IMG/VR virus record: IMGVR_UViG_3300006028_000018
Coordinates: 1 to 41,192 of that record
Reading direction: 5' to 3' (one strand)
Source: a virus
DNA: 41,192 bases
Under the pieces are notes generated by a model, which was given only the letters and a program-made list of their open reading frames with translations, searched no databases and was not told the DNA's origin. Numbering within the stretch: position 1 is the stretch's first letter; each line of letters begins with the position of its first letter. Made by a program: the position numbers and the translations under genes. Shown piece after piece: positions 1 to 41,192 of this stretch.

Positions 1-710
1 CTGCCCATCTCCAGGCTAAAGACGGCAACGCGCTTGCCACGCCTGGCTGCGTAGTAGGCAATGTTCATCCCTAGTGCCGTCTTACCCATGCTCGGACGGG
101 CGGCAATGAGCACGAGGTTGGCAGGCTGCAAGCCACCTAGCATCGCGTCCATGTCCTTGTAGCCGGTTGGCACGCCTACGACCATATGGCGGCGCTGGTG
201 CGCCTTGTCGATATCGTTGCGGCACTCAGACATGATATCTGAGAGGTCGATCAGGTCTGCATCCTCATCGGTAAGAGGCACGCCCAGGTCAAAGATCAAC
301 TGCTCTGCTTTCTCACAGGCATGCTCGTCCTCTGCAAGTGCGAGGGCCGCAATCTTGCCCGCGGCAAAGAACAGGTGGCGCATCTTCCACTTTTCCACAA
401 TCACCCGGCCATGTGGCTCGACATAGACGGTCGTGGGCACTTCCCCTGCGAGGTCGTACAAGAGTGAGCCGTTATCGATATCGTCCAGGCGACCAAGCTT
501 GCTGAATGCCTCTTCGATGGCCAGGAAGTCAATGGCTCGCCCTGACTCCGAGAGAGAGAGCATCACCTGATAAATCGCGCCGTGGATGTCGCGGTAGAAG
601 TGCTCAGGCTTGAGAAAGTCAGCGACGTAGGCGATAGACTGTGGCGAGAAGAGAATGCTTCCCAGGACATCCCGCTCAGCGGCAATGCTGTAGGGTACGG
701 TCTTTTCCAT
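1..710 (-). CDS. dnaB: Replicative DNA helicase, DnaB family (partial, N-terminal 236 residues)
   Basis: This gene encodes the ring helicase that unwinds DNA ahead of the replication fork. The start at 710 follows a GGAGG lying in the end of the upstream gene. Residues 1-105 match the DnaB N-terminal helical domain (AAERDVLGSIL near 11-20, PEHFYRDIHGAI near 35-46). Residues 180-236 begin the RecA-like motor: GVPTGYKDMDAMLGG, then the Walker A sequence ARPSMGKT at 204-211, and FSLEMG at the window edge. The rest lies outside the window, so completeness cannot be judged. It follows the O-like initiator by one base, as expected for a phage initiator and helicase pair. Family assignment is firm; the phage role is inferred from context. 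Confidence 0.95.
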   Translation of the reverse strand, partial: MEKTVPYSIAAERDVLGSILFSPQSIAYVADFLKPEHFYRDIHGAIYQVMLSLSESGRAIDFLAIEEAFSKLGRLDDIDNGSLLYDLAGEVPTTVYVEPHGRVIVEKWKMRHLFFAAGKIAALALAEDEHACEKAEQLIFDLGVPLTDEDADLIDLSDIMSECRNDIDKAHQRRHMVVGVPTGYKDMDAMLGGLQPANLVLIAARPSMGKTALGMNIAYYAARRGKRVAVFSLEMG

Positions 711-711
711 G

Positions 712-1875
712 TTAGTAGCCTCCCTGTGCTGCATATTTTTCGCGCTGTGCTGCTAACTCTTCCGATTTGTTGCGATACATGGTTGTGACGTTAGCCGGGG
801 CAGGGGCTTTGCCGTTTTGTGGCGGAGTATCGCGTGTTGAGGTCAGCCCCGGAATCATCTCGTGAAATTTCTTGAGGTTGAACTGCTGGACGTAGAACAA
901 GGGCATTGCTTTGAGAGCAGCGGTCAGCGTCTCATCGCTGACTTCATCCTCTATGAGGTTCTCCATGCCTTTGGTATTGTTGTCCGATTTGCGCTGCGTG
1001 GCCATGAATTTTGTCTTCAGTTCGCGCTCGACGATGGCCCATATCTCTTTGGCGCGGCGCTCGTTCTGCTGCTTGATCTGCTTTGCCGTGAGCGCCATCG
1101 CTGGCAACTCTTCCCGCGCGCCCGCCTGCGCAGTGCCCTTCCCCACACTCGCAGGCGGCGCACTGTCAGGTGCCCCATTCACCTGACTCTGAGACGTGGA
1201 TGTTTGCTTGGAGGGCAAGGTGATCTTTGGTGCTATCACCTTTTCAGCAAGCATCTCTTTAGTGATGGCCGGGTGCTCACCAGTGATTTTCTTGCGTTCG
1301 GCAAATGCTGAGAGAGAGGCGGGCGCTATACTCTCTTCTTGTCTCACTGTTTCTTGTGAATCTGTATCTTGTAATACTGTTTCTTGTGTGTCCGGTTTTG
1401 AAACCACCGGTAGTTCCCTTTTCGGACTACCGTAGTCCGGTTTTGAAACTACAGGTAGTCCGGTTTTGAAACCACCTTGAGCATGTAGGTAGTCCGGTTT
1501 TGAAACCACCTCTTTGAAATGAATGCTGTAAATAGACGTCGCATTATCACCAGCGGTTTCTTTCCCTTTCTGAGAGGTGATGCATCCCATTGCTTCCAGT
1601 GAATCCAATGCTTCACTGATCGTCTCACGGCGTTTAATGCCACACCCTTCATCAAGTACCTTTCCCTCTTTGGTGATAATGCCGTTCTGAAATTGACTGT
1701 AGGAGATAGCATCTGTATCTTTCTTGAAGCCCCAGGTACGTCGCATGATATAGAGCAGCACCTTGAGTTCTGCCCCTGTGAGCCTCGTTAAAAGCTGATC
1801 GAATAGCACATCAGGTAAGGGTGTTGTATTAGCAGGCTCAAAGCCATCAAAGACAAAGGGCTCATCCTTTTTCAC
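712..1875 (-). CDS. Phage replication initiator, O-like protein with iterons inside the gene
   Basis: The N-terminal domain (roughly residues 5-105) resembles the phage replication protein O family: FDGFEPANTTPLPDVLFDQLL, then LTGAELKVLLYIMRRTWGF, a winged-helix type fold that would bind origin repeats. The middle (about 122-185) is built from repeats of VVSKPDY and QETV, which are the translation of the DNA iterons and T-rich repeats at 1327-1510. The C-terminal part (about 260-387) is charged and may contact the helicase, as in lambda O; this is inference. I chose the GTG at 1875, which overlaps the methyltransferase stop (GTGA) and has GAGGTG upstream; a GTG at 1896 would add seven residues. 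It sits between methyltransferase and DnaB. Confidence 0.85.
   Translation of the reverse strand: MKKDEPFVFDGFEPANTTPLPDVLFDQLLTRLTGAELKVLLYIMRRTWGFKKDTDAISYSQFQNGIITKEGKVLDEGCGIKRRETISEALDSLEAMGCITSQKGKETAGDNATSIYSIHFKEVVSKPDYLHAQGGFKTGLPVVSKPDYGSPKRELPVVSKPDTQETVLQDTDSQETVRQEESIAPASLSAFAERKKITGEHPAITKEMLAEKVIAPKITLPSKQTSTSQSQVNGAPDSAPPASVGKGTAQAGAREELPAMALTAKQIKQQNERRAKEIWAIVERELKTKFMATQRKSDNNTKGMENLIEDEVSDETLTAALKAMPLFYVQQFNLKKFHEMIPGLTSTRDTPPQNGKAPAPANVTTMYRNKSEELAAQREKYAAQGGY
1327..1510. other. Putative phage replication origin: four iterons plus T-rich repeats
   Basis: Four copies of TCCGGTTTTGAAACCACC (one ends TACA) lie at 1391-1408, 1436-1453, 1459-1476 and 1493-1510, within the initiator gene. 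Between copies one and two, CGGACTAC at 1423-1430 and GTAGTCCG at 1432-1439 form an inverted repeat. Immediately to the left, 1330-1390 is T-rich on this strand and contains repeats of about 15 bp; ACTGTTTCTTGTG is exact at 1346 and 1376. Iterons beside an easily melted repeat tract inside an O-type gene is the lambda origin arrangement. Function is inferred from that parallel. Confidence 0.7.
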
Positions 1876-2531
1876 ACTGCCACCTCGCTCTCCCACATAT
1901 TCGCCTGCTCCATCTCTTCAGGCATAAGCAGTGGCTGCACCGTCTCCAGGCGTTTGCGTGCGATGTCAGCGGTATCGGGGTCTATCTCAAAGGCGATAAA
2001 GTTACGTCCCAGGACCTTGCAAGCCATCGCAGTTGTACCACCTCCCACAAAGGGGTCAAGGATCACAGACTCAGGCTTTGAAAAGCAGGCGATATAATAG
2101 CGGGCCGTGCTCTCATCTTGCCCCCATATGTGATAGCGCTTGTCCTCCCCGGATCCTATCCATGTGTCAAGGATATTGCCAGATGGGAGCTCAGGTTTAC
2201 CTTTGCTAAAGGCAAGGATGGACTTATAGCCTGCAAGCACATGCCGTTGCCACATGATGGGCCGGTTGCCTCGATTCAGGGCGATGAAATCCCAAAAGTA
2301 ATCAAGGTGCTTGCCGAGGTCCTGGATAACGTTGTATTTCCAGTAGGTTCCGACATAGCAGAGAAGTAGCCCCCCAGGTTTGAGAGATCGAGCGGCTTCC
2401 TCTGCCAACCATCCATAGAGGTGCATGTGCTTCTGAATGTATGGCGGATCCGTGAATATCAGGTCTATCGAATTATCGGGAATGGCCTTTGCCAGTTCCC
2501 GCGCATCGCCCGTGGTAATCGTGTTAATCAT
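1872..2531 (-). CDS. DNA methyltransferase, adenine-N6 or cytosine-N4, beta-type motif order
   Basis: The protein (219 residues) would transfer a methyl group from S-adenosylmethionine to an exocyclic amine of adenine or cytosine. The catalytic motif DPPY is at residues 28-31 after IDLIFT, and the AdoMet-binding motif DPFVGGGTTA is near 159-168, followed by FIAFEIDPD. Catalytic motif before AdoMet motif is the beta arrangement. It is short, with little room for a target-recognition domain, as in many phage orphan methyltransferases. No restriction partner is nearby, so self-protection or marking of phage DNA is more likely than a restriction system. Target base and site cannot be read from the sequence. 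It overlaps the initiator gene by four bases. Confidence 0.9.
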   Translation of the reverse strand: MINTITTGDARELAKAIPDNSIDLIFTDPPYIQKHMHLYGWLAEEAARSLKPGGLLLCYVGTYWKYNVIQDLGKHLDYFWDFIALNRGNRPIMWQRHVLAGYKSILAFSKGKPELPSGNILDTWIGSGEDKRYHIWGQDESTARYYIACFSKPESVILDPFVGGGTTAMACKVLGRNFIAFEIDPDTADIARKRLETVQPLLMPEEMEQANMWESEVAV

Positions 2532-2571
2532 ACGTTCTTTCCTCTCATGTCTGTCTCGCGACAGTCACACA

Positions 2572-2600
2572 TTGCAAATGTAGCCAAGTTGTGCTACAAT
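2572..2600 (+). promoter_or_regulatory. Candidate sigma70-type promoter (TTGCAA, 17 bp, TACAAT)
   Basis: TTGCAA at 2572-2577 and TACAAT at 2595-2600 are 17 bp apart, pointing rightward against the flanking leftward genes. The only thing downstream is a hairpin terminator at 2635-2663, so it would make a very short RNA. The same bases also contain TGTAGC and GCTACA as an inverted pair, so it could instead be a protein-binding site for the methyltransferase promoter. Confidence 0.4.
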
Positions 2601-2605
2601 GCAGA

Positions 2606-2663
2606 CAAAGCTCATATCTCATTCCTTTCGTAAGGCAGCCGTTCGCAGCGGCTGTTTTATTTT
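2606..2663 (+). ncRNA. Candidate small RNA of about 55 nt
   Basis: The interval runs from the expected start of the 2572-2600 promoter to the T-run of a terminator. It contains no reading frame worth calling. It lies between two leftward genes and its 3' end overlaps the last codons of the gene ending at 2657, so it could act in antisense there. Nothing recognisable as a known RNA family; the call rests only on promoter plus terminator. Confidence 0.3.
2635..2663 (+). terminator. Rho-independent terminator
   Basis: CAGCCG at 2636-2641 pairs with CGGCTG at 2649-2654 around a seven-base loop, followed by TTTTATTTT. The opposite strand has no T-run after the stem, so it works only for rightward transcripts although the neighbouring genes run leftward. 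Confidence 0.65.
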
Positions 2664-2974
2664 GTGCCTGGCACCTCCTTTTGCCGATTGTCCTCTACGA
2701 TGATCAGGAAGGAAGGTAGGAATGGGTCTTCACCAAACTCTTCCCAGTGCTCACTACAGAACCACGTAGCAGTCTCAGGACTAAAGTCGTCATAGGCCAG
2801 CACGACGCCTGGCTCGCTGCAATCCCAGCGAGCGCCGCATGTGCCATCGGGGTTGTAGATGTAGTCGAAGGTTTGTGCTTTCTTTGGCTCTTCCTCAATA
2901 AGATAGGGGCTTGGAGGGATATCCAGGCTCTCTTCAAACTCTCTATCTGCTTGTGCGAGTTCGTGCTCACTCAT
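2657..2974 (-). CDS. Hypothetical protein, early leftward block
   Basis: I do not recognise this 105-residue protein. The start at 2974 has an excellent Shine-Dalgarno (AAGGAGGTG) and overlaps the end of the upstream gene by eight bases. The product is very acidic (runs such as DREFEESLDIPPSPY and EEEPKK), with a cysteine-bearing middle (NPDGTCGARWDCSEPG) and CSEHW further on, so a small metal-binding fold is possible. An in-frame extension up to 3196 is only a shadow of the neighbouring gene. Confidence 0.7.
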   Translation of the reverse strand: MSEHELAQADREFEESLDIPPSPYLIEEEPKKAQTFDYIYNPDGTCGARWDCSEPGVVLAYDDFSPETATWFCSEHWEEFGEDPFLPSFLIIVEDNRQKEVPGTK

Positions 2975-3281
2975 GTGGCACCTCCTTGTCGAACCACGGC
3001 ACGCGTTGTAGCACGCTCTCCTTGACGCCCATACAGATGCCTTCGACATAGTGACCATCCCTGCCATCCACGATAGCAAATTCGCATCCATCATAGCAGC
3101 GATTTCGTGCCCAGGCAGTCGGCTTGCGCTTGCATTCATCGAACATCCAGACCGGCCCAACGACTTCATGCGAAGTCTTGTCACGAAACGCGACAATCCA
3201 GGTTTTCCCTTCCATTATGGGTTCTCCTTCCTCATCGAAGATCGCTAGTGTGTTATAGATGGCGCGGCTCAACATGTGCAT
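2967..3281 (-). CDS. Hypothetical protein, early leftward block
   Basis: This is an unrecognised 104-residue protein. The N-terminal region reads IYNTLAIFDEEGEPIMEG and is followed by WIVAFRDKTSHEVVGPVW, a mixed beta pattern. I place the start at 3281, six bases after GGAGG; an ATG six bases later (3275) is also possible, and upstream in-frame sequence has no good ribosome-binding site. It overlaps the genes on both sides by short stretches, so the three small genes between 2657 and 3471 are probably translated as one unit. Role unknown. Confidence 0.65.
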   Translation of the reverse strand: MHMLSRAIYNTLAIFDEEGEPIMEGKTWIVAFRDKTSHEVVGPVWMFDECKRKPTAWARNRCYDGCEFAIVDGRDGHYVEGICMGVKESVLQRVPWFDKEVPHE

Positions 3282-3471
3282 CCTCGCCCTCCTGCACCAG
3301 CTCCAACCTGCCGCGCAAGATCTCCGTCCTATAGGGCTTGCCATCCTTGATAAACTCGACGATCAGATAGCCCCACCGGCCCTGCCCGATGACCGTACCT
3401 TTTTCGCCGTGATACCAGCTCTGCGGATGGTTGACGCGCACGTGATGTCCTGTTCCTACCCTATTTGCCAT
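3253..3471 (-). CDS. Small SH3/KOW-like hypothetical protein
   Basis: The product has 72 residues. VGTGHHVRVNHPQSWYHGEKG followed by TVIGQGRWGYLIVEF has the look of a small SH3-like or KOW-type beta barrel (a pattern of short strands with conserved glycines), a fold often used to bind nucleic acid or protein. This is a resemblance, not a family match I can prove. The start at 3471 is preceded by TTGGAGACGAA, a usable Shine-Dalgarno. It leads the small-gene trio transcribed towards the methyltransferase. I see no strong promoter immediately upstream. Confidence 0.65.
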   Translation of the reverse strand: MANRVGTGHHVRVNHPQSWYHGEKGTVIGQGRWGYLIVEFIKDGKPYRTEILRGRLELVQEGEDAHVEPRHL

Positions 3472-3618
3472 TTCGTCTCCAATCTGTTACAATAAGCTCT
3501 GGTAAAATGTGACGCACAATGGTACATCTATTATAGAGTGTCTACTATTATTGCTGTACTCGCATCTACAGTTGTGCAAGAAGGATACTATGAATCATCC
3601 GCTGCTGCTGTGCTTGGC

Positions 3619-3647
3619 TTGACAAACAAGTACATATTAAGTATAAT
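3619..3647 (+). promoter_or_regulatory. Perfect-consensus sigma70 promoter (TTGACA, 17 bp, TATAAT)
   Basis: TTGACA at 3619-3624 and TATAAT at 3642-3647 match consensus in all twelve positions with the ideal 17 bp spacer. It points rightward, opposite to every gene from 1 to 4408. Downstream is a gene-free stretch ending in a terminator at 3711-3757. Confidence 0.75.
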
Positions 3648-3653
3648 TGCACT

Positions 3654-3757
3654 AACTAAAGCGGATGCCTCGGCTGGCGTCGAGCACAAAAGCATTAGTA
3701 CAATTGGTAAGTAGTCGCTGTCTTGTCTTGTTCGGAATGCAGCGGCTACTTCTTTTT
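3654..3757 (+). ncRNA. Candidate phage small RNA of about 100 nt
   Basis: The expected transcript starts near 3654 and ends in the T-run after the 3711-3757 stem. There is no Shine-Dalgarno-led gene in it; a 33-codon frame beginning at an ATG near 3664 has no ribosome-binding site. It is flanked by convergent and divergent leftward genes and overlaps the end of the gene at 3756. A consensus promoter and a 10-bp terminator around a non-coding interval are the typical signs of a small regulatory RNA. Its target is unknown. Confidence 0.5.
3711..3757 (+). terminator. Rho-independent terminator with long loop
   Basis: GTAGTCGCTG at 3711-3720 pairs over 10 bp (one G-U) with CAGCGGCTAC at 3740-3749; the loop is 19 bases and TTCTTTTT follows. 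The 3' arm resembles that of the 2635-2663 terminator (both contain GCAGCGGCT). Confidence 0.65.
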
Positions 3758-4199
3758 ATGTCTTGACTTCAAGTAGGTTCTTGGCAAGGCACACTTCGAT
3801 GAACGTACACATGTTCTTGTGGCCCTCTACCGCCTCTGCTCGTGTTGCATAGCGTTTCTGGATATCCCACTGCTCTGCTTTCCAACTGGGCGCATTCATA
3901 GCAAGCGCATTCGTGAAGAGTAGCACGATACTTCGATCATCGGTTTCACTCAGTTCTGAAAGGCGCTTCAAGGTCGCATTATCAGCAAAGACCATTGTTT
4001 CATAGAGCATCGGATCATCGTTGCCTACCTCATTACTGACATGGGGCAGGCTGAGAAAGACGGTGGACACGTGGATATCCCCGAAGTGCGTATCTCCCAC
4101 ATGGCGCTCTGCTGTTTCGTACCACTTGCCCCATTTAAGTAAATCAGGCTCAGGGATGGGTTCGCCTTGCTCATTGAGGATATAGTGAATATTCATCAT
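3756..4199 (-). CDS. Hypothetical phage early protein
   Basis: This 147-residue protein begins MNIHYILNEQGEPIPEPDLL, then KWGKWYETAERHVGD. The pattern of a short display of recent data (return value, working row, DTHFGDIHVSTVFLSL and VLYETMVF-like core) is familiar from uncharacterised small proteins in phages and plasmids, but I know no function for them. ATG at 4199 overlaps the stop of the upstream DNA-binding gene (ATGA), so the two are coupled. The C-terminal half has helical character. No membrane segment or metal site is visible. Confidence 0.75.
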   Translation of the reverse strand: MMNIHYILNEQGEPIPEPDLLKWGKWYETAERHVGDTHFGDIHVSTVFLSLPHVSNEVGNDDPMLYETMVFADNATLKRLSELSETDDRSIVLLFTNALAMNAPSWKAEQWDIQKRYATRAEAVEGHKNMCTFIEVCLAKNLLEVKT

Positions 4200-4408
4200 G
4201 GCTGCTCTTCCTCTTGCCTCTTTACCCTATGGCGGGCAATGTAATCATCGACATCACTTTGCAGTATACGATACTGGCGTCTCACCCGGAATGCTCCCAG
4301 CTCTCCGCTTTCTATGAGTAACTTTACTGTTTTGCGATCAAGGTTGAGCAGGCTTGCTACCTCGTCGATGGTGTAGACTTTTGCTAGTTCTGCCATTAGG
4401 GTTACCAT
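4196..4408 (-). CDS. Excisionase-family helix-turn-helix DNA-binding protein
   Basis: The 70-residue product has the HTH_17 (excisionase/MerR-like) pattern: YTIDEVASLLNLDRKTVKLL, then IESGELGAFRVRRQYRILQSDVDDYIARH. Such proteins either bend DNA for phage excision or act as small transcription factors. The start at 4408 follows AGGAG; MAELAKVYT four codons later is an alternative. It is the first gene of the leftward early block and has a plausible promoter at 4470-4498. Its closeness to the integrase fits an excisionase, but a second protein of the same family lies at 7147-7413, so which does what is open. Confidence 0.8.
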   Translation of the reverse strand: MVTLMAELAKVYTIDEVASLLNLDRKTVKLLIESGELGAFRVRRQYRILQSDVDDYIARHRVKRQEEEQP

Positions 4409-4469
4409 AGCTTCTCCTGATGCATGTCCGTTTATGTACGATTATGGATAAGTACGGGTATACATACGC

Positions 4470-4498
4470 ACTTTAACATATCCTCAAGGCTCTGTCAA
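4470..4498 (-). promoter_or_regulatory. Probable leftward early promoter
   Basis: On the minus strand TTGACA (4498-4493) is followed after 17 bp by TAAAGT (4475-4470). The -35 is perfect and the -10 moderate. It would drive the leftward early block starting at 4408 and is about 60 bp from that start. Confidence 0.5.
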
Positions 4499-4570
4499 TA
4501 CCTTTTCTAAGAAATATCTGAGATGAACCTGAGAAGATGAAAGAATTGTCACCTTTCCTCACATTTCGGG

Positions 4571-4592
4571 CTACAATGTGTTGGCATTGTAG
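4571..4592. repeat. Perfect inverted repeat (possible operator or attachment element)
   Basis: CTACAATG at 4571-4578 and CATTGTAG at 4585-4592 are exact inverted copies separated by six bases. The surrounding gene-free stretch 4409-4842 separates the leftward early block from the integrase, so it must hold their control sites and is a likely place for the phage attachment site. The CTACAATG half is also present at 2594-2601, upstream of the methyltransferase. Apart from this and the 4470-4498 promoter I see nothing definite in the interval. Confidence 0.4.
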
Positions 4593-4842
4593 CGGCAATG
4601 TGGCGAAAGATTACAATTGCATCACCAGGCGATTTATCGCTTGACGCAGGTATTCTGATGATCTACACTCTCACTCGCGCATCAAATTCAGGGTTGAAAG
4701 TGTGGTATCGAACATGCATTCCTTCCATTTTACGGTGGTTATACTTTATACTTGTTGTATACCCCTGCTCCACAGTAGCGCCGCCGATGTAGTCTTTCCC
4801 ATTCACCGTCCCTTGATCTATTATAGCCTGAAAGTCCGGCGT

Positions 4843-5850
4843 ATGAGCCTGAGCCTGCTGTGGGAGAACTGCATCGCTGCTTATCTCAAGGAGGTGTTTT
4901 ACGCGCATTCGGGCAGCGCGCACACCATCAGGGATTATAGCGGCATCTTGCAGCGGTTCTTCAAGCACAGCGCCAAATCCCCTGAGCACTGCACGCGAGA
5001 AGACGTGATCGACTTCATCGCCATGCGCACGCCTGCTGGCACACCACCGTCTCACAACACGCGCAACTATCGTCTGAACGTCGTGCGCGGCTTCTACAAG
5101 TTTGCGGCCCACTACACCGTCTACGATGGCTACGGGCAACCCTACAAGCTCTATCAGGGCGAGAACCCGGCCGAGGGCTTGCACAGGACGCGCGTCGAGG
5201 TGAGGCCACGCTATCTCACAGAAGATGAAGTCAAAAGGTTCTTCTCAGTAATTCCACGGGATACTATACGCGGGCTGAGAGATCGCTGTCTATTTTTGTT
5301 CTTTCTGACGACAGCTCGCAGGCTTTCGGAGATCGCCCACCTCACCTGGGGAGATATTGTCTATGGAACTGTTACCGACGAACAGGGAAGCAGGGCAGGC
5401 TGGACCTATAGATTTACGGGCAAAGGTCGCGGTGGACAGCAGGACAGTGCGGAATTGCCAGAGCCTGCGCGGCTCGCACTGTGGGAGTATCTTGAGGCAG
5501 CCGCCCGGCTGGAAACGATAGAACCCGACGATCCCCTCTTTATTGCCGTGCTCAGTCCTAATGGGGGCGGGCTGCCCATCGATCCCTACCGTCCACTAAG
5601 TAACGGATCCATTCTACGTATCGCCATTGAGTATGCACAGAAAGCTGGAATTGATCGAGTGAAAATGAATGTCCATATTTGGAGGCACACGTCAGTGCGT
5701 CACCGCTACGATCTGGGGCAAGATATCAGGAGTTTGCAAAGGTTATTACGCCACTCTAGCCTTGCAACGACCGATATTTATCTGAGAGCGATGGATGTTA
5801 CAGCCGACAACGGCGCGGCGCTGCTCATGGGCAAGTTCGGCGGGCTGTAG
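4843..5850 (+). CDS. int: Tyrosine recombinase / phage integrase
   Basis: The enzyme joins phage and host attachment sites through a covalent phosphotyrosine. From the ATG at 4843 it has 335 residues. Residues 5-100 form the SAM-like core-binding domain (YLKEVFYAHSGSAHTIRDYS). The catalytic domain starts around YLTEDEVKRFF. Visible catalytic residues are Arg in TTARRLSEIAHL, Lys in RFTGKGRGG, His and Arg in HIWRHTS, His in LRHSSLATTDIYL and the Tyr in the same stretch. The open frame extends up to 4702, but those 47 residues are not recombinase-like, so I prefer 4843; no strong Shine-Dalgarno precedes either start. The gene stands alone between leftward blocks. Confidence 0.9.
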   Translation: MSLSLLWENCIAAYLKEVFYAHSGSAHTIRDYSGILQRFFKHSAKSPEHCTREDVIDFIAMRTPAGTPPSHNTRNYRLNVVRGFYKFAAHYTVYDGYGQPYKLYQGENPAEGLHRTRVEVRPRYLTEDEVKRFFSVIPRDTIRGLRDRCLFLFFLTTARRLSEIAHLTWGDIVYGTVTDEQGSRAGWTYRFTGKGRGGQQDSAELPEPARLALWEYLEAAARLETIEPDDPLFIAVLSPNGGGLPIDPYRPLSNGSILRIAIEYAQKAGIDRVKMNVHIWRHTSVRHRYDLGQDIRSLQRLLRHSSLATTDIYLRAMDVTADNGAALLMGKFGGL

Positions 5851-5864
5851 TCAGTCGTAGTGGC

Positions 5865-6101
5865 TCACTTGTTCATCCATATGGCTGCATCGGCATCGAG
5901 ATCAAACCGTGCCAGATCATCCAGCAAATCAAGCCAGTGATCACACCAATCATCATCGCTCGGCTTGATGGAATTACCATAGAATGATGCCCAATGATAC
6001 ATATGTTCTCCAAGAGCAGTCACCTCAACGTGTCCGAGCCCATTGGGCATAGTTGCCTCGGCATATTGGTATGTATTGAGCGCATCATGCAAGTTCTGCA
6101 T
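5865..6101 (-). CDS. Hypothetical protein next to integrase
   Basis: I do not recognise this 78-residue acidic protein. It contains HMYHWASFYGN and a tail rich in Asp, Trp and Leu (DDDWCDHWLDLLDDLARFDLD) that would form an amphipathic helix. The ribosome-binding site is weak (GGGGA ten or so bases upstream). It converges on the integrase with a 14-bp gap. It may be a small regulator or an accessory protein of the lysogen; there is no direct evidence. Confidence 0.5.
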   Translation of the reverse strand: MQNLHDALNTYQYAEATMPNGLGHVEVTALGEHMYHWASFYGNSIKPSDDDWCDHWLDLLDDLARFDLDADAAIWMNK

Positions 6102-6142
6102 ATTTTTAGTATCCCCAATCTCGCGCGTCTCTTATTATAGAG

Positions 6143-6718
6143 CTATGCACTGATATCCCATAGCGTTTGGATATCACTAAACGAATTCAACGCAAAAGCC
6201 AGTTGATATGAATGCTTCCCCAGGGGGACTTCATACACCAGATCACCACGTTCTGTTGCACCGGGCTGAAGCGTAGCCACATCATACGAGTGCATATCAG
6301 GCAATCCAGAGACAACAGTCCAATTCATTTGCTGCCCGGTAGAATCACTTAGCGTAAAATCCAACGCATTCGTATGCACAATCTGGCCTGTCATATTCTT
6401 CGTAGACACATCTATCAGCAGGTACTGATCGCCCTGTGGTGGTGTCTCGTAGTCATTGCCTTGGCTAGTAGAGAGCTTGTTGACGGTAATATCAAAGCCA
6501 TCGGCAGTGCCTACTGTATCCCCGACCTTATACGGGCCACCGGAAGGTTGAGGTGCATTCGTTGGCACCTGCTGCTGCGTCACAGGCGTATTACCAGCCA
6601 TCGCGGTCGCGCCAACGTCAGGCGCTTGTGTAGCAGCTATAGGCTGCGTGGTGGCACTACCACAGCCTGCTAGCACAAGCAGGACGAGCAGCGCGACAAT
6701 AGAATAAAAACGTTTCAC
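6143..6718 (-). CDS. Secreted lipoprotein with DUF4352-like domain
   Basis: The start is a GTG at 6718 after AAAGGA. The first 19 residues are a signal peptide ending in the lipobox LAGC, so the protein is lipid-anchored outside the membrane. A Gln/Pro/Thr-rich linker (to about residue 62) leads to a beta-rich domain: YKVGDTVGTADGFDITVNKL, later DQYLLIDVSTKNMTG, then LQPGATERGDLVYEVPLGK, matching the DUF4352 pattern of accessory lipoproteins. In a phage lysogeny block, such proteins are usually cell-surface conversion factors, for instance blocking superinfection; that role is inference. It is expressed leftward, away from the structural genes. Confidence 0.8.
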   Translation of the reverse strand: MKRFYSIVALLVLLVLAGCGSATTQPIAATQAPDVGATAMAGNTPVTQQQVPTNAPQPSGGPYKVGDTVGTADGFDITVNKLSTSQGNDYETPPQGDQYLLIDVSTKNMTGQIVHTNALDFTLSDSTGQQMNWTVVSGLPDMHSYDVATLQPGATERGDLVYEVPLGKHSYQLAFALNSFSDIQTLWDISA

Positions 6719-6746
6719 TTTAGGTTCCTTTCTCTAACCTCGAGTG

Positions 6747-7160
6747 TCATATCCGTTTGCCAATCTCCTCATAATAGGTCTTTCTCGGCTTGCCTTTTTT
6801 CGGCGGAATGAGTTCGTTATAGACCGCTTTGGGAGCAAACTCCTCGACAAGCTTCTTCCAGTCCATATGAAGATTATTGATCAGATACCCCATGAGGTTA
6901 GCCATGTCTATCCAGCCATGAAGATAGCCCTCATGCTCATATGCTTTCTCCCACAGGTGATTACACGCTGCCCTTTGCCCTTCGATGATTTTGTGCGTGG
7001 TCACGAGTGTGGGATCATGAGGTGCATCACCCACGGACATCCAGAATTGATACATTCCCTCCTCAGCTCGCTCAATCTTCTTTCCGCACCAATCACAGAC
7101 AAACACCGGTGCCCATAAGTCAGGCCCATTCTTCTGATGGCGCAATTCAATTTGTAACAT
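6747..7160 (-). CDS. Hypothetical protein with N-terminal CxxC motif
   Basis: The product has 137 residues. FVCDWCGKKIERAEEG near residue 20 is half a zinc-ribbon, and a later Cys and His (RAACNHLWEK) could complete the site. The C-terminal third is basic (PPKKGKPRKTYYEEIGKRI). The start at 7160 follows AAAGGAG and overlaps the upstream excisionase-like gene, so the two are co-translated. I know no family; a DNA or RNA-binding role is possible. Confidence 0.65.
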   Translation of the reverse strand: MLQIELRHQKNGPDLWAPVFVCDWCGKKIERAEEGMYQFWMSVGDAPHDPTLVTTHKIIEGQRAACNHLWEKAYEHEGYLHGWIDMANLMGYLINNLHMDWKKLVEEFAPKAVYNELIPPKKGKPRKTYYEEIGKRI

Positions 7161-7413
7161 CGTTTGCTCCTTTCTTGTCTTCCCCGGCGAGCCAGGGCTT
7201 CTGTTTCAACGAGAGAACGGGCGCAATGAGGTTGCCTGCTGCTTTCCGGCGTTGACGCTCAATATAATCGTCAATGTCTTTCTGCTCGAATCTCCATTCA
7301 CGACCGGCCTTAAAGCCTTTCAATTCCTTGTCTTTAAGCAGTCGGAAAACGGTTCGTTCACTCAGGTGCAGAATCTCTCGCACTTGCTTGAGAGTGAGTA
7401 ATTCTCTGGTCAT
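7147..7413 (-). CDS. Excisionase-family helix-turn-helix protein
   Basis: The 88-residue protein starts LLTLKQVREILHLSERTVFR and continues LLKDKELKGFKAGREWRFEQKDIDDYIERQ, the typical HTH_17 winged DNA-binding fold shared by phage excisionases and small activators. The C-terminal 30 residues are a basic tail without recognisable structure. The start at 7413 has a strong GAAGGAGGTG and overlaps the stop of the GIY-YIG gene (ATGA). It is paralogous in type, not closely in sequence, to the protein at 4196-4408. Being in the leftward operon from the divergent promoter, it is a good candidate for excisionase or for a switch regulator. Confidence 0.85.
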   Translation of the reverse strand: MTRELLTLKQVREILHLSERTVFRLLKDKELKGFKAGREWRFEQKDIDDYIERQRRKAAGNLIAPVLSLKQKPWLAGEDKKGANDVTN

Positions 7414-7808
7414 CTCACCTCCTTCGGTTTATGAGAATGATTATATGGTGGCTTACAGTGAGCAATCATGGCCGCCTCTGCGATAATTGCAGAATTATGT
7501 ACCAGCGTAGAGACATAGAGGCATTTCTGGTAGTCCCTATAATCCTCTGGCTTGTAGGTCTTCACTAACCAGTCACATTCAGCTATATGGTAGATTTCCG
7601 CTAGCCAGTTAAGCGTTTCAGGCATATTCTCTACAAGAAATTTGTCAATTTTCAGCTTAGAGCTACGGCTGATGTGCTGGCGCAAACGAATGGTAGGAAC
7701 ACAAGAATACCCTACATATAAAACCCGTCCATTGCTGTGACGATAGAGATAGACACCATATCCATCCCATTGCTGTTTTGATACCTCTTTGACGGTACAC
7801 TCTAACAC
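7410..7808 (-). CDS. GIY-YIG family nuclease
   Basis: The 132-residue protein carries a GIY-YIG nuclease core: YGVYLYR at about 17-23, VLYVGYS at 29-35 and the Arg-bearing helix TIRLRQHISRSSKL at 39-52. A conserved Glu should lie further on (EIYHIAECDW or later). Such nucleases cut DNA in homing, repair or phage mobile elements. It stands alone as a domain, with no obvious DNA-binding module. The start is a GTG at 7808 after AGGAGG. It is the first gene behind the leftward promoter at 7839-7867. Confidence 0.8.
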   Translation of the reverse strand: MLECTVKEVSKQQWDGYGVYLYRHSNGRVLYVGYSCVPTIRLRQHISRSSKLKIDKFLVENMPETLNWLAEIYHIAECDWLVKTYKPEDYRDYQKCLYVSTLVHNSAIIAEAAMIAHCKPPYNHSHKPKEVR

Positions 7809-7838
7809 GCTATTACCTCCTGACAGTCTATGTCATTC

Positions 7839-7867
7839 ATTGTACACGAGTTTCCGCCAAATGTCAA
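7839..7867 (-). promoter_or_regulatory. Leftward promoter of the divergent pair
   Basis: On the minus strand TTGACA (7867-7862), a 17-bp spacer and TACAAT (7844-7839) form a near-consensus sigma70 promoter. It would drive the operon 7808 to 6143 (GIY-YIG, excisionase-like, CxxC protein, lipoprotein). Confidence 0.7.
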
Positions 7868-7894
7868 TATATTCAGATATTGGCCTGAAATTGC

Positions 7895-7923
7895 TTGACT
7901 TTAGTTGCCAAATATCGTATAAT
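7895..7923 (+). promoter_or_regulatory. Rightward promoter of the divergent pair
   Basis: TTGACT at 7895-7900, a 17-bp spacer and TATAAT at 7918-7923. It would drive 8030 onward through the annealing protein gene. The two divergent -35 boxes are only 27 bp apart, which is the geometry of a phage genetic switch. Confidence 0.7.
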
Positions 7924-8029
7924 TAGAGTACAGGGACAAACAAAAAGAGCGAGCACAAAGCCCGCTCGGTAGATCGGACGCCGAGACTTCAGAGATGCAG
8001 CGTTCCGACAGATACAAGGAGTATAGACC

Positions 8030-8392
8030 ATGACACAGACAGTAAGCAAGACCGAGATCCAAGCCGCGGCTATTTACCGTGTCACCGATAAAGTCACCGG
8101 CGAGAAGTTCTTCCTGGTGAAGAGCGACAGCAAAGGCAGCTACCACGAAGTGCGTTGGGACTCGGAGCGGTTGGCCTGGACCTGCAACGGCGAGCATTGC
8201 CAGTACCAGCGCGGCGGCACGAACTGCAAACACGCTAGGGCCTGCTCCCAGGTGATGCAGGCGCGGCGAGCTGCCAGCGTCCGATTGCAAGCGATAGAAG
8301 AGCGCGTGGTAGCCAATCTGGCATCAGCCGCTCGGCCCATCGATGAGCGCGGCCTGCTCAACGGCGATCATCGTTTTTCGCTGCTACGCTAA
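8030..8392 (+). CDS. Small zinc-finger protein, SWIM-like
   Basis: This is a 120-residue protein led by a good Shine-Dalgarno (AAGGAG). The centre reads AWTCNGEHCQYQRGGTNCKHA followed by RACS; Cys pairs with a later Cys-x-His fit the SWIM zinc-finger pattern seen in phage and transposon proteins that bind DNA or protein. The beginning (AIYRVTDKVTGEKFFLVKS) is a beta hairpin-like region. It opens the rightward early operon and its stop overlaps the next start (TAATG). Confidence 0.75.
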   Translation: MTQTVSKTEIQAAAIYRVTDKVTGEKFFLVKSDSKGSYHEVRWDSERLAWTCNGEHCQYQRGGTNCKHARACSQVMQARRAASVRLQAIEERVVANLASAARPIDERGLLNGDHRFSLLR

Positions 8393-8604
8393 TGGACGCC
8401 TGGCAGCGATTATACAGAGACGAGGAAGAGGCACTCCGCTTCTTCCTCCGAGAGGAGTTCACAGAGATGGACGTACAAGACTTGATCGGCAGCGAGTGCG
8501 ACATTGCCGACGAGCAGGCAGCCCTGCAAGCAGCTTGGGACGAGTTACAAGCCGTCCCGTCGTATGTGGAGCGGGAAGCAAAGGAGCAAGACAATGGCAA
8601 TTAA
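8392..8604 (+). CDS. Small acidic hypothetical protein
   Basis: This is a 70-residue, Glu- and Asp-rich, probably all-helical protein without recognisable motif (LRFFLREEFTEMDVQDLIG). It is translationally coupled to the gene before it (TAATG) and overlaps the next by eleven bases, so it is likely part of the same early unit. It may be an accessory factor of the neighbouring annealing protein; that is a guess. Confidence 0.6.
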   Translation: MDAWQRLYRDEEEALRFFLREEFTEMDVQDLIGSECDIADEQAALQAAWDELQAVPSYVEREAKEQDNGN

Positions 8605-9202
8605 ATTGCATGGCAAAGATTATGTTGAAGTGAAGGACAGAGTGCAGGCGGCGCATGCTGAGGAAAGCTATAGCATGCTCAGCGAGGAGTCCTTTGAGAT
8701 GGGCGGGCGTTCCTATGTGCGCGTCTACATCGATGTCAAGGGCAAGCAGTACATCGGTACTGCTGAAATCAAGTTCAATGCCAAGGGCAACACACCAGAC
8801 GGCATGAGCCCATTTGAGTGTGGGGAGACCTCGGCCCTGGGTAGAGCGCTTGGGTTTGCCGGCTATGGCGTGGTAGACTCGATAGCGAGCGCCGATGAAG
8901 TGGCGCGCAATGTCGAGGCACAAGCCACTGAAAAGCCGAAAGCCCATCCGGGCACCGAGCACCTGACGAACGGCAACGGCACGCCAGCGTTTCCGGCCAT
9001 GGCGCAAGCGCCCACGCTTGCAGACATAACTTCCCTGTTCGGTAAGCTCTATAAGCCTGAGCGTTTCCCGTCTTTTAAGCAGATGGTCCTCGAGCGCACG
9101 GTAGCCGATAAGGATTTGACCGAAGACGACCGGGTGAAGCTGTGGGATAAGCTGTCCAGCATCAAGCGCGCCACTAAGGGCAACGAGCAGCCTGCGGCCT
9201 AG
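8594..9202 (+). CDS. Putative single-strand annealing recombinase (Rad52/ERF-like)
   Basis: The start at 8594 follows AAAGGAG; the 202-residue product begins MAIKLHGKDYVEVKDRVQ. Residues 10-110 have the order seen in small phage single-strand annealing proteins: an N-terminal helix-hairpin, a beta sheet (YVRVYIDVKGKQYIGTAEI), then the signature-like PFECGETSALGRALGFAGYG, comparable to ETSAIGRAL motifs of Rad52/ERF-type proteins. The C-terminal part has a Pro/Ala linker and a helical tail. Such proteins pair complementary strands in phage recombination and replication. The identification rests on motif memory and should be treated as likely, not proven. Confidence 0.65.
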   Translation: MAIKLHGKDYVEVKDRVQAAHAEESYSMLSEESFEMGGRSYVRVYIDVKGKQYIGTAEIKFNAKGNTPDGMSPFECGETSALGRALGFAGYGVVDSIASADEVARNVEAQATEKPKAHPGTEHLTNGNGTPAFPAMAQAPTLADITSLFGKLYKPERFPSFKQMVLERTVADKDLTEDDRVKLWDKLSSIKRATKGNEQPAA

Positions 9203-9222
9203 TCACGAGAAAGGAAAAGGCC

Positions 9223-9336
9223 ATGAACGAACCTGACTTCGATGCATCAGATTGGGGGTTTATCGTATTGATCCTGATTCTGCTCGCCATGCTCTTTGCG
9301 GGAGGGTTAGGGGCATGCCTGGCCGGAGTCCATTAA
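9223..9336 (+). CDS. Tiny single-pass membrane protein
   Basis: This 37-codon gene has a good ribosome-binding site (AAAGGAAAAGGCC before ATG). The N-terminal 11 residues are acidic, followed by one hydrophobic segment (FIVLILILLAMLFAGGL) and a short end. Function unknown; the last gene before the terminator at 9344-9397. Confidence 0.55.
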   Translation: MNEPDFDASDWGFIVLILILLAMLFAGGLGACLAGVH

Positions 9337-9343
9337 TCGTGCA

Positions 9344-9397
9344 AACGCTCAGTCGATTACTTCCGTTTCATCGCTGAGCGTTGCTTGAACCTTTTTA
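9344..9397 (+). terminator. Probable terminator of the rightward early operon
   Basis: AACGCTCAG at 9344-9352 and CTGAGCGTT at 9374-9382 are perfect inverted repeats, extended inward by CGAT and ATCG. CCTTTTT follows nine bases after the stem, so it is a strong hairpin with a slightly displaced T-run. Confidence 0.6.
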
Positions 9398-9399
9398 CT

Positions 9400-9784
9400 C
9401 GTTGCAGATACCTCAGTGTACCACATCTTGCAAGTGACACTCCGCTTCATCTAAAGACGAGCAGCTTCTGCCTCTCTCGCATAGTCGGTATTCTGAGAAA
9501 TGCGGCGTGGCCGCGACTCGTCGAACACCGTAGTGGGCAGGGGAAAGCGCGGAACCAGTGCATCCATCCATGCTCTCTGTTTCCTGGGCGGTGCCATGCC
9601 CGTTGCTACTCTCATGCCTTTCCGAAAGGGATAGATGGCCCACAACTTCGGTTTTCGGCGCTTGGAGAGTATCAACACCCGCATCTTTCGATGCTCAGCT
9701 CTAGGGACGTTCCACCCAGAGTGGAGGGTTTTCCTGTTATGGGTATATTCTTTCTCAGGGAGGGAAAAGCGGAAATATCATGTC
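9400..9784 (+). other. Gene-free, hairpin-rich interval; possible structured RNA or packaging region
   Basis: No convincing gene is present on either strand; a 151-codon frame covers it but has no ribosome-binding site and a composition rich in Arg, His, Cys and Ser, as random translation gives. Several short hairpins are visible: GCGGC with GCCGC around 9501, GCATCCATCCATGC around 9560, GGGCGGTGCCATGCCC near 9586, CCTTTCCGAAAGG near 9617 and TCCACCCAGAGTGGA near 9712. It lies between the early terminator and the promoter of the tRNA and packaging genes. A large non-coding RNA, a cos/pac site, or both are possible. Confidence 0.4.
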
Positions 9785-9813
9785 TTGCAAGTCGCGCCAT
9801 TTCAGGCTATACT
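9785..9813 (+). promoter_or_regulatory. Probable promoter of tRNA and late genes
   Basis: TTGCAA at 9785-9790, 17 bp, TATACT at 9808-9813. TTGCAAGT is also found at 9429, 350 bp upstream. It would transcribe the small gene at 9931 and tRNA-Met up to the terminator at 10334-10369. Confidence 0.55.
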
Positions 9814-9930
9814 ACTGCTATACCATCTTCTTGTAGGTGACCCATGTATGCCTGTGATACCGGTGAAATACCTGCTGTCTGTGTTGGACAACTCAAGCAT
9901 TTTGAGAATGTCCACACGGAGGATGTCAGC

Positions 9931-10071
9931 ATGATTAGCGAGTTGATCGGCTGGTTTCGGAAGTTAGCCCGCGGCAATGGCCGCCTGTTGCTCAAGGTCT
10001 TTGGCGGCAACATCACGGGATTTGAGCCAACACCTGACATTCCCAACAAGAAGAAGAAGAGAGCAAGCTGA
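9931..10071 (+). CDS. Small basic hypothetical protein
   Basis: From the ATG at 9931 (GGAGG eight bases upstream) this is a 46-residue protein starting ISELIGWFRKLARGNGRLLL and ending in a Lys-rich tail (NKKKKRAS). The frame is open back to an ATG at 9844, giving 75 residues, but that start has a poorer ribosome-binding site. The last codon abuts tRNA-Met. Amphipathic N-terminal helix plus basic tail; no function known. Confidence 0.5.
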   Translation: MISELIGWFRKLARGNGRLLLKVFGGNITGFEPTPDIPNKKKKRAS

Positions 10072-10142
10072 CGCGGGTTAGAGAAGCGGCATCTCGCAAG
10101 GCTCATAACTTTGAGGCATGGGTTCGATCCCCATACCCGCTA
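10072..10142 (+). tRNA. tRNA-Met (anticodon CAT)
   Basis: A full cloverleaf folds by eye. The acceptor stem 10072-10078 with 10135-10141 has six pairs and a C-U mismatch at position 1-72. D stem GAGA/TCTC with GG in the loop; anticodon stem CAAGG/CTTTG with loop CTCATAA; T stem ATGGG/CCCAT with loop TTCGATC. The 3' CCA is not encoded. An unpaired 1-72 is an initiator-like feature, but the anticodon stem lacks the three G-C pairs of initiators. A CAT anticodon could also be tRNA-Ile read after lysidine modification. Confidence 0.9.
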
Positions 10143-10333
10143 CTATGCCCAATTAATTGAAGCGGTTACTAGCCAGGGGAGCAGGCTATGAGAGCCTCTT
10201 GACAATGGCCCGTTTCGCAGGATAGGCGATGAGGGCATGCAGTGACTATCCCTTTGCTGCATGCCAGGGCAGGGTACACAAGGGGCTCAGCTTCCATCAT
10301 AAGTGCTGATAACGCGGGCCTTCGGCCCATGCA
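10143..10333 (+). other. Gene-free structured interval downstream of tRNA-Met
   Basis: No reading frame is supported here. GGCATGCAG at 10234-10242 and CTGCATGCC at 10257-10265 form a 9-bp hairpin with a 14-base loop. AGGCT/AGCCT and GGGCC/GGCCC pairs flank it. It is co-oriented with the tRNA and ends in the terminator at 10334. It may be the 3' part of the tRNA transcript or an independent RNA. Confidence 0.35.
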
Positions 10334-10369
10334 GGCGCTCTGAGTGAAAGACTCGGAGCGTCTTTTTTT
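10334..10369 (+). terminator. Strong Rho-independent terminator
   Basis: A 12-bp stem (GGCGCTCTGAGT with ACTCGGAGCGTC, two G-U pairs) closes a five-base loop GAAAG, followed by seven T. It ends the tRNA-Met transcription unit. Confidence 0.85.
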
Positions 10370-10396
10370 ATGCTCGACGCCAGCAAGGAGGCACAC

Positions 10397-10519
10397 ATGG
10401 ACATCGACATCCTGGGCACCATCCGGGCGCTCCCACCGTGGCACAAAACCACCCTGCTCGCAGCTGCTGCTATCCTCGCAGGCTATAGCGGCGCCTACGT
10501 GTGGCTGCTCGCACACTGA
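10397..10519 (+). CDS. Tiny membrane protein
   Basis: This 40-codon gene follows AAGGAGGCACAC, an excellent Shine-Dalgarno. It has an N-terminal polar part (MDIDILGTIRALPPWHK) and one hydrophobic helix (TLLAAAAILAGYSGAYVWLL). It is the first gene after the 10334-10369 terminator and starts the packaging operon. Role unknown. Confidence 0.6.
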   Translation: MDIDILGTIRALPPWHKTTLLAAAAILAGYSGAYVWLLAH

Positions 10520-10527
10520 GGTGACAC

Positions 10528-10746
10528 ATGGCACAAACGCTAGAACAAAGGATCAAGATCGGTCTTGCTCGTCACCAGTTCTCCCTTGACGATTACCGTG
10601 ACCATCCCGTCGATTGCCACCTGCATTGCTGGTGTGGAGACTCCCTGCTGATCGACTACCTGCATTTCGGCCTCATGACTATGAACCGCTCGATCATCTC
10701 GTTCATCGCAAAGCACGAGGCGTGCGAGCCAAAGGAGCACGTATGA
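10528..10746 (+). CDS. Small Cys/His-containing hypothetical protein
   Basis: This 72-residue protein contains DCHLHCWCGDS, a tight Cys/His cluster that could hold zinc, followed by a helical half. GAGGTGACAC precedes the ATG. Its stop overlaps the next start (ATGA at 10743), suggesting coupled translation through a stretch that also contains tRNA-Asn. Confidence 0.55.
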   Translation: MAQTLEQRIKIGLARHQFSLDDYRDHPVDCHLHCWCGDSLLIDYLHFGLMTMNRSIISFIAKHEACEPKEHV

Positions 10747-11027
10747 GCATCTCTTCCCGGCTAGCACAATGGGTAGTGCGCATCTTTGTTTCAGATGAGC
10801 GTAGAGGTTCGACTCCTTTGCCGGGAACCGATAGCATCGCAACGCCGCTGGGCCACAAATCGTATCGCGATGTCAACCTCGACGCATCGCTCGATGAGGG
10901 CGTGGAGCGCGCACGCAACCGCAACTATGTGCCCTTTGGCGAGGAAATGAGCGATGCTGAGGACGAGGCGTTTTGGCGCGACCATCCCGAACTCGCCCGC
11001 TTTCGACATGTGCGAGGTGACGAATGA
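10743..11027 (+). CDS. Hypothetical protein whose first third overlaps tRNA-Asn
   Basis: From the overlapping ATGA at 10743 the frame gives 94 residues, but codons 5-29 are the tRNA-Asn gene in the same orientation. The part after the tRNA (TPLGHKSYRDVNLDASLDEG, then EDEAFWRDHPELARF) looks like real acidic protein. Either a full-length product is made from transcripts that escape tRNA processing, or translation begins inside or after the tRNA, for example at the TTG at 10818 or a later GTG. Its stop overlaps the terminase small subunit start. Confidence 0.45.
   Translation: MSISSRLAQWVVRIFVSDERRGSTPLPGTDSIATPLGHKSYRDVNLDASLDEGVERARNRNYVPFGEEMSDAEDEAFWRDHPELARFRHVRGDE
10755..10827 (+). tRNA. 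tRNA-Asn (anticodon GTT)
   Basis: The acceptor stem TCCCGGC/GCCGGGA pairs in all seven positions; discriminator A. D stem GCAC/GTGC with loop AATGGGTA; anticodon stem CATCT/AGATG with loop TTGTTTC, giving GTT at 10788-10790 after U33; T stem AGAGG/CCTTT (one G-U) with loop TTCGACT. Position 37 is T, where A is usual. No encoded CCA. Phage-borne, located inside a protein-coding operon. Confidence 0.9.
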
Positions 11028-11476
11028 GCGTGAACTACCCATCGCGCAAGCGTAACCCTAACAACACAAAGGGTACAACCACCAGAGATGTGAATGCAGC
11101 GCAACGCGTGCAGACGGCGCTCAGGCTCAAGTTGCAGGGCTTCAACTGGGATGAGGTGGCAGCGCAGGCGGGCTATCAATCGCGTGGCAGCGCGCACCAT
11201 GCCGTCATGCGCGAACTAGAGCGGTGTATCACACATGATGTGAAAGAGCTACGTGACCAGCAATTGTACATGCTCCAACAGATACAGGCACGGTCCTACA
11301 AGGTTGCCTTGGATGAGAAAGACCCGAACTGGCACTGGGCTGCTGATCGTGTCGCCAACTACAGTAAGCGTATCTCGGAACTCATGGGTCTTGATGTGAG
11401 GACAGACGACGTGATTGGGCCACAAATCATTATACAAGAAGTGCCCGCAGGCTACTTGGAGGGGCCGAAAGAATGA
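11024..11476 (+). CDS. terS: Terminase small subunit (probable)
   Basis: Small terminases recognise phage DNA and load it onto the large subunit. The 150-residue protein has an N-terminal helix-turn-helix-like region (ALRLKLQGFNWDEVAAQAGY, then QSRGSAHHAVMREL) of the type found in phage small terminases, followed by a helical oligomerisation segment (DVKELRDQQLYMLQQIQARS) and a flexible C-terminus. Position two genes before the large subunit supports the call. Start overlaps the preceding stop (ATGA). Confidence 0.75.
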   Translation: MSVNYPSRKRNPNNTKGTTTRDVNAAQRVQTALRLKLQGFNWDEVAAQAGYQSRGSAHHAVMRELERCITHDVKELRDQQLYMLQQIQARSYKVALDEKDPNWHWAADRVANYSKRISELMGLDVRTDDVIGPQIIIQEVPAGYLEGPKE

Positions 11477-11736
11477 GTACAGAACTCATAGCGATAGATA
11501 CCTGCTCACATCCTGAATTGGTAGAGTCTATGGCACCCTGGCCCGATACCGGCATGATGTATCAGTGTCCAGCGTGCAAGAAAAAGATCGTCATTCCCTC
11601 GCGTACGATCATGGCTCCCGTCAATGCTGAAGAGGTCAATGAGTCCATAGCGGGCATTATCGGCTTGGCATTTGGAGAGCAGTGGAAAGAGCAAGTGAGG
11701 CTACGATATCAGGCGATTTATCCTGGAAGAGGTTAA
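11473..11736 (+). CDS. Small zinc-ribbon-like protein between terminase genes
   Basis: The 87-residue protein carries YQCPACKKKIVIPS near residue 30 and an upstream Cys-His pair (DTCSHPEL), together a possible four-ligand zinc site. The C-terminal half is helical (IAGIIGLAFGEQWKEQVRLRY). It overlaps the small terminase gene by four bases and is five bases from the large subunit. It may be a packaging cofactor; no known family. Confidence 0.6.
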   Translation: MSTELIAIDTCSHPELVESMAPWPDTGMMYQCPACKKKIVIPSRTIMAPVNAEEVNESIAGIIGLAFGEQWKEQVRLRYQAIYPGRG

Positions 11737-11740
11737 GCCC

Positions 11741-13102
11741 ATGACCACACTCGCCACACGCCCGACCGAACGCCGCATCGCCGCACCTGAGTTGCGCGGC
11801 AACAACCTGGCGCTCGGCTGGTGTCGTGATCGCGAGGCGTGTCTTGATGGCCCGGCAGGCACAGGCAAAACTGTCGCAGCACTCTACAAGATTCACGTGC
11901 TCCTTTCGCGCTACCCTGGCAGTCGTGCATTGGTCACCAGAAAGACCAACGTGGCGCTTGCAGGTTCGGCGTTGGTGACCTACCGCGAGAACATCCTGCA
12001 CAATCGTACTGATATCCGCTGGTTCGGTGGCTCAAAGGCTGAACCAGCCGCTTATCGCTATCCCAACGGCTCCGAGATGATTGTCAATGGCTTAGACAAG
12101 CCGGAGAAAGTGCTTTCCTCCGAGTTCGATTGGGGCTACATCAACGAGGCCACCGAATGCGAGCAGGAGGATGCAGAGTTTGTGCGCATGCGCCTGCGTC
12201 CACGCACCTATAGCCCTGAAGTGCCGTACCGTCAGCTCATTATGGATGTGAACCCCGATGCGCCAACGCACTGGCTCAATCAGCGCATGAACGAGGGCCG
12301 CACGACACGGCTGCTCTCACGGCATGAGGACAACCCGCGCTACTGGAATGCGGCTACACAAGATTGGACCGAGGAGGGCCGCGAGTACATCTTCGGCATC
12401 CTTGAGGGCCTCACTGGTGTGCGCTATGCCCGTTACAGGCTAGGTTTGTGGGTAGCCGCTGAAGGCACTGTGTATGAGGACTCATGGGACAGAGCGCGCA
12501 ACGTGATCAACCGCTTCCCCATCCCGCAAGAGTGGCCTAGATATCTGTGCGTCGACTTCGGCTTCACCAATCCATTTAACTGCAAGTGGTACGCGCGGGA
12601 TGACGATGGCAGGCTCTACTGCTACCGTGAAATCTACTATACCAAGCGCCTCGTCGAGGACCACGCCAAACAGATCAAGCACCTCTCACGCTGGGGCCAG
12701 GACGACGGCGACCCGCTGCCGCGTGAGATCATCTGTGACCACGACGCTGAGGACCGTGCCACCTTAGAGCGCCATCTGGGCATGAGGACCATGCCAGCGC
12801 ATAAGAGCGTGAGGGATGGCATCCAGGCAACCGCTGCCCGCTACCGATCGGCAGGGGATGGCAAGCCAAGATTGATGCATTTCCGTGATGCATTGGTAGA
12901 ACGTGACCCAGACCTGGCGAGGCAGAAGAAGCCGACCTGCACGATTGAAGAGCCGGAGTCGTATGTGTGGGCAGAATCGCCCACGGGCATCAAGGAGGAG
13001 CCGGTGAAAGAAGACGATCACGGTATGGACACTGACCGCTATATGGTCGCACGATTTGATTTGAAGCCGCTCAGCGTTGGCTATAGCCAGAGGGTGTATT
13101 AG
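11741..13102 (+). CDS. terL: Terminase large subunit (packaging ATPase and nuclease)
   Basis: This motor pumps DNA into the prohead and cuts it. Of 453 residues, the N-terminal ATPase has Walker A GPAGTGKT at 37-44, Walker B WGYINEATE at about 131-139 with the catalytic Glu, and the coupling motif IMDVNPD at 167-173. The C-terminal RNase H-like nuclease has acidic residues in LCVDFGFTNP (about 269-278), ICDHDAEDRA (331-340) and DTDRYMVAR near the end. Length and motif order are those of a complete enzyme of the Terminase_3/6 type. A modest GGAAGAGG precedes the ATG. Confidence 0.95.
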   Translation: MTTLATRPTERRIAAPELRGNNLALGWCRDREACLDGPAGTGKTVAALYKIHVLLSRYPGSRALVTRKTNVALAGSALVTYRENILHNRTDIRWFGGSKAEPAAYRYPNGSEMIVNGLDKPEKVLSSEFDWGYINEATECEQEDAEFVRMRLRPRTYSPEVPYRQLIMDVNPDAPTHWLNQRMNEGRTTRLLSRHEDNPRYWNAATQDWTEEGREYIFGILEGLTGVRYARYRLGLWVAAEGTVYEDSWDRARNVINRFPIPQEWPRYLCVDFGFTNPFNCKWYARDDDGRLYCYREIYYTKRLVEDHAKQIKHLSRWGQDDGDPLPREIICDHDAEDRATLERHLGMRTMPAHKSVRDGIQATAARYRSAGDGKPRLMHFRDALVERDPDLARQKKPTCTIEEPESYVWAESPTGIKEEPVKEDDHGMDTDRYMVARFDLKPLSVGYSQRVY

Positions 13103-13110
13103 GAGGCTAG

Positions 13111-13875
13111 ATGGCATCACTGTTACCAGCATTGCTAGCGATGCAAGCAAAGCCGATTAAGACATACTATAGAGGCAATTGGTTTAGAAGCCGTTTAGAA
13201 GCGCGTTGGGCTGTCTTTCTCCGCCATACCCTCGATAACACAGGCTTTAAGTATGTGTATGAGCCTGAGGGCTTTGATCTTAACAACGGCCTTTGGTATC
13301 TGCCTGATTTTGAAGTGCCTGAATGGGACGACAGCTATTTAGAGGTTAAGCCTAGATGGCCGCTGACAAGACAAGAACTCGACAAAGTTATCGGATTATG
13401 TGTAGGGACAGGAAAGAATGTGTATGTCTTAGCTGGCCAGCCATGGCTACGTGAGTACACACTGATCGAATTTTGCTCTCTCCCTCCTAGTGTAGAGGGA
13501 ATAGAAAGGTATCTACCTAGCCCATGTAGAGATACCAAGGATCCTTCGCTTATTTATCATTTGCGGTCGAATGCGACTGAACTCTTACTATGCAAAGAAC
13601 TGCCAGGCTATGAGAAACCGTTCATTTGCTGTTCATACGATCTGAAACGGAGTGTACTAGCGTCAACGGCCGAATTTGCCCAATGCCGCAAATGTCAGGC
13701 AATCTCCCCGGTCACCTATTTCAATTTGGGTAAATATGTACAAGATGAATGTAGGAAATGTGGGACAAGATGGTGCCATATATTTGCTTTAGACGAGGGT
13801 GGGCTCAAACTCTTTTCTGGATTCTACGCCGCTCGCTCTGCAACATTTAAGCGTGGAGAACAACCATGGTTATGA
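13111..13875 (+). CDS. PD-(D/E)XK nuclease-like protein inserted between terminase and portal
   Basis: The first third fits a phage nuclease-like family: FRSRLEARWAVFLRHTL, then YEPEGFDLNNGLWYLPDFEV and YLEVKPRW, that is Glu, Asp and Glu-x-Lys of a PD-(D/E)XK site. The second half has two Cys pairs (CRKCQAIS and CRKCGTRW) that can form a zinc ribbon. Base composition is visibly more A/T-rich than the flanking genes, and it separates terL from the portal, so it is probably a mobile or homing-type insert (254 residues). It overlaps the portal start by ten bases. Confidence 0.7.
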   Translation: MASLLPALLAMQAKPIKTYYRGNWFRSRLEARWAVFLRHTLDNTGFKYVYEPEGFDLNNGLWYLPDFEVPEWDDSYLEVKPRWPLTRQELDKVIGLCVGTGKNVYVLAGQPWLREYTLIEFCSLPPSVEGIERYLPSPCRDTKDPSLIYHLRSNATELLLCKELPGYEKPFICCSYDLKRSVLASTAEFAQCRKCQAISPVTYFNLGKYVQDECRKCGTRWCHIFALDEGGLKLFSGFYAARSATFKRGEQPWL

Positions 13876-15338
13876 CGATGACACCCCCACAAACCGAACA
13901 AGTCCAGCCTGTCTACGAGATCACTGAGGCAGACAAGAAGCGCCAGAGGAAGATAGCCGACGCCTGGCGTGCCTACAACGACGAACTGGACAAGCCGCTT
14001 GTGCCGATGGATGGCGAGCCTGACGACAACGTGATGTCCAACCGCTGCCAGCCCGTCGTGGACGCCGGCATTGACTTCTTGTTCGGCAAAGAGCTGGAGA
14101 TATCGATAGGTGAGAACGACCCGCAAGAAGTACAGGACTTCCTGAACGAAACCTGGGGCCGCAAAGAGATGCGCATCCCGCTCTTGCAGAAATGGGCTAT
14201 GAATGGCGCCAATGCCGGGCAGGGCTTCCTGCGTATTGTGCCTGACGAGGATGGCACGTTCCGCCTCGTAGTCACAGACCCGTCGACGGTATTCGTGCAG
14301 ACCGCGCCGCAAGATTGCGAACGGGTGCTGCTCTTCTGCATCCAGTATTCCACGATAGAGAAGATCAACGGCATACCACGCGAGGTGTTCTACCGTGAGG
14401 AGATCGCGGGCAACTACCCCGAGCCAGTCAATGGTAAGCAAGTGAGCACGGCCTCCTCATGGACTATCCAGCACTGGACGCAGGTAGGCAACACCGGCAT
14501 GCAGCCAAAGCTCACAGGATGGACACCTGCGGGCCCACCGATTGAGTGGACCTATCCATTCCCGCCGCTCTTCGGCAATCAGAACCTACCCAATCCGAAT
14601 GACTACTGGGGCAAGCCCGACATCACGCCGGGCTTGATTGGGCTCAACAACGCGCTCAACCTGACGAACTCCTGCGCCAATCGCACGCTGAAGATATTCG
14701 GCTCACCCATCTTGTGGGGTACAGGTGCGGCTGAGTCGTCTATCGCTATCCAACCCGGGCGCATCCTGGTACTCGCTGACGGGGCCAAGGTCGATGCAGT
14801 CAAGATCAACGCCGATATCCCGGCGTCCATCCAGTTCGCAGCCGATTTGCGCTCAGACATCGACGAACTGTCGCACGTGCCAGGTGTCGCAACCGGGCGT
14901 ATCTCGACCATGCCGCGCGGCAACCTCTCAGGCATCGCGATAGAACTCTTGTTCATGCCCTTGCTCAAGAAGACGGAAACCAAGCGCTGCACCTACGGGC
15001 GTCCGATCATCGAAATAAGCAAGGCGCTCCTGGTGCTCAACGGCATGAACCCTGATATCGAGATCACATTGGCGTGGCAGAACCCACTGCCTCATGACGA
15101 TCTGCCCGATGCACAGAAGGCCGTGACCTTGCTGGGCATCGGCATCAGTAAGACGACATTGCAGCGTGAGATGGGCTACGACCCCGATGAAGAGGCGGAA
15201 CTGAGCCAGGCGGAGGATGCACGAGAGATTGAGCAGCAGCAGCAGATGGTGGCGGCGCAACCACAGGCGTTCGGCTATGCACAGCCGCCACAGCCAGGGC
15301 AACAGCAGGGCGGGCCGCCGCCACAGAAAGGAAAGTGA
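13866..15338 (+). CDS. Phage portal protein (SPP1 gp6 type)
   Basis: The portal forms the dodecameric vertex ring through which DNA passes. The 490-residue product has the family pattern: an N-terminal helical wing (ADKKRQRKIADAWRAYNDEL), NRCQPVVDAGIDFLFGKELE, a beta-rich centre with VTDPSTVFVQ, and the crown region HVPGVATGRISTMPRGNLSG followed by IAIELLFMPLLKKTETKR. The C-terminal 40 residues are Gln/Pro-rich and disordered. Position after terL and before scaffold and capsid is standard. The start at 13866 follows TGGAGAAC; two in-frame ATG lie a few codons later. Confidence 0.9.
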   Translation: MVMTMTPPQTEQVQPVYEITEADKKRQRKIADAWRAYNDELDKPLVPMDGEPDDNVMSNRCQPVVDAGIDFLFGKELEISIGENDPQEVQDFLNETWGRKEMRIPLLQKWAMNGANAGQGFLRIVPDEDGTFRLVVTDPSTVFVQTAPQDCERVLLFCIQYSTIEKINGIPREVFYREEIAGNYPEPVNGKQVSTASSWTIQHWTQVGNTGMQPKLTGWTPAGPPIEWTYPFPPLFGNQNLPNPNDYWGKPDITPGLIGLNNALNLTNSCANRTLKIFGSPILWGTGAAESSIAIQPGRILVLADGAKVDAVKINADIPASIQFAADLRSDIDELSHVPGVATGRISTMPRGNLSGIAIELLFMPLLKKTETKRCTYGRPIIEISKALLVLNGMNPDIEITLAWQNPLPHDDLPDAQKAVTLLGIGISKTTLQREMGYDPDEEAELSQAEDAREIEQQQQMVAAQPQAFGYAQPPQPGQQQGGPPPQKGK

Positions 15339-15341
15339 TCT

Positions 15342-15542
15342 ATGGCACAAGCACTGATTGATGCATTAGTAGCCCATCTGCAAGCAAAGGGATTTGAAGC
15401 CAGGCCGACCACGTACGCGGGCTCTCAACTCCTTGAGGCAAAGAAGGGCGGGCATACATTCCACTGGGACGTGCTCCTGCTCTCCGCGCTACCCGCAGAA
15501 AAGGCGCTTGCCGTTGTGGATAGTCTCGTGGAAGGAAGGTGA
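15342..15542 (+). CDS. Small hypothetical protein in head operon
   Basis: This unrecognised 66-residue protein reads IDALVAHLQAKGFEARPTTY at the start and HWDVLLLSALPAEKALAVVD near the end, an alpha-beta pattern. Its leader GGAAAGTGATCT is almost the same as that of the next gene (GGAAGGTGATCT), suggesting duplication of a translation-start cassette. No function known. Confidence 0.6.
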   Translation: MAQALIDALVAHLQAKGFEARPTTYAGSQLLEAKKGGHTFHWDVLLLSALPAEKALAVVDSLVEGR

Positions 15543-15545
15543 TCT

Positions 15546-15746
15546 ATGGCAGTTCTCAACGCAAAACAACGCAAACGCAGCGCCACCATCGTCGTGAATG
15601 GGCAAGCCAAGTTCCCTATGCCCGATAAGGCGCATGCACGTAACGCCCTGGCGCGGCTCAATCAGGCGAAGCCACCGCTCACACCGGCACAGAAGGCCAA
15701 AGTGCGGGCACGAGCCAACAGAATACTCGGGAAGAAGAGCACGTGA
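15546..15746 (+). CDS. Small basic protein, DUF6582-like
   Basis: The 66 residues include FPMPDKAHARNALARLNQAK and PPLTPAQKAKVRARANRIL, the repeating pattern of small phage-associated proteins of the DUF6582 type (ARNALARxNQAK). These often occur next to portal or protease genes. Strongly basic, so nucleic-acid or scaffold contact is possible. It is the last gene before the inserted endonuclease unit; an inverted repeat TTCCACTC/GAGTGGAA (15750-15784) follows. Confidence 0.65.
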   Translation: MAVLNAKQRKRSATIVVNGQAKFPMPDKAHARNALARLNQAKPPLTPAQKAKVRARANRILGKKST

Positions 15747-15814
15747 TGGTTCCACTCACAAGAACGCTATTCCGGCGAGTGGAATAATTGACATCAAGAG
15801 AAGAGTAAATCGGC

Positions 15815-15843
15815 TTGAGAAGCGGCGTGAAAGGTGGTATAAT
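15815..15843 (+). promoter_or_regulatory. Promoter of the inserted endonuclease gene
   Basis: TTGAGA at 15815-15820, 17 bp, TATAAT at 15838-15843. It lies in a 170-bp gap inside the head operon and directly precedes the endonuclease VII-like gene, so that gene has its own transcription start. Confidence 0.7.
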
Positions 15844-15919
15844 GTCAGTAGAAATTGTTGAGCCTGAGCGTAGCGGGAACTACCCCAGGCGTGAGATGAA
15901 CCTAACAGGAGGCTCACCT

Positions 15920-16354
15920 ATGGATATTCTACCCTCAAAAGATCCCTCTATCAAGCTGTGCACCAGATGTGGTATTCGTCCACGTAACTGCAGGGGTAGT
16001 AGAGTCTGGTGTCAAGTATGCCGTAATGAGTACGCAAGGGATTACAGCAGAAAGACCTATACACCTGCCAAAGGACGTAAGGCTAACTTACGTCTACACT
16101 ACAGCCTTACTCAGGAAGAATATGATTTGATGCTCTTCCGACAAGCCGGCGTCTGTGCGATTTGTGGGCAAGCGGAGACCCTTGTTAACTACCGCACATC
16201 TGAAGTGCAGGCGTTAGGCGTAGACCATAATCATGAAACAGGGCAAGTGCGTGAACTGCTCTGCAGCGCTTGCAATCATCTGATCGGCGATCTTGAGCAA
16301 GATCGCGAACGGGTGAAGAAGGCGTTGAAGTATCTCAAGAAGCATGACAGATGA
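15920..16354 (+). CDS. Endonuclease VII-like / HNH nuclease
   Basis: The 144-residue protein fits the recombination endonuclease VII family: a first Cys-rich zinc module (LCTRCGIRPRNCRG with VWCQVCRNEYARDYSRK), then YSLTQEEYDLMLFRQAGVC with AICGQAE, and the catalytic LGVDHNHETGQVRELLCSAC with NHLIGDL. Such enzymes resolve branched DNA or act as free-standing homing nucleases. I place the start at 15920, behind ACAGGAGG; the frame is open further upstream. With its own promoter and terminator it is an independent unit between portal and scaffold. Confidence 0.85.
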   Translation: MDILPSKDPSIKLCTRCGIRPRNCRGSRVWCQVCRNEYARDYSRKTYTPAKGRKANLRLHYSLTQEEYDLMLFRQAGVCAICGQAETLVNYRTSEVQALGVDHNHETGQVRELLCSACNHLIGDLEQDRERVKKALKYLKKHDR

Positions 16355-16392
16355 GTAACAGATAGCGGTACTTATCTTGAAGATCGACCTAC

Positions 16393-16420
16393 ATTGGCTC
16401 TACAAGCCAATCGGGTTTTT
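16393..16420 (+). terminator. Rho-independent terminator after endonuclease gene
   Basis: ATTGGCT at 16393-16399 pairs with AGCCAAT at 16405-16411, loop CTACA, followed by CGGGTTTTT. It closes the endonuclease transcription unit. Confidence 0.65.
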
Positions 16421-16515
16421 GGGCATGTGGGCATGTATAATCAAACAGTTATACATTGAGCGATTATAGCGTAGAATAGCGTTAGAACAGGCTTTACAGC
16501 TTGAAGTCAAGCGCA

Positions 16516-16541
16516 TGACCCGTCATCTTGACATCAGCACA
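16516..16541 (+). repeat. Direct repeat copy 1 upstream of scaffold-region genes
   Basis: TGACCCGTCATCTTGACA at 16516-16533 is repeated exactly at 16838-16855, and the next eight bases match at six positions. Each copy ends about 20 bp before a start codon (16556 and 16881). It includes TTGACA but no matching -10 follows at the right distance. Could be an operator, an mRNA element or a duplication scar. Confidence 0.55.
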
Positions 16542-16555
16542 GAAGGGGCGAAGCG

Positions 16556-16801
16556 ATGACGACACAAGTAGAGAAATTTCTTATCAACATGCTGACCATG
16601 GGACTCGCACGCGGTGAAGCGAACGCGAAAGCCTATGACTACGCTCTTGCGTTGTTGCTTGAGAAGGAAGCTGTAGGCAGCCATGCCACAGCAACGATGA
16701 TGGAAAGGGCAGTTGAATTAGTCAGAGAGGCATGGCTCGCTCAGCCACTAACAGACTATCTCCGAGAAGTGGAACATGCCATGAGGGAGGCGCGCCGATG
16801 A
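16556..16801 (+). CDS. Small helical hypothetical protein
   Basis: This is an 81-residue, Ala- and Glu-rich, apparently all-helical protein (NMLTMGLARGEANAKAYDYA, ERAVELVREAWLAQPL). It comes after the inserted endonuclease and before the scaffold. Its stop overlaps the start of the 28-codon gene at 16798. No function known. Confidence 0.6.
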   Translation: MTTQVEKFLINMLTMGLARGEANAKAYDYALALLLEKEAVGSHATATMMERAVELVREAWLAQPLTDYLREVEHAMREARR

Positions 16802-16884
16802 TAGCGCAAGAACTCGCACAGCAGATACTCGCCATATTGACCCGTCATCTTGACAACAGTACACAAGAGAGGTTATACTCATGA
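16798..16884 (+). CDS. Possible 28-residue coupling peptide
   Basis: An ATGA overlap starts this frame at 16798 and another ATGA overlap joins it to the scaffold at 16881, so it may serve to carry ribosomes between the two genes. It encodes a short helix (IAQELAQQILAIL) and contains direct repeat copy 2 (16838-16863). It may be only a coupling device. Confidence 0.35.
   Translation: MIAQELAQQILAILTRHLDNSTQERLYS
16838..16863 (+). repeat. Direct repeat copy 2
   Basis: Second copy of the 18-bp exact repeat described at 16516, here ending 18 bp before the scaffold start. Confidence 0.55.
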
Positions 16885-17507
16885 CACAGACACCAGTAGG
16901 CGACCCCCAGGCGGGCGACCCTACGACGAACCCTCAGCCCCAGGCGGGCACTACACCTACCACTACACCTACACCCCAGGCGGGCAGCGGTAAAACACCA
17001 GAAGACTATGAGCGCATGCTCGCTGAACTGCGCCGTGAGAACGCCGGTCATCGCACCAAACTCAAGAAATTTGAGGATGAGGAAGCAGTGCGCACCCAGG
17101 CGCAAATGAGCGAACTGGAGAAGGCACAAAAGCAGGCTACCGATTTAGAGGCAGCACGTGATGCAATGGCAGCCGAACTCTATGAGGCGCGTGTACGCCA
17201 GTCCGTGGCCGATCTGGTAGGCAAATTCAACTTTATCCCGAGTGCTCGGACGATTGCAACGCTTTTGCTTGCTGACGATGGCGCCATTGAGTTTGAGGAC
17301 GGCCATCCAACCAACATTGAGAAGTTGCTAGAGAAGCTGGCGAAAGCTGAACCCGAGCTCGTGAAGCCGCAAGCAGCCGCACCAGGGACACCTGGCACGC
17401 CGCAATTGCCCGCCATGAACCCGGGGCGTAGCAGCATTCAATCACCGGGCGCAACGATACCGGGCCGCATACCGCGACTCACCGATCCAGGCCTCTGGAA
17501 ACGCTAG
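16881..17507 (+). CDS. Capsid scaffold protein (probable)
   Basis: Scaffolds guide prohead assembly and leave before packaging. The 208-residue protein fits: an N-terminal Pro/Thr/Gln-rich disordered part with repeats of PQAG, a long coiled coil (about 48-115; EDYERMLAELRRENAGHRTK, LEKAQKQATDLEAARDAMAA), then a helical domain (about 115-150) and a Pro/Gly-rich tail ending in a basic LTDPGLWKR. Position directly before the major capsid gene is diagnostic for this role. No protease gene is visible nearby. Confidence 0.8.
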   Translation: MTQTPVGDPQAGDPTTNPQPQAGTTPTTTPTPQAGSGKTPEDYERMLAELRRENAGHRTKLKKFEDEEAVRTQAQMSELEKAQKQATDLEAARDAMAAELYEARVRQSVADLVGKFNFIPSARTIATLLLADDGAIEFEDGHPTNIEKLLEKLAKAEPELVKPQAAAPGTPGTPQLPAMNPGRSSIQSPGATIPGRIPRLTDPGLWKR

Positions 17508-17574
17508 AGTCGCACAATTGAACAACTGAACATGACTTACTCACTACCGTCGTGACGACAGAAGGAAGAGTAAT

Positions 17575-18651
17575 ATGGCAATAGGAGCCGGGACAGTCAC
17601 CCTGGCCGACTACGCGCTGATGTCCAATCAGCCGTTAGTGCAGGCGGTAACGATGTCCCTGATTAATTATGGGAATGTCATACAGGACATCCCGCTTGTC
17701 CCCAGGCAAACGCTGCAAGTCAACGGGGTACGCTGGGAAGGCAACCTGCCAACCCCCAACTGGGTGCCACTCAACTCTGAAGGCACAAGCGTCCACGGGC
17801 AACCCACACCGTATCAGGAACAGGCCTACATCGTAAGAAACTATGTGGACGTGGACAAATACATTGTCCTGGACCAGAACCAGATCGTCGAGCCACGCGG
17901 CACGCAGACCAACGCCTTTCTCCAGGGCTTGACCTACGACATCAACAACAAGTTTTTCAAGAACGCGCATGACGGCACGGGCGATGCGAACGCGCCGGTC
18001 GGTCTGCGAGCGCGCCTGGACGATGCGGCGTCTGCCAACAAGTTCGGCGTGCGTCCTGAGAACAAGATCGACGCCGGAGGCCTTGACATCTCACAGGCCA
18101 CGCTGGTGACCACTCCATCGAACGGCAACAAGCTGATTGAGTTGATCGACCAACTGCTGTGGTCGGTCGATGCGATAGATGGCGCGGGCGGCAATGTCGT
18201 GCTGTATATGAACGATAATATGCGCCGACGCTTTCACTTCGCCTTGCGCGCGTTGGGTACTCAAGGCGGTCTTGATGAATCCAAGGATATGTTCCAGCGC
18301 GTGATCCAGAGTTACAAAGGCGCGGTCATCCGTGATCCTGGCGTCAAAGCCGATCAAACCACGCGTATCATCCTGGGACCGGCCCAGGCGGATATCAGCG
18401 GTCAGAACGGCGAGACGGCAACAGGCGCCGATGGCTCCACGAACACCACGCCCAACTACACGAGCATTTACGCCGTGAACTACGGCACCGACCACTTCTT
18501 CGGCTGGCAGTTCACCGAAGGCCCAAATGTGCAAGACCTGGGACTGATCAACAACGGCGCCATTTACCGCACGCTGATTGACTGGGCGGTTGGCCTGATC
18601 AATACCTCGACGCGCTCAATCGGGCGCTTGTACGACATCAAGATTTCATAG
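17575..18651 (+). CDS. Major capsid protein
   Basis: The 358-residue protein follows the scaffold and has the strongest translation signals in the area (GGAAGAGTAAT before ATG). It reads NQPLVQAVTMSLINYGNVIQ, later NGVRWEGNLPTPNWVPLNSE and AFLQGLTYDINNKFFK; the strand-helix pattern with a long central helix and a late GAVIRDPGVK fits the HK97-fold capsids of siphoviruses. I cannot tell whether it crosslinks. The N-terminus has no delta domain, in line with a separate scaffold. Confidence 0.85.
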   Translation: MAIGAGTVTLADYALMSNQPLVQAVTMSLINYGNVIQDIPLVPRQTLQVNGVRWEGNLPTPNWVPLNSEGTSVHGQPTPYQEQAYIVRNYVDVDKYIVLDQNQIVEPRGTQTNAFLQGLTYDINNKFFKNAHDGTGDANAPVGLRARLDDAASANKFGVRPENKIDAGGLDISQATLVTTPSNGNKLIELIDQLLWSVDAIDGAGGNVVLYMNDNMRRRFHFALRALGTQGGLDESKDMFQRVIQSYKGAVIRDPGVKADQTTRIILGPAQADISGQNGETATGADGSTNTTPNYTSIYAVNYGTDHFFGWQFTEGPNVQDLGLINNGAIYRTLIDWAVGLINTSTRSIGRLYDIKIS

Positions 18652-18665
18652 AAAGGGGGATTCCT

Positions 18666-18935
18666 ATGCCCGAAGAGACACAGGCATCGCCCGCCGTCGA
18701 TATGGCGATGTCACCCGAAGAATTCGCAGAACTACGCGCCGGTGTAGCAGCCGTGGGCGTGCAGGATGTACAGCTTGGGCGCGTGCTTGACCTGCTCGTG
18801 CTTCACCTGGGCCACGCGCACGGGCTTGACCCGGCCCAGGAAGACGCGCGCCTGGCAGCCAAAGCCGAAGAGGATGCCAAAGCGGCAGAGCAGGCCGCCG
18901 CAGCCCCTGTAGCACCTGCTCAGGAAGGAGCCTAA
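18666..18935 (+). CDS. Small Ala-rich hypothetical protein
   Basis: This 89-residue protein starts in a helical segment (MSPEEFAELRAGVAAVGVQD), continues with VLDLLVLHLGHAHGLDPAQ and ends in an Ala/Glu/Pro tail. It sits between capsid and a beta-rich protein; could be a head decoration or a chaperone. Leader is AAAGGGGGATTCCT. Confidence 0.6.
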   Translation: MPEETQASPAVDMAMSPEEFAELRAGVAAVGVQDVQLGRVLDLLVLHLGHAHGLDPAQEDARLAAKAEEDAKAAEQAAAAPVAPAQEGA

Positions 18936-18936
18936 C

Positions 18937-19341
18937 ATGCCCGTCGATGCCCTAAATGTTTTGCAAACATCGGTTACGAAAACCGCGAGCTTTTCAGGAG
19001 CCGCGCTCATCTTAGCGGGTGGCACGCCCAGGCGTGGGATGAAAGCCCGCGTGATTTACTCGGCAGCCACCAACGTCTCAGGCGCCAATGCCGTCGTGTT
19101 CTCGGTCGATGTCTGTTATGACGGCGTGCCAACCCTGTGGAACGTCGATTTCGTGGCACCGGTGATTAACCTGAGCACGACAAGTCAGAGCGGGGAGATC
19201 TTCATCCCCTTTGATGTCAGCCCAACAATGGTAGCCGGTGTGATCACCGCGCCACAGATCAGATTGACCGCGACGTTCTCTGGAGCCGGTTCGACGCCCA
19301 CGATTACGTACCAAGGAGATTTGTCACTTACTCGCCCATAA
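18937..19341 (+). CDS. Beta-rich head protein, possibly decoration
   Basis: The 134-residue product is rich in Thr, Ser, Val and Ala in alternating patterns (VIYSAATNVSGANAVVFSVD, INLSTTSQSGEIFIPFDVS, IRLTATFSGAGSTPTITYQG), so an all-beta sandwich. Such proteins directly after the capsid gene are often surface decorations. No family known to me. The leader is AGGAAGGAG. Confidence 0.6.
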   Translation: MPVDALNVLQTSVTKTASFSGAALILAGGTPRRGMKARVIYSAATNVSGANAVVFSVDVCYDGVPTLWNVDFVAPVINLSTTSQSGEIFIPFDVSPTMVAGVITAPQIRLTATFSGAGSTPTITYQGDLSLTRP

Positions 19342-19379
19342 GCGGGTAGGTCATTTAACGTAGAAAGGAGGCGTACACG

Positions 19380-19988
19380 ATGCCAGTTCGCGCAACTATG
19401 GCTAATCTGATCTTGCGCACTCGCCTCCTGATCAACGATCCGCCAGGTGCAAGTCAGGTCTTCACCGACCAGGATATCCAGAATGTTTTGGATGAGAGCC
19501 GCGCGGACCTGTACAACCAGCCGCTCATCGCGCAACCGACGTTTAGCGGCGCGACGATCCTCTACCTGGACTACCTGTCGCCAACGCAGTTAGGTGACTG
19601 GGAAGACGATATCGTGCTCAAGCAATACATGACTGTGGTCGTTACACCGTCTCTGATTGACGATATCGTGGGACATTATACGTTTGCGCAAAGCACGTTC
19701 CCGCCAGTGTACATCACGGGCAAAACGTATGACCTGTATCGCTCGGCAGCCGACTTGCTCGTGCGCATGGCTGCCAGGTGGGCGATGAGGTTCAATGCCA
19801 CGGCTGACGGGCAGACATTGCACCTGGAGGGTGTGTCTACGCAACTGCTCAACCTGGCGAAGCAATACCGCATGAAGCAGCGCATCGGGGTCACGACCAT
19901 GACACGCTCGGACTTGCAGCAGCCAGCAGGCGCGAGCAGCGGTGTGAACCTGGATCCAAGACCCATCGACTATATGGGGAGCGGATAA
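19380..19988 (+). CDS. Head-tail connector (adaptor) protein
   Basis: The 202-residue protein reads LILRTRLLINDPPGASQVFT then DQDIQNVLDESRADLYNQPL, the standard beginning of phage connector adaptors that bind below the portal (gp15 of SPP1 or gp6 of HK97 class). A second helix set (YRSAADLLVRMAARWAMRFN) and a flexible C-terminus follow. Excellent Shine-Dalgarno AAAGGAGG. It ends one base before the next gene. Confidence 0.75.
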   Translation: MPVRATMANLILRTRLLINDPPGASQVFTDQDIQNVLDESRADLYNQPLIAQPTFSGATILYLDYLSPTQLGDWEDDIVLKQYMTVVVTPSLIDDIVGHYTFAQSTFPPVYITGKTYDLYRSAADLLVRMAARWAMRFNATADGQTLHLEGVSTQLLNLAKQYRMKQRIGVTTMTRSDLQQPAGASSGVNLDPRPIDYMGSG

Positions 19989-20354
19989 ATGAGCTTGCTA
20001 TCTACTGCTGAACAGGCGCAACTGCAGGCTGATTTCGTGGCGGCTGTCTGCGACAAGACGTGCGTCGTGCAGCGTGCATCGACAACATCCGGCAGTTCGG
20101 GCGAGCCGACCAAGACGTACAGCACGATCAATACGACGGTGGCAGGCATGCGGCAGCCCACAGCAGGCGAGTTGCAGAATTATGGCTATGTTATCGGTGA
20201 CAAGGCAGCCTGGACGGTGCTCATGCCGGTCGCAACGGATGCCACCCATCAGGATCACCTGATCATTGAGGGGCAAACGCTGGAGGTGCATGTGCTACTC
20301 AATCCGAGAAGCTACGAATTTTTTCACAGTGTTATCGCGGCTGAAGTGAAATGA
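19989..20354 (+). CDS. Head closure / stopper protein (probable)
   Basis: This 121-residue beta-rich protein has CVVQRASTTSGSSGEPTKTY, then AWTVLMPVATDATHQDHLII and EGQTLEVHVLL, typical of small head-closure proteins (gp16 of SPP1 class) which also carry an exposed loop after a short helix. Position after the adaptor supports it. Confidence 0.65.
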   Translation: MSLLSTAEQAQLQADFVAAVCDKTCVVQRASTTSGSSGEPTKTYSTINTTVAGMRQPTAGELQNYGYVIGDKAAWTVLMPVATDATHQDHLIIEGQTLEVHVLLNPRSYEFFHSVIAAEVK

Positions 20355-20365
20355 TAGGTGAAACG

Positions 20366-20602
20366 ATGCCAGTGAATGTAGGAGAAGTGACTGTCAAAGT
20401 CAATTATGAAATGACCGAGGTAAGCAAGCAGCTTATTCGTAGCATCGTGGCTGAAATCCTGAAAGAAGCCTTGCTGGACGATAGCGCTCGCGTGCCTTTC
20501 GATAGCAAAGACGCCGTGCGCGAGTTTATCCGCGTCGAAGTGCGGAAGTTTCTGGCTGATGAGATACGCAGGATTGGCCTGCATGCAGGAACGCGGGTGT
20601 AG
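20366..20602 (+). CDS. Small hypothetical protein in connector cluster
   Basis: From the ATG at 20366 (AGGTG upstream) it has 78 residues; an ATG at 20351 overlapping the previous stop adds five. A beta start (VNVGEVTVKVNYEM) precedes charged helices (QLIRSIVAEILKEALLDD, REFIRVEVRKFLADEIRRIG). Function unknown; perhaps part of the neck. Confidence 0.6.
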   Translation: MPVNVGEVTVKVNYEMTEVSKQLIRSIVAEILKEALLDDSARVPFDSKDAVREFIRVEVRKFLADEIRRIGLHAGTRV

Positions 20603-20604
20603 CT

Positions 20605-21021
20605 ATGTCAGTATCAGGTGTGCTCTACAATCTGTTCCCGGCTTTGGCGCGTGCATTGCGTCCGGCATGTCAGACCATCTCAAGCGATACAGCGCGCTTT
20701 ATTGAGGCGGCAGTAGCAGCCAATGCGCCGGTCAGATCAGGCTTCATGGCGAGTAGCGCGTACTCAGTGACGCCCAAATATGGCAGCACCTACGGGACGA
20801 TGGGCACGCCCCCAGGCGACTCGTATGCACTGCCTGAACAGGCGCCTGATGGACCCGATGACAGCGTGGTGGGCGTGGCTGCCAATTATGGCATCTATGT
20901 AAATTATGGCACGCGTTTCATGGCTGCTCAACCATTTTGGGATCAGGCGATGGAGCAGGGCGCGCAGGTCTTCCCGGCAGAGGCTGCCAAGTTTGAGAAG
21001 CTATTGCTTGAGGGCTTGTAG
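20605..21021 (+). CDS. HK97 gp10-like tail completion / minor head-tail protein
   Basis: This 138-residue protein matches the gp10-like pattern: a helical start (LARALRPACQTISSDTARFI), AAVAANAPVRSGFMASSAYS, then YGIYVNYGTRFMAAQPFWDQ and AMEQGAQVFP. The sequence of an AP-R-SG turn, then VEYGT-like strand and a proline before the last helix, is characteristic. Located between head closure and tail terminator. Confidence 0.8.
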   Translation: MSVSGVLYNLFPALARALRPACQTISSDTARFIEAAVAANAPVRSGFMASSAYSVTPKYGSTYGTMGTPPGDSYALPEQAPDGPDDSVVGVAANYGIYVNYGTRFMAAQPFWDQAMEQGAQVFPAEAAKFEKLLLEGL

Positions 21022-21036
21022 AGGAGAGTATAGCAC

Positions 21037-21462
21037 ATGAGCAATGCCGCCATCCTGTCCTGCTACCGTGAATCACCGCTAGAGATCGATGAACTGGTGA
21101 ACGGCGAGGTGTGGAGCAATATAGGCGGCTTGTATCGCTTGCAGGTGCAGGCAATCGTGCCGGGGCACGAACTCTATTACAGTTTCCAGTGGCTCAAATC
21201 GGTGCTTGCAGCCGACAGCACGCTTACAGGCTACGCACCTGGCGGCATATGGCGTGGCCTGGCACCATCGGGCACGGTGACGCCCTTCATCGTCATCGCG
21301 TTTCAGGCGGGCACCGATGTCCTGACCATGAATGCTATCCGGCTCTTTGTCAATCCCTTGTTTCAAGTAAAAGTTACCGGGCCAGCGACTCTCAGCCCAA
21401 CGCTAGGAGCGGCAGCGGCAGAGATTGACGCATTGCTTGCGCGCACATCCGGCACGATATAG
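21037..21462 (+). CDS. Tail terminator protein (probable)
   Basis: The 141-residue protein has VNGEVWSNIGGLYRLQVQAI early, ILSCYRESP at the start and a final helix (LSPTLGAAAAEIDALLARTS). The central FIVIAFQAGTDVLTMN is the typical strand of tail terminators that cap the tube and join it to the head. Order (gp10-like, then this, then tail tube) supports it. Leader GAGGAGAG. Confidence 0.65.
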   Translation: MSNAAILSCYRESPLEIDELVNGEVWSNIGGLYRLQVQAIVPGHELYYSFQWLKSVLAADSTLTGYAPGGIWRGLAPSGTVTPFIVIAFQAGTDVLTMNAIRLFVNPLFQVKVTGPATLSPTLGAAAAEIDALLARTSGTI

Positions 21463-21478
21463 ATAGGAGAAACCCATC

Positions 21479-22765
21479 ATGGCATGGACGCAGGAAATTT
21501 CTACAGTAAATCAGCGGCTCCAATTCGGGGCTGAATCGACTTCCGCCCTTGGCGTCACGGTCCCGGCCAACCGGCTCATCCAATGCTTTGACTTGCAATG
21601 GGGGCCGATGGCCGATGTGAAGATGTACGAGGCCACCGGGCGTAAATACCCCTCAGCGCAAATTGAGAACAGTGAATGGGTCGAAGGCACGGTTGGCGGC
21701 TACCTGGACTACAATTGCATCATCTACTTGCTGTCCGGTACGATGGGGTCCATCTCGCCCATAGCGCATGGCGCCTCAGCCGTAGCAAAGGACTGGGTGT
21801 GGAGCCCGCCGCTGAGCGGCTCCGTCGTGCCACAGCCCTACACCATCGAGCAAGGCGACAGCATACGGGCGCGCCGCGCCAGTTATGGCCTCTTTACCGA
21901 GTACAGCTTCAAAGGTGATCGGCAAACGGGTATCTCTATCGGCAGCAAATTGCTAGCGCAGCCGCTGGCAGATGGTGTCACCATGACAGGCAGCCCGACC
22001 GCTATCGCACTCGCGCCTATGGCTGGTAAGCATCTCAACATCTACCTCGACCCCACATCGGCTGCACTCGGCACGACGCAACTGCTCAAGGTCTTGAACC
22101 TGGACTACGCCTTCACTGGCATTTACGGCCCCTTCTTCCCGTTCAACCGTGCCACGCTTGGCTGGACATCACACGTTGACCTCAACCCAGGCTGTGTGAT
22201 CAAGGTCTTGATGGAGGCTGACGCGACCGGCATGACCCCGCTCTCAAGCCTGCAGACCGGCTCAACACAGTTCTTACGCATCCAGGCGCAAGGCTTGATC
22301 ATCGACAATTTGCAGACCGTCACGATTGGCGGCGGCGCCACAGCCGGCAACTTTACGCTCGGGTATAAGGGCCAAACCACCGCTAACATCACCTATAGCG
22401 CCGCGTTGACCTCAGCGACAGTCAACACGGCATTTCAGTTGCTTTCCACGGTCGGCGCCAACTGTACGGTGACAGGCGGCGCAGGCGGGCCATACACATT
22501 CACCTTCTCGGGTGCGCTGGCCTCGGATATGTCGCCAGTTATTGTAACAAACGTCAGCTTATCGGGCGGCACACCAACCGTCTCCAGCGTGGCGCAAGCC
22601 TACAACATCTACCAGCACGACCTGGCCGTCAAGGTGAGCAAGCCCAACCCGTTCAAGGATGACCACGGTGTGTTTGCCGAGGAGTGGGAATTCACCATTG
22701 TGGAGGATGCCACCTGGGGTAATGCGCAGCGGGTCACCGTCACGAATTTGTTGACAGCACTCTAA
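21479..22765 (+). CDS. Major tail (tube) protein
   Basis: The 428-residue protein starts with a tube-like domain (RLQFGAESTSALGVTVPANR, GRKYPSAQIENSEWVEGTVG) and has a later domain at about 280-370 of Thr/Gly/Ala-rich repeats (VTIGGGATAGNFTLGYKGQT, FQLLSTVGANCTVTGGAGGP, YTFTFSGALA) that resembles an Ig-like decoration found on many tail tubes. The end returns to tube sequence (FAEEWEFTIVEDATWGNAQR). Position between tail terminator and chaperones confirms the role. Confidence 0.8.
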   Translation: MAWTQEISTVNQRLQFGAESTSALGVTVPANRLIQCFDLQWGPMADVKMYEATGRKYPSAQIENSEWVEGTVGGYLDYNCIIYLLSGTMGSISPIAHGASAVAKDWVWSPPLSGSVVPQPYTIEQGDSIRARRASYGLFTEYSFKGDRQTGISIGSKLLAQPLADGVTMTGSPTAIALAPMAGKHLNIYLDPTSAALGTTQLLKVLNLDYAFTGIYGPFFPFNRATLGWTSHVDLNPGCVIKVLMEADATGMTPLSSLQTGSTQFLRIQAQGLIIDNLQTVTIGGGATAGNFTLGYKGQTTANITYSAALTSATVNTAFQLLSTVGANCTVTGGAGGPYTFTFSGALASDMSPVIVTNVSLSGGTPTVSSVAQAYNIYQHDLAVKVSKPNPFKDDHGVFAEEWEFTIVEDATWGNAQRVTVTNLLTAL

Positions 22766-22774
22766 AGGAGCTTT

Positions 22775-23122
22775 ATGCCAGTTACATTCAGCCAGATTGC
22801 CGCGAAAACGGCAAAGGTCAAGCTTGTGATCAAGGGCGATGAGGACAATGCCGATATCACGATCAACCTTGTCTATTATCCCAATAAATTCACACAAGAG
22901 CTTCTCGCGAGAGCCCAGGCAGGAGAGGTCACGGATAAAGAGTATTTCCCGACCCTCATCAAATCCTGGGACATCATAGACGATACCGTGGACCCACCTG
23001 TGATGTTCCCGATTGAGCGCATTGACGAATTTGGCATCCCATTCATGCAGCAACTCGCGAAAGCCCTTGGAGAAGACATGCGCCCAAACCTGCAAGCGCC
23101 TCAGATGAATGGGAACAAGTAA
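22775..23122 (+). CDS. Tail assembly chaperone, short product (gpG-like)
   Basis: The 115-residue zero-frame product starts after AAAGGAG. It contains IKGDEDNADITINLVYYPNK and KSWDIIDDTVDPPVMFPIER, then IDEFGIPFMQQLAKALGEDM, the pattern of small tail chaperones that coat the tape measure during tail growth. It ends 33 bases beyond a CCCAAAC slippery site. A longer form is made by frameshifting (see 22775-23322). Confidence 0.85.
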   Translation: MPVTFSQIAAKTAKVKLVIKGDEDNADITINLVYYPNKFTQELLARAQAGEVTDKEYFPTLIKSWDIIDDTVDPPVMFPIERIDEFGIPFMQQLAKALGEDMRPNLQAPQMNGNK

Positions 23123-23322
23123 ATCTGGGGCGTTGGCTCGCAATAGGTGGCAAGATGGGCGCCTGTCCTGAGGATTACACCCTGGTGAAAGCGGCGCAAT
23201 ACTACGGGGTCGCACCGTGGGAACTGCTGGAGCAATCCTTCTGGTGGCAAGATCGGGCCATCATGTTCATGAATGCCGAGGCGCAAGCAGCGAAGATCCT
23301 AGAGGCGCATAATAGGAGATAA
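22775..23322 (+). CDS. Tail assembly chaperone, -1 frameshift product (gpGT-like)
   Basis: Zero frame is read to 23089, then the ribosome slips back one base and continues to the stop at 23320-23322, giving 182 residues. The extension reads PASASDEWEQVNLGRWLAIG, then PEDYTLVKAAQYYGVAPWEL and WWQDRAIMFMNAEAQAAKIL, a helical domain typical for the T part that binds the tape measure. This frame has no ribosome-binding site or start of its own. It ends six bases before the tape measure start. Confidence 0.85.
23083..23089 (+). promoter_or_regulatory. Programmed -1 frameshift slippery site CCCAAAC
   Basis: The heptamer is in phase as C CCA AAC relative to the chaperone start (codons at 23084 and 23087), fitting X XXY YYZ. 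The -1 frame is open from here to 23322. I see no clear downstream pseudoknot by eye. Confidence 0.85.
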
Positions 23323-23328
23323 CTCACA

Positions 23329-25767
23329 GTGATTTCAGCGGCAGAACTGATTGGACTTGTCACCATAAAAGGCGCCGAACAGGGCGCGCTCCAACTCGCA
23401 CGCGTCGGTGAGTCGGCAGACAGCGCGGGCGCGAAGCTCGCTGGGCTTGCCGTTGGTGGCACCGTGCTTGCGGGTGCTGCTCTCGTGGGTATTGGTATTG
23501 CCGCTACCAAGATGGCTGCCGACTTCCAGCAAGGCGTCAATCGCCTGAGAACGGGCGGCGGCGATATCCAGGACTCATTCAACAGCCTGTGGACGGGCAT
23601 CCAGAAAGTAGCCGTTGCGACAGGCGAACTCACAGGCCAACTCACCCCGGCGATGTACCTGATTGTATCTGCTGGACAGCGGGGCGCGCAAGCCTTTGCG
23701 ACCCTGACTGCGGCAGCCCAGGGCGCGCAAATCGAACAGGCCAAGGTAGCCGATGTGACGCAAATCCTCACCACACTGCAAACCGACTTCGGCATCAAGA
23801 CCTACACCGCAGCGCAATACATGGATGGCCTGGTATCTGCCGTCTCCCACGGGAAGATCACCCTTGAGGACCTCTCCACTGCGATGTCGCCTATTCTCCC
23901 GATGGCAGGTCAACTTGGTATCCATTTTGCCGATGTGAGCGCGGCTATGGCGGATATGACCAATCAGGGCATACCCGCGGCCCAGGCAGCCACATCTCTC
24001 AGATTTGTCTTCCAAAGTATGATCCTGCCGACGAAGGCATCGCAGACGGCCATGAAAGAGTGGGGCCTGGATACGGGGAAAGTGGCGGAGGAGATGAAGG
24101 TATCACTCCCAGGCGCCTTACAGATGTATATCGATGCGGCGAAGCGGGCAGGGCCAGAGGGAAGTAAGCCCTTCATTGATGCGCTGTCGACCATGATGGG
24201 TGGCGGGCAGCGGGCAGCGAAGGCATTATTTGCGCTTGACCAGAGCATGAATACGTGGCGCGGCGATATCAAGGCCGTCAATACAGCGATGGGGGACACA
24301 TCGAAGAATGTCGCAGGCTGGGATACCGCGCAAAGCAACCTGAATGTGAAGCTGCAACAGGGGCAAGCCGCACTCCAGGTGCTCGGGCAGAATGTCGGGG
24401 CCGTACTCTTGCCCTCTGTGAGCCAATTGCTCGACAAGATGATACCGCTCATCGGCCAGTTCGACGACTGGTTTGTGAAGTCGGGGCGCGAGGCCACGGT
24501 CCTCTCTGCCATAAGCACAGGGCTGTCCACGCTGACCAGCGTTGCAGGGACGACTGCCGGAGTCATCGGTAACATCGCCGGCGCTTTTCAGGATGCAGGC
24601 GCGACCGGGATTGTCCTGCGCAGCGCGCTGATTGCGCTGGGCATCGCCTTTGCGGCGGTCAAACTTACCGAGTTCATGAACGGCATCATCGGGACGATCG
24701 GGTTTTTGAAAGACCTTATCCCTGTCCTGTTCGCGACCGAGGCTGCAACGCTCGGGCTCGTGGGGGTTTTCGGGTTGGTCGTGGCTGCCATTTTTGCCGC
24801 CGGCTATGTGGCGATGAACTGGGATCGCATCATGGGCGCTCTGCAAACGACCGTTTTGCAGAGCGCCGGCGCTCTTGGGCTAGGGTTTAGCGCCCTGGGG
24901 ACGGCTGTGCACAAGGCTTTCGACGTGGCGGGTTCTGCCGCATCGACCTTTGCAGGGGCCTATCAGGGCAATGGCACCGATATAGGCAACATCAGCAAAC
25001 GCATCGGGGATGCATTCAGCGGCCTGGGCACTCTCACACACCAGGTCTGGGGGGTGACAATCGCCGGCAGCGTGCAGAGTGCCTCGGCCAGCGTGCAGCA
25101 ATCCGTCGCGAACATGCAATCAGGAGTAAGCGAGCACATCACCGAGATGACCAATACTGCGTCGCAGCGGGCGGAGCAAATGAGGAGGGCGGTAGCGAAC
25201 AGCGCGCAAGGGATGTATAACGCAGCCGCGGACGCCGCGTCGAATATGGCTGCCCATGTGGTAGGATCAGCGCTCAATATGGAGCAGCAGGTCGTGCGCG
25301 ACTTCTCCGTCACAGAGTCTACGGCCTCTAGCCTGGTTCAGCAACTCCATGACAACGTGATCGGTGACTTTCAATCAATGGACAGTTTAGCCAAAGGCTA
25401 CTGGGACGACGTTGCGAACTATATCCTCGACCATCCCATTGAGGGGTCTGTGAACATCAATGTTGGCGGCGCCAATGCTGGTTCATCTGCTACGGTTCAC
25501 CACTACGCTTCAGGCACAAACTATGCCCCTGGTGGTGCTTCCCTGGTCGGTGAGGGAGGTCAAGCTGAACTCGTGGTAGGGCCACATTTGATGAATCTGC
25601 CGACAGGCGCCGGTGTGTACCCGCTGTCCCAGGTAGGCGGTGGAGGTGGAGGAGCCTCAGGGCAGCCCGTGCAGGTGAACATCTACCTTGCAGGTCAGCG
25701 CGTGGAATCAGTCTTGTTACCTGGCCTCGTGACCGCTATCAGGAATGCAACGGGCGCTAAATTCTAA
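23329..25767 (+). CDS. Tail tape measure protein
   Basis: The start is a GTG at 23329 behind AGGAGATAACTCACA. The 812-residue protein sets tail length and helps DNA entry. Its N-terminal part matches the TP901-type family (AATKMAADFQQGVNRLRTGG, VSHGKITLEDLSTAMSPILP, GIPAAQAATSLRFVFQSMIL). Hydrophobic segments near residues 430-500 (including GLVGVFGLVVAAIFAAGYVA) are the usual membrane-active part, followed by Ala-rich helices and a Gly-rich C-terminus with HHYASGTNYAPGGASLVGEG. By the usual relation of about 1.5 angstrom per residue the tail would be roughly 110-120 nm, an estimate only. Confidence 0.9.
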   Translation: MISAAELIGLVTIKGAEQGALQLARVGESADSAGAKLAGLAVGGTVLAGAALVGIGIAATKMAADFQQGVNRLRTGGGDIQDSFNSLWTGIQKVAVATGELTGQLTPAMYLIVSAGQRGAQAFATLTAAAQGAQIEQAKVADVTQILTTLQTDFGIKTYTAAQYMDGLVSAVSHGKITLEDLSTAMSPILPMAGQLGIHFADVSAAMADMTNQGIPAAQAATSLRFVFQSMILPTKASQTAMKEWGLDTGKVAEEMKVSLPGALQMYIDAAKRAGPEGSKPFIDALSTMMGGGQRAAKALFALDQSMNTWRGDIKAVNTAMGDTSKNVAGWDTAQSNLNVKLQQGQAALQVLGQNVGAVLLPSVSQLLDKMIPLIGQFDDWFVKSGREATVLSAISTGLSTLTSVAGTTAGVIGNIAGAFQDAGATGIVLRSALIALGIAFAAVKLTEFMNGIIGTIGFLKDLIPVLFATEAATLGLVGVFGLVVAAIFAAGYVAMNWDRIMGALQTTVLQSAGALGLGFSALGTAVHKAFDVAGSAASTFAGAYQGNGTDIGNISKRIGDAFSGLGTLTHQVWGVTIAGSVQSASASVQQSVANMQSGVSEHITEMTNTASQRAEQMRRAVANSAQGMYNAAADAASNMAAHVVGSALNMEQQVVRDFSVTESTASSLVQQLHDNVIGDFQSMDSLAKGYWDDVANYILDHPIEGSVNINVGGANAGSSATVHHYASGTNYAPGGASLVGEGGQAELVVGPHLMNLPTGAGVYPLSQVGGGGGGASGQPVQVNIYLAGQRVESVLLPGLVTAIRNATGAKF

Positions 25768-25779
25768 GGAGGAAGCCAC

Positions 25780-27144
25780 ATGTCACGATTGCCAACCGTA
25801 GGAGCCGACAGCAACACCTGGGGCGCCGTCCTCAATGATTTCTTGAGCGTGGCCCACAATGCCGATGGCTCGATCAAAAACCTGTTTGTAAACGTCACGA
25901 ACCCGGTCTATGGCGCTGATCCTACTGGTGTGAATGACTCTACTGTGGCTATCCAGGCGGCCATCACGGCGGCACAAGCGGCAGGCGGGGGCGTGATCTT
26001 CTTTCCAGCGGGCACCTATAGTATCAGCAGTACACTGTCTGTCACAGCCGACAATATCCAGTTTCTTGGCGTAGGACGAAGCAGCATCATTCAAACGAAA
26101 GCTACCTTCACCGCCTCACCGATGATCTGGTATCAGGGACCAGGCGGCGCGGGCAACTTCCGCTTTGGCGCACAGATCGTAAGTCTGCGCCTCATCAACA
26201 CGGTAGGCTCTACTGCCGCCATCGGTATCCAGTTAGATAGCACCTATTACGCCAGGATACACCGCGTTGATGTCACTGGCGTCTATGCAAACAACATCTA
26301 CCTCAATGGCATCGCAACCGCATTCGGGGCATATACAAGCATTAGAGATTGCAACCTGGGACCGGGGCCAGGAGGCGCAACGAGTGGCGGCATCGGCATA
26401 CTCACCAATAATCATGAGTTCAATGTCATCGATAGCAACGTGATCAACTGGTTCAGCGTGGCCGGAGGCTATGGCATCAAGATGGCAAATGGCTCTACGG
26501 TCATCTCTAATAACACCTTCGATGAATGCGATACAAGCATCTGGAATAGCTTTCAATCGTTCAATCGCATTGTCAACAATCAATTTGATCGCGGCATCAC
26601 CCAATTTATCTACCTCAATGGCTGTAAGAATACGACGGTGGCAAACAATGCCTTCCAGCATTTCGTGGGGACCGGCTCCAAGACAATCTTGAATGTGGAT
26701 AATAGCGCCAATGCCAGCAACATCATCGCAAACAATACCTGCATGCTTGCTTCCGGCTGGACAAACTTCGTGACCGAAGGTGGGAGCCTGGGAACGTCCA
26801 ACACTTACGAGAACAATGATACGGCAGGGTTGGCAATCACGCAGACAAACGGCATCTTCAAGAATAACCGGGGCTACAACCCGGTTGGGCAAGTAACGGC
26901 ACCCGCCTTTCCAGCAACGACCGTGGCCGCGACCAATACGACAGGCGTGGATGTGATTGCGTATATCGCCAATGGCACAAGCGCCATTACGGTCGTGCAG
27001 ATTGCAGGCGTGGGTGGCACCTACGTCACGACGCTCTATCAGATTGCGGCCAGTGGCTTTGGAATGGTGCGTATTCCCGCAGGGGGCAGCGTGAAATTCA
27101 CGTATGCGGCAGGCGTGCCAACCTGGACATGGATGGGAGACTAA
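25780..27144 (+). CDS. Tail spike / pectate-lyase-like beta-helix protein
   Basis: The 454-residue protein begins with a short attachment module (LPTVGADSNTWGAVLNDFLS) that is common in bacterial and phage surface proteins, then NPVYGADPTGVNDSTVAIQA and GGGVIFFPAGTYSISSTLSV, the entry of the pectate-lyase superfamily right-handed beta-helix. Asn-rich turns (SNNTFDECDTSIWN, VNNQFDRGITQF) recur through residue 370; a beta domain closes it. Such spikes bind or cut host surface polysaccharide. Catalytic residues cannot be assigned. Unusually it lies between tape measure and the hub gene. Confidence 0.8.
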   Translation: MSRLPTVGADSNTWGAVLNDFLSVAHNADGSIKNLFVNVTNPVYGADPTGVNDSTVAIQAAITAAQAAGGGVIFFPAGTYSISSTLSVTADNIQFLGVGRSSIIQTKATFTASPMIWYQGPGGAGNFRFGAQIVSLRLINTVGSTAAIGIQLDSTYYARIHRVDVTGVYANNIYLNGIATAFGAYTSIRDCNLGPGPGGATSGGIGILTNNHEFNVIDSNVINWFSVAGGYGIKMANGSTVISNNTFDECDTSIWNSFQSFNRIVNNQFDRGITQFIYLNGCKNTTVANNAFQHFVGTGSKTILNVDNSANASNIIANNTCMLASGWTNFVTEGGSLGTSNTYENNDTAGLAITQTNGIFKNNRGYNPVGQVTAPAFPATTVAATNTTGVDVIAYIANGTSAITVVQIAGVGGTYVTTLYQIAASGFGMVRIPAGGSVKFTYAAGVPTWTWMGD

Positions 27145-27147
27145 GCC

Positions 27148-28743
27148 ATGCCGAGTGTGTACGCAGTAGGCCCCTATGGCTCAAGCCTCTATGGCACCGA
27201 TGGCACGATCTCTGTGTTCATTGGCGGCGTGCCACAGTTCATCGTGGCAGGCTCGCTCACGATCAACAGCACCATCGGCAAACGCTCGACGGCCTCGTTT
27301 GTGGTCAAGACCGATACCAGCACGCACTTTCAGCAGTACCAGCAGGTGTCGATCTACGACAAGAGCGGCGTGCTGGCGTTCTCAGGCTACATCTCCAGCC
27401 CCAAAGAGCAGAAGCCCGGCTTCCAACCTGTCCTGGAACATACGATCACCTGCGTCGACCAGCACTTCCTCGCAGACAAGCGCGTGGTGGCAGCGTCGTA
27501 CACCGGCAAATCCTATGGCTTCATCGTCAACGACATCTACACCAACATTCTTGCCGCCGAAGGTGTCACTATCGGGCAGATTTACGATAGCACGGCCATC
27601 ACCGACCTCTTCCCCAACACCACGGTCTTCCCATCGCTCACCCTCTATCCAACAGAGAATACTGGTGTCTTGCCCACGGCTACGTTTGTCTACTGCACGG
27701 TAGCACAGGCGTTCGATGAGTTGGTCAAGGTGGCATCAGCGGCAGGCGTGCTGTACTACTGGCAGATTGACCAGTTCAAAAAGCTGTGGTTTGTGCCCTA
27801 CACGGCAGTCGTCAACAGCGTGCTCGTAGACGGGACACAGATTGATCACAAGTACAACCCGCCCACGGTGACACGCGCCAACCCGGCCTACGGCAATACG
27901 CAGTACCTGCTCGGCGGCATGACGCAGACGGTGACGCAGACCGAAATACAAGTCGGTGATGGCAATAAGACCGCCTTTACGATGGGTTACGCGCTGGCAT
28001 CGGCGCCAACCATCTCTATCAACCTCAATGGCGCGGGCTATATCGCGCAGTCGGTGGGGATCAAAGGCACCTCGGGGAGTCAGTGGTATTGGGCGCAAGG
28101 TGATCCGATCATCAGCCAGGACAGTAGCGGCACAAAGCTACGCGGGCCAAACGCGCCGATCGACCTGCTCAAAGTCGTGTACACGGGCCAATATCCAACA
28201 ACCATCGTCGATCAGAATAATGCGCAGATCAGCTACGAGCATGCGCTAGATGGCTCTACCGGCATCGTGGAGATGGTAGCAACCGATAACAACATCACGA
28301 GTCTCGCCAATGGCCTGGCAAAGACAGGCCAACTGCTCACCCTCTACGCGCAACAAGGCGCGCAACTCGTCTTTCAGACGCTGCAAACGGGCTTTGCGCA
28401 GGGGCAACTCGTGACGGTTCCCCTACCGGATTACGCGCTCTACAATGCGCAGATGCTTATTGAGAACGTGTCGGCGGCGGATACGCTGGACGCATTCAAT
28501 ATCTGGTACACGGTCACAGCGGTGCTTGGGCCATTTGATATTACCTGGGTGGACTTCTTCAGCAAGCTCCTGAAGCAGCAAGCGCCAACCAATAGCATCA
28601 ACGTGGGCACGGGGCAATCGATAGTGATCGCAGTATCGGGAAGTGTCACGTTCTCACCCACCGTCACCGGCTCAGCAACGGTGTTCGCGTGTCCTATCCC
28701 GAGTACGAGTCTTTTCCCAGACGTGACTGTATTCCCATGCTAA
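27148..28743 (+). CDS. Tail baseplate hub protein (gp37/gpD-like)
   Basis: The 531-residue protein has the order of siphovirus hub proteins: a beta domain (SLTINSTIGKRSTASFVVKT, YQQVSIYDKSGVLAFSGYIS), EHTITCVDQHFLADKRVVAA, then SYGFIVNDIYTNILAAEGV, FDELVKVASAAGVLYYWQID and QFKKLWFVPY. It is the protein at the tube tip. LFPNTTVFP near residue 153 recurs as LFPDVTVFP at the C-terminus. It has a weak leader, probably coupled to the spike gene (three bases apart). Confidence 0.75.
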   Translation: MPSVYAVGPYGSSLYGTDGTISVFIGGVPQFIVAGSLTINSTIGKRSTASFVVKTDTSTHFQQYQQVSIYDKSGVLAFSGYISSPKEQKPGFQPVLEHTITCVDQHFLADKRVVAASYTGKSYGFIVNDIYTNILAAEGVTIGQIYDSTAITDLFPNTTVFPSLTLYPTENTGVLPTATFVYCTVAQAFDELVKVASAAGVLYYWQIDQFKKLWFVPYTAVVNSVLVDGTQIDHKYNPPTVTRANPAYGNTQYLLGGMTQTVTQTEIQVGDGNKTAFTMGYALASAPTISINLNGAGYIAQSVGIKGTSGSQWYWAQGDPIISQDSSGTKLRGPNAPIDLLKVVYTGQYPTTIVDQNNAQISYEHALDGSTGIVEMVATDNNITSLANGLAKTGQLLTLYAQQGAQLVFQTLQTGFAQGQLVTVPLPDYALYNAQMLIENVSAADTLDAFNIWYTVTAVLGPFDITWVDFFSKLLKQQAPTNSINVGTGQSIVIAVSGSVTFSPTVTGSATVFACPIPSTSLFPDVTVFPC

Positions 28744-28757
28744 GGAGGAGGTGAACT

Positions 28758-29141
28758 ATGCCAACGATCACGTACACGCTCACGAACGCCGGTCACAATA
28801 TGTATCGCGATGCATCGAAAGGGGCGGCTTCGTGCAAGGTCACCTATGCGGCATTGGGGACAGGAAGCACGGCTCCTACCGTGAGTGACACGAAGCTACA
28901 AGCCGAAGTGTTCAGGAAGAAGATCAGCTCCTATACCAATGGCAGTAACCCCGGTGAGGTGATTATCTCGCTCTATGTTGCGCCGGGTGATGCGGTCGGT
29001 GTGGTCATTGCTGAAGTGGCCTTTTTCGGCGGGAATGCGAGCGGTACAAAGGATAGTGGCGTGATGCTGTGCCGTGGGCTCTATAGCCATACCAAGACCA
29101 ATCTAGAATCAATAACTTTTCCTTTGGACGAAACCATATAG
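28758..29141 (+). CDS. Tail fibre / baseplate component
   Basis: The 127-residue protein starts TITYTLTNAGHNMYRDASKG and contains CKVTYAALGTGSTAPTVSDT then LQAEVFRKKISSYTNGSNPG, the pattern of the small N-terminal tail-fibre or collar proteins that dock on a baseplate. The very strong AAGGAGGAGGTG leader suggests high expression. I do not know a characterised homologue. Confidence 0.65.
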   Translation: MPTITYTLTNAGHNMYRDASKGAASCKVTYAALGTGSTAPTVSDTKLQAEVFRKKISSYTNGSNPGEVIISLYVAPGDAVGVVIAEVAFFGGNASGTKDSGVMLCRGLYSHTKTNLESITFPLDETI

Positions 29142-29152
29142 GAGGAATACCC

Positions 29153-29656
29153 ATGCCATCATACGTCGCAACCGGGCCGTTCAATAATGGCGGCGCGCCT
29201 GCCATAGCGGCGGCGTTCTTGAACAATCTGGAAACCTGGATTGCCCAGGCCGAGGCCACCACGGGCGTGTCCACCATCAGCGGCTCGACGTCGGGCACGG
29301 CCACGCTCTATCAACCGTTCCAGGGTGCCTTCAAGCTGGTGATCGTGCAACTCGTGAACTTCCGCAATGGCAGCGCGCCTGCGCAGACGATAGCATTGCC
29401 CGTGCCGTTCACGATATCGCTGCACGGGTGGAACAGCGGCATAGGCGGGGCAGTACCGCAAGTGATGAAGGCTGGTGTTGCCCAAACAGTCCAGGAGTTC
29501 TTGAGCGCTTCAGGTGGCGCTGCTGGGGGCGTATCCCCTCAAACGACACTCCTGTCGAACTGGCTGTGGCACTGCGATACGTTCATTGATGCCATCTCAT
29601 TCCCTGGTTCGCAGGCAGCCACGACCAATGGGCAACTGATCATGATCGGCATTTAG
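29153..29656 (+). CDS. Tail fibre-associated protein
   Basis: The 167-residue protein begins YVATGPFNNGGAPAIAAAFL and NNLETWIAQAEATTG, a recurrent start in phage tail proteins that surround the fibre base, followed by beta-rich sequence (FKLVIVQLVNFRNGS, TIALPVPFTISLHGW). Probably a structural component. The leader is AGGAGGAATACCC. Its end overlaps the tiny minus-strand gene at 29653 by four bases. Confidence 0.6.
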   Translation: MPSYVATGPFNNGGAPAIAAAFLNNLETWIAQAEATTGVSTISGSTSGTATLYQPFQGAFKLVIVQLVNFRNGSAPAQTIALPVPFTISLHGWNSGIGGAVPQVMKAGVAQTVQEFLSASGGAAGGVSPQTTLLSNWLWHCDTFIDAISFPGSQAATTNGQLIMIGI

Positions 29657-29763
29657 TGCGGGTAGCCAGCCCAGAGCGCGATGTTGGGCACGATGAGCAG
29701 CGCGAGGAAGGCGAGCAGTAGCAGCAGCATAAGGCTATAGTAAGCAATCTTGAGATAGCGCAT
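29653..29763 (-). CDS. Tiny membrane protein on the opposite strand
   Basis: A 36-codon leftward gene with a good leader (AAAGGAGTACAGCT). After six residues there is one long hydrophobic helix (LMLLLLLAFLALLIVPNIAL) and a short tail. It fills the 157-bp gap between two rightward genes. A leftward holin-like or regulatory peptide is possible; no promoter recognised. Confidence 0.4.
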   Translation of the reverse strand: MRYLKIAYYSLMLLLLLAFLALLIVPNIALWAGYPH

Positions 29764-29813
29764 AGCTGTACTCCTTTACCGGGTACAACGAGGCAACGAG
29801 TGGGAGGTAACGA

Positions 29814-30353
29814 GTGGGCAACGGAGCGACAAAAAAGGGGGTGACGGCGGAGAACGGGAGAACCCACGAACCTCATCTGCGTGAGGTCGTTGCCGACCTC
29901 GACGGCATGCGTGCGCTCATGGATGAGCGCGACCGTCGTTACACTGAGTTACGCAAGGATGACCGGGAAGCGGTTGAAAATGCATTCGCAGCCAGTGAAA
30001 AAGCTATCGTCAAAGCTGAACAGGCACAAACGGCCTATAACGTCTCCCACAACGATCTCAGCCGGAAGCTGGACGATCAGAACAAGGCGACGATCCCGCG
30101 TCCAGAAATCATGGCACTCTTCGGAGCTGTCGATCAAAAGCTTGAGTCACTACGCTCAAGCTTTGAGAAGGACATAGAGGCACTGACCACGGATATACGG
30201 GGTCTGCGTGAGTCACGCTCAGAACAAGGCGGGCAGAAGACGGGCGCAAAGGAACTGTCCACGACATTTATTGCGGTCGCTGGTATCGTGCTCTTTGTCG
30301 TCTCTATCCTGATATCCAGCACGCTCGCTATCGTCTTACATTTTCTCAAATGA
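29814..30353 (+). CDS. Coiled-coil protein with C-terminal membrane anchor
   Basis: The start is a GTG at 29814 after GGGAGGTAACGA. The 179-residue product has a long charged coiled coil (REVVADLDGMRALMDERDRR, ENAFAASEKAIVKAEQAQTA, LESLRSSFEKDIEALTTDIR) and one C-terminal membrane helix (FIAVAGIVLFVVSILISSTL). This is the topology of XhlA-like or hemolysin-like lysis accessories, or of a spanin-type protein. Together with the next small membrane protein it may form an early lysis pair. Confidence 0.65.
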   Translation: MGNGATKKGVTAENGRTHEPHLREVVADLDGMRALMDERDRRYTELRKDDREAVENAFAASEKAIVKAEQAQTAYNVSHNDLSRKLDDQNKATIPRPEIMALFGAVDQKLESLRSSFEKDIEALTTDIRGLRESRSEQGGQKTGAKELSTTFIAVAGIVLFVVSILISSTLAIVLHFLK

Positions 30354-30370
30354 GAAGAAAGGATGTTCGT

Positions 30371-30532
30371 ATGTCACTTGGATTATTGATTGCACTCATT
30401 CTCTTGATCGTTGTGCTCGCCGGTATCTTTGCATACCGTTGGCGGGCAACCTACGCGACCGTGGGCTCATTTGTAGCAGCCATCGCGGCACTCTTGCTGT
30501 TCCTGATGGCGATAGGGGTTATTCACGTATAA
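30371..30532 (+). CDS. Two-helix membrane protein, holin-like
   Basis: From the ATG at 30371 (AAAGGA seven bases upstream) this is 53 residues with two hydrophobic helices (LGLLIALILLIVVLAGIF and GSFVAAIAALLLFLMAIGV) around a short basic loop (AYRWRATYA). This is holin-like in size and topology, but the endolysin is 7 kb away. It is followed by the Shine-Dalgarno AAGGAGGCAAC at 30531 with no gene of its own strand after it. Confidence 0.55.
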   Translation: MSLGLLIALILLIVVLAGIFAYRWRATYATVGSFVAAIAALLLFLMAIGVIHV

Positions 30533-30544
30533 GGAGGCAACGTG

Positions 30545-31186
30545 CTAGAGCAGGCGCCCACCTTCAGGCCATTCGGAAGGGAGTTTATTACCTTTTTTGA
30601 GGTTACAGGCGGGACATGCGAAAACAAGGTTAGATGTGTCGTTAGAGCCGCCACGAGACAAGGGAATGACGTGCTCAAGGTGATACTTTGTCAATTTCTT
30701 GCGGCAGTAGTAGCATTTCTTATCCTTTTGCCTGGCATACAAATCCTTGATTTCCTGGGAGGTGAAGGTTCCGCCTACGGAAAACTCACGGGCGCGTCTC
30801 TTATGCTTTTGAACTCGATGGCAATGCTGTATGCGTTCAACATCAATGCCCTTCCGTCTAGGAACCTTCCCCATATGCACGACTTTCCGTGCATGCTCTG
30901 CTCTTTGAATTGGGCGGCGGCAAGGTTTGCAACAAGAAGAAAAGCCACTACGGCTGCGTGCATCAGGGGAGAAGTACTCAAGAGTGGCAGGGAGAACCTT
31001 TTTGCATATGGAGCAGCGTTTATATGCTTCCTGAGAGATATGCTGAGGCTTTCTGCCAACATTGTGGCACTGCTTGCAATGGAGAAGCAGATGGCCTTCC
31101 TTACGATTGTCAGAATAGAAAAACTCAAGAGTTTCTGGAAATTCTTTGAGGCACTTGTTACAGCGTCTTTGGGGTATACTGGTCAT
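30545..31186 (-). CDS. HNH endonuclease with extra zinc modules (homing-type)
   Basis: This 213-residue leftward gene interrupts the rightward tail operon. It contains three Cys-rich modules: RRCNKCLKEFPETLEFFYSD with HCKQCHNVGRK; KRCSICKKVLPATLEYFSPD with CCKPCRR; and the HNH core KKCYYCRKKLTKYHLEHVIP followed by LSRGGSNDTSNLVFACPACN. Catalytic His and the Asn/His pair are in the last two. Free-standing HNH genes often spread by homing. I chose the start at 31186 behind AAGGAG; the frame is open to 31270. Confidence 0.85.
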   Translation of the reverse strand: MTSIPQRRCNKCLKEFPETLEFFYSDNRKEGHLLLHCKQCHNVGRKPQHISQEAYKRCSICKKVLPATLEYFSPDARSRSGFSSCCKPCRRPIQRAEHARKVVHMGKVPRRKGIDVERIQHCHRVQKHKRRAREFSVGGTFTSQEIKDLYARQKDKKCYYCRKKLTKYHLEHVIPLSRGGSNDTSNLVFACPACNLKKGNKLPSEWPEGGRLL

Positions 31187-31317
31187 GATAAGGGTCACTC
31201 CTTGTCCGGCCTCTGGGTGCTTCCAACACCGCAGGGGCATCTTCATGTCTACCCCAACAGTATACCACAAATCCGCCTGGAAAGCTAGTTTGTGGGCAGA
31301 AATGGAGTATAACTAGA

Positions 31318-32043
31318 ATGGCAGATTTCACAACGATTAGAAGTCAATTTAATTCTAATACTGATGCAAGCCCCACGTGGAACACGATCACCTTTGGGGG
31401 AAGCGCGGGCGCAAACGAGATGCGCTTTTGTGCTGCTGCGGCTGGTGCTGCTGGCACGGCGTCTGCATCCTGGCCTCAGTATTCACGCCCCGGCGCAACG
31501 GCTGCCGTTGCCGAGATGTGGGGGTTCTCGGCAGACACCACAGGCATCAAGTGTGCGACCTATACAGGGACTAACGCCAACGCGAATGTGATGTGCATAG
31601 ATTACGACGCAGTAGGCACGTATGCAGCAGCGCCAACGCTCACCGCCTATGGCGACAACACGCATGCGGCACCTGTCGCTGGCACGCAACCCGGCGCATT
31701 ATCAGGCTCACCTATCGTCAACGGCCATGCCACCGACACGTCGAGCACATCGTATCTCAAGGCCAACCTATATGGGGACGATCAGACAGCTAATCCGGCG
31801 GCGGGCACAACCGGCACGGTCACCGTCACATCGGGCACGGCTGGCTCCGTGAGTCCTGGCGCGGCGGCGTGGATCGCGAACTTCCAATCGCTCCAGGGGG
31901 TGATCCAGTACATCACGCATCGCAGGACACCGGCGGCCACTACGGCGGGCAAGATCTTCTTTACGCTTGCGCTCTTCACCGGACCCAACATGAGCCTGGG
32001 CACACTCTTGCCTGTGATCACGTGGACCTATAGCTTCGTCTAG
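31318..32043 (+). CDS. Beta-rich structural protein
   Basis: The 241-residue protein is rich in Ala, Thr, Gly and Ser. It begins FTTIRSQFNSNTDASPTWNT and has repeated strands (MWGFSADTTGIKCATYTGTN, GTVTVTSGTAGSVSPGAAAW, GKIFFTLALFTGPNMSLG). Probably a virion surface or fibre protein like its neighbours; no family known. Its end overlaps the minus-strand gene at 32040 by four bases. Confidence 0.55.
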   Translation: MADFTTIRSQFNSNTDASPTWNTITFGGSAGANEMRFCAAAAGAAGTASASWPQYSRPGATAAVAEMWGFSADTTGIKCATYTGTNANANVMCIDYDAVGTYAAAPTLTAYGDNTHAAPVAGTQPGALSGSPIVNGHATDTSSTSYLKANLYGDDQTANPAAGTTGTVTVTSGTAGSVSPGAAAWIANFQSLQGVIQYITHRRTPAATTAGKIFFTLALFTGPNMSLGTLLPVITWTYSFV

Positions 32044-32300
32044 GAGTCGGGCCATTGCGTGAGGTCGGGAACATGCTTGACACAATCAGGGGGGTCGCCA
32101 TACTCAGATTGCTTCTCGTCAGGGACAGACTCAAAACAGTGTATCGCCAGGTCGTAGGCACGCTCAGCGATAATCCCTACAACCATGCCAGGTGCGTCAT
32201 AGACGGCGGCATGGTTGAGGTCGAGCAGCCCGTTCTCATACAGTTCTCGCGCAACGAGCTTTGCAAAACCCTGGAAATGGGTATCTCGTTCTTGATCCAT
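32040..32300 (-). CDS. Minus-strand mini-gene, RDTHFQGFAK family, copy 1
   Basis: This 86-residue acidic protein starts DQERDTHFQGFAKLVAREL and ends VPDLTQWPDS. A paralogue at 38867-39139 starts TDRDTHFQGFAKSLYPEL and ends IPDLTEWPPS. Both are leftward, between rightward structural genes. A TGCTATAAT extended -10 lies on the minus strand at 32331-32323, so it may have its own promoter. Unknown function; the conserved head and tail suggest a peptide under selection. Confidence 0.55.
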   Translation of the reverse strand: MDQERDTHFQGFAKLVARELYENGLLDLNHAAVYDAPGMVVGIIAERAYDLAIHCFESVPDEKQSEYGDPPDCVKHVPDLTQWPDS

Positions 32301-32332
32301 CGTTCACCATCCTTTTAGGAGGATTATAGCAT

Positions 32333-32845
32333 ATGAGCTTCACCAGTTCGCTTGTGGCTGTTGCCAACATGATAGATCCGCAACTGGCTTATTGGAGCGT
32401 TTTGCTCCAATCCGGCAGGGAGTGGTCAGAGCATCACATGGTTCCAACCATGCGCAAAGGGCAAGCAGGCGTGCGGCAGCTTGATTGGGGCGATGACATC
32501 GTTTCAACTGGCGATGTCCACCGTGTCAAGGAGATACGGCTGCATTGCCCCGATGGCAGGACAGCCACGCTTGAGATTGCCGACGGCATGGAGCCGTTTC
32601 AGTTCAAGACGAAAGCATTGGACATGATCGGTGCGGGCGGCAATAGCCTGGAATATCAGGTGATCGGGCGCGTGATCGACAAGGTGAGTGGACGGTGCGA
32701 GTGCTTCATCTGGGATTATAGGCCCAAACCAGGGGAGCCGAACCTCGTGGCCTACAAATCAACGATTTACAAGTTCGGCGGGTGGCGCGATACATGTACA
32801 CCGATAGGCGCGCTCGGACTTCACGTGCAAGGGTTTCGATTATAG
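32333..32845 (+). CDS. Hypothetical protein in fibre region
   Basis: This is an unrecognised 170-residue protein with a strong leader (AGGAGGATTATAGCAT). It contains QLAYWSVLLQSGREWSEHHM, then DWGDDIVSTGDVHRVKEIRL and HCPDGRTATLEIADG, ending in beta sequence with FIWDYRPKPGEPNLVAYKST. Possibly an accessory rather than virion protein; no motif of known activity. Confidence 0.55.
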   Translation: MSFTSSLVAVANMIDPQLAYWSVLLQSGREWSEHHMVPTMRKGQAGVRQLDWGDDIVSTGDVHRVKEIRLHCPDGRTATLEIADGMEPFQFKTKALDMIGAGGNSLEYQVIGRVIDKVSGRCECFIWDYRPKPGEPNLVAYKSTIYKFGGWRDTCTPIGALGLHVQGFRL

Positions 32846-32887
32846 TTCACCACTACTACTGTCGGGAGGCAGAAGGAGTAAAAATCA

Positions 32888-33559
32888 ATGACAGTTGGCT
32901 CAACCCCGCGTGATAGCGGGAATATTCCTCTGGGGTGCGTCGGTGTACCAGGGGACAGCATACCGCAGCAGATACAAGGCGGCGCAGAATTTACCGATGC
33001 GAACAGCAACATTACGGCGCCAATCAGGGCGGAACTGACGCCAGGCAGTAAAGCCACGTTCTCAGCGGCTATTACAGGGCTTGTGCCAGTTACAGGGGCT
33101 ACAGACATCTTTACGGTTACAGGGAGCGCCACGAAGTTAGTCAAGGTCACACGCCTGGTTATTACAGGGTCTACTACGTTGGCGGCTAATGTGATCCTGC
33201 CTATCACTCTTCTGAAGCGTTCTACAGCAGACACGGCAGGCACATCAACGGCTCCCACAAGAGTAGCGCATGACAGCCTCAATGCTGCTGTTACTGCGAC
33301 AGTGCTTGCATATACAGCCAATCCAACAACGGGTACTCTGGTCGGTGCATATCGCAACCTCAGAATGACGCTGCAATTGACTCCGCAAACAGCCACCGAT
33401 TTCCCCATATCCTTGCCATACATTGAAGACTTCGGACAGCGTGGGGGTCAGCCTATTGTTTTGCGCGGCGTCGCTGAAGTGTTCGCTGTGAACCTTGCAG
33501 CCATCGCCACTATCACGGGCTGGCTTTTTGATATCAGCGTGGAATGGACGGAAGAATAA
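32888..33559 (+). CDS. Beta-rich structural protein
   Basis: The 223-residue protein is Thr/Ala/Val-rich: PIRAELTPGSKATFSAAITG, IFTVTGSATKLVKVTRLVIT, NAAVTATVLAYTANPTTGTL, FPISLPYIEDFGQRGGQPIV. The pattern (a stretch called TGSATKxVxVxRL, then repeated strands) is known in virion-associated jelly-roll proteins. Strong leader AGAAGGAG. It is coupled to the next gene (TAATG). Confidence 0.6.
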   Translation: MTVGSTPRDSGNIPLGCVGVPGDSIPQQIQGGAEFTDANSNITAPIRAELTPGSKATFSAAITGLVPVTGATDIFTVTGSATKLVKVTRLVITGSTTLAANVILPITLLKRSTADTAGTSTAPTRVAHDSLNAAVTATVLAYTANPTTGTLVGAYRNLRMTLQLTPQTATDFPISLPYIEDFGQRGGQPIVLRGVAEVFAVNLAAIATITGWLFDISVEWTEE

Positions 33560-33897
33560 TGGCATATATTGATAATATTATCGTCTCAAATGCTACCCTC
33601 ACCGTTGGAACGACCAATTCGGCAACGGTTCCGAACAACGGTGGAGAGCGTACCTGGGTGCTCCTTGTGCGGCAAGGTGGAGGGGGTACGCTCACGGTCC
33701 AGCCAAGAGTAAGCACTGATGGCTCTAACTGGGCATTAGTAGGGACGGCCCATGCCGTGACCATAGGCACAATTGCCCGGTTCGTGTACGGTCTAGGCTC
33801 TACCGATGGCCCGATAATTGAGCCGAATATTCAGATACAGGCAGTGGTCACTGGCTCTAGTGCTACGGGAGTCTTTGGGGAGCTTGTAGGGATATAG
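33559..33897 (+). CDS. Small beta-rich structural protein
   Basis: From the TAATG overlap at 33559 the protein has 112 residues (AYIDNIIVSNATLTVGTTNS, RTWVLLVRQGGGGTLTVQPR, SNWALVGTAHAVTIGTIARF), a beta sandwich of the sort found in small virion decorations. No family known. The gene ends 20 bases before the repeat protein. Confidence 0.55.
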   Translation: MAYIDNIIVSNATLTVGTTNSATVPNNGGERTWVLLVRQGGGGTLTVQPRVSTDGSNWALVGTAHAVTIGTIARFVYGLGSTDGPIIEPNIQIQAVVTGSSATGVFGELVGI

Positions 33898-33917
33898 CCA
33901 GCCATAAGAGGTAGATC

Positions 33918-35657
33918 GTGACAATCATCGGGACTGATACCTTCATACGGGCCGATCAATCAGGATGGGGTACGGCATCCGATGGGCAAACATGGTCACA
34001 GGTTCAGGGTGCTGGTACGCTCGCTATCGCCTCCAATGAGGGCACATTCACCGGGCAAATAGCGAGCGATGAAGTGATGGTCCTTGGGAGTACGAACCAG
34101 GCAGATACCGATTGCCTGGTTCGCTTCAAGGTCACCAACTCCGGTAATGATGTCCCGGGTGTCGTGTTCCGTTCCAATGGTTCCAACACGTTCTACCGGG
34201 TGAGAAATAATAGCGGCTCACTGGGTATCCGCCGCATCAATGCAGGCACATCAACTACTATCGGCGTTGATGTTACGGTCACCATGTCCTCGGGCGTGTT
34301 TTATTGGATACGGGGCAAGATCGTTGGGTCCACCATCTCCTGTACGATGTGGGCTGATGGAGGCTCAGAACCAGCGCCACAACTTGTCGTGACAGATGGC
34401 ACGCCGATAAGCGCGGCAGGACGGTTCGGCATCTATGCCTCGATCAATACGACAGCAACCGATACGATCTTCTATGATCACTTCACAGCGACCGATACAG
34501 TCGTAGCGGCACCCTCAACCAAGCCACGCTACATTCCTCGTGGCTTTCTCTCCACCATTGTACCTGACCCGGTGACGCAGCCACTCGCTTACAAAGAGCG
34601 TGGTATCGGCAGCACGATTATCTACGAGATCCGCACGTTTATCCCGCGTGCGCTCAATGGAACATATATTCCCGATACGTGGCGTATGCAACCCCGCGCC
34701 CTTGGCAGCCGCTTTGTGCAGAGCCTGGATCAGTTGAAAGACATCACGACGCGCTTCAGGTTGATGCAGCAGAGCGTGCGCGATGTCACTACCCGCTTCA
34801 GGTTGGCAAGCGTGAGAGACATCGCTACGCGCTTCAGACTCGGGAGCCTCAAGGACATTGCCAGCCGCTTCAGACTGATGCAGCAATCCGTGAGGGATGT
34901 AGCAACCCGGTTCCGATTGGCAAAGCTTCAGGACATTGCTGCACGTTTCCGGCTGGGCTTGCTCAAGGATGTAGCCACTCGATTCCGCTTGATGCAGCAG
35001 AGTGTACGAGACATTGCTACACGCTTTCGGTTAGCGAAGCTGAACGATGTGGCTACTCGCTTCAGGCTGGCGAAACTGAATGACATCAAGACACGGTTCC
35101 GCTTGATGTCTGCCAATCAGTTGCGCGATATAGCGAGCAGGTTCCGTTTAGGGATACTCAAGGATGTCACTACACGCTTTCGCTTAGCGAAGCTCAATGA
35201 CATAGCCACGCGCTTCAAGCTGGGAACCGCCAACCAGAGCATACGGGATATAGCGAGCCGCTTCAGGTTGATGTCAGCCAATCAACTCAGAGACGTAGCT
35301 ACACGGTTCAGGCTTGCCCGATTGCGCGATGTGGCGGCGCGCTTCAGGCTAGGGAGCCTGCGGGATATAGCAGCACGCTTCCGACTCATGAGCGCGAGCC
35401 AACTCCGCGATATCGCCCTGCGCTTCATCCTGACATCGATAGGCGCACCCCGGACAAAGGATATTGCGTGCAGGTTCGTGCTCATCGCTCCCCCTGATGT
35501 CGTGTGGGTCACGCGCGACGGTAAAGCAACCTGGCTCACACGCGACGGTATCGTTTCCTGGGCAACGCGGGATGAGAAAGCGGCATGGGGAAGTAGAGAT
35601 GATCAGGCGACGTGGGATACACGAGACGATAAAGCAAAATGGACAACGAGGAGGTAA
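33918..35657 (+). CDS. Large repeat-bearing fibre protein (jelly-roll, 19 RDIATRFRL repeats, tryptophan repeats)
   Basis: The start is a GTG at 33918 after GAGGT. Residues 1-195 form a LamG/concanavalin-like sandwich (DTFIRADQSGWGTASDGQTW, GVVFRSNGSNTFYRVRNNSG). After a linker, residues 273-523 contain 19 tandem units of consensus LRDIATRFRL joined by spacers of 2, 4 or about 5-6 residues (AK, GS, MQQS, MSANQ). Within a unit the hydrophobic residues alternate with Arg or Asp, which suggests short amphipathic strands in a solenoid or fibre shaft. Residues 530-579 hold five to six nine-residue units (W-x-TRD-x-K-x-x). A receptor-binding or cell-wall-binding fibre is likely; no characterised family fits. 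Confidence 0.8.
   Translation: MTIIGTDTFIRADQSGWGTASDGQTWSQVQGAGTLAIASNEGTFTGQIASDEVMVLGSTNQADTDCLVRFKVTNSGNDVPGVVFRSNGSNTFYRVRNNSGSLGIRRINAGTSTTIGVDVTVTMSSGVFYWIRGKIVGSTISCTMWADGGSEPAPQLVVTDGTPISAAGRFGIYASINTTATDTIFYDHFTATDTVVAAPSTKPRYIPRGFLSTIVPDPVTQPLAYKERGIGSTIIYEIRTFIPRALNGTYIPDTWRMQPRALGSRFVQSLDQLKDITTRFRLMQQSVRDVTTRFRLASVRDIATRFRLGSLKDIASRFRLMQQSVRDVATRFRLAKLQDIAARFRLGLLKDVATRFRLMQQSVRDIATRFRLAKLNDVATRFRLAKLNDIKTRFRLMSANQLRDIASRFRLGILKDVTTRFRLAKLNDIATRFKLGTANQSIRDIASRFRLMSANQLRDVATRFRLARLRDVAARFRLGSLRDIAARFRLMSASQLRDIALRFILTSIGAPRTKDIACRFVLIAPPDVVWVTRDGKATWLTRDGIVSWATRDEKAAWGSRDDQATWDTRDDKAKWTTRR
34734..35486 (+). repeat. Tandem coding repeats (19 units of 36-48 bp)
   Basis: DNA of the RDIATRFRL array. 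Units share a motif like GACAT-GC-AC-CG-TTC-GG-TTG but vary at third positions, so they are old or deliberately diversified. Because the spacing is always a multiple of three and the frame is open throughout, they are protein repeats, not a CRISPR or iteron array. Confidence 0.9.
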
Positions 35658-35660
35658 CTT

Positions 35661-35999
35661 ATGAGCTGGAGTCCGATCACGAGCGGAGACGGCAGAACGA
35701 GCCATCACACCTTTACAACTGATAGCGGCATCTTTTCTTTAGTCGGCGTGGCTAATGGCTCAATAGCCATGCACTTAGAGGACGTCAATAATAACTATTC
35801 GTTATATATCTGTACCGGGGCGTGGAACATCACCAACGCGGCGGGCGGCCTGGCAGACTTCACACCATCGGCGGCTGATCTGCTGAGCACTAATCCGCTC
35901 GGCAAGGCTGGCCTGTACAAAGCGTACCCGGTGGTGACACTCGCAACGGGGCCGGTGGCGATGGATGCCCAGACGCTCCAGGTCGTGAGCGAACCATAA
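35661..35999 (+). CDS. Hypothetical protein with duplicated C-terminal domain, full copy
   Basis: This 112-residue protein follows GAGGAGGTAACTT, which lies in the end of the repeat protein gene. The N-terminal half is beta-rich (TSHHTFTTDSGIFSLVGVAN, YSLYICTGAWNIT). The C-terminal 43 residues, from ADLLSTNPLGKAGLYKAYP onward (VVTLATGP, MDAQTLQV), are repeated almost unchanged in the protein at 36794-36988. Probably an accessory fibre component; function unknown. Confidence 0.6.
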   Translation: MSWSPITSGDGRTSHHTFTTDSGIFSLVGVANGSIAMHLEDVNNNYSLYICTGAWNITNAAGGLADFTPSAADLLSTNPLGKAGLYKAYPVVTLATGPVAMDAQTLQVVSEP

Positions 36000-36005
36000 G
36001 AAAAT

Positions 36006-36026
36006 GCCTCTCTCTCAGAAAGAGGC
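36006..36026 (-). terminator. Leftward terminator
   Basis: GCCTCT (36006-36011) pairs with AGAGGC (36021-36026); on the minus strand it is followed by ATTTTCTT. It ends the minus-strand pair 36015-36512, and the stop codon lies in the loop. Confidence 0.5.
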
Positions 36027-36290
36027 GGGAGCAATCCGACGATCACCAGTAATTGCAAGACCAATAGGCGTAAGCAGCATAGCCAGCAGATCATCGACAG
36101 AACCGCGATAGATATCATCGACGGTGGTAAGGCTTTGCCCTTCGATATGATAGAAGTGGACTTTCTCCGATATAGAGAACACTTCTATTTTCGTGCCCTC
36201 ACCGAGGAAGGTTTGTCCTGGCACTTTGGCATATCGCCTGGGACGACCAGCGCCTTCACGCTTACCGCCCCACTCTGGATTGTTGCTCAT
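36015..36290 (-). CDS. Hypothetical protein with GGKREGAGRPRR N-terminus
   Basis: The 91-residue protein begins NNPEWGGKREGAGRPRRYAK, a basic Gly-Arg-Pro stretch often seen in phage DNA-binding proteins (AT-hook-like GRPRR). The rest (FLGEGTKIEVFSISEKVHFY, LTTVDDIYRGSVDDLLAMLL) has no known match. Start follows the upstream stop directly (TAGATG). With 36291-36512 and a consensus promoter it forms a small two-gene leftward operon that could encode a regulator pair. Confidence 0.6.
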   Translation of the reverse strand: MSNNPEWGGKREGAGRPRRYAKVPGQTFLGEGTKIEVFSISEKVHFYHIEGQSLTTVDDIYRGSVDDLLAMLLTPIGLAITGDRRIAPASF

Positions 36291-36512
36291 CTACTTGCTG
36301 ATCTCGCTGATAAATGTGGACTTAAAGGCTTGCTCTACCTCAACCGGGAGGTCTTTCTGAGAGAGGAAGTTGAGCACCCATTTGGAGGTAGCGATGCGGG
36401 CCGCCCGCTGTGCGTCAACCACTTCGTCCGGCCTGCGAGACCTGAACAACGTTACCTCAGTCATCGCCTCATCTTTCGCCTGTTGGATGTACCGCTCTGT
36501 CGTCATTGCCAT
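36291..36512 (-). CDS. Small helical hypothetical protein
   Basis: The 73-residue protein (RYIQQAKDEAMTEVTLFRSR, then PDEVVDAQRAARIATSKWVL) is mostly helical with many charged residues. Leader AAGGAGATCAAGACA. First gene behind the 36550-36578 promoter. The pairing of a small helical protein with a basic partner resembles toxin-antitoxin or regulator pairs, but no recognised toxin motif is present. Confidence 0.6.
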   Translation of the reverse strand: MAMTTERYIQQAKDEAMTEVTLFRSRRPDEVVDAQRAARIATSKWVLNFLSQKDLPVEVEQAFKSTFISEISK

Positions 36513-36549
36513 TGTCTTGATCTCCTTACTTGTTTTATCCTACACTTGA

Positions 36550-36578
36550 ATTATAGCACAATTCAAGATGAATGTCAA
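36550..36578 (-). promoter_or_regulatory. Perfect-consensus leftward promoter with operator-like repeats
   Basis: On the minus strand TTGACA (36578-36573), 17 bp, TATAAT (36555-36550). Two direct copies of TTCAAGATGAAT (plus-strand) lie at 36562-36573, filling the spacer, and at 36583-36594, upstream of the -35; the half CTTGAAT at 36546 is inverted. Repeats in these positions are typical for repressor binding. Confidence 0.8.
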
Positions 36579-36632
36579 GGGTTTCAAGATGAATATTCAC
36601 GAAATCAAGAAAACTCGTAGAAAGGAACGAGC

Positions 36633-36812
36633 ATGATATTCTTGTACGCTGTCTTGTGGAGCGGGTGCTCATCTCTTGTGTTCCTGGGCACGCTCGTGTG
36701 TGTGCTGGTAAGGAGGCAACATGCTGATTCGAGTGAAACTGTTCCTACTCAATCTCTACTGCTTTGTAAGACTGAGAAAGAAAGGAGGCCCGCATGCCTG
36801 GTGATTTTATAA
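36633..36812 (+). CDS. Mini-protein A, copy 1 (hydrophobic N-terminus)
   Basis: The frame starts at 36633 after AAAGGAACGAGC. The first 29 codons (MIFLYAVLWSGCSSL and a further hydrophobic stretch) match mini-protein A copy 2 (37371) residue for residue, with all seven nucleotide differences silent. The reading frame then continues through block B in another frame to 36812. The conserved part is one membrane segment. Function unknown; repeated purifying selection argues that it is made. Confidence 0.55.
   Translation: MIFLYAVLWSGCSSLVFLGTLVCVLVRRQHADSSETVPTQSLLLCKTEKERRPACLVIL
36710..36796 (+). repeat. Repeat block B, copy 1 (87 bp)
   Basis: The 87 bp from AAGGAGGCAAC (36710) to the ATG at 36794 are found again at 37744-37830 with one mismatch. 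It contains a ribosome-binding site, mini-gene B and the next gene's leader. Confidence 0.9.
36721..36804 (+). CDS. Mini-protein B, copy 1
   Basis: This 27-codon frame has a consensus leader (AAGGAGGCAAC). It encodes a short, basic, Leu-rich peptide (MLIRVKLFLLNLYCFV, then RLRKKGG), possibly membrane-active. Copy 2 at 37755 shares 25 residues with one silent change. It also acts as the leader for the gene at 36794. Confidence 0.45.
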   Translation: MLIRVKLFLLNLYCFVRLRKKGGPHAW

Positions 36813-36988
36813 AAGACCTCTTGCATCACAAACAATGGGTTGCACAGAACATGCAGACCGCTGCTGATCTGCTCTCAACCAACCCGCTCGGCAAGGCTGG
36901 CCTGTACAAAGCGTACCCGGTGGTGACGCTCGCAACGGGGCCGGTGAGCATGGATGCACAAACCTTGCAAGTCATCTCGGAACCGTAG
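36794..36988 (+). CDS. Short paralogue of the 35661 protein (C-terminal domain only)
   Basis: A new 20-residue start (PGDFIKDLLHHKQWVAQNMQ) is joined to the 43-residue domain ADLLSTNPLGKAGLYKAYP and following, which is the C-terminus of 35661-35999. The DNA of the shared part (36861-36986 against 35873-35997) is very similar, with mostly silent changes. AAAGGAGG leader from block B. It seems a domain re-used with a new head. Confidence 0.6.
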   Translation: MPGDFIKDLLHHKQWVAQNMQTAADLLSTNPLGKAGLYKAYPVVTLATGPVSMDAQTLQVISEP

Positions 36989-37092
36989 GAGAAAGGTGGG
37001 CGGTTTCAAGCCGGTTATTCGTGAGCTTTTACCTCCTCTTTCCGGAATCCCGCCCATGTGAGGTACTCATTATAGCACAGAAAGGAGATAGC

Positions 37093-37371
37093 ATGACCTG
37101 GACAATGATCCATTGCCACTTCCCAACCTTTGAGAATGAGGAGGAAGCTCGGAAATACGAAGAGGAACGACAGGCGAAGTATGCGGCGTTGGTGGCTGAA
37201 CGCGAACGGGTGATTGTGACTAAACAGCAAGATGGTGCCTGGATTGCTACCCTTGTGGGTGACTGGCGATCAGGTACTGGCATCACCGAGGAACGCGCTA
37301 TCGGTGAGTTGTGGCTAATGTACTCGCATGAGATTATCTTGAAGTGCTGGCAATGTCTGGAGGGCATCTGA
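37093..37371 (+). CDS. Hypothetical protein
   Basis: This 92-residue protein starts after AAAGGAGATAGC. It has HFPTFENEEEARKYEEERQA (a charged helix), AWIATLVGDWRSGTGITEER and AIGELWLMYS. The last part, with a Gly-x-Gly-x-Thr turn and a following helix, resembles HicB-like or small RNase H-like folds (GxGxTxEEAxxEL), so a partial HicB/antitoxin-type domain is conceivable; no HicA partner is seen. Stop overlaps mini-gene A copy 2. Confidence 0.55.
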   Translation: MTWTMIHCHFPTFENEEEARKYEEERQAKYAALVAERERVIVTKQQDGAWIATLVGDWRSGTGITEERAIGELWLMYSHEIILKCWQCLEGI

Positions 37372-37472
37372 TGATATTCTTGTACGCCGTCTTGTGGAGC
37401 GGGTGCTCATCTCTCGTGTTTTTAGGCACGCTCGTTTGCGTGCTGGTAAGGAGGCAACGTCATGGAATTTGA
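37371..37472 (+). CDS. Mini-protein A, copy 2
   Basis: This 33-codon frame overlaps the previous stop (TGATG) and the next start. Residues 1-29 are identical to copy 1 (36633) although seven bases differ. One membrane segment with two Cys. Block A comprises 88 bp (36633-36720 and 37371-37458) ending in AAGGAGGCAAC. Confidence 0.55.
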   Translation: MIFLYAVLWSGCSSLVFLGTLVCVLVRRQRHGI

Positions 37473-37761
37473 ACATGTCAAGCCTAATCAAATCAACGTT
37501 GGCGATATCGTCATGTGCTACGCCCACGATGACCAATGGGAAAGGAGAGCGGCACGGGTTATCTCCATCGAACTTGACGCTATTCCAGGGGTGTTTACCT
37601 TTCCCGATTCGGGCGGCTCTTATGCCTATGAGTATCGGCTGTGGTTGACCTGTCGCCATGTGAGCCTCAAACGCCTTGATGCGACCGGCGGCCCAGCCTA
37701 TCGCTGGCATCGCTTTCCGTGGAACGGTGTAGCCCGCTATCTCAAGGAGGCAACATGCTGA
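37462..37761 (+). CDS. Hypothetical protein cassette flanked by Shine-Dalgarno repeats
   Basis: The 99-residue protein reads INVGDIVMCYAHDDQWERRA, ISIELDAIPGVFTFPDSGGS and EYRLWLTCRHVSLKRLD, a small beta-rich fold, perhaps SH3-like. No function known. It is bounded by AAGGAGGCAAC at 37448 and 37744, and the earlier A-B copy at 36633-36796 is the same arrangement without this gene. Confidence 0.6.
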   Translation: MEFEHVKPNQINVGDIVMCYAHDDQWERRAARVISIELDAIPGVFTFPDSGGSYAYEYRLWLTCRHVSLKRLDATGGPAYRWHRFPWNGVARYLKEATC

Positions 37762-37830
37762 TTCGAGTGAAACTGTTCCTACTCAATCTCTACTGCTTCG
37801 TAAGACTGAGAAAGAAAGGAGGCCCGCATG
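37744..37830 (+). repeat. Repeat block B, copy 2 (87 bp)
   Basis: Second copy of block B, identical to 36710-36796 except one base. It supplies the ribosome-binding site (AAAGGAGG) for the endolysin at 37828. Confidence 0.9.
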
Positions 37831-37841
37831 TCAATTGTTGA
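37755..37841 (+). CDS. Mini-protein B, copy 2
   Basis: This 28-codon frame has the same 25-residue start as copy 1 (36721) and then three new residues. It overlaps the previous stop (ATGCTGA) and runs 14 bases into the endolysin gene, so it could regulate endolysin translation as a leader peptide. Confidence 0.45.
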   Translation: MLIRVKLFLLNLYCFVRLRKKGGPHVNC

Positions 37842-38874
37842 TCCGCCTATGGTGAATAAGCTCATGCTGGTGCCTGAGCAAAATACGTTCATCGGGTCAC
37901 AACCAGGGAGTGCGCTTATTATCCATAAGACCGCTTCAGGGGGAACTGCTGAAGACGTTGCAAACTTCTTCATTCATGATCCAAACGGGGCATCAAGTCA
38001 CTTTGTGATTGGACAAGACGGCGAAATAGTCCAGTGCGTCCATCTCGTGAACGGAGCCGGGGCGAATTGTTGCGTCGAAAATGGGTATGACTCGTATTGG
38101 GACCAATTCAACCCGATGCATGTAGGATCAAGCGGTGGCACAAACCTCAACACGATCACCATATCCATTGAGCATTGCGACCCTGCTTCAGATAACAGCA
38201 CGCCGTTGACGGCTGCTCAGCAGGCATCGTCTTTCAAGCTGGTGAAGTGGCTTGTCGATCAATATGGCTTCGATATCACGCCCGATGGACACGGGCAGAT
38301 GGTAGATATCAAGGGGCACAATACGATAGACCCGATCAATCGGGCGCGCTGTCCAGGAGCATACCCCTGGGATGAACTACATACCTATCTACAAGGAGGT
38401 GGAACGATGGGAGTACCGACAGGTTGGCATGACGATGGCACGACACTGACCGCGCCCAACGGCGTCAAGGTCGTGCATGGCTTCCGTGACTGGGTGTTGT
38501 CACATAACTGGGATGCAGCCAACTGGCCTTTAGCCGCTGAGTTCGGCACGTCGTTGCTCGAATCATCCAATCCGAGTTTAGGCGGGGGAACGCAGCAGCT
38601 TTTCAACTGGACGATGCTCGGGTATACCGCAGCAAGGGGCGTATTCGTTGAATGGGGTGTTCGGGAACTGGCCTTTTGCCGGCAACAAGTGCAACTCAAA
38701 GCTGCGCAAATCGGAGCGTTAGACGCGCAAATCGCGCAACTGAAAGCAGACCTGGCATCGGCTCAGGCGCAACAGCCTACGGGCGTGGATCCGGCAAAGG
38801 TTGCTGATAGACTCACGGCTTTCGGGCTGCTTGGCAAGCAAGTCGAGCAGTTGGCAGCGCAGCCGATCAGCTAG
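37828..38874 (+). CDS. Endolysin: N-acetylmuramoyl-L-alanine amidase (Amidase_2) with C-terminal binding region
   Basis: This enzyme cuts the amide bond between muramic acid and the stem peptide of host peptidoglycan. Residues 25-185 form the Amidase_2 domain: zinc ligands His33 (ALIIHKTASGG), His164 (KGHNTIDP) and Cys175 (NRARCPG), with Glu115 in ISIEHCDP as a likely catalytic residue. Residues 194-290 (GVPTGWHDDGTTLTAPNGVK, VHGFRDWVLSH) form a second domain, probably cell-wall binding, followed by a coiled coil (about 295-325). An internal ATG at 38407 with AAGGAGGTGGAACG may make the C-terminal 155 residues separately. Leader AAAGGAGG comes from block B. Confidence 0.9.
   Translation: MSIVDPPMVNKLMLVPEQNTFIGSQPGSALIIHKTASGGTAEDVANFFIHDPNGASSHFVIGQDGEIVQCVHLVNGAGANCCVENGYDSYWDQFNPMHVGSSGGTNLNTITISIEHCDPASDNSTPLTAAQQASSFKLVKWLVDQYGFDITPDGHGQMVDIKGHNTIDPINRARCPGAYPWDELHTYLQGGGTMGVPTGWHDDGTTLTAPNGVKVVHGFRDWVLSHNWDAANWPLAAEFGTSLLESSNPSLGGGTQQLFNWTMLGYTAARGVFVEWGVRELAFCRQQVQLKAAQIGALDAQIAQLKADLASAQAQQPTGVDPAKVADRLTAFGLLGKQVEQLAAQPIS
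38394..38409 (+). promoter_or_regulatory. Internal ribosome-binding site and start in endolysin gene
   Basis: AAGGAGGT inside the codons for the linker is followed, after the bases GGAACG, by an in-frame ATG at 38407 exactly at the domain border. A product of 155 residues would be the binding region and coiled coil without the catalytic domain. Confidence 0.6.
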
Positions 38875-39139
38875 GAGGCCATTCGGTGAGGTCTGGAATG
38901 ACAGCAACGGCGGCGGCAGTAGAGGGTATCAGGTCTATCTCGCCAGCATTCTCAATGGTATGGTACACCAGATCGTAGGCCCGCCGCGTGAGGAGCAGTT
39001 TGATTATGCGTTCACTCTGCTCTATTTGCCTGTCGATGCGGTCAAGTCGCGCCCTATAAAGGAGATTGAACAAGTGATCAAGTTCAGGATACAAGGACTT
39101 AGCAAAACCCTGGAAATGGGTATCTCGGTCAGTTGTCAT
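38867..39139 (-). CDS. Minus-strand mini-gene, RDTHFQGFAK family, copy 2
   Basis: The 90-residue paralogue of 32040-32300: start TDRDTHFQGFAKSLYPEL, end VIPDLTEWPPS. The middle is a charged helix (RARLDRIDRQIEQSERIIKL). The 26 bp at 39102-39127 are identical to 32263-32288. It overlaps the endolysin end by eight bases on the opposite strand and is behind the gene at 39129 (overlap of eleven bases). Confidence 0.55.
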   Translation of the reverse strand: MTTDRDTHFQGFAKSLYPELDHLFNLLYRARLDRIDRQIEQSERIIKLLLTRRAYDLVYHTIENAGEIDLIPSTAAAVAVIPDLTEWPPS

Positions 39140-39344
39140 CGTTTAACGTCTTTCGTAGTTGTTGTGCAAGTACAACGGGGCAATCAGACGTATGTTTGAA
39201 GTCCTCTTTCGTGGCAGCAGGATCACCATTGCACAGCGGGCATTCATACGCTTGTTGCCAGTAGTAGAACTGAAGAAGATCGGCTTCCTGAAGTTGCATT
39301 GCAATCTTACAGATAAGTTGCTCTTGTTCAATCGTCATTCTCAT
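39129..39344 (-). CDS. Small Cys-containing hypothetical protein
   Basis: The 71-residue protein has YECPLCNGDPAATKEDFKHT and SDCPVV, that is three or four Cys and a His in zinc-finger spacing, after an N-terminal helix (IEQEQLICKIAMQLQEADL). It precedes and overlaps the RDTHFQGFAK gene in a leftward pair. Two ATG, at 39344 and 39338, are possible starts. Confidence 0.55.
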   Translation of the reverse strand: MRMTIEQEQLICKIAMQLQEADLLQFYYWQQAYECPLCNGDPAATKEDFKHTSDCPVVLAQQLRKTLNDDN

Positions 39345-39369
39345 AATCCTTTTTAGTTAGGAGTATACC

Positions 39370-39855
39370 ATGTCGAACAACAATCCACTCACCGAAATCG
39401 GCGCAATCGTGCTCGCTGGCTTGCTGGTCATTGCAGCGGGGCTACTCATGTGGGCTGGCAAGATCAGCTTCACCGATCTCACCCTTATGATCACCTTCGC
39501 CCTTGCCCTCTTTGGTGGCAATCTCGCCCTCAAAGCGCCCTCACCGGCACAACAGGCGCAACTGCAAACGCTCACCTCGCAGGTGCTTTCAACGTTACCC
39601 GCGGTGGTTGCCGCGACCCAACAGCCTACGCCGCCAGCGCCACCGACACAGCCTGTGCAACCTGCACCAGAGCGTGGACCTCTCACCTACGTACCGAACC
39701 CGTCCACGGCACAACCAGTGCAACTTGCCCCTGGTGCTCTCGCTACAACGACAACGGTGCAGCCACAAGTGCAGTTCATGCCCGACCCAGGCGTATCGAT
39801 GGCAGCATTCAGCACAGCCCAGATGCCAGCCGTGACGCCGCCGGTGCAGCCATGA
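39370..39855 (+). CDS. Membrane protein with Pro-rich tail, possible holin
   Basis: The 161-residue protein has two hydrophobic helices (EIGAIVLAGLLVIAAGLLMW and FTDLTLMITFALALFGGNLA) and then a long Pro/Gln/Thr/Ala-rich tail from about residue 56. Two helices near the N-terminus and closeness to the endolysin (with only a leftward pair in between) support a holin-like role; the extended tail is unusual. Leader TTAGGAGTATACC. Confidence 0.6.
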   Translation: MSNNNPLTEIGAIVLAGLLVIAAGLLMWAGKISFTDLTLMITFALALFGGNLALKAPSPAQQAQLQTLTSQVLSTLPAVVAATQQPTPPAPPTQPVQPAPERGPLTYVPNPSTAQPVQLAPGALATTTTVQPQVQFMPDPGVSMAAFSTAQMPAVTPPVQP

Positions 39856-39941
39856 CGCGCTACGCTCGCCGTGCATTGCTTATCGCGCTCGTGGTCGGGG
39901 CCGTGCTCGTACTCGCTGTCGTCGTGCTCGTCATGCGGTGA
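39852..39941 (+). CDS. Tiny single-pass membrane protein
   Basis: A 29-codon frame overlapping the holin-like gene (ATGA at 39852). After a basic start (TRYARRA) there is one hydrophobic helix (LLIALVVGAVLVLAVVVLV). May modulate lysis; unproven. Confidence 0.45.
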   Translation: MTRYARRALLIALVVGAVLVLAVVVLVMR

Positions 39942-40227
39942 GGCAGCCAGGGCACGCGAATGCATCATAGCCATCGTCTGAGATGGCAGGATGGCTATGT
40001 TCCTGGCAGATTGCCATGTCACAATAGCAGCAACAATTCACTGAAAGATTGGAGCATCCTGCTATCTCACAGCCTGTCGTGTGCCCGATGCCTGCAATCC
40101 GCTTGAACTCTGCACTATCCTCAAACGAGTGACACATCGTGACGTATTCGATAGGGCCGTATTGCTTTTCTATGGCAGCAAACAGTTGCTTAAATGCTGC
40201 TTGCGTCTCAGGGCTAAAATCTTGCAT
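39931..40227 (-). CDS. Cysteine-rich hypothetical protein
   Basis: The 98-residue protein has a helical start (SPETQAAFKQLFAAIEKQYG) and a Cys-rich C-terminal half (GCEIAGCSNLSVNCCCYCDM, AICQEHSHP, FACPGCLTA) able to bind two zinc ions, probably a RING- or B-box-like cross-brace. Leader AAGGAGAGGAACTAA. Leftward, last gene of the 41065-39931 group. Function unknown. Confidence 0.6.
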   Translation of the reverse strand: MQDFSPETQAAFKQLFAAIEKQYGPIEYVTMCHSFEDSAEFKRIAGIGHTTGCEIAGCSNLSVNCCCYCDMAICQEHSHPAISDDGYDAFACPGCLTA

Positions 40228-40251
40228 TTAGTTCCTCTCCTTGCTCAATTG

Positions 40252-40377
40252 TTAAATGGCTATGCCATAGCGGTTGAAGATATACAGTACAATGCTCACG
40301 ACAACAATTGAGAAGATCACGAGCGCCACACAGAGGATAATCCGCTGCTTCTCTGTTAATCCATAGTCACGCTTCAT
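40252..40377 (-). CDS. Tiny membrane protein
   Basis: This 41-codon leftward gene starts in an ATGA overlap with the stop of the gene at 40377. It has a charged beginning (KRDYGLTEKQR) and one membrane helix (IILCVALVIFSIVVVSIVLY). Coupling to its neighbour supports that it is real. Confidence 0.5.
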   Translation of the reverse strand: MKRDYGLTEKQRIILCVALVIFSIVVVSIVLYIFNRYGIAI

Positions 40378-40835
40378 CAGCTTGCCTTGCCTCTGCTCTC
40401 ATGCTTCTCGCGAACCGCCTTCAGATTGACATCCGTTTCGGTGAGTTGAGCGAGTTGGTCTAGCGCTGACTCTGGCTCAGGCTCTGCCGGTTCGACGTCG
40501 AGCAGAAACCTATCGGCCTGCACCTCTTCTGGTGAGGGCATCTTGTAGAAATGCGTCTTGCTTAATCCTTTGACCGATGGTAATGGCTTCGTGCGTATCA
40601 TGCTCGCAATGCGCCCTGTCTCCGCAAGGTGGTGTACCTGCTGCGTCGGGTCGGTTGTCTTGCCAGGCGGCTCGTAGGTGCTCGGCGGCTGTGGCTGTGG
40701 AGGTGGCAGCAAGCGCGGTGTGCTTCTCCAAGCTATCTGCTTGCTGTACTCGACCCAATCAGTGTGGTGCTTTGGTGGTTTCAGGCGTTTGTGTAGCCAC
40801 GCGAGGGCTGCGCGTAGTGCTGTACTGGCGTTCAT
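40377..40835 (-). CDS. Hypothetical protein, Pro-rich
   Basis: From the ATG at 40835 (overlapping the upstream stop, AGGAG before it) the product has 152 residues. It starts with a basic helix (ALRAALAWLHKRLKPPKHH), continues with a Pro-rich middle (RLLPPPQPQPPSTYEPPG) and an acidic, helical end (EPAEPEPESALDQLAQLTE). Mostly disordered in appearance. No known function. Upstream codons to 40871 lack a leader. Confidence 0.55.
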   Translation of the reverse strand: MNASTALRAALAWLHKRLKPPKHHTDWVEYSKQIAWRSTPRLLPPPQPQPPSTYEPPGKTTDPTQQVHHLAETGRIASMIRTKPLPSVKGLSKTHFYKMPSPEEVQADRFLLDVEPAEPEPESALDQLAQLTETDVNLKAVREKHESRGKAS

Positions 40836-41065
40836 GGTGTGTGCTCCTGCTCTAGCGCTGTACCCGGCCACGTTCTACGCTCGATAAGGTAGTGATATTC
40901 TGGCGGTATCACCTTGATTGCTTCCTCATATGGCCCCTGATATTCGGGGATCTGGTTCCCTTTGGCATTGAATACCATGACCATGCCATTCTGCCAGTGG
41001 TAGATATGCGTCGGTATCTTGTCATTTTGTAAGGCTTCTAGCCAATCCCCTCTAAATTCTGGCAT
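40832..41065 (-). CDS. Hypothetical protein directly downstream of a group II intron end
   Basis: The 77-residue protein reads PEFRGDWLEALQNDKIPTHI, YHWQNGMVMVFNAKGNQIPE and YQGPYEEAIKVIPPEYHYLI. It has no recognisable family. No Shine-Dalgarno is visible before the ATG at 41065; the intron 3' end lies within about 15 bases. The intron may have separated the coding frame from its original leader or from an upstream part of the gene. Confidence 0.5.
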   Translation of the reverse strand: MPEFRGDWLEALQNDKIPTHIYHWQNGMVMVFNAKGNQIPEYQGPYEEAIKVIPPEYHYLIERRTWPGTALEQEHTP

Positions 41066-41078
41066 GCTATACTGTTGC

Positions 41079-41148
41079 CTAAGCGAAGAGGTCGCCCTCT
41101 CCGCTCGGCTCCAGAACCGTGCATGAGGCTTGTCACCTCACACGGCTC
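41079..41148 (-). mobile_element. Group II intron 3' end: domains V and VI (partial element)
   Basis: On the minus strand 41148-41114 folds as domain V: GAGCCGTG pairs with CACGGTTC (one G-U), a TG bulge on the 3' side, an upper stem TGAGG/CCTCA and a small loop; the catalytic AGC triad is present. 41110-41079 folds as domain VI: AGCGGAGAGG and CCTCTTCGCTT around GCGA, with unpaired A near the 3' end. The intron body and any reverse transcriptase would lie right of the window. 41149-41192 belongs to the same element and holds nothing else I can name. Confidence 0.75.
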
Positions 41149-41192
41149 CTCAATACTGCGGTCAATTGTCATTGATACACTCCGTTGCGTGT

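Follow-up and report, generated by a model that had tools for sequence, protein, structure and literature searches.

The exchange of receptor-binding heads is well known among phage tail fibres. Shuffling of domains, among them SGNH hydrolase, lectin and trimerisation domains, is described for modular tail fibres and tail spikes (PMC10684548). The protein family described here resembles those fibres in the exchange of domains within receptor-binding proteins, and differs from them in that the repeat stalk itself is exchanged as well and that domains are inserted between its repeat units. A literature search for such repeat stalks gave nothing specific.

The minor tail proteins of the Streptomyces phages KimJongPhill, Zuko and Dubu, together with gp20 of Douge, share a jelly-roll head and the position in the tail module with the protein studied here, but their tblastn matches stop at the end of the head, and neither an RDIATRFRL array nor the C-terminal tryptophan nonads were found there. 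CBM66, a levan-binding module from Bacillus subtilis (4azz), resembles the modelled head in fold, at 15% sequence identity. Two features recall the alpha/beta coiled coils described for the MATKDDIAN nonads of Tcar0761 (5apz) and the hyaluronidase fibre of a S. pyogenes prophage (2C3F) (PMC4786415): the spacings of the array can in part be read as hexad plus nonad, and the W-x-T-R-D at the C-terminus resembles M-A-T-K-D (profile E 0.008). The differences are that core position a of the C-terminal nonads is occupied by K, I or Q, that other lineages have a Gly behind R-[DS], and that in one layer each the array is without the K/R at e and the D/E/Q expected at g.

The array gene and its setting

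The whole stretch of DNA analysed, here called the window, is a 41,192-base IMG/VR virus record encoding an integrase, terminase, portal, major head protein, tape measure, tail spike and amidase endolysin. The array gene lies in the tail module, with the tape measure and tail spike on one side and the amidase endolysin on the other (Table 1). Its start context and frame were kept in L002, L003, L007, L004, L016 and L018, and compared with L002 the dN/dS was 0.08 for the head, 0.06 for the linker, 0.16 for the array and 0.17 for the C-terminus. Ratios this low (0.06-0.17) show that the frame is translated and that its product is a genuine protein kept by purifying selection. Eight array-bearing records, the window included and the record of L050 left out, were searched for such genes, and each had a single one.

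Table 1. Positions of the array gene, its parts and its neighbours (window numbering unless a relative is named).
Feature	Position	Strand	Remarks
Tape measure	23329-25767		Tail gene upstream of the array gene
Pectate-lyase-fold (Pect-lyase_RHGA_epim / Beta_helix) tail spike	25780-27144		Directly after the tape measure
Upstream genes 31318-32043, 32333-32845, 32888-33559, 33544-33897	31318..33897	+	Beside the array gene in relatives, in part (blastn)
Array gene (putative tail adhesin)	33918..35657	+	GTG start, 579 aa
N-terminal concanavalin A-like jelly-roll head, residues 1-195	33918..34502	+	Predicted by AF2, Foldseek, phrog_24476
Linker, residues 200-270	34515..34727	+	Has a further short repeat, the third in the protein, R-[AG]-x-x-[SGN]-x, at intervals of about 16-20 residues; from sequence and alignment
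Array of 19 units [KRNQ]D[IV]xxRF[RKIV]L, residues 274-522	34737..35483	+	Spacings 12-17
3' half of array, residues 376-523	35043..35486	+	Near-identical in L003; recombination seam
C-terminal array, six 9-residue W-x-[TS]-R units	35505..35654	+	W at residues 530, 539, 548, 557, 566, 575
Downstream 112-aa gene	35661..35999	+	Adjoins the array gene also in L002, L003, L007, L004, L030
N-acetylmuramoyl-L-alanine amidase (endolysin)	37828..38874	+	Amidase_2 E 1.5e-20
AGVGTLTGTLS array	L004:8784-9575		Second unclassified stalk repeat

The pectate-lyase-fold tail spike at 25780-27144 is a second candidate receptor-binding protein of the phage. Part of the 112-aa gene, its 3' end (residues 67-112), occurs a second time at positions 36794-36988 with 87% identity, a copy that among the relatives searched was found in the window only. 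Elsewhere, two short tandem DNA repeats of 15 and 23 bases lie near the left end (1346-1476), and a tRNA-Met (cat) and a tRNA-Asn (gtt) were predicted at 10072-10829, just ahead of the packaging genes.

The AF2 model of residues 24-195 was a jelly-roll with a pLDDT of 65-89. Foldseek gave CBM66 4azz as the best PDB match (E 3e-8, TM 0.77 on the target) and also matched mycobacteriophage Douge, in its baseplate and its central fibre gp20. In a viral structure library the top match was a Streptomyces phage minor tail protein, followed by other minor tail and receptor-binding proteins. At the sequence level the head matched phrog_24476 (E 5e-11), and relatives of it were found in isolate phages at 28-32% identity over about 190 residues (tblastn). 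Both the N-terminal jelly-roll and the fibre-like tail protein of the original prediction are in agreement with this fold and with the position of the gene in the tail module. A predicted ligand-binding or depolymerase domain is present in the family, as the jelly-roll head recognised by fold and as LamG and GDSL hydrolase domains in relatives, and from its modelled fold the head may bind sugar. Counting against a tail adhesin, neither end of the protein has a recognisable domain for anchoring in the virion.

Repeat units, their layout and their age

Nineteen near-identical units with short spacers had been reported from the sequence, and all of them were recovered, whereas 1000 shuffles of the same protein gave no RDIATRFRL-type unit. 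Start-to-start spacings along the array were 14, 12, 12, 14, 12, 12, 14, 12, 12, 15, 12, 12, 16, 15, 12, 12, 15 and 17. The conserved unit is nine residues long and not ten as first described; in the relatives a 15-residue repeat was the commoner form and 12 the second commonest spacing. The spacers had been seen as mixed in order and laid out in blocks; the block-wise layout stands, while the order is one of short-short-long triads in which every run of short spacers is exactly two long (permutation P = 0.003). The spacers of L026 followed a four-unit period (P = 0.0008), and the periods in the two proteins are consistent with ancient duplications of different blocks.

Position 3 of the unit is Ile or Val in 93% of cases, and D2, R6 and R8 are present in most units. 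The alternation of Ile/Thr/Phe/Leu with Asp/Arg/Arg was confirmed by the hydrophobic moment of the nine-residue core, 0.79 at 170 degrees versus 0.34 at 100 degrees; the net charge over the 252 residues of the window array is +38. The second, tryptophan-based array was likewise found, as six nonads (Table 1). In array lineages with quite different N-termini the protein always finishes in three to six nine-residue repeats, mostly with the core R-[DS]-G and in L016 in a divergent version; of all parts of the protein, this C-terminal array of nine-residue units is apparently kept most constantly.

Against the characterised repeat families, the array gave no convincing match in Pfam, PHROGs, NCBIfam or PDB. 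Since the RDIATRFRL repeat was absent from these four databases by the present searches, it is regarded as a new family. TRPM_tetra (PF16519), the coiled-coil domain of TRPM channels, matched 33 repeat residues with E 1e-8, a match not seen again with L007, L016 or L026; it was rejected as a low-complexity chance match. Other Pfam and NCBIfam matches to the array (FlhD, SoxY and others) were repeat-driven chance matches. A sequence search of PDB with the full-length protein gave KH domain-containing protein 3 (E 0.006), an unrelated low-complexity repeat.

On the DNA level TRF detected no tandem repeat for the array. Codon agreement at identical residues between window units was 0.375, compared with 0.366 +/- 0.009 after synonymous shuffling, whereas 85% of codons agreed between the window and L002 at matching array positions. 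At 90.6% nucleotide identity over the gene, L002 agrees with the window in the number of units, 19, and in every spacing between them. Because synonymous sites are randomised between units, and with an array dN/dS of 0.16, the units are old and kept by selection; each of the many copies appears individually constrained, since the protein is near-identical while its codons are randomised. The identical layout in L002 together with the randomised codons argues for an array that is old and stable on the L002 time scale. By the codon test no trace of recent unit duplication was found in the window, and some was retained in L026 and L018. A test for codon scrambling beyond chance, as in avoidance of DNA repeats, found none.

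Exchange, insertion and mosaicism among relatives

Homologous arrays were sought in related phages, and eight were found in IMG/VR besides that of the window. The nine array proteins carry about 13-43 units: 19 in L002, 18 in L003, 17 in L007, 33 in L016, about 23 in L018, 43 in L026, 13 in L030 and >40 in L050, isolated chance matches far outside the array being discarded. All array relatives derive from uncultivated viral contigs. No RDIATRFRL array was found in isolate phages, and no array gene in GTDB r220 genomes in two scans based on a few exact peptide patterns, which gave no genome match to speak for or against Ktedonobacteria as host.

L004 has the head of the window protein (83% over residues 1-260) and the same C-terminal W-TRD array, but the middle is replaced by an unrelated, uncharged array of AGVGTLTGTLS units with a net charge of +2. 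A scan with this AGVGTL array matched L004 alone. L026 opens with a short AGVGTL-like stretch that is joined directly to an RDIATRLRL array. Whole domains are found between units in two other relatives, a Laminin_G_3 domain (LamG, E 1e-20) in L018 and a GDSL lipase/acylhydrolase (E 4e-14) between the RDIATRFRL-type units of L030 (7554-9899), and in both the entry point is right after an [FL]RLRS stretch. L050 contains two arrays, each with a similar beta-rich region ahead of it, the one between the arrays being a second copy of the N-terminal region.

Compared with L003, the window protein was about 33% identical in amino acids and 45-47% in nucleotides over the head, 87-100% and 86-90%, respectively, over the 3' half of the array, and 66% over the C-terminus. 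With L016 the pattern was turned around, with 58% over the head, 69% over the linker and 18% over the C-terminus. Identities that are reciprocal in this way mark the proteins as mosaics whose seams fall within the array or close to it. Heads and arrays recombine independently. At the level of sequence, the comparisons show a modular protein with cassette replacement, insertions between units, mosaicism and old units kept by selection.

Proposed stalk, binding surface and fold

The probable product of the gene is an accessory tail adhesin, either a minor tail protein or a receptor-binding protein, in a phage that is tailed and temperate, with the array as its exchangeable stalk. We infer the location in the virion, the oligomeric state and the spacer function as follows. 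A jelly-roll head of carbohydrate-binding type would be borne on a long stalk of tandem RDIATRFRL units, which would be oligomeric, probably trimeric, and would project or link the head; the chain would end in the short array of nine-residue units. The stalk would act as a spacer cassette that can be swapped whole for an AGVGTLTGTLS array, extended by units or interrupted by a lectin or enzyme domain. Recombination at the array or within it would exchange the heads, and the type of stalk, its length and the inserted domains would be varied independently. Because relatives swap the array or plug domains into it, the array is probably an interchangeable spacer and not a binding surface. What speaks against a pure spacer is the conservation of the unit, with D2, R6 and R8 in most copies, which exceeds the needs of a spacer.

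The original prediction had seen in the basic array a binding surface, perhaps for acidic wall polymers, with the repeat number as a host-range dial. Such a receptor-binding surface, formed by an Arg-rich face of a beta-sheet or solenoid with unit number tuning avidity, would fit the net charge of +11 to +15 per 100 residues in the six arrays computed, the strict alternation of D-x-R-R with I-T-F-L within the unit and the range of about 13-43 units among relatives. It is weakened by L004, in which the array with net charge +2 stands between the same head and tail; since L004 keeps its head and C-terminus around an uncharged array, the basic charge is not essential to the architecture. The comparison of repeat number between relatives likewise disfavours the dial, as unit number and spacing are the same at 90.6% nucleotide identity in L002, synonymous sites are saturated and the window is without trace of recent unit duplication. 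We give binding by the array, in those phages that keep it, a low probability. That the product is an internal basic protein associated with DNA or the capsid would explain the strong positive charge but is very improbable in view of the lectin-like head, the LamG and GDSL hydrolase insertions, the endolysin neighbourhood and the uncharged substitute in L004.

For the fold of this putative stalk, structure prediction gave less than for the head. The array had a pLDDT of about 30 in the AF2 model of the full protein, and nine regular units of L018, modelled with 29 register-shifted rows, came out helical with a mean pLDDT of 66.8, 36-67 across the five models and a pTM of 0.32. These models were of a monomer only, disagreed with each other and were not trusted, and the solenoid that had been proposed is therefore unproven. 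Neither a Foldseek search of PDB with the AF2 array model, which gave no match, nor a search of PDB with the array sequence profile, which gave nothing of note, pointed to a known fold.

Tentatively, and as something short of an even chance, the array may be a trimeric beta-prism or triple beta-helix shaft in which short strands cross the fibre axis and the loops take domain insertions. The hydrophobic moment at 170 degrees, the Ile or Val at unit position 3 and loops that vary in length and accept whole domains are in favour; the absence of strands from the monomeric AF2 array and of a conserved Gly/Pro turn is not.

Rather improbable is a natural alpha/beta coiled coil, trimeric and serving as an interchangeable stalk cassette, in which hexads and nonads alternate (a 15-residue unit being a nonad plus a hexad), with pure hexad runs in the window (a 12-residue unit being two hexads), and with beta-layers at L9-x-S11 and I3-x-T5. 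This fold would account for the strand-like alternation and the partial AF2 helix together, and the spacings fall mainly at 12 and 15, three residues apart. Known beta-layers come mainly from trimeric proteins of bacteriophages (PMC4786415), and the authors of that 2016 paper reported no coiled-coil protein with hexad-spaced beta-layers, apart from a single pair in the fibre of a Streptococcus prophage. Of 15 registers, the one that places beta1 at L9 and I3 came out best (P = 0.026 versus permuted columns, 122 distinct 15-mers), in a test that was devised after seeing the sequences and with R6 fixed by the unit-finding pattern. By the rules of PMC4786415 (beta1 hydrophobic, beta2 small, beta3 D/N/T/S, e K/R, g D/E/Q, a hydrophobic) 8 of 11 features were found in at least 66% of the 122 units. 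The other three point away from the fold: nonad beta2 is often M/R/K in place of a small hydrophobic residue (13% agreement), nonad e is Ala where K/R is expected (0%) and hexad g is Arg where D/E/Q is expected (1%). Also against it are F/L at position f, the misfit of spacings 14, 16 and 17, and the outcome of both PDB searches. The C-terminal nonads were rejected as an alpha/beta coiled coil, with a = K/I/K/Q/K in the window, which is not hydrophobic, and Gly after R-[DS] in L018, L026, L030 and L050.

A triple beta-spiral of the adenovirus and reovirus shaft type, which is a 15-20-residue repeat with a conserved Gly/Pro turn, was rejected because no column of the 15-mers has a conserved Gly or Pro, and a collagen-like phage fibre on the lack of G-X-Y triplets in the sequence and column counts of the array.

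By its sequence, then, the array adds a new family of repeats to an already known kind of protein. Its units, which appear to be individually constrained, make it a good target for structure determination. The exchange of shaft repeats between close relatives, together with the lectin and esterase insertions, illustrates clearly, by a case from nature, what a plug-in stalk is.
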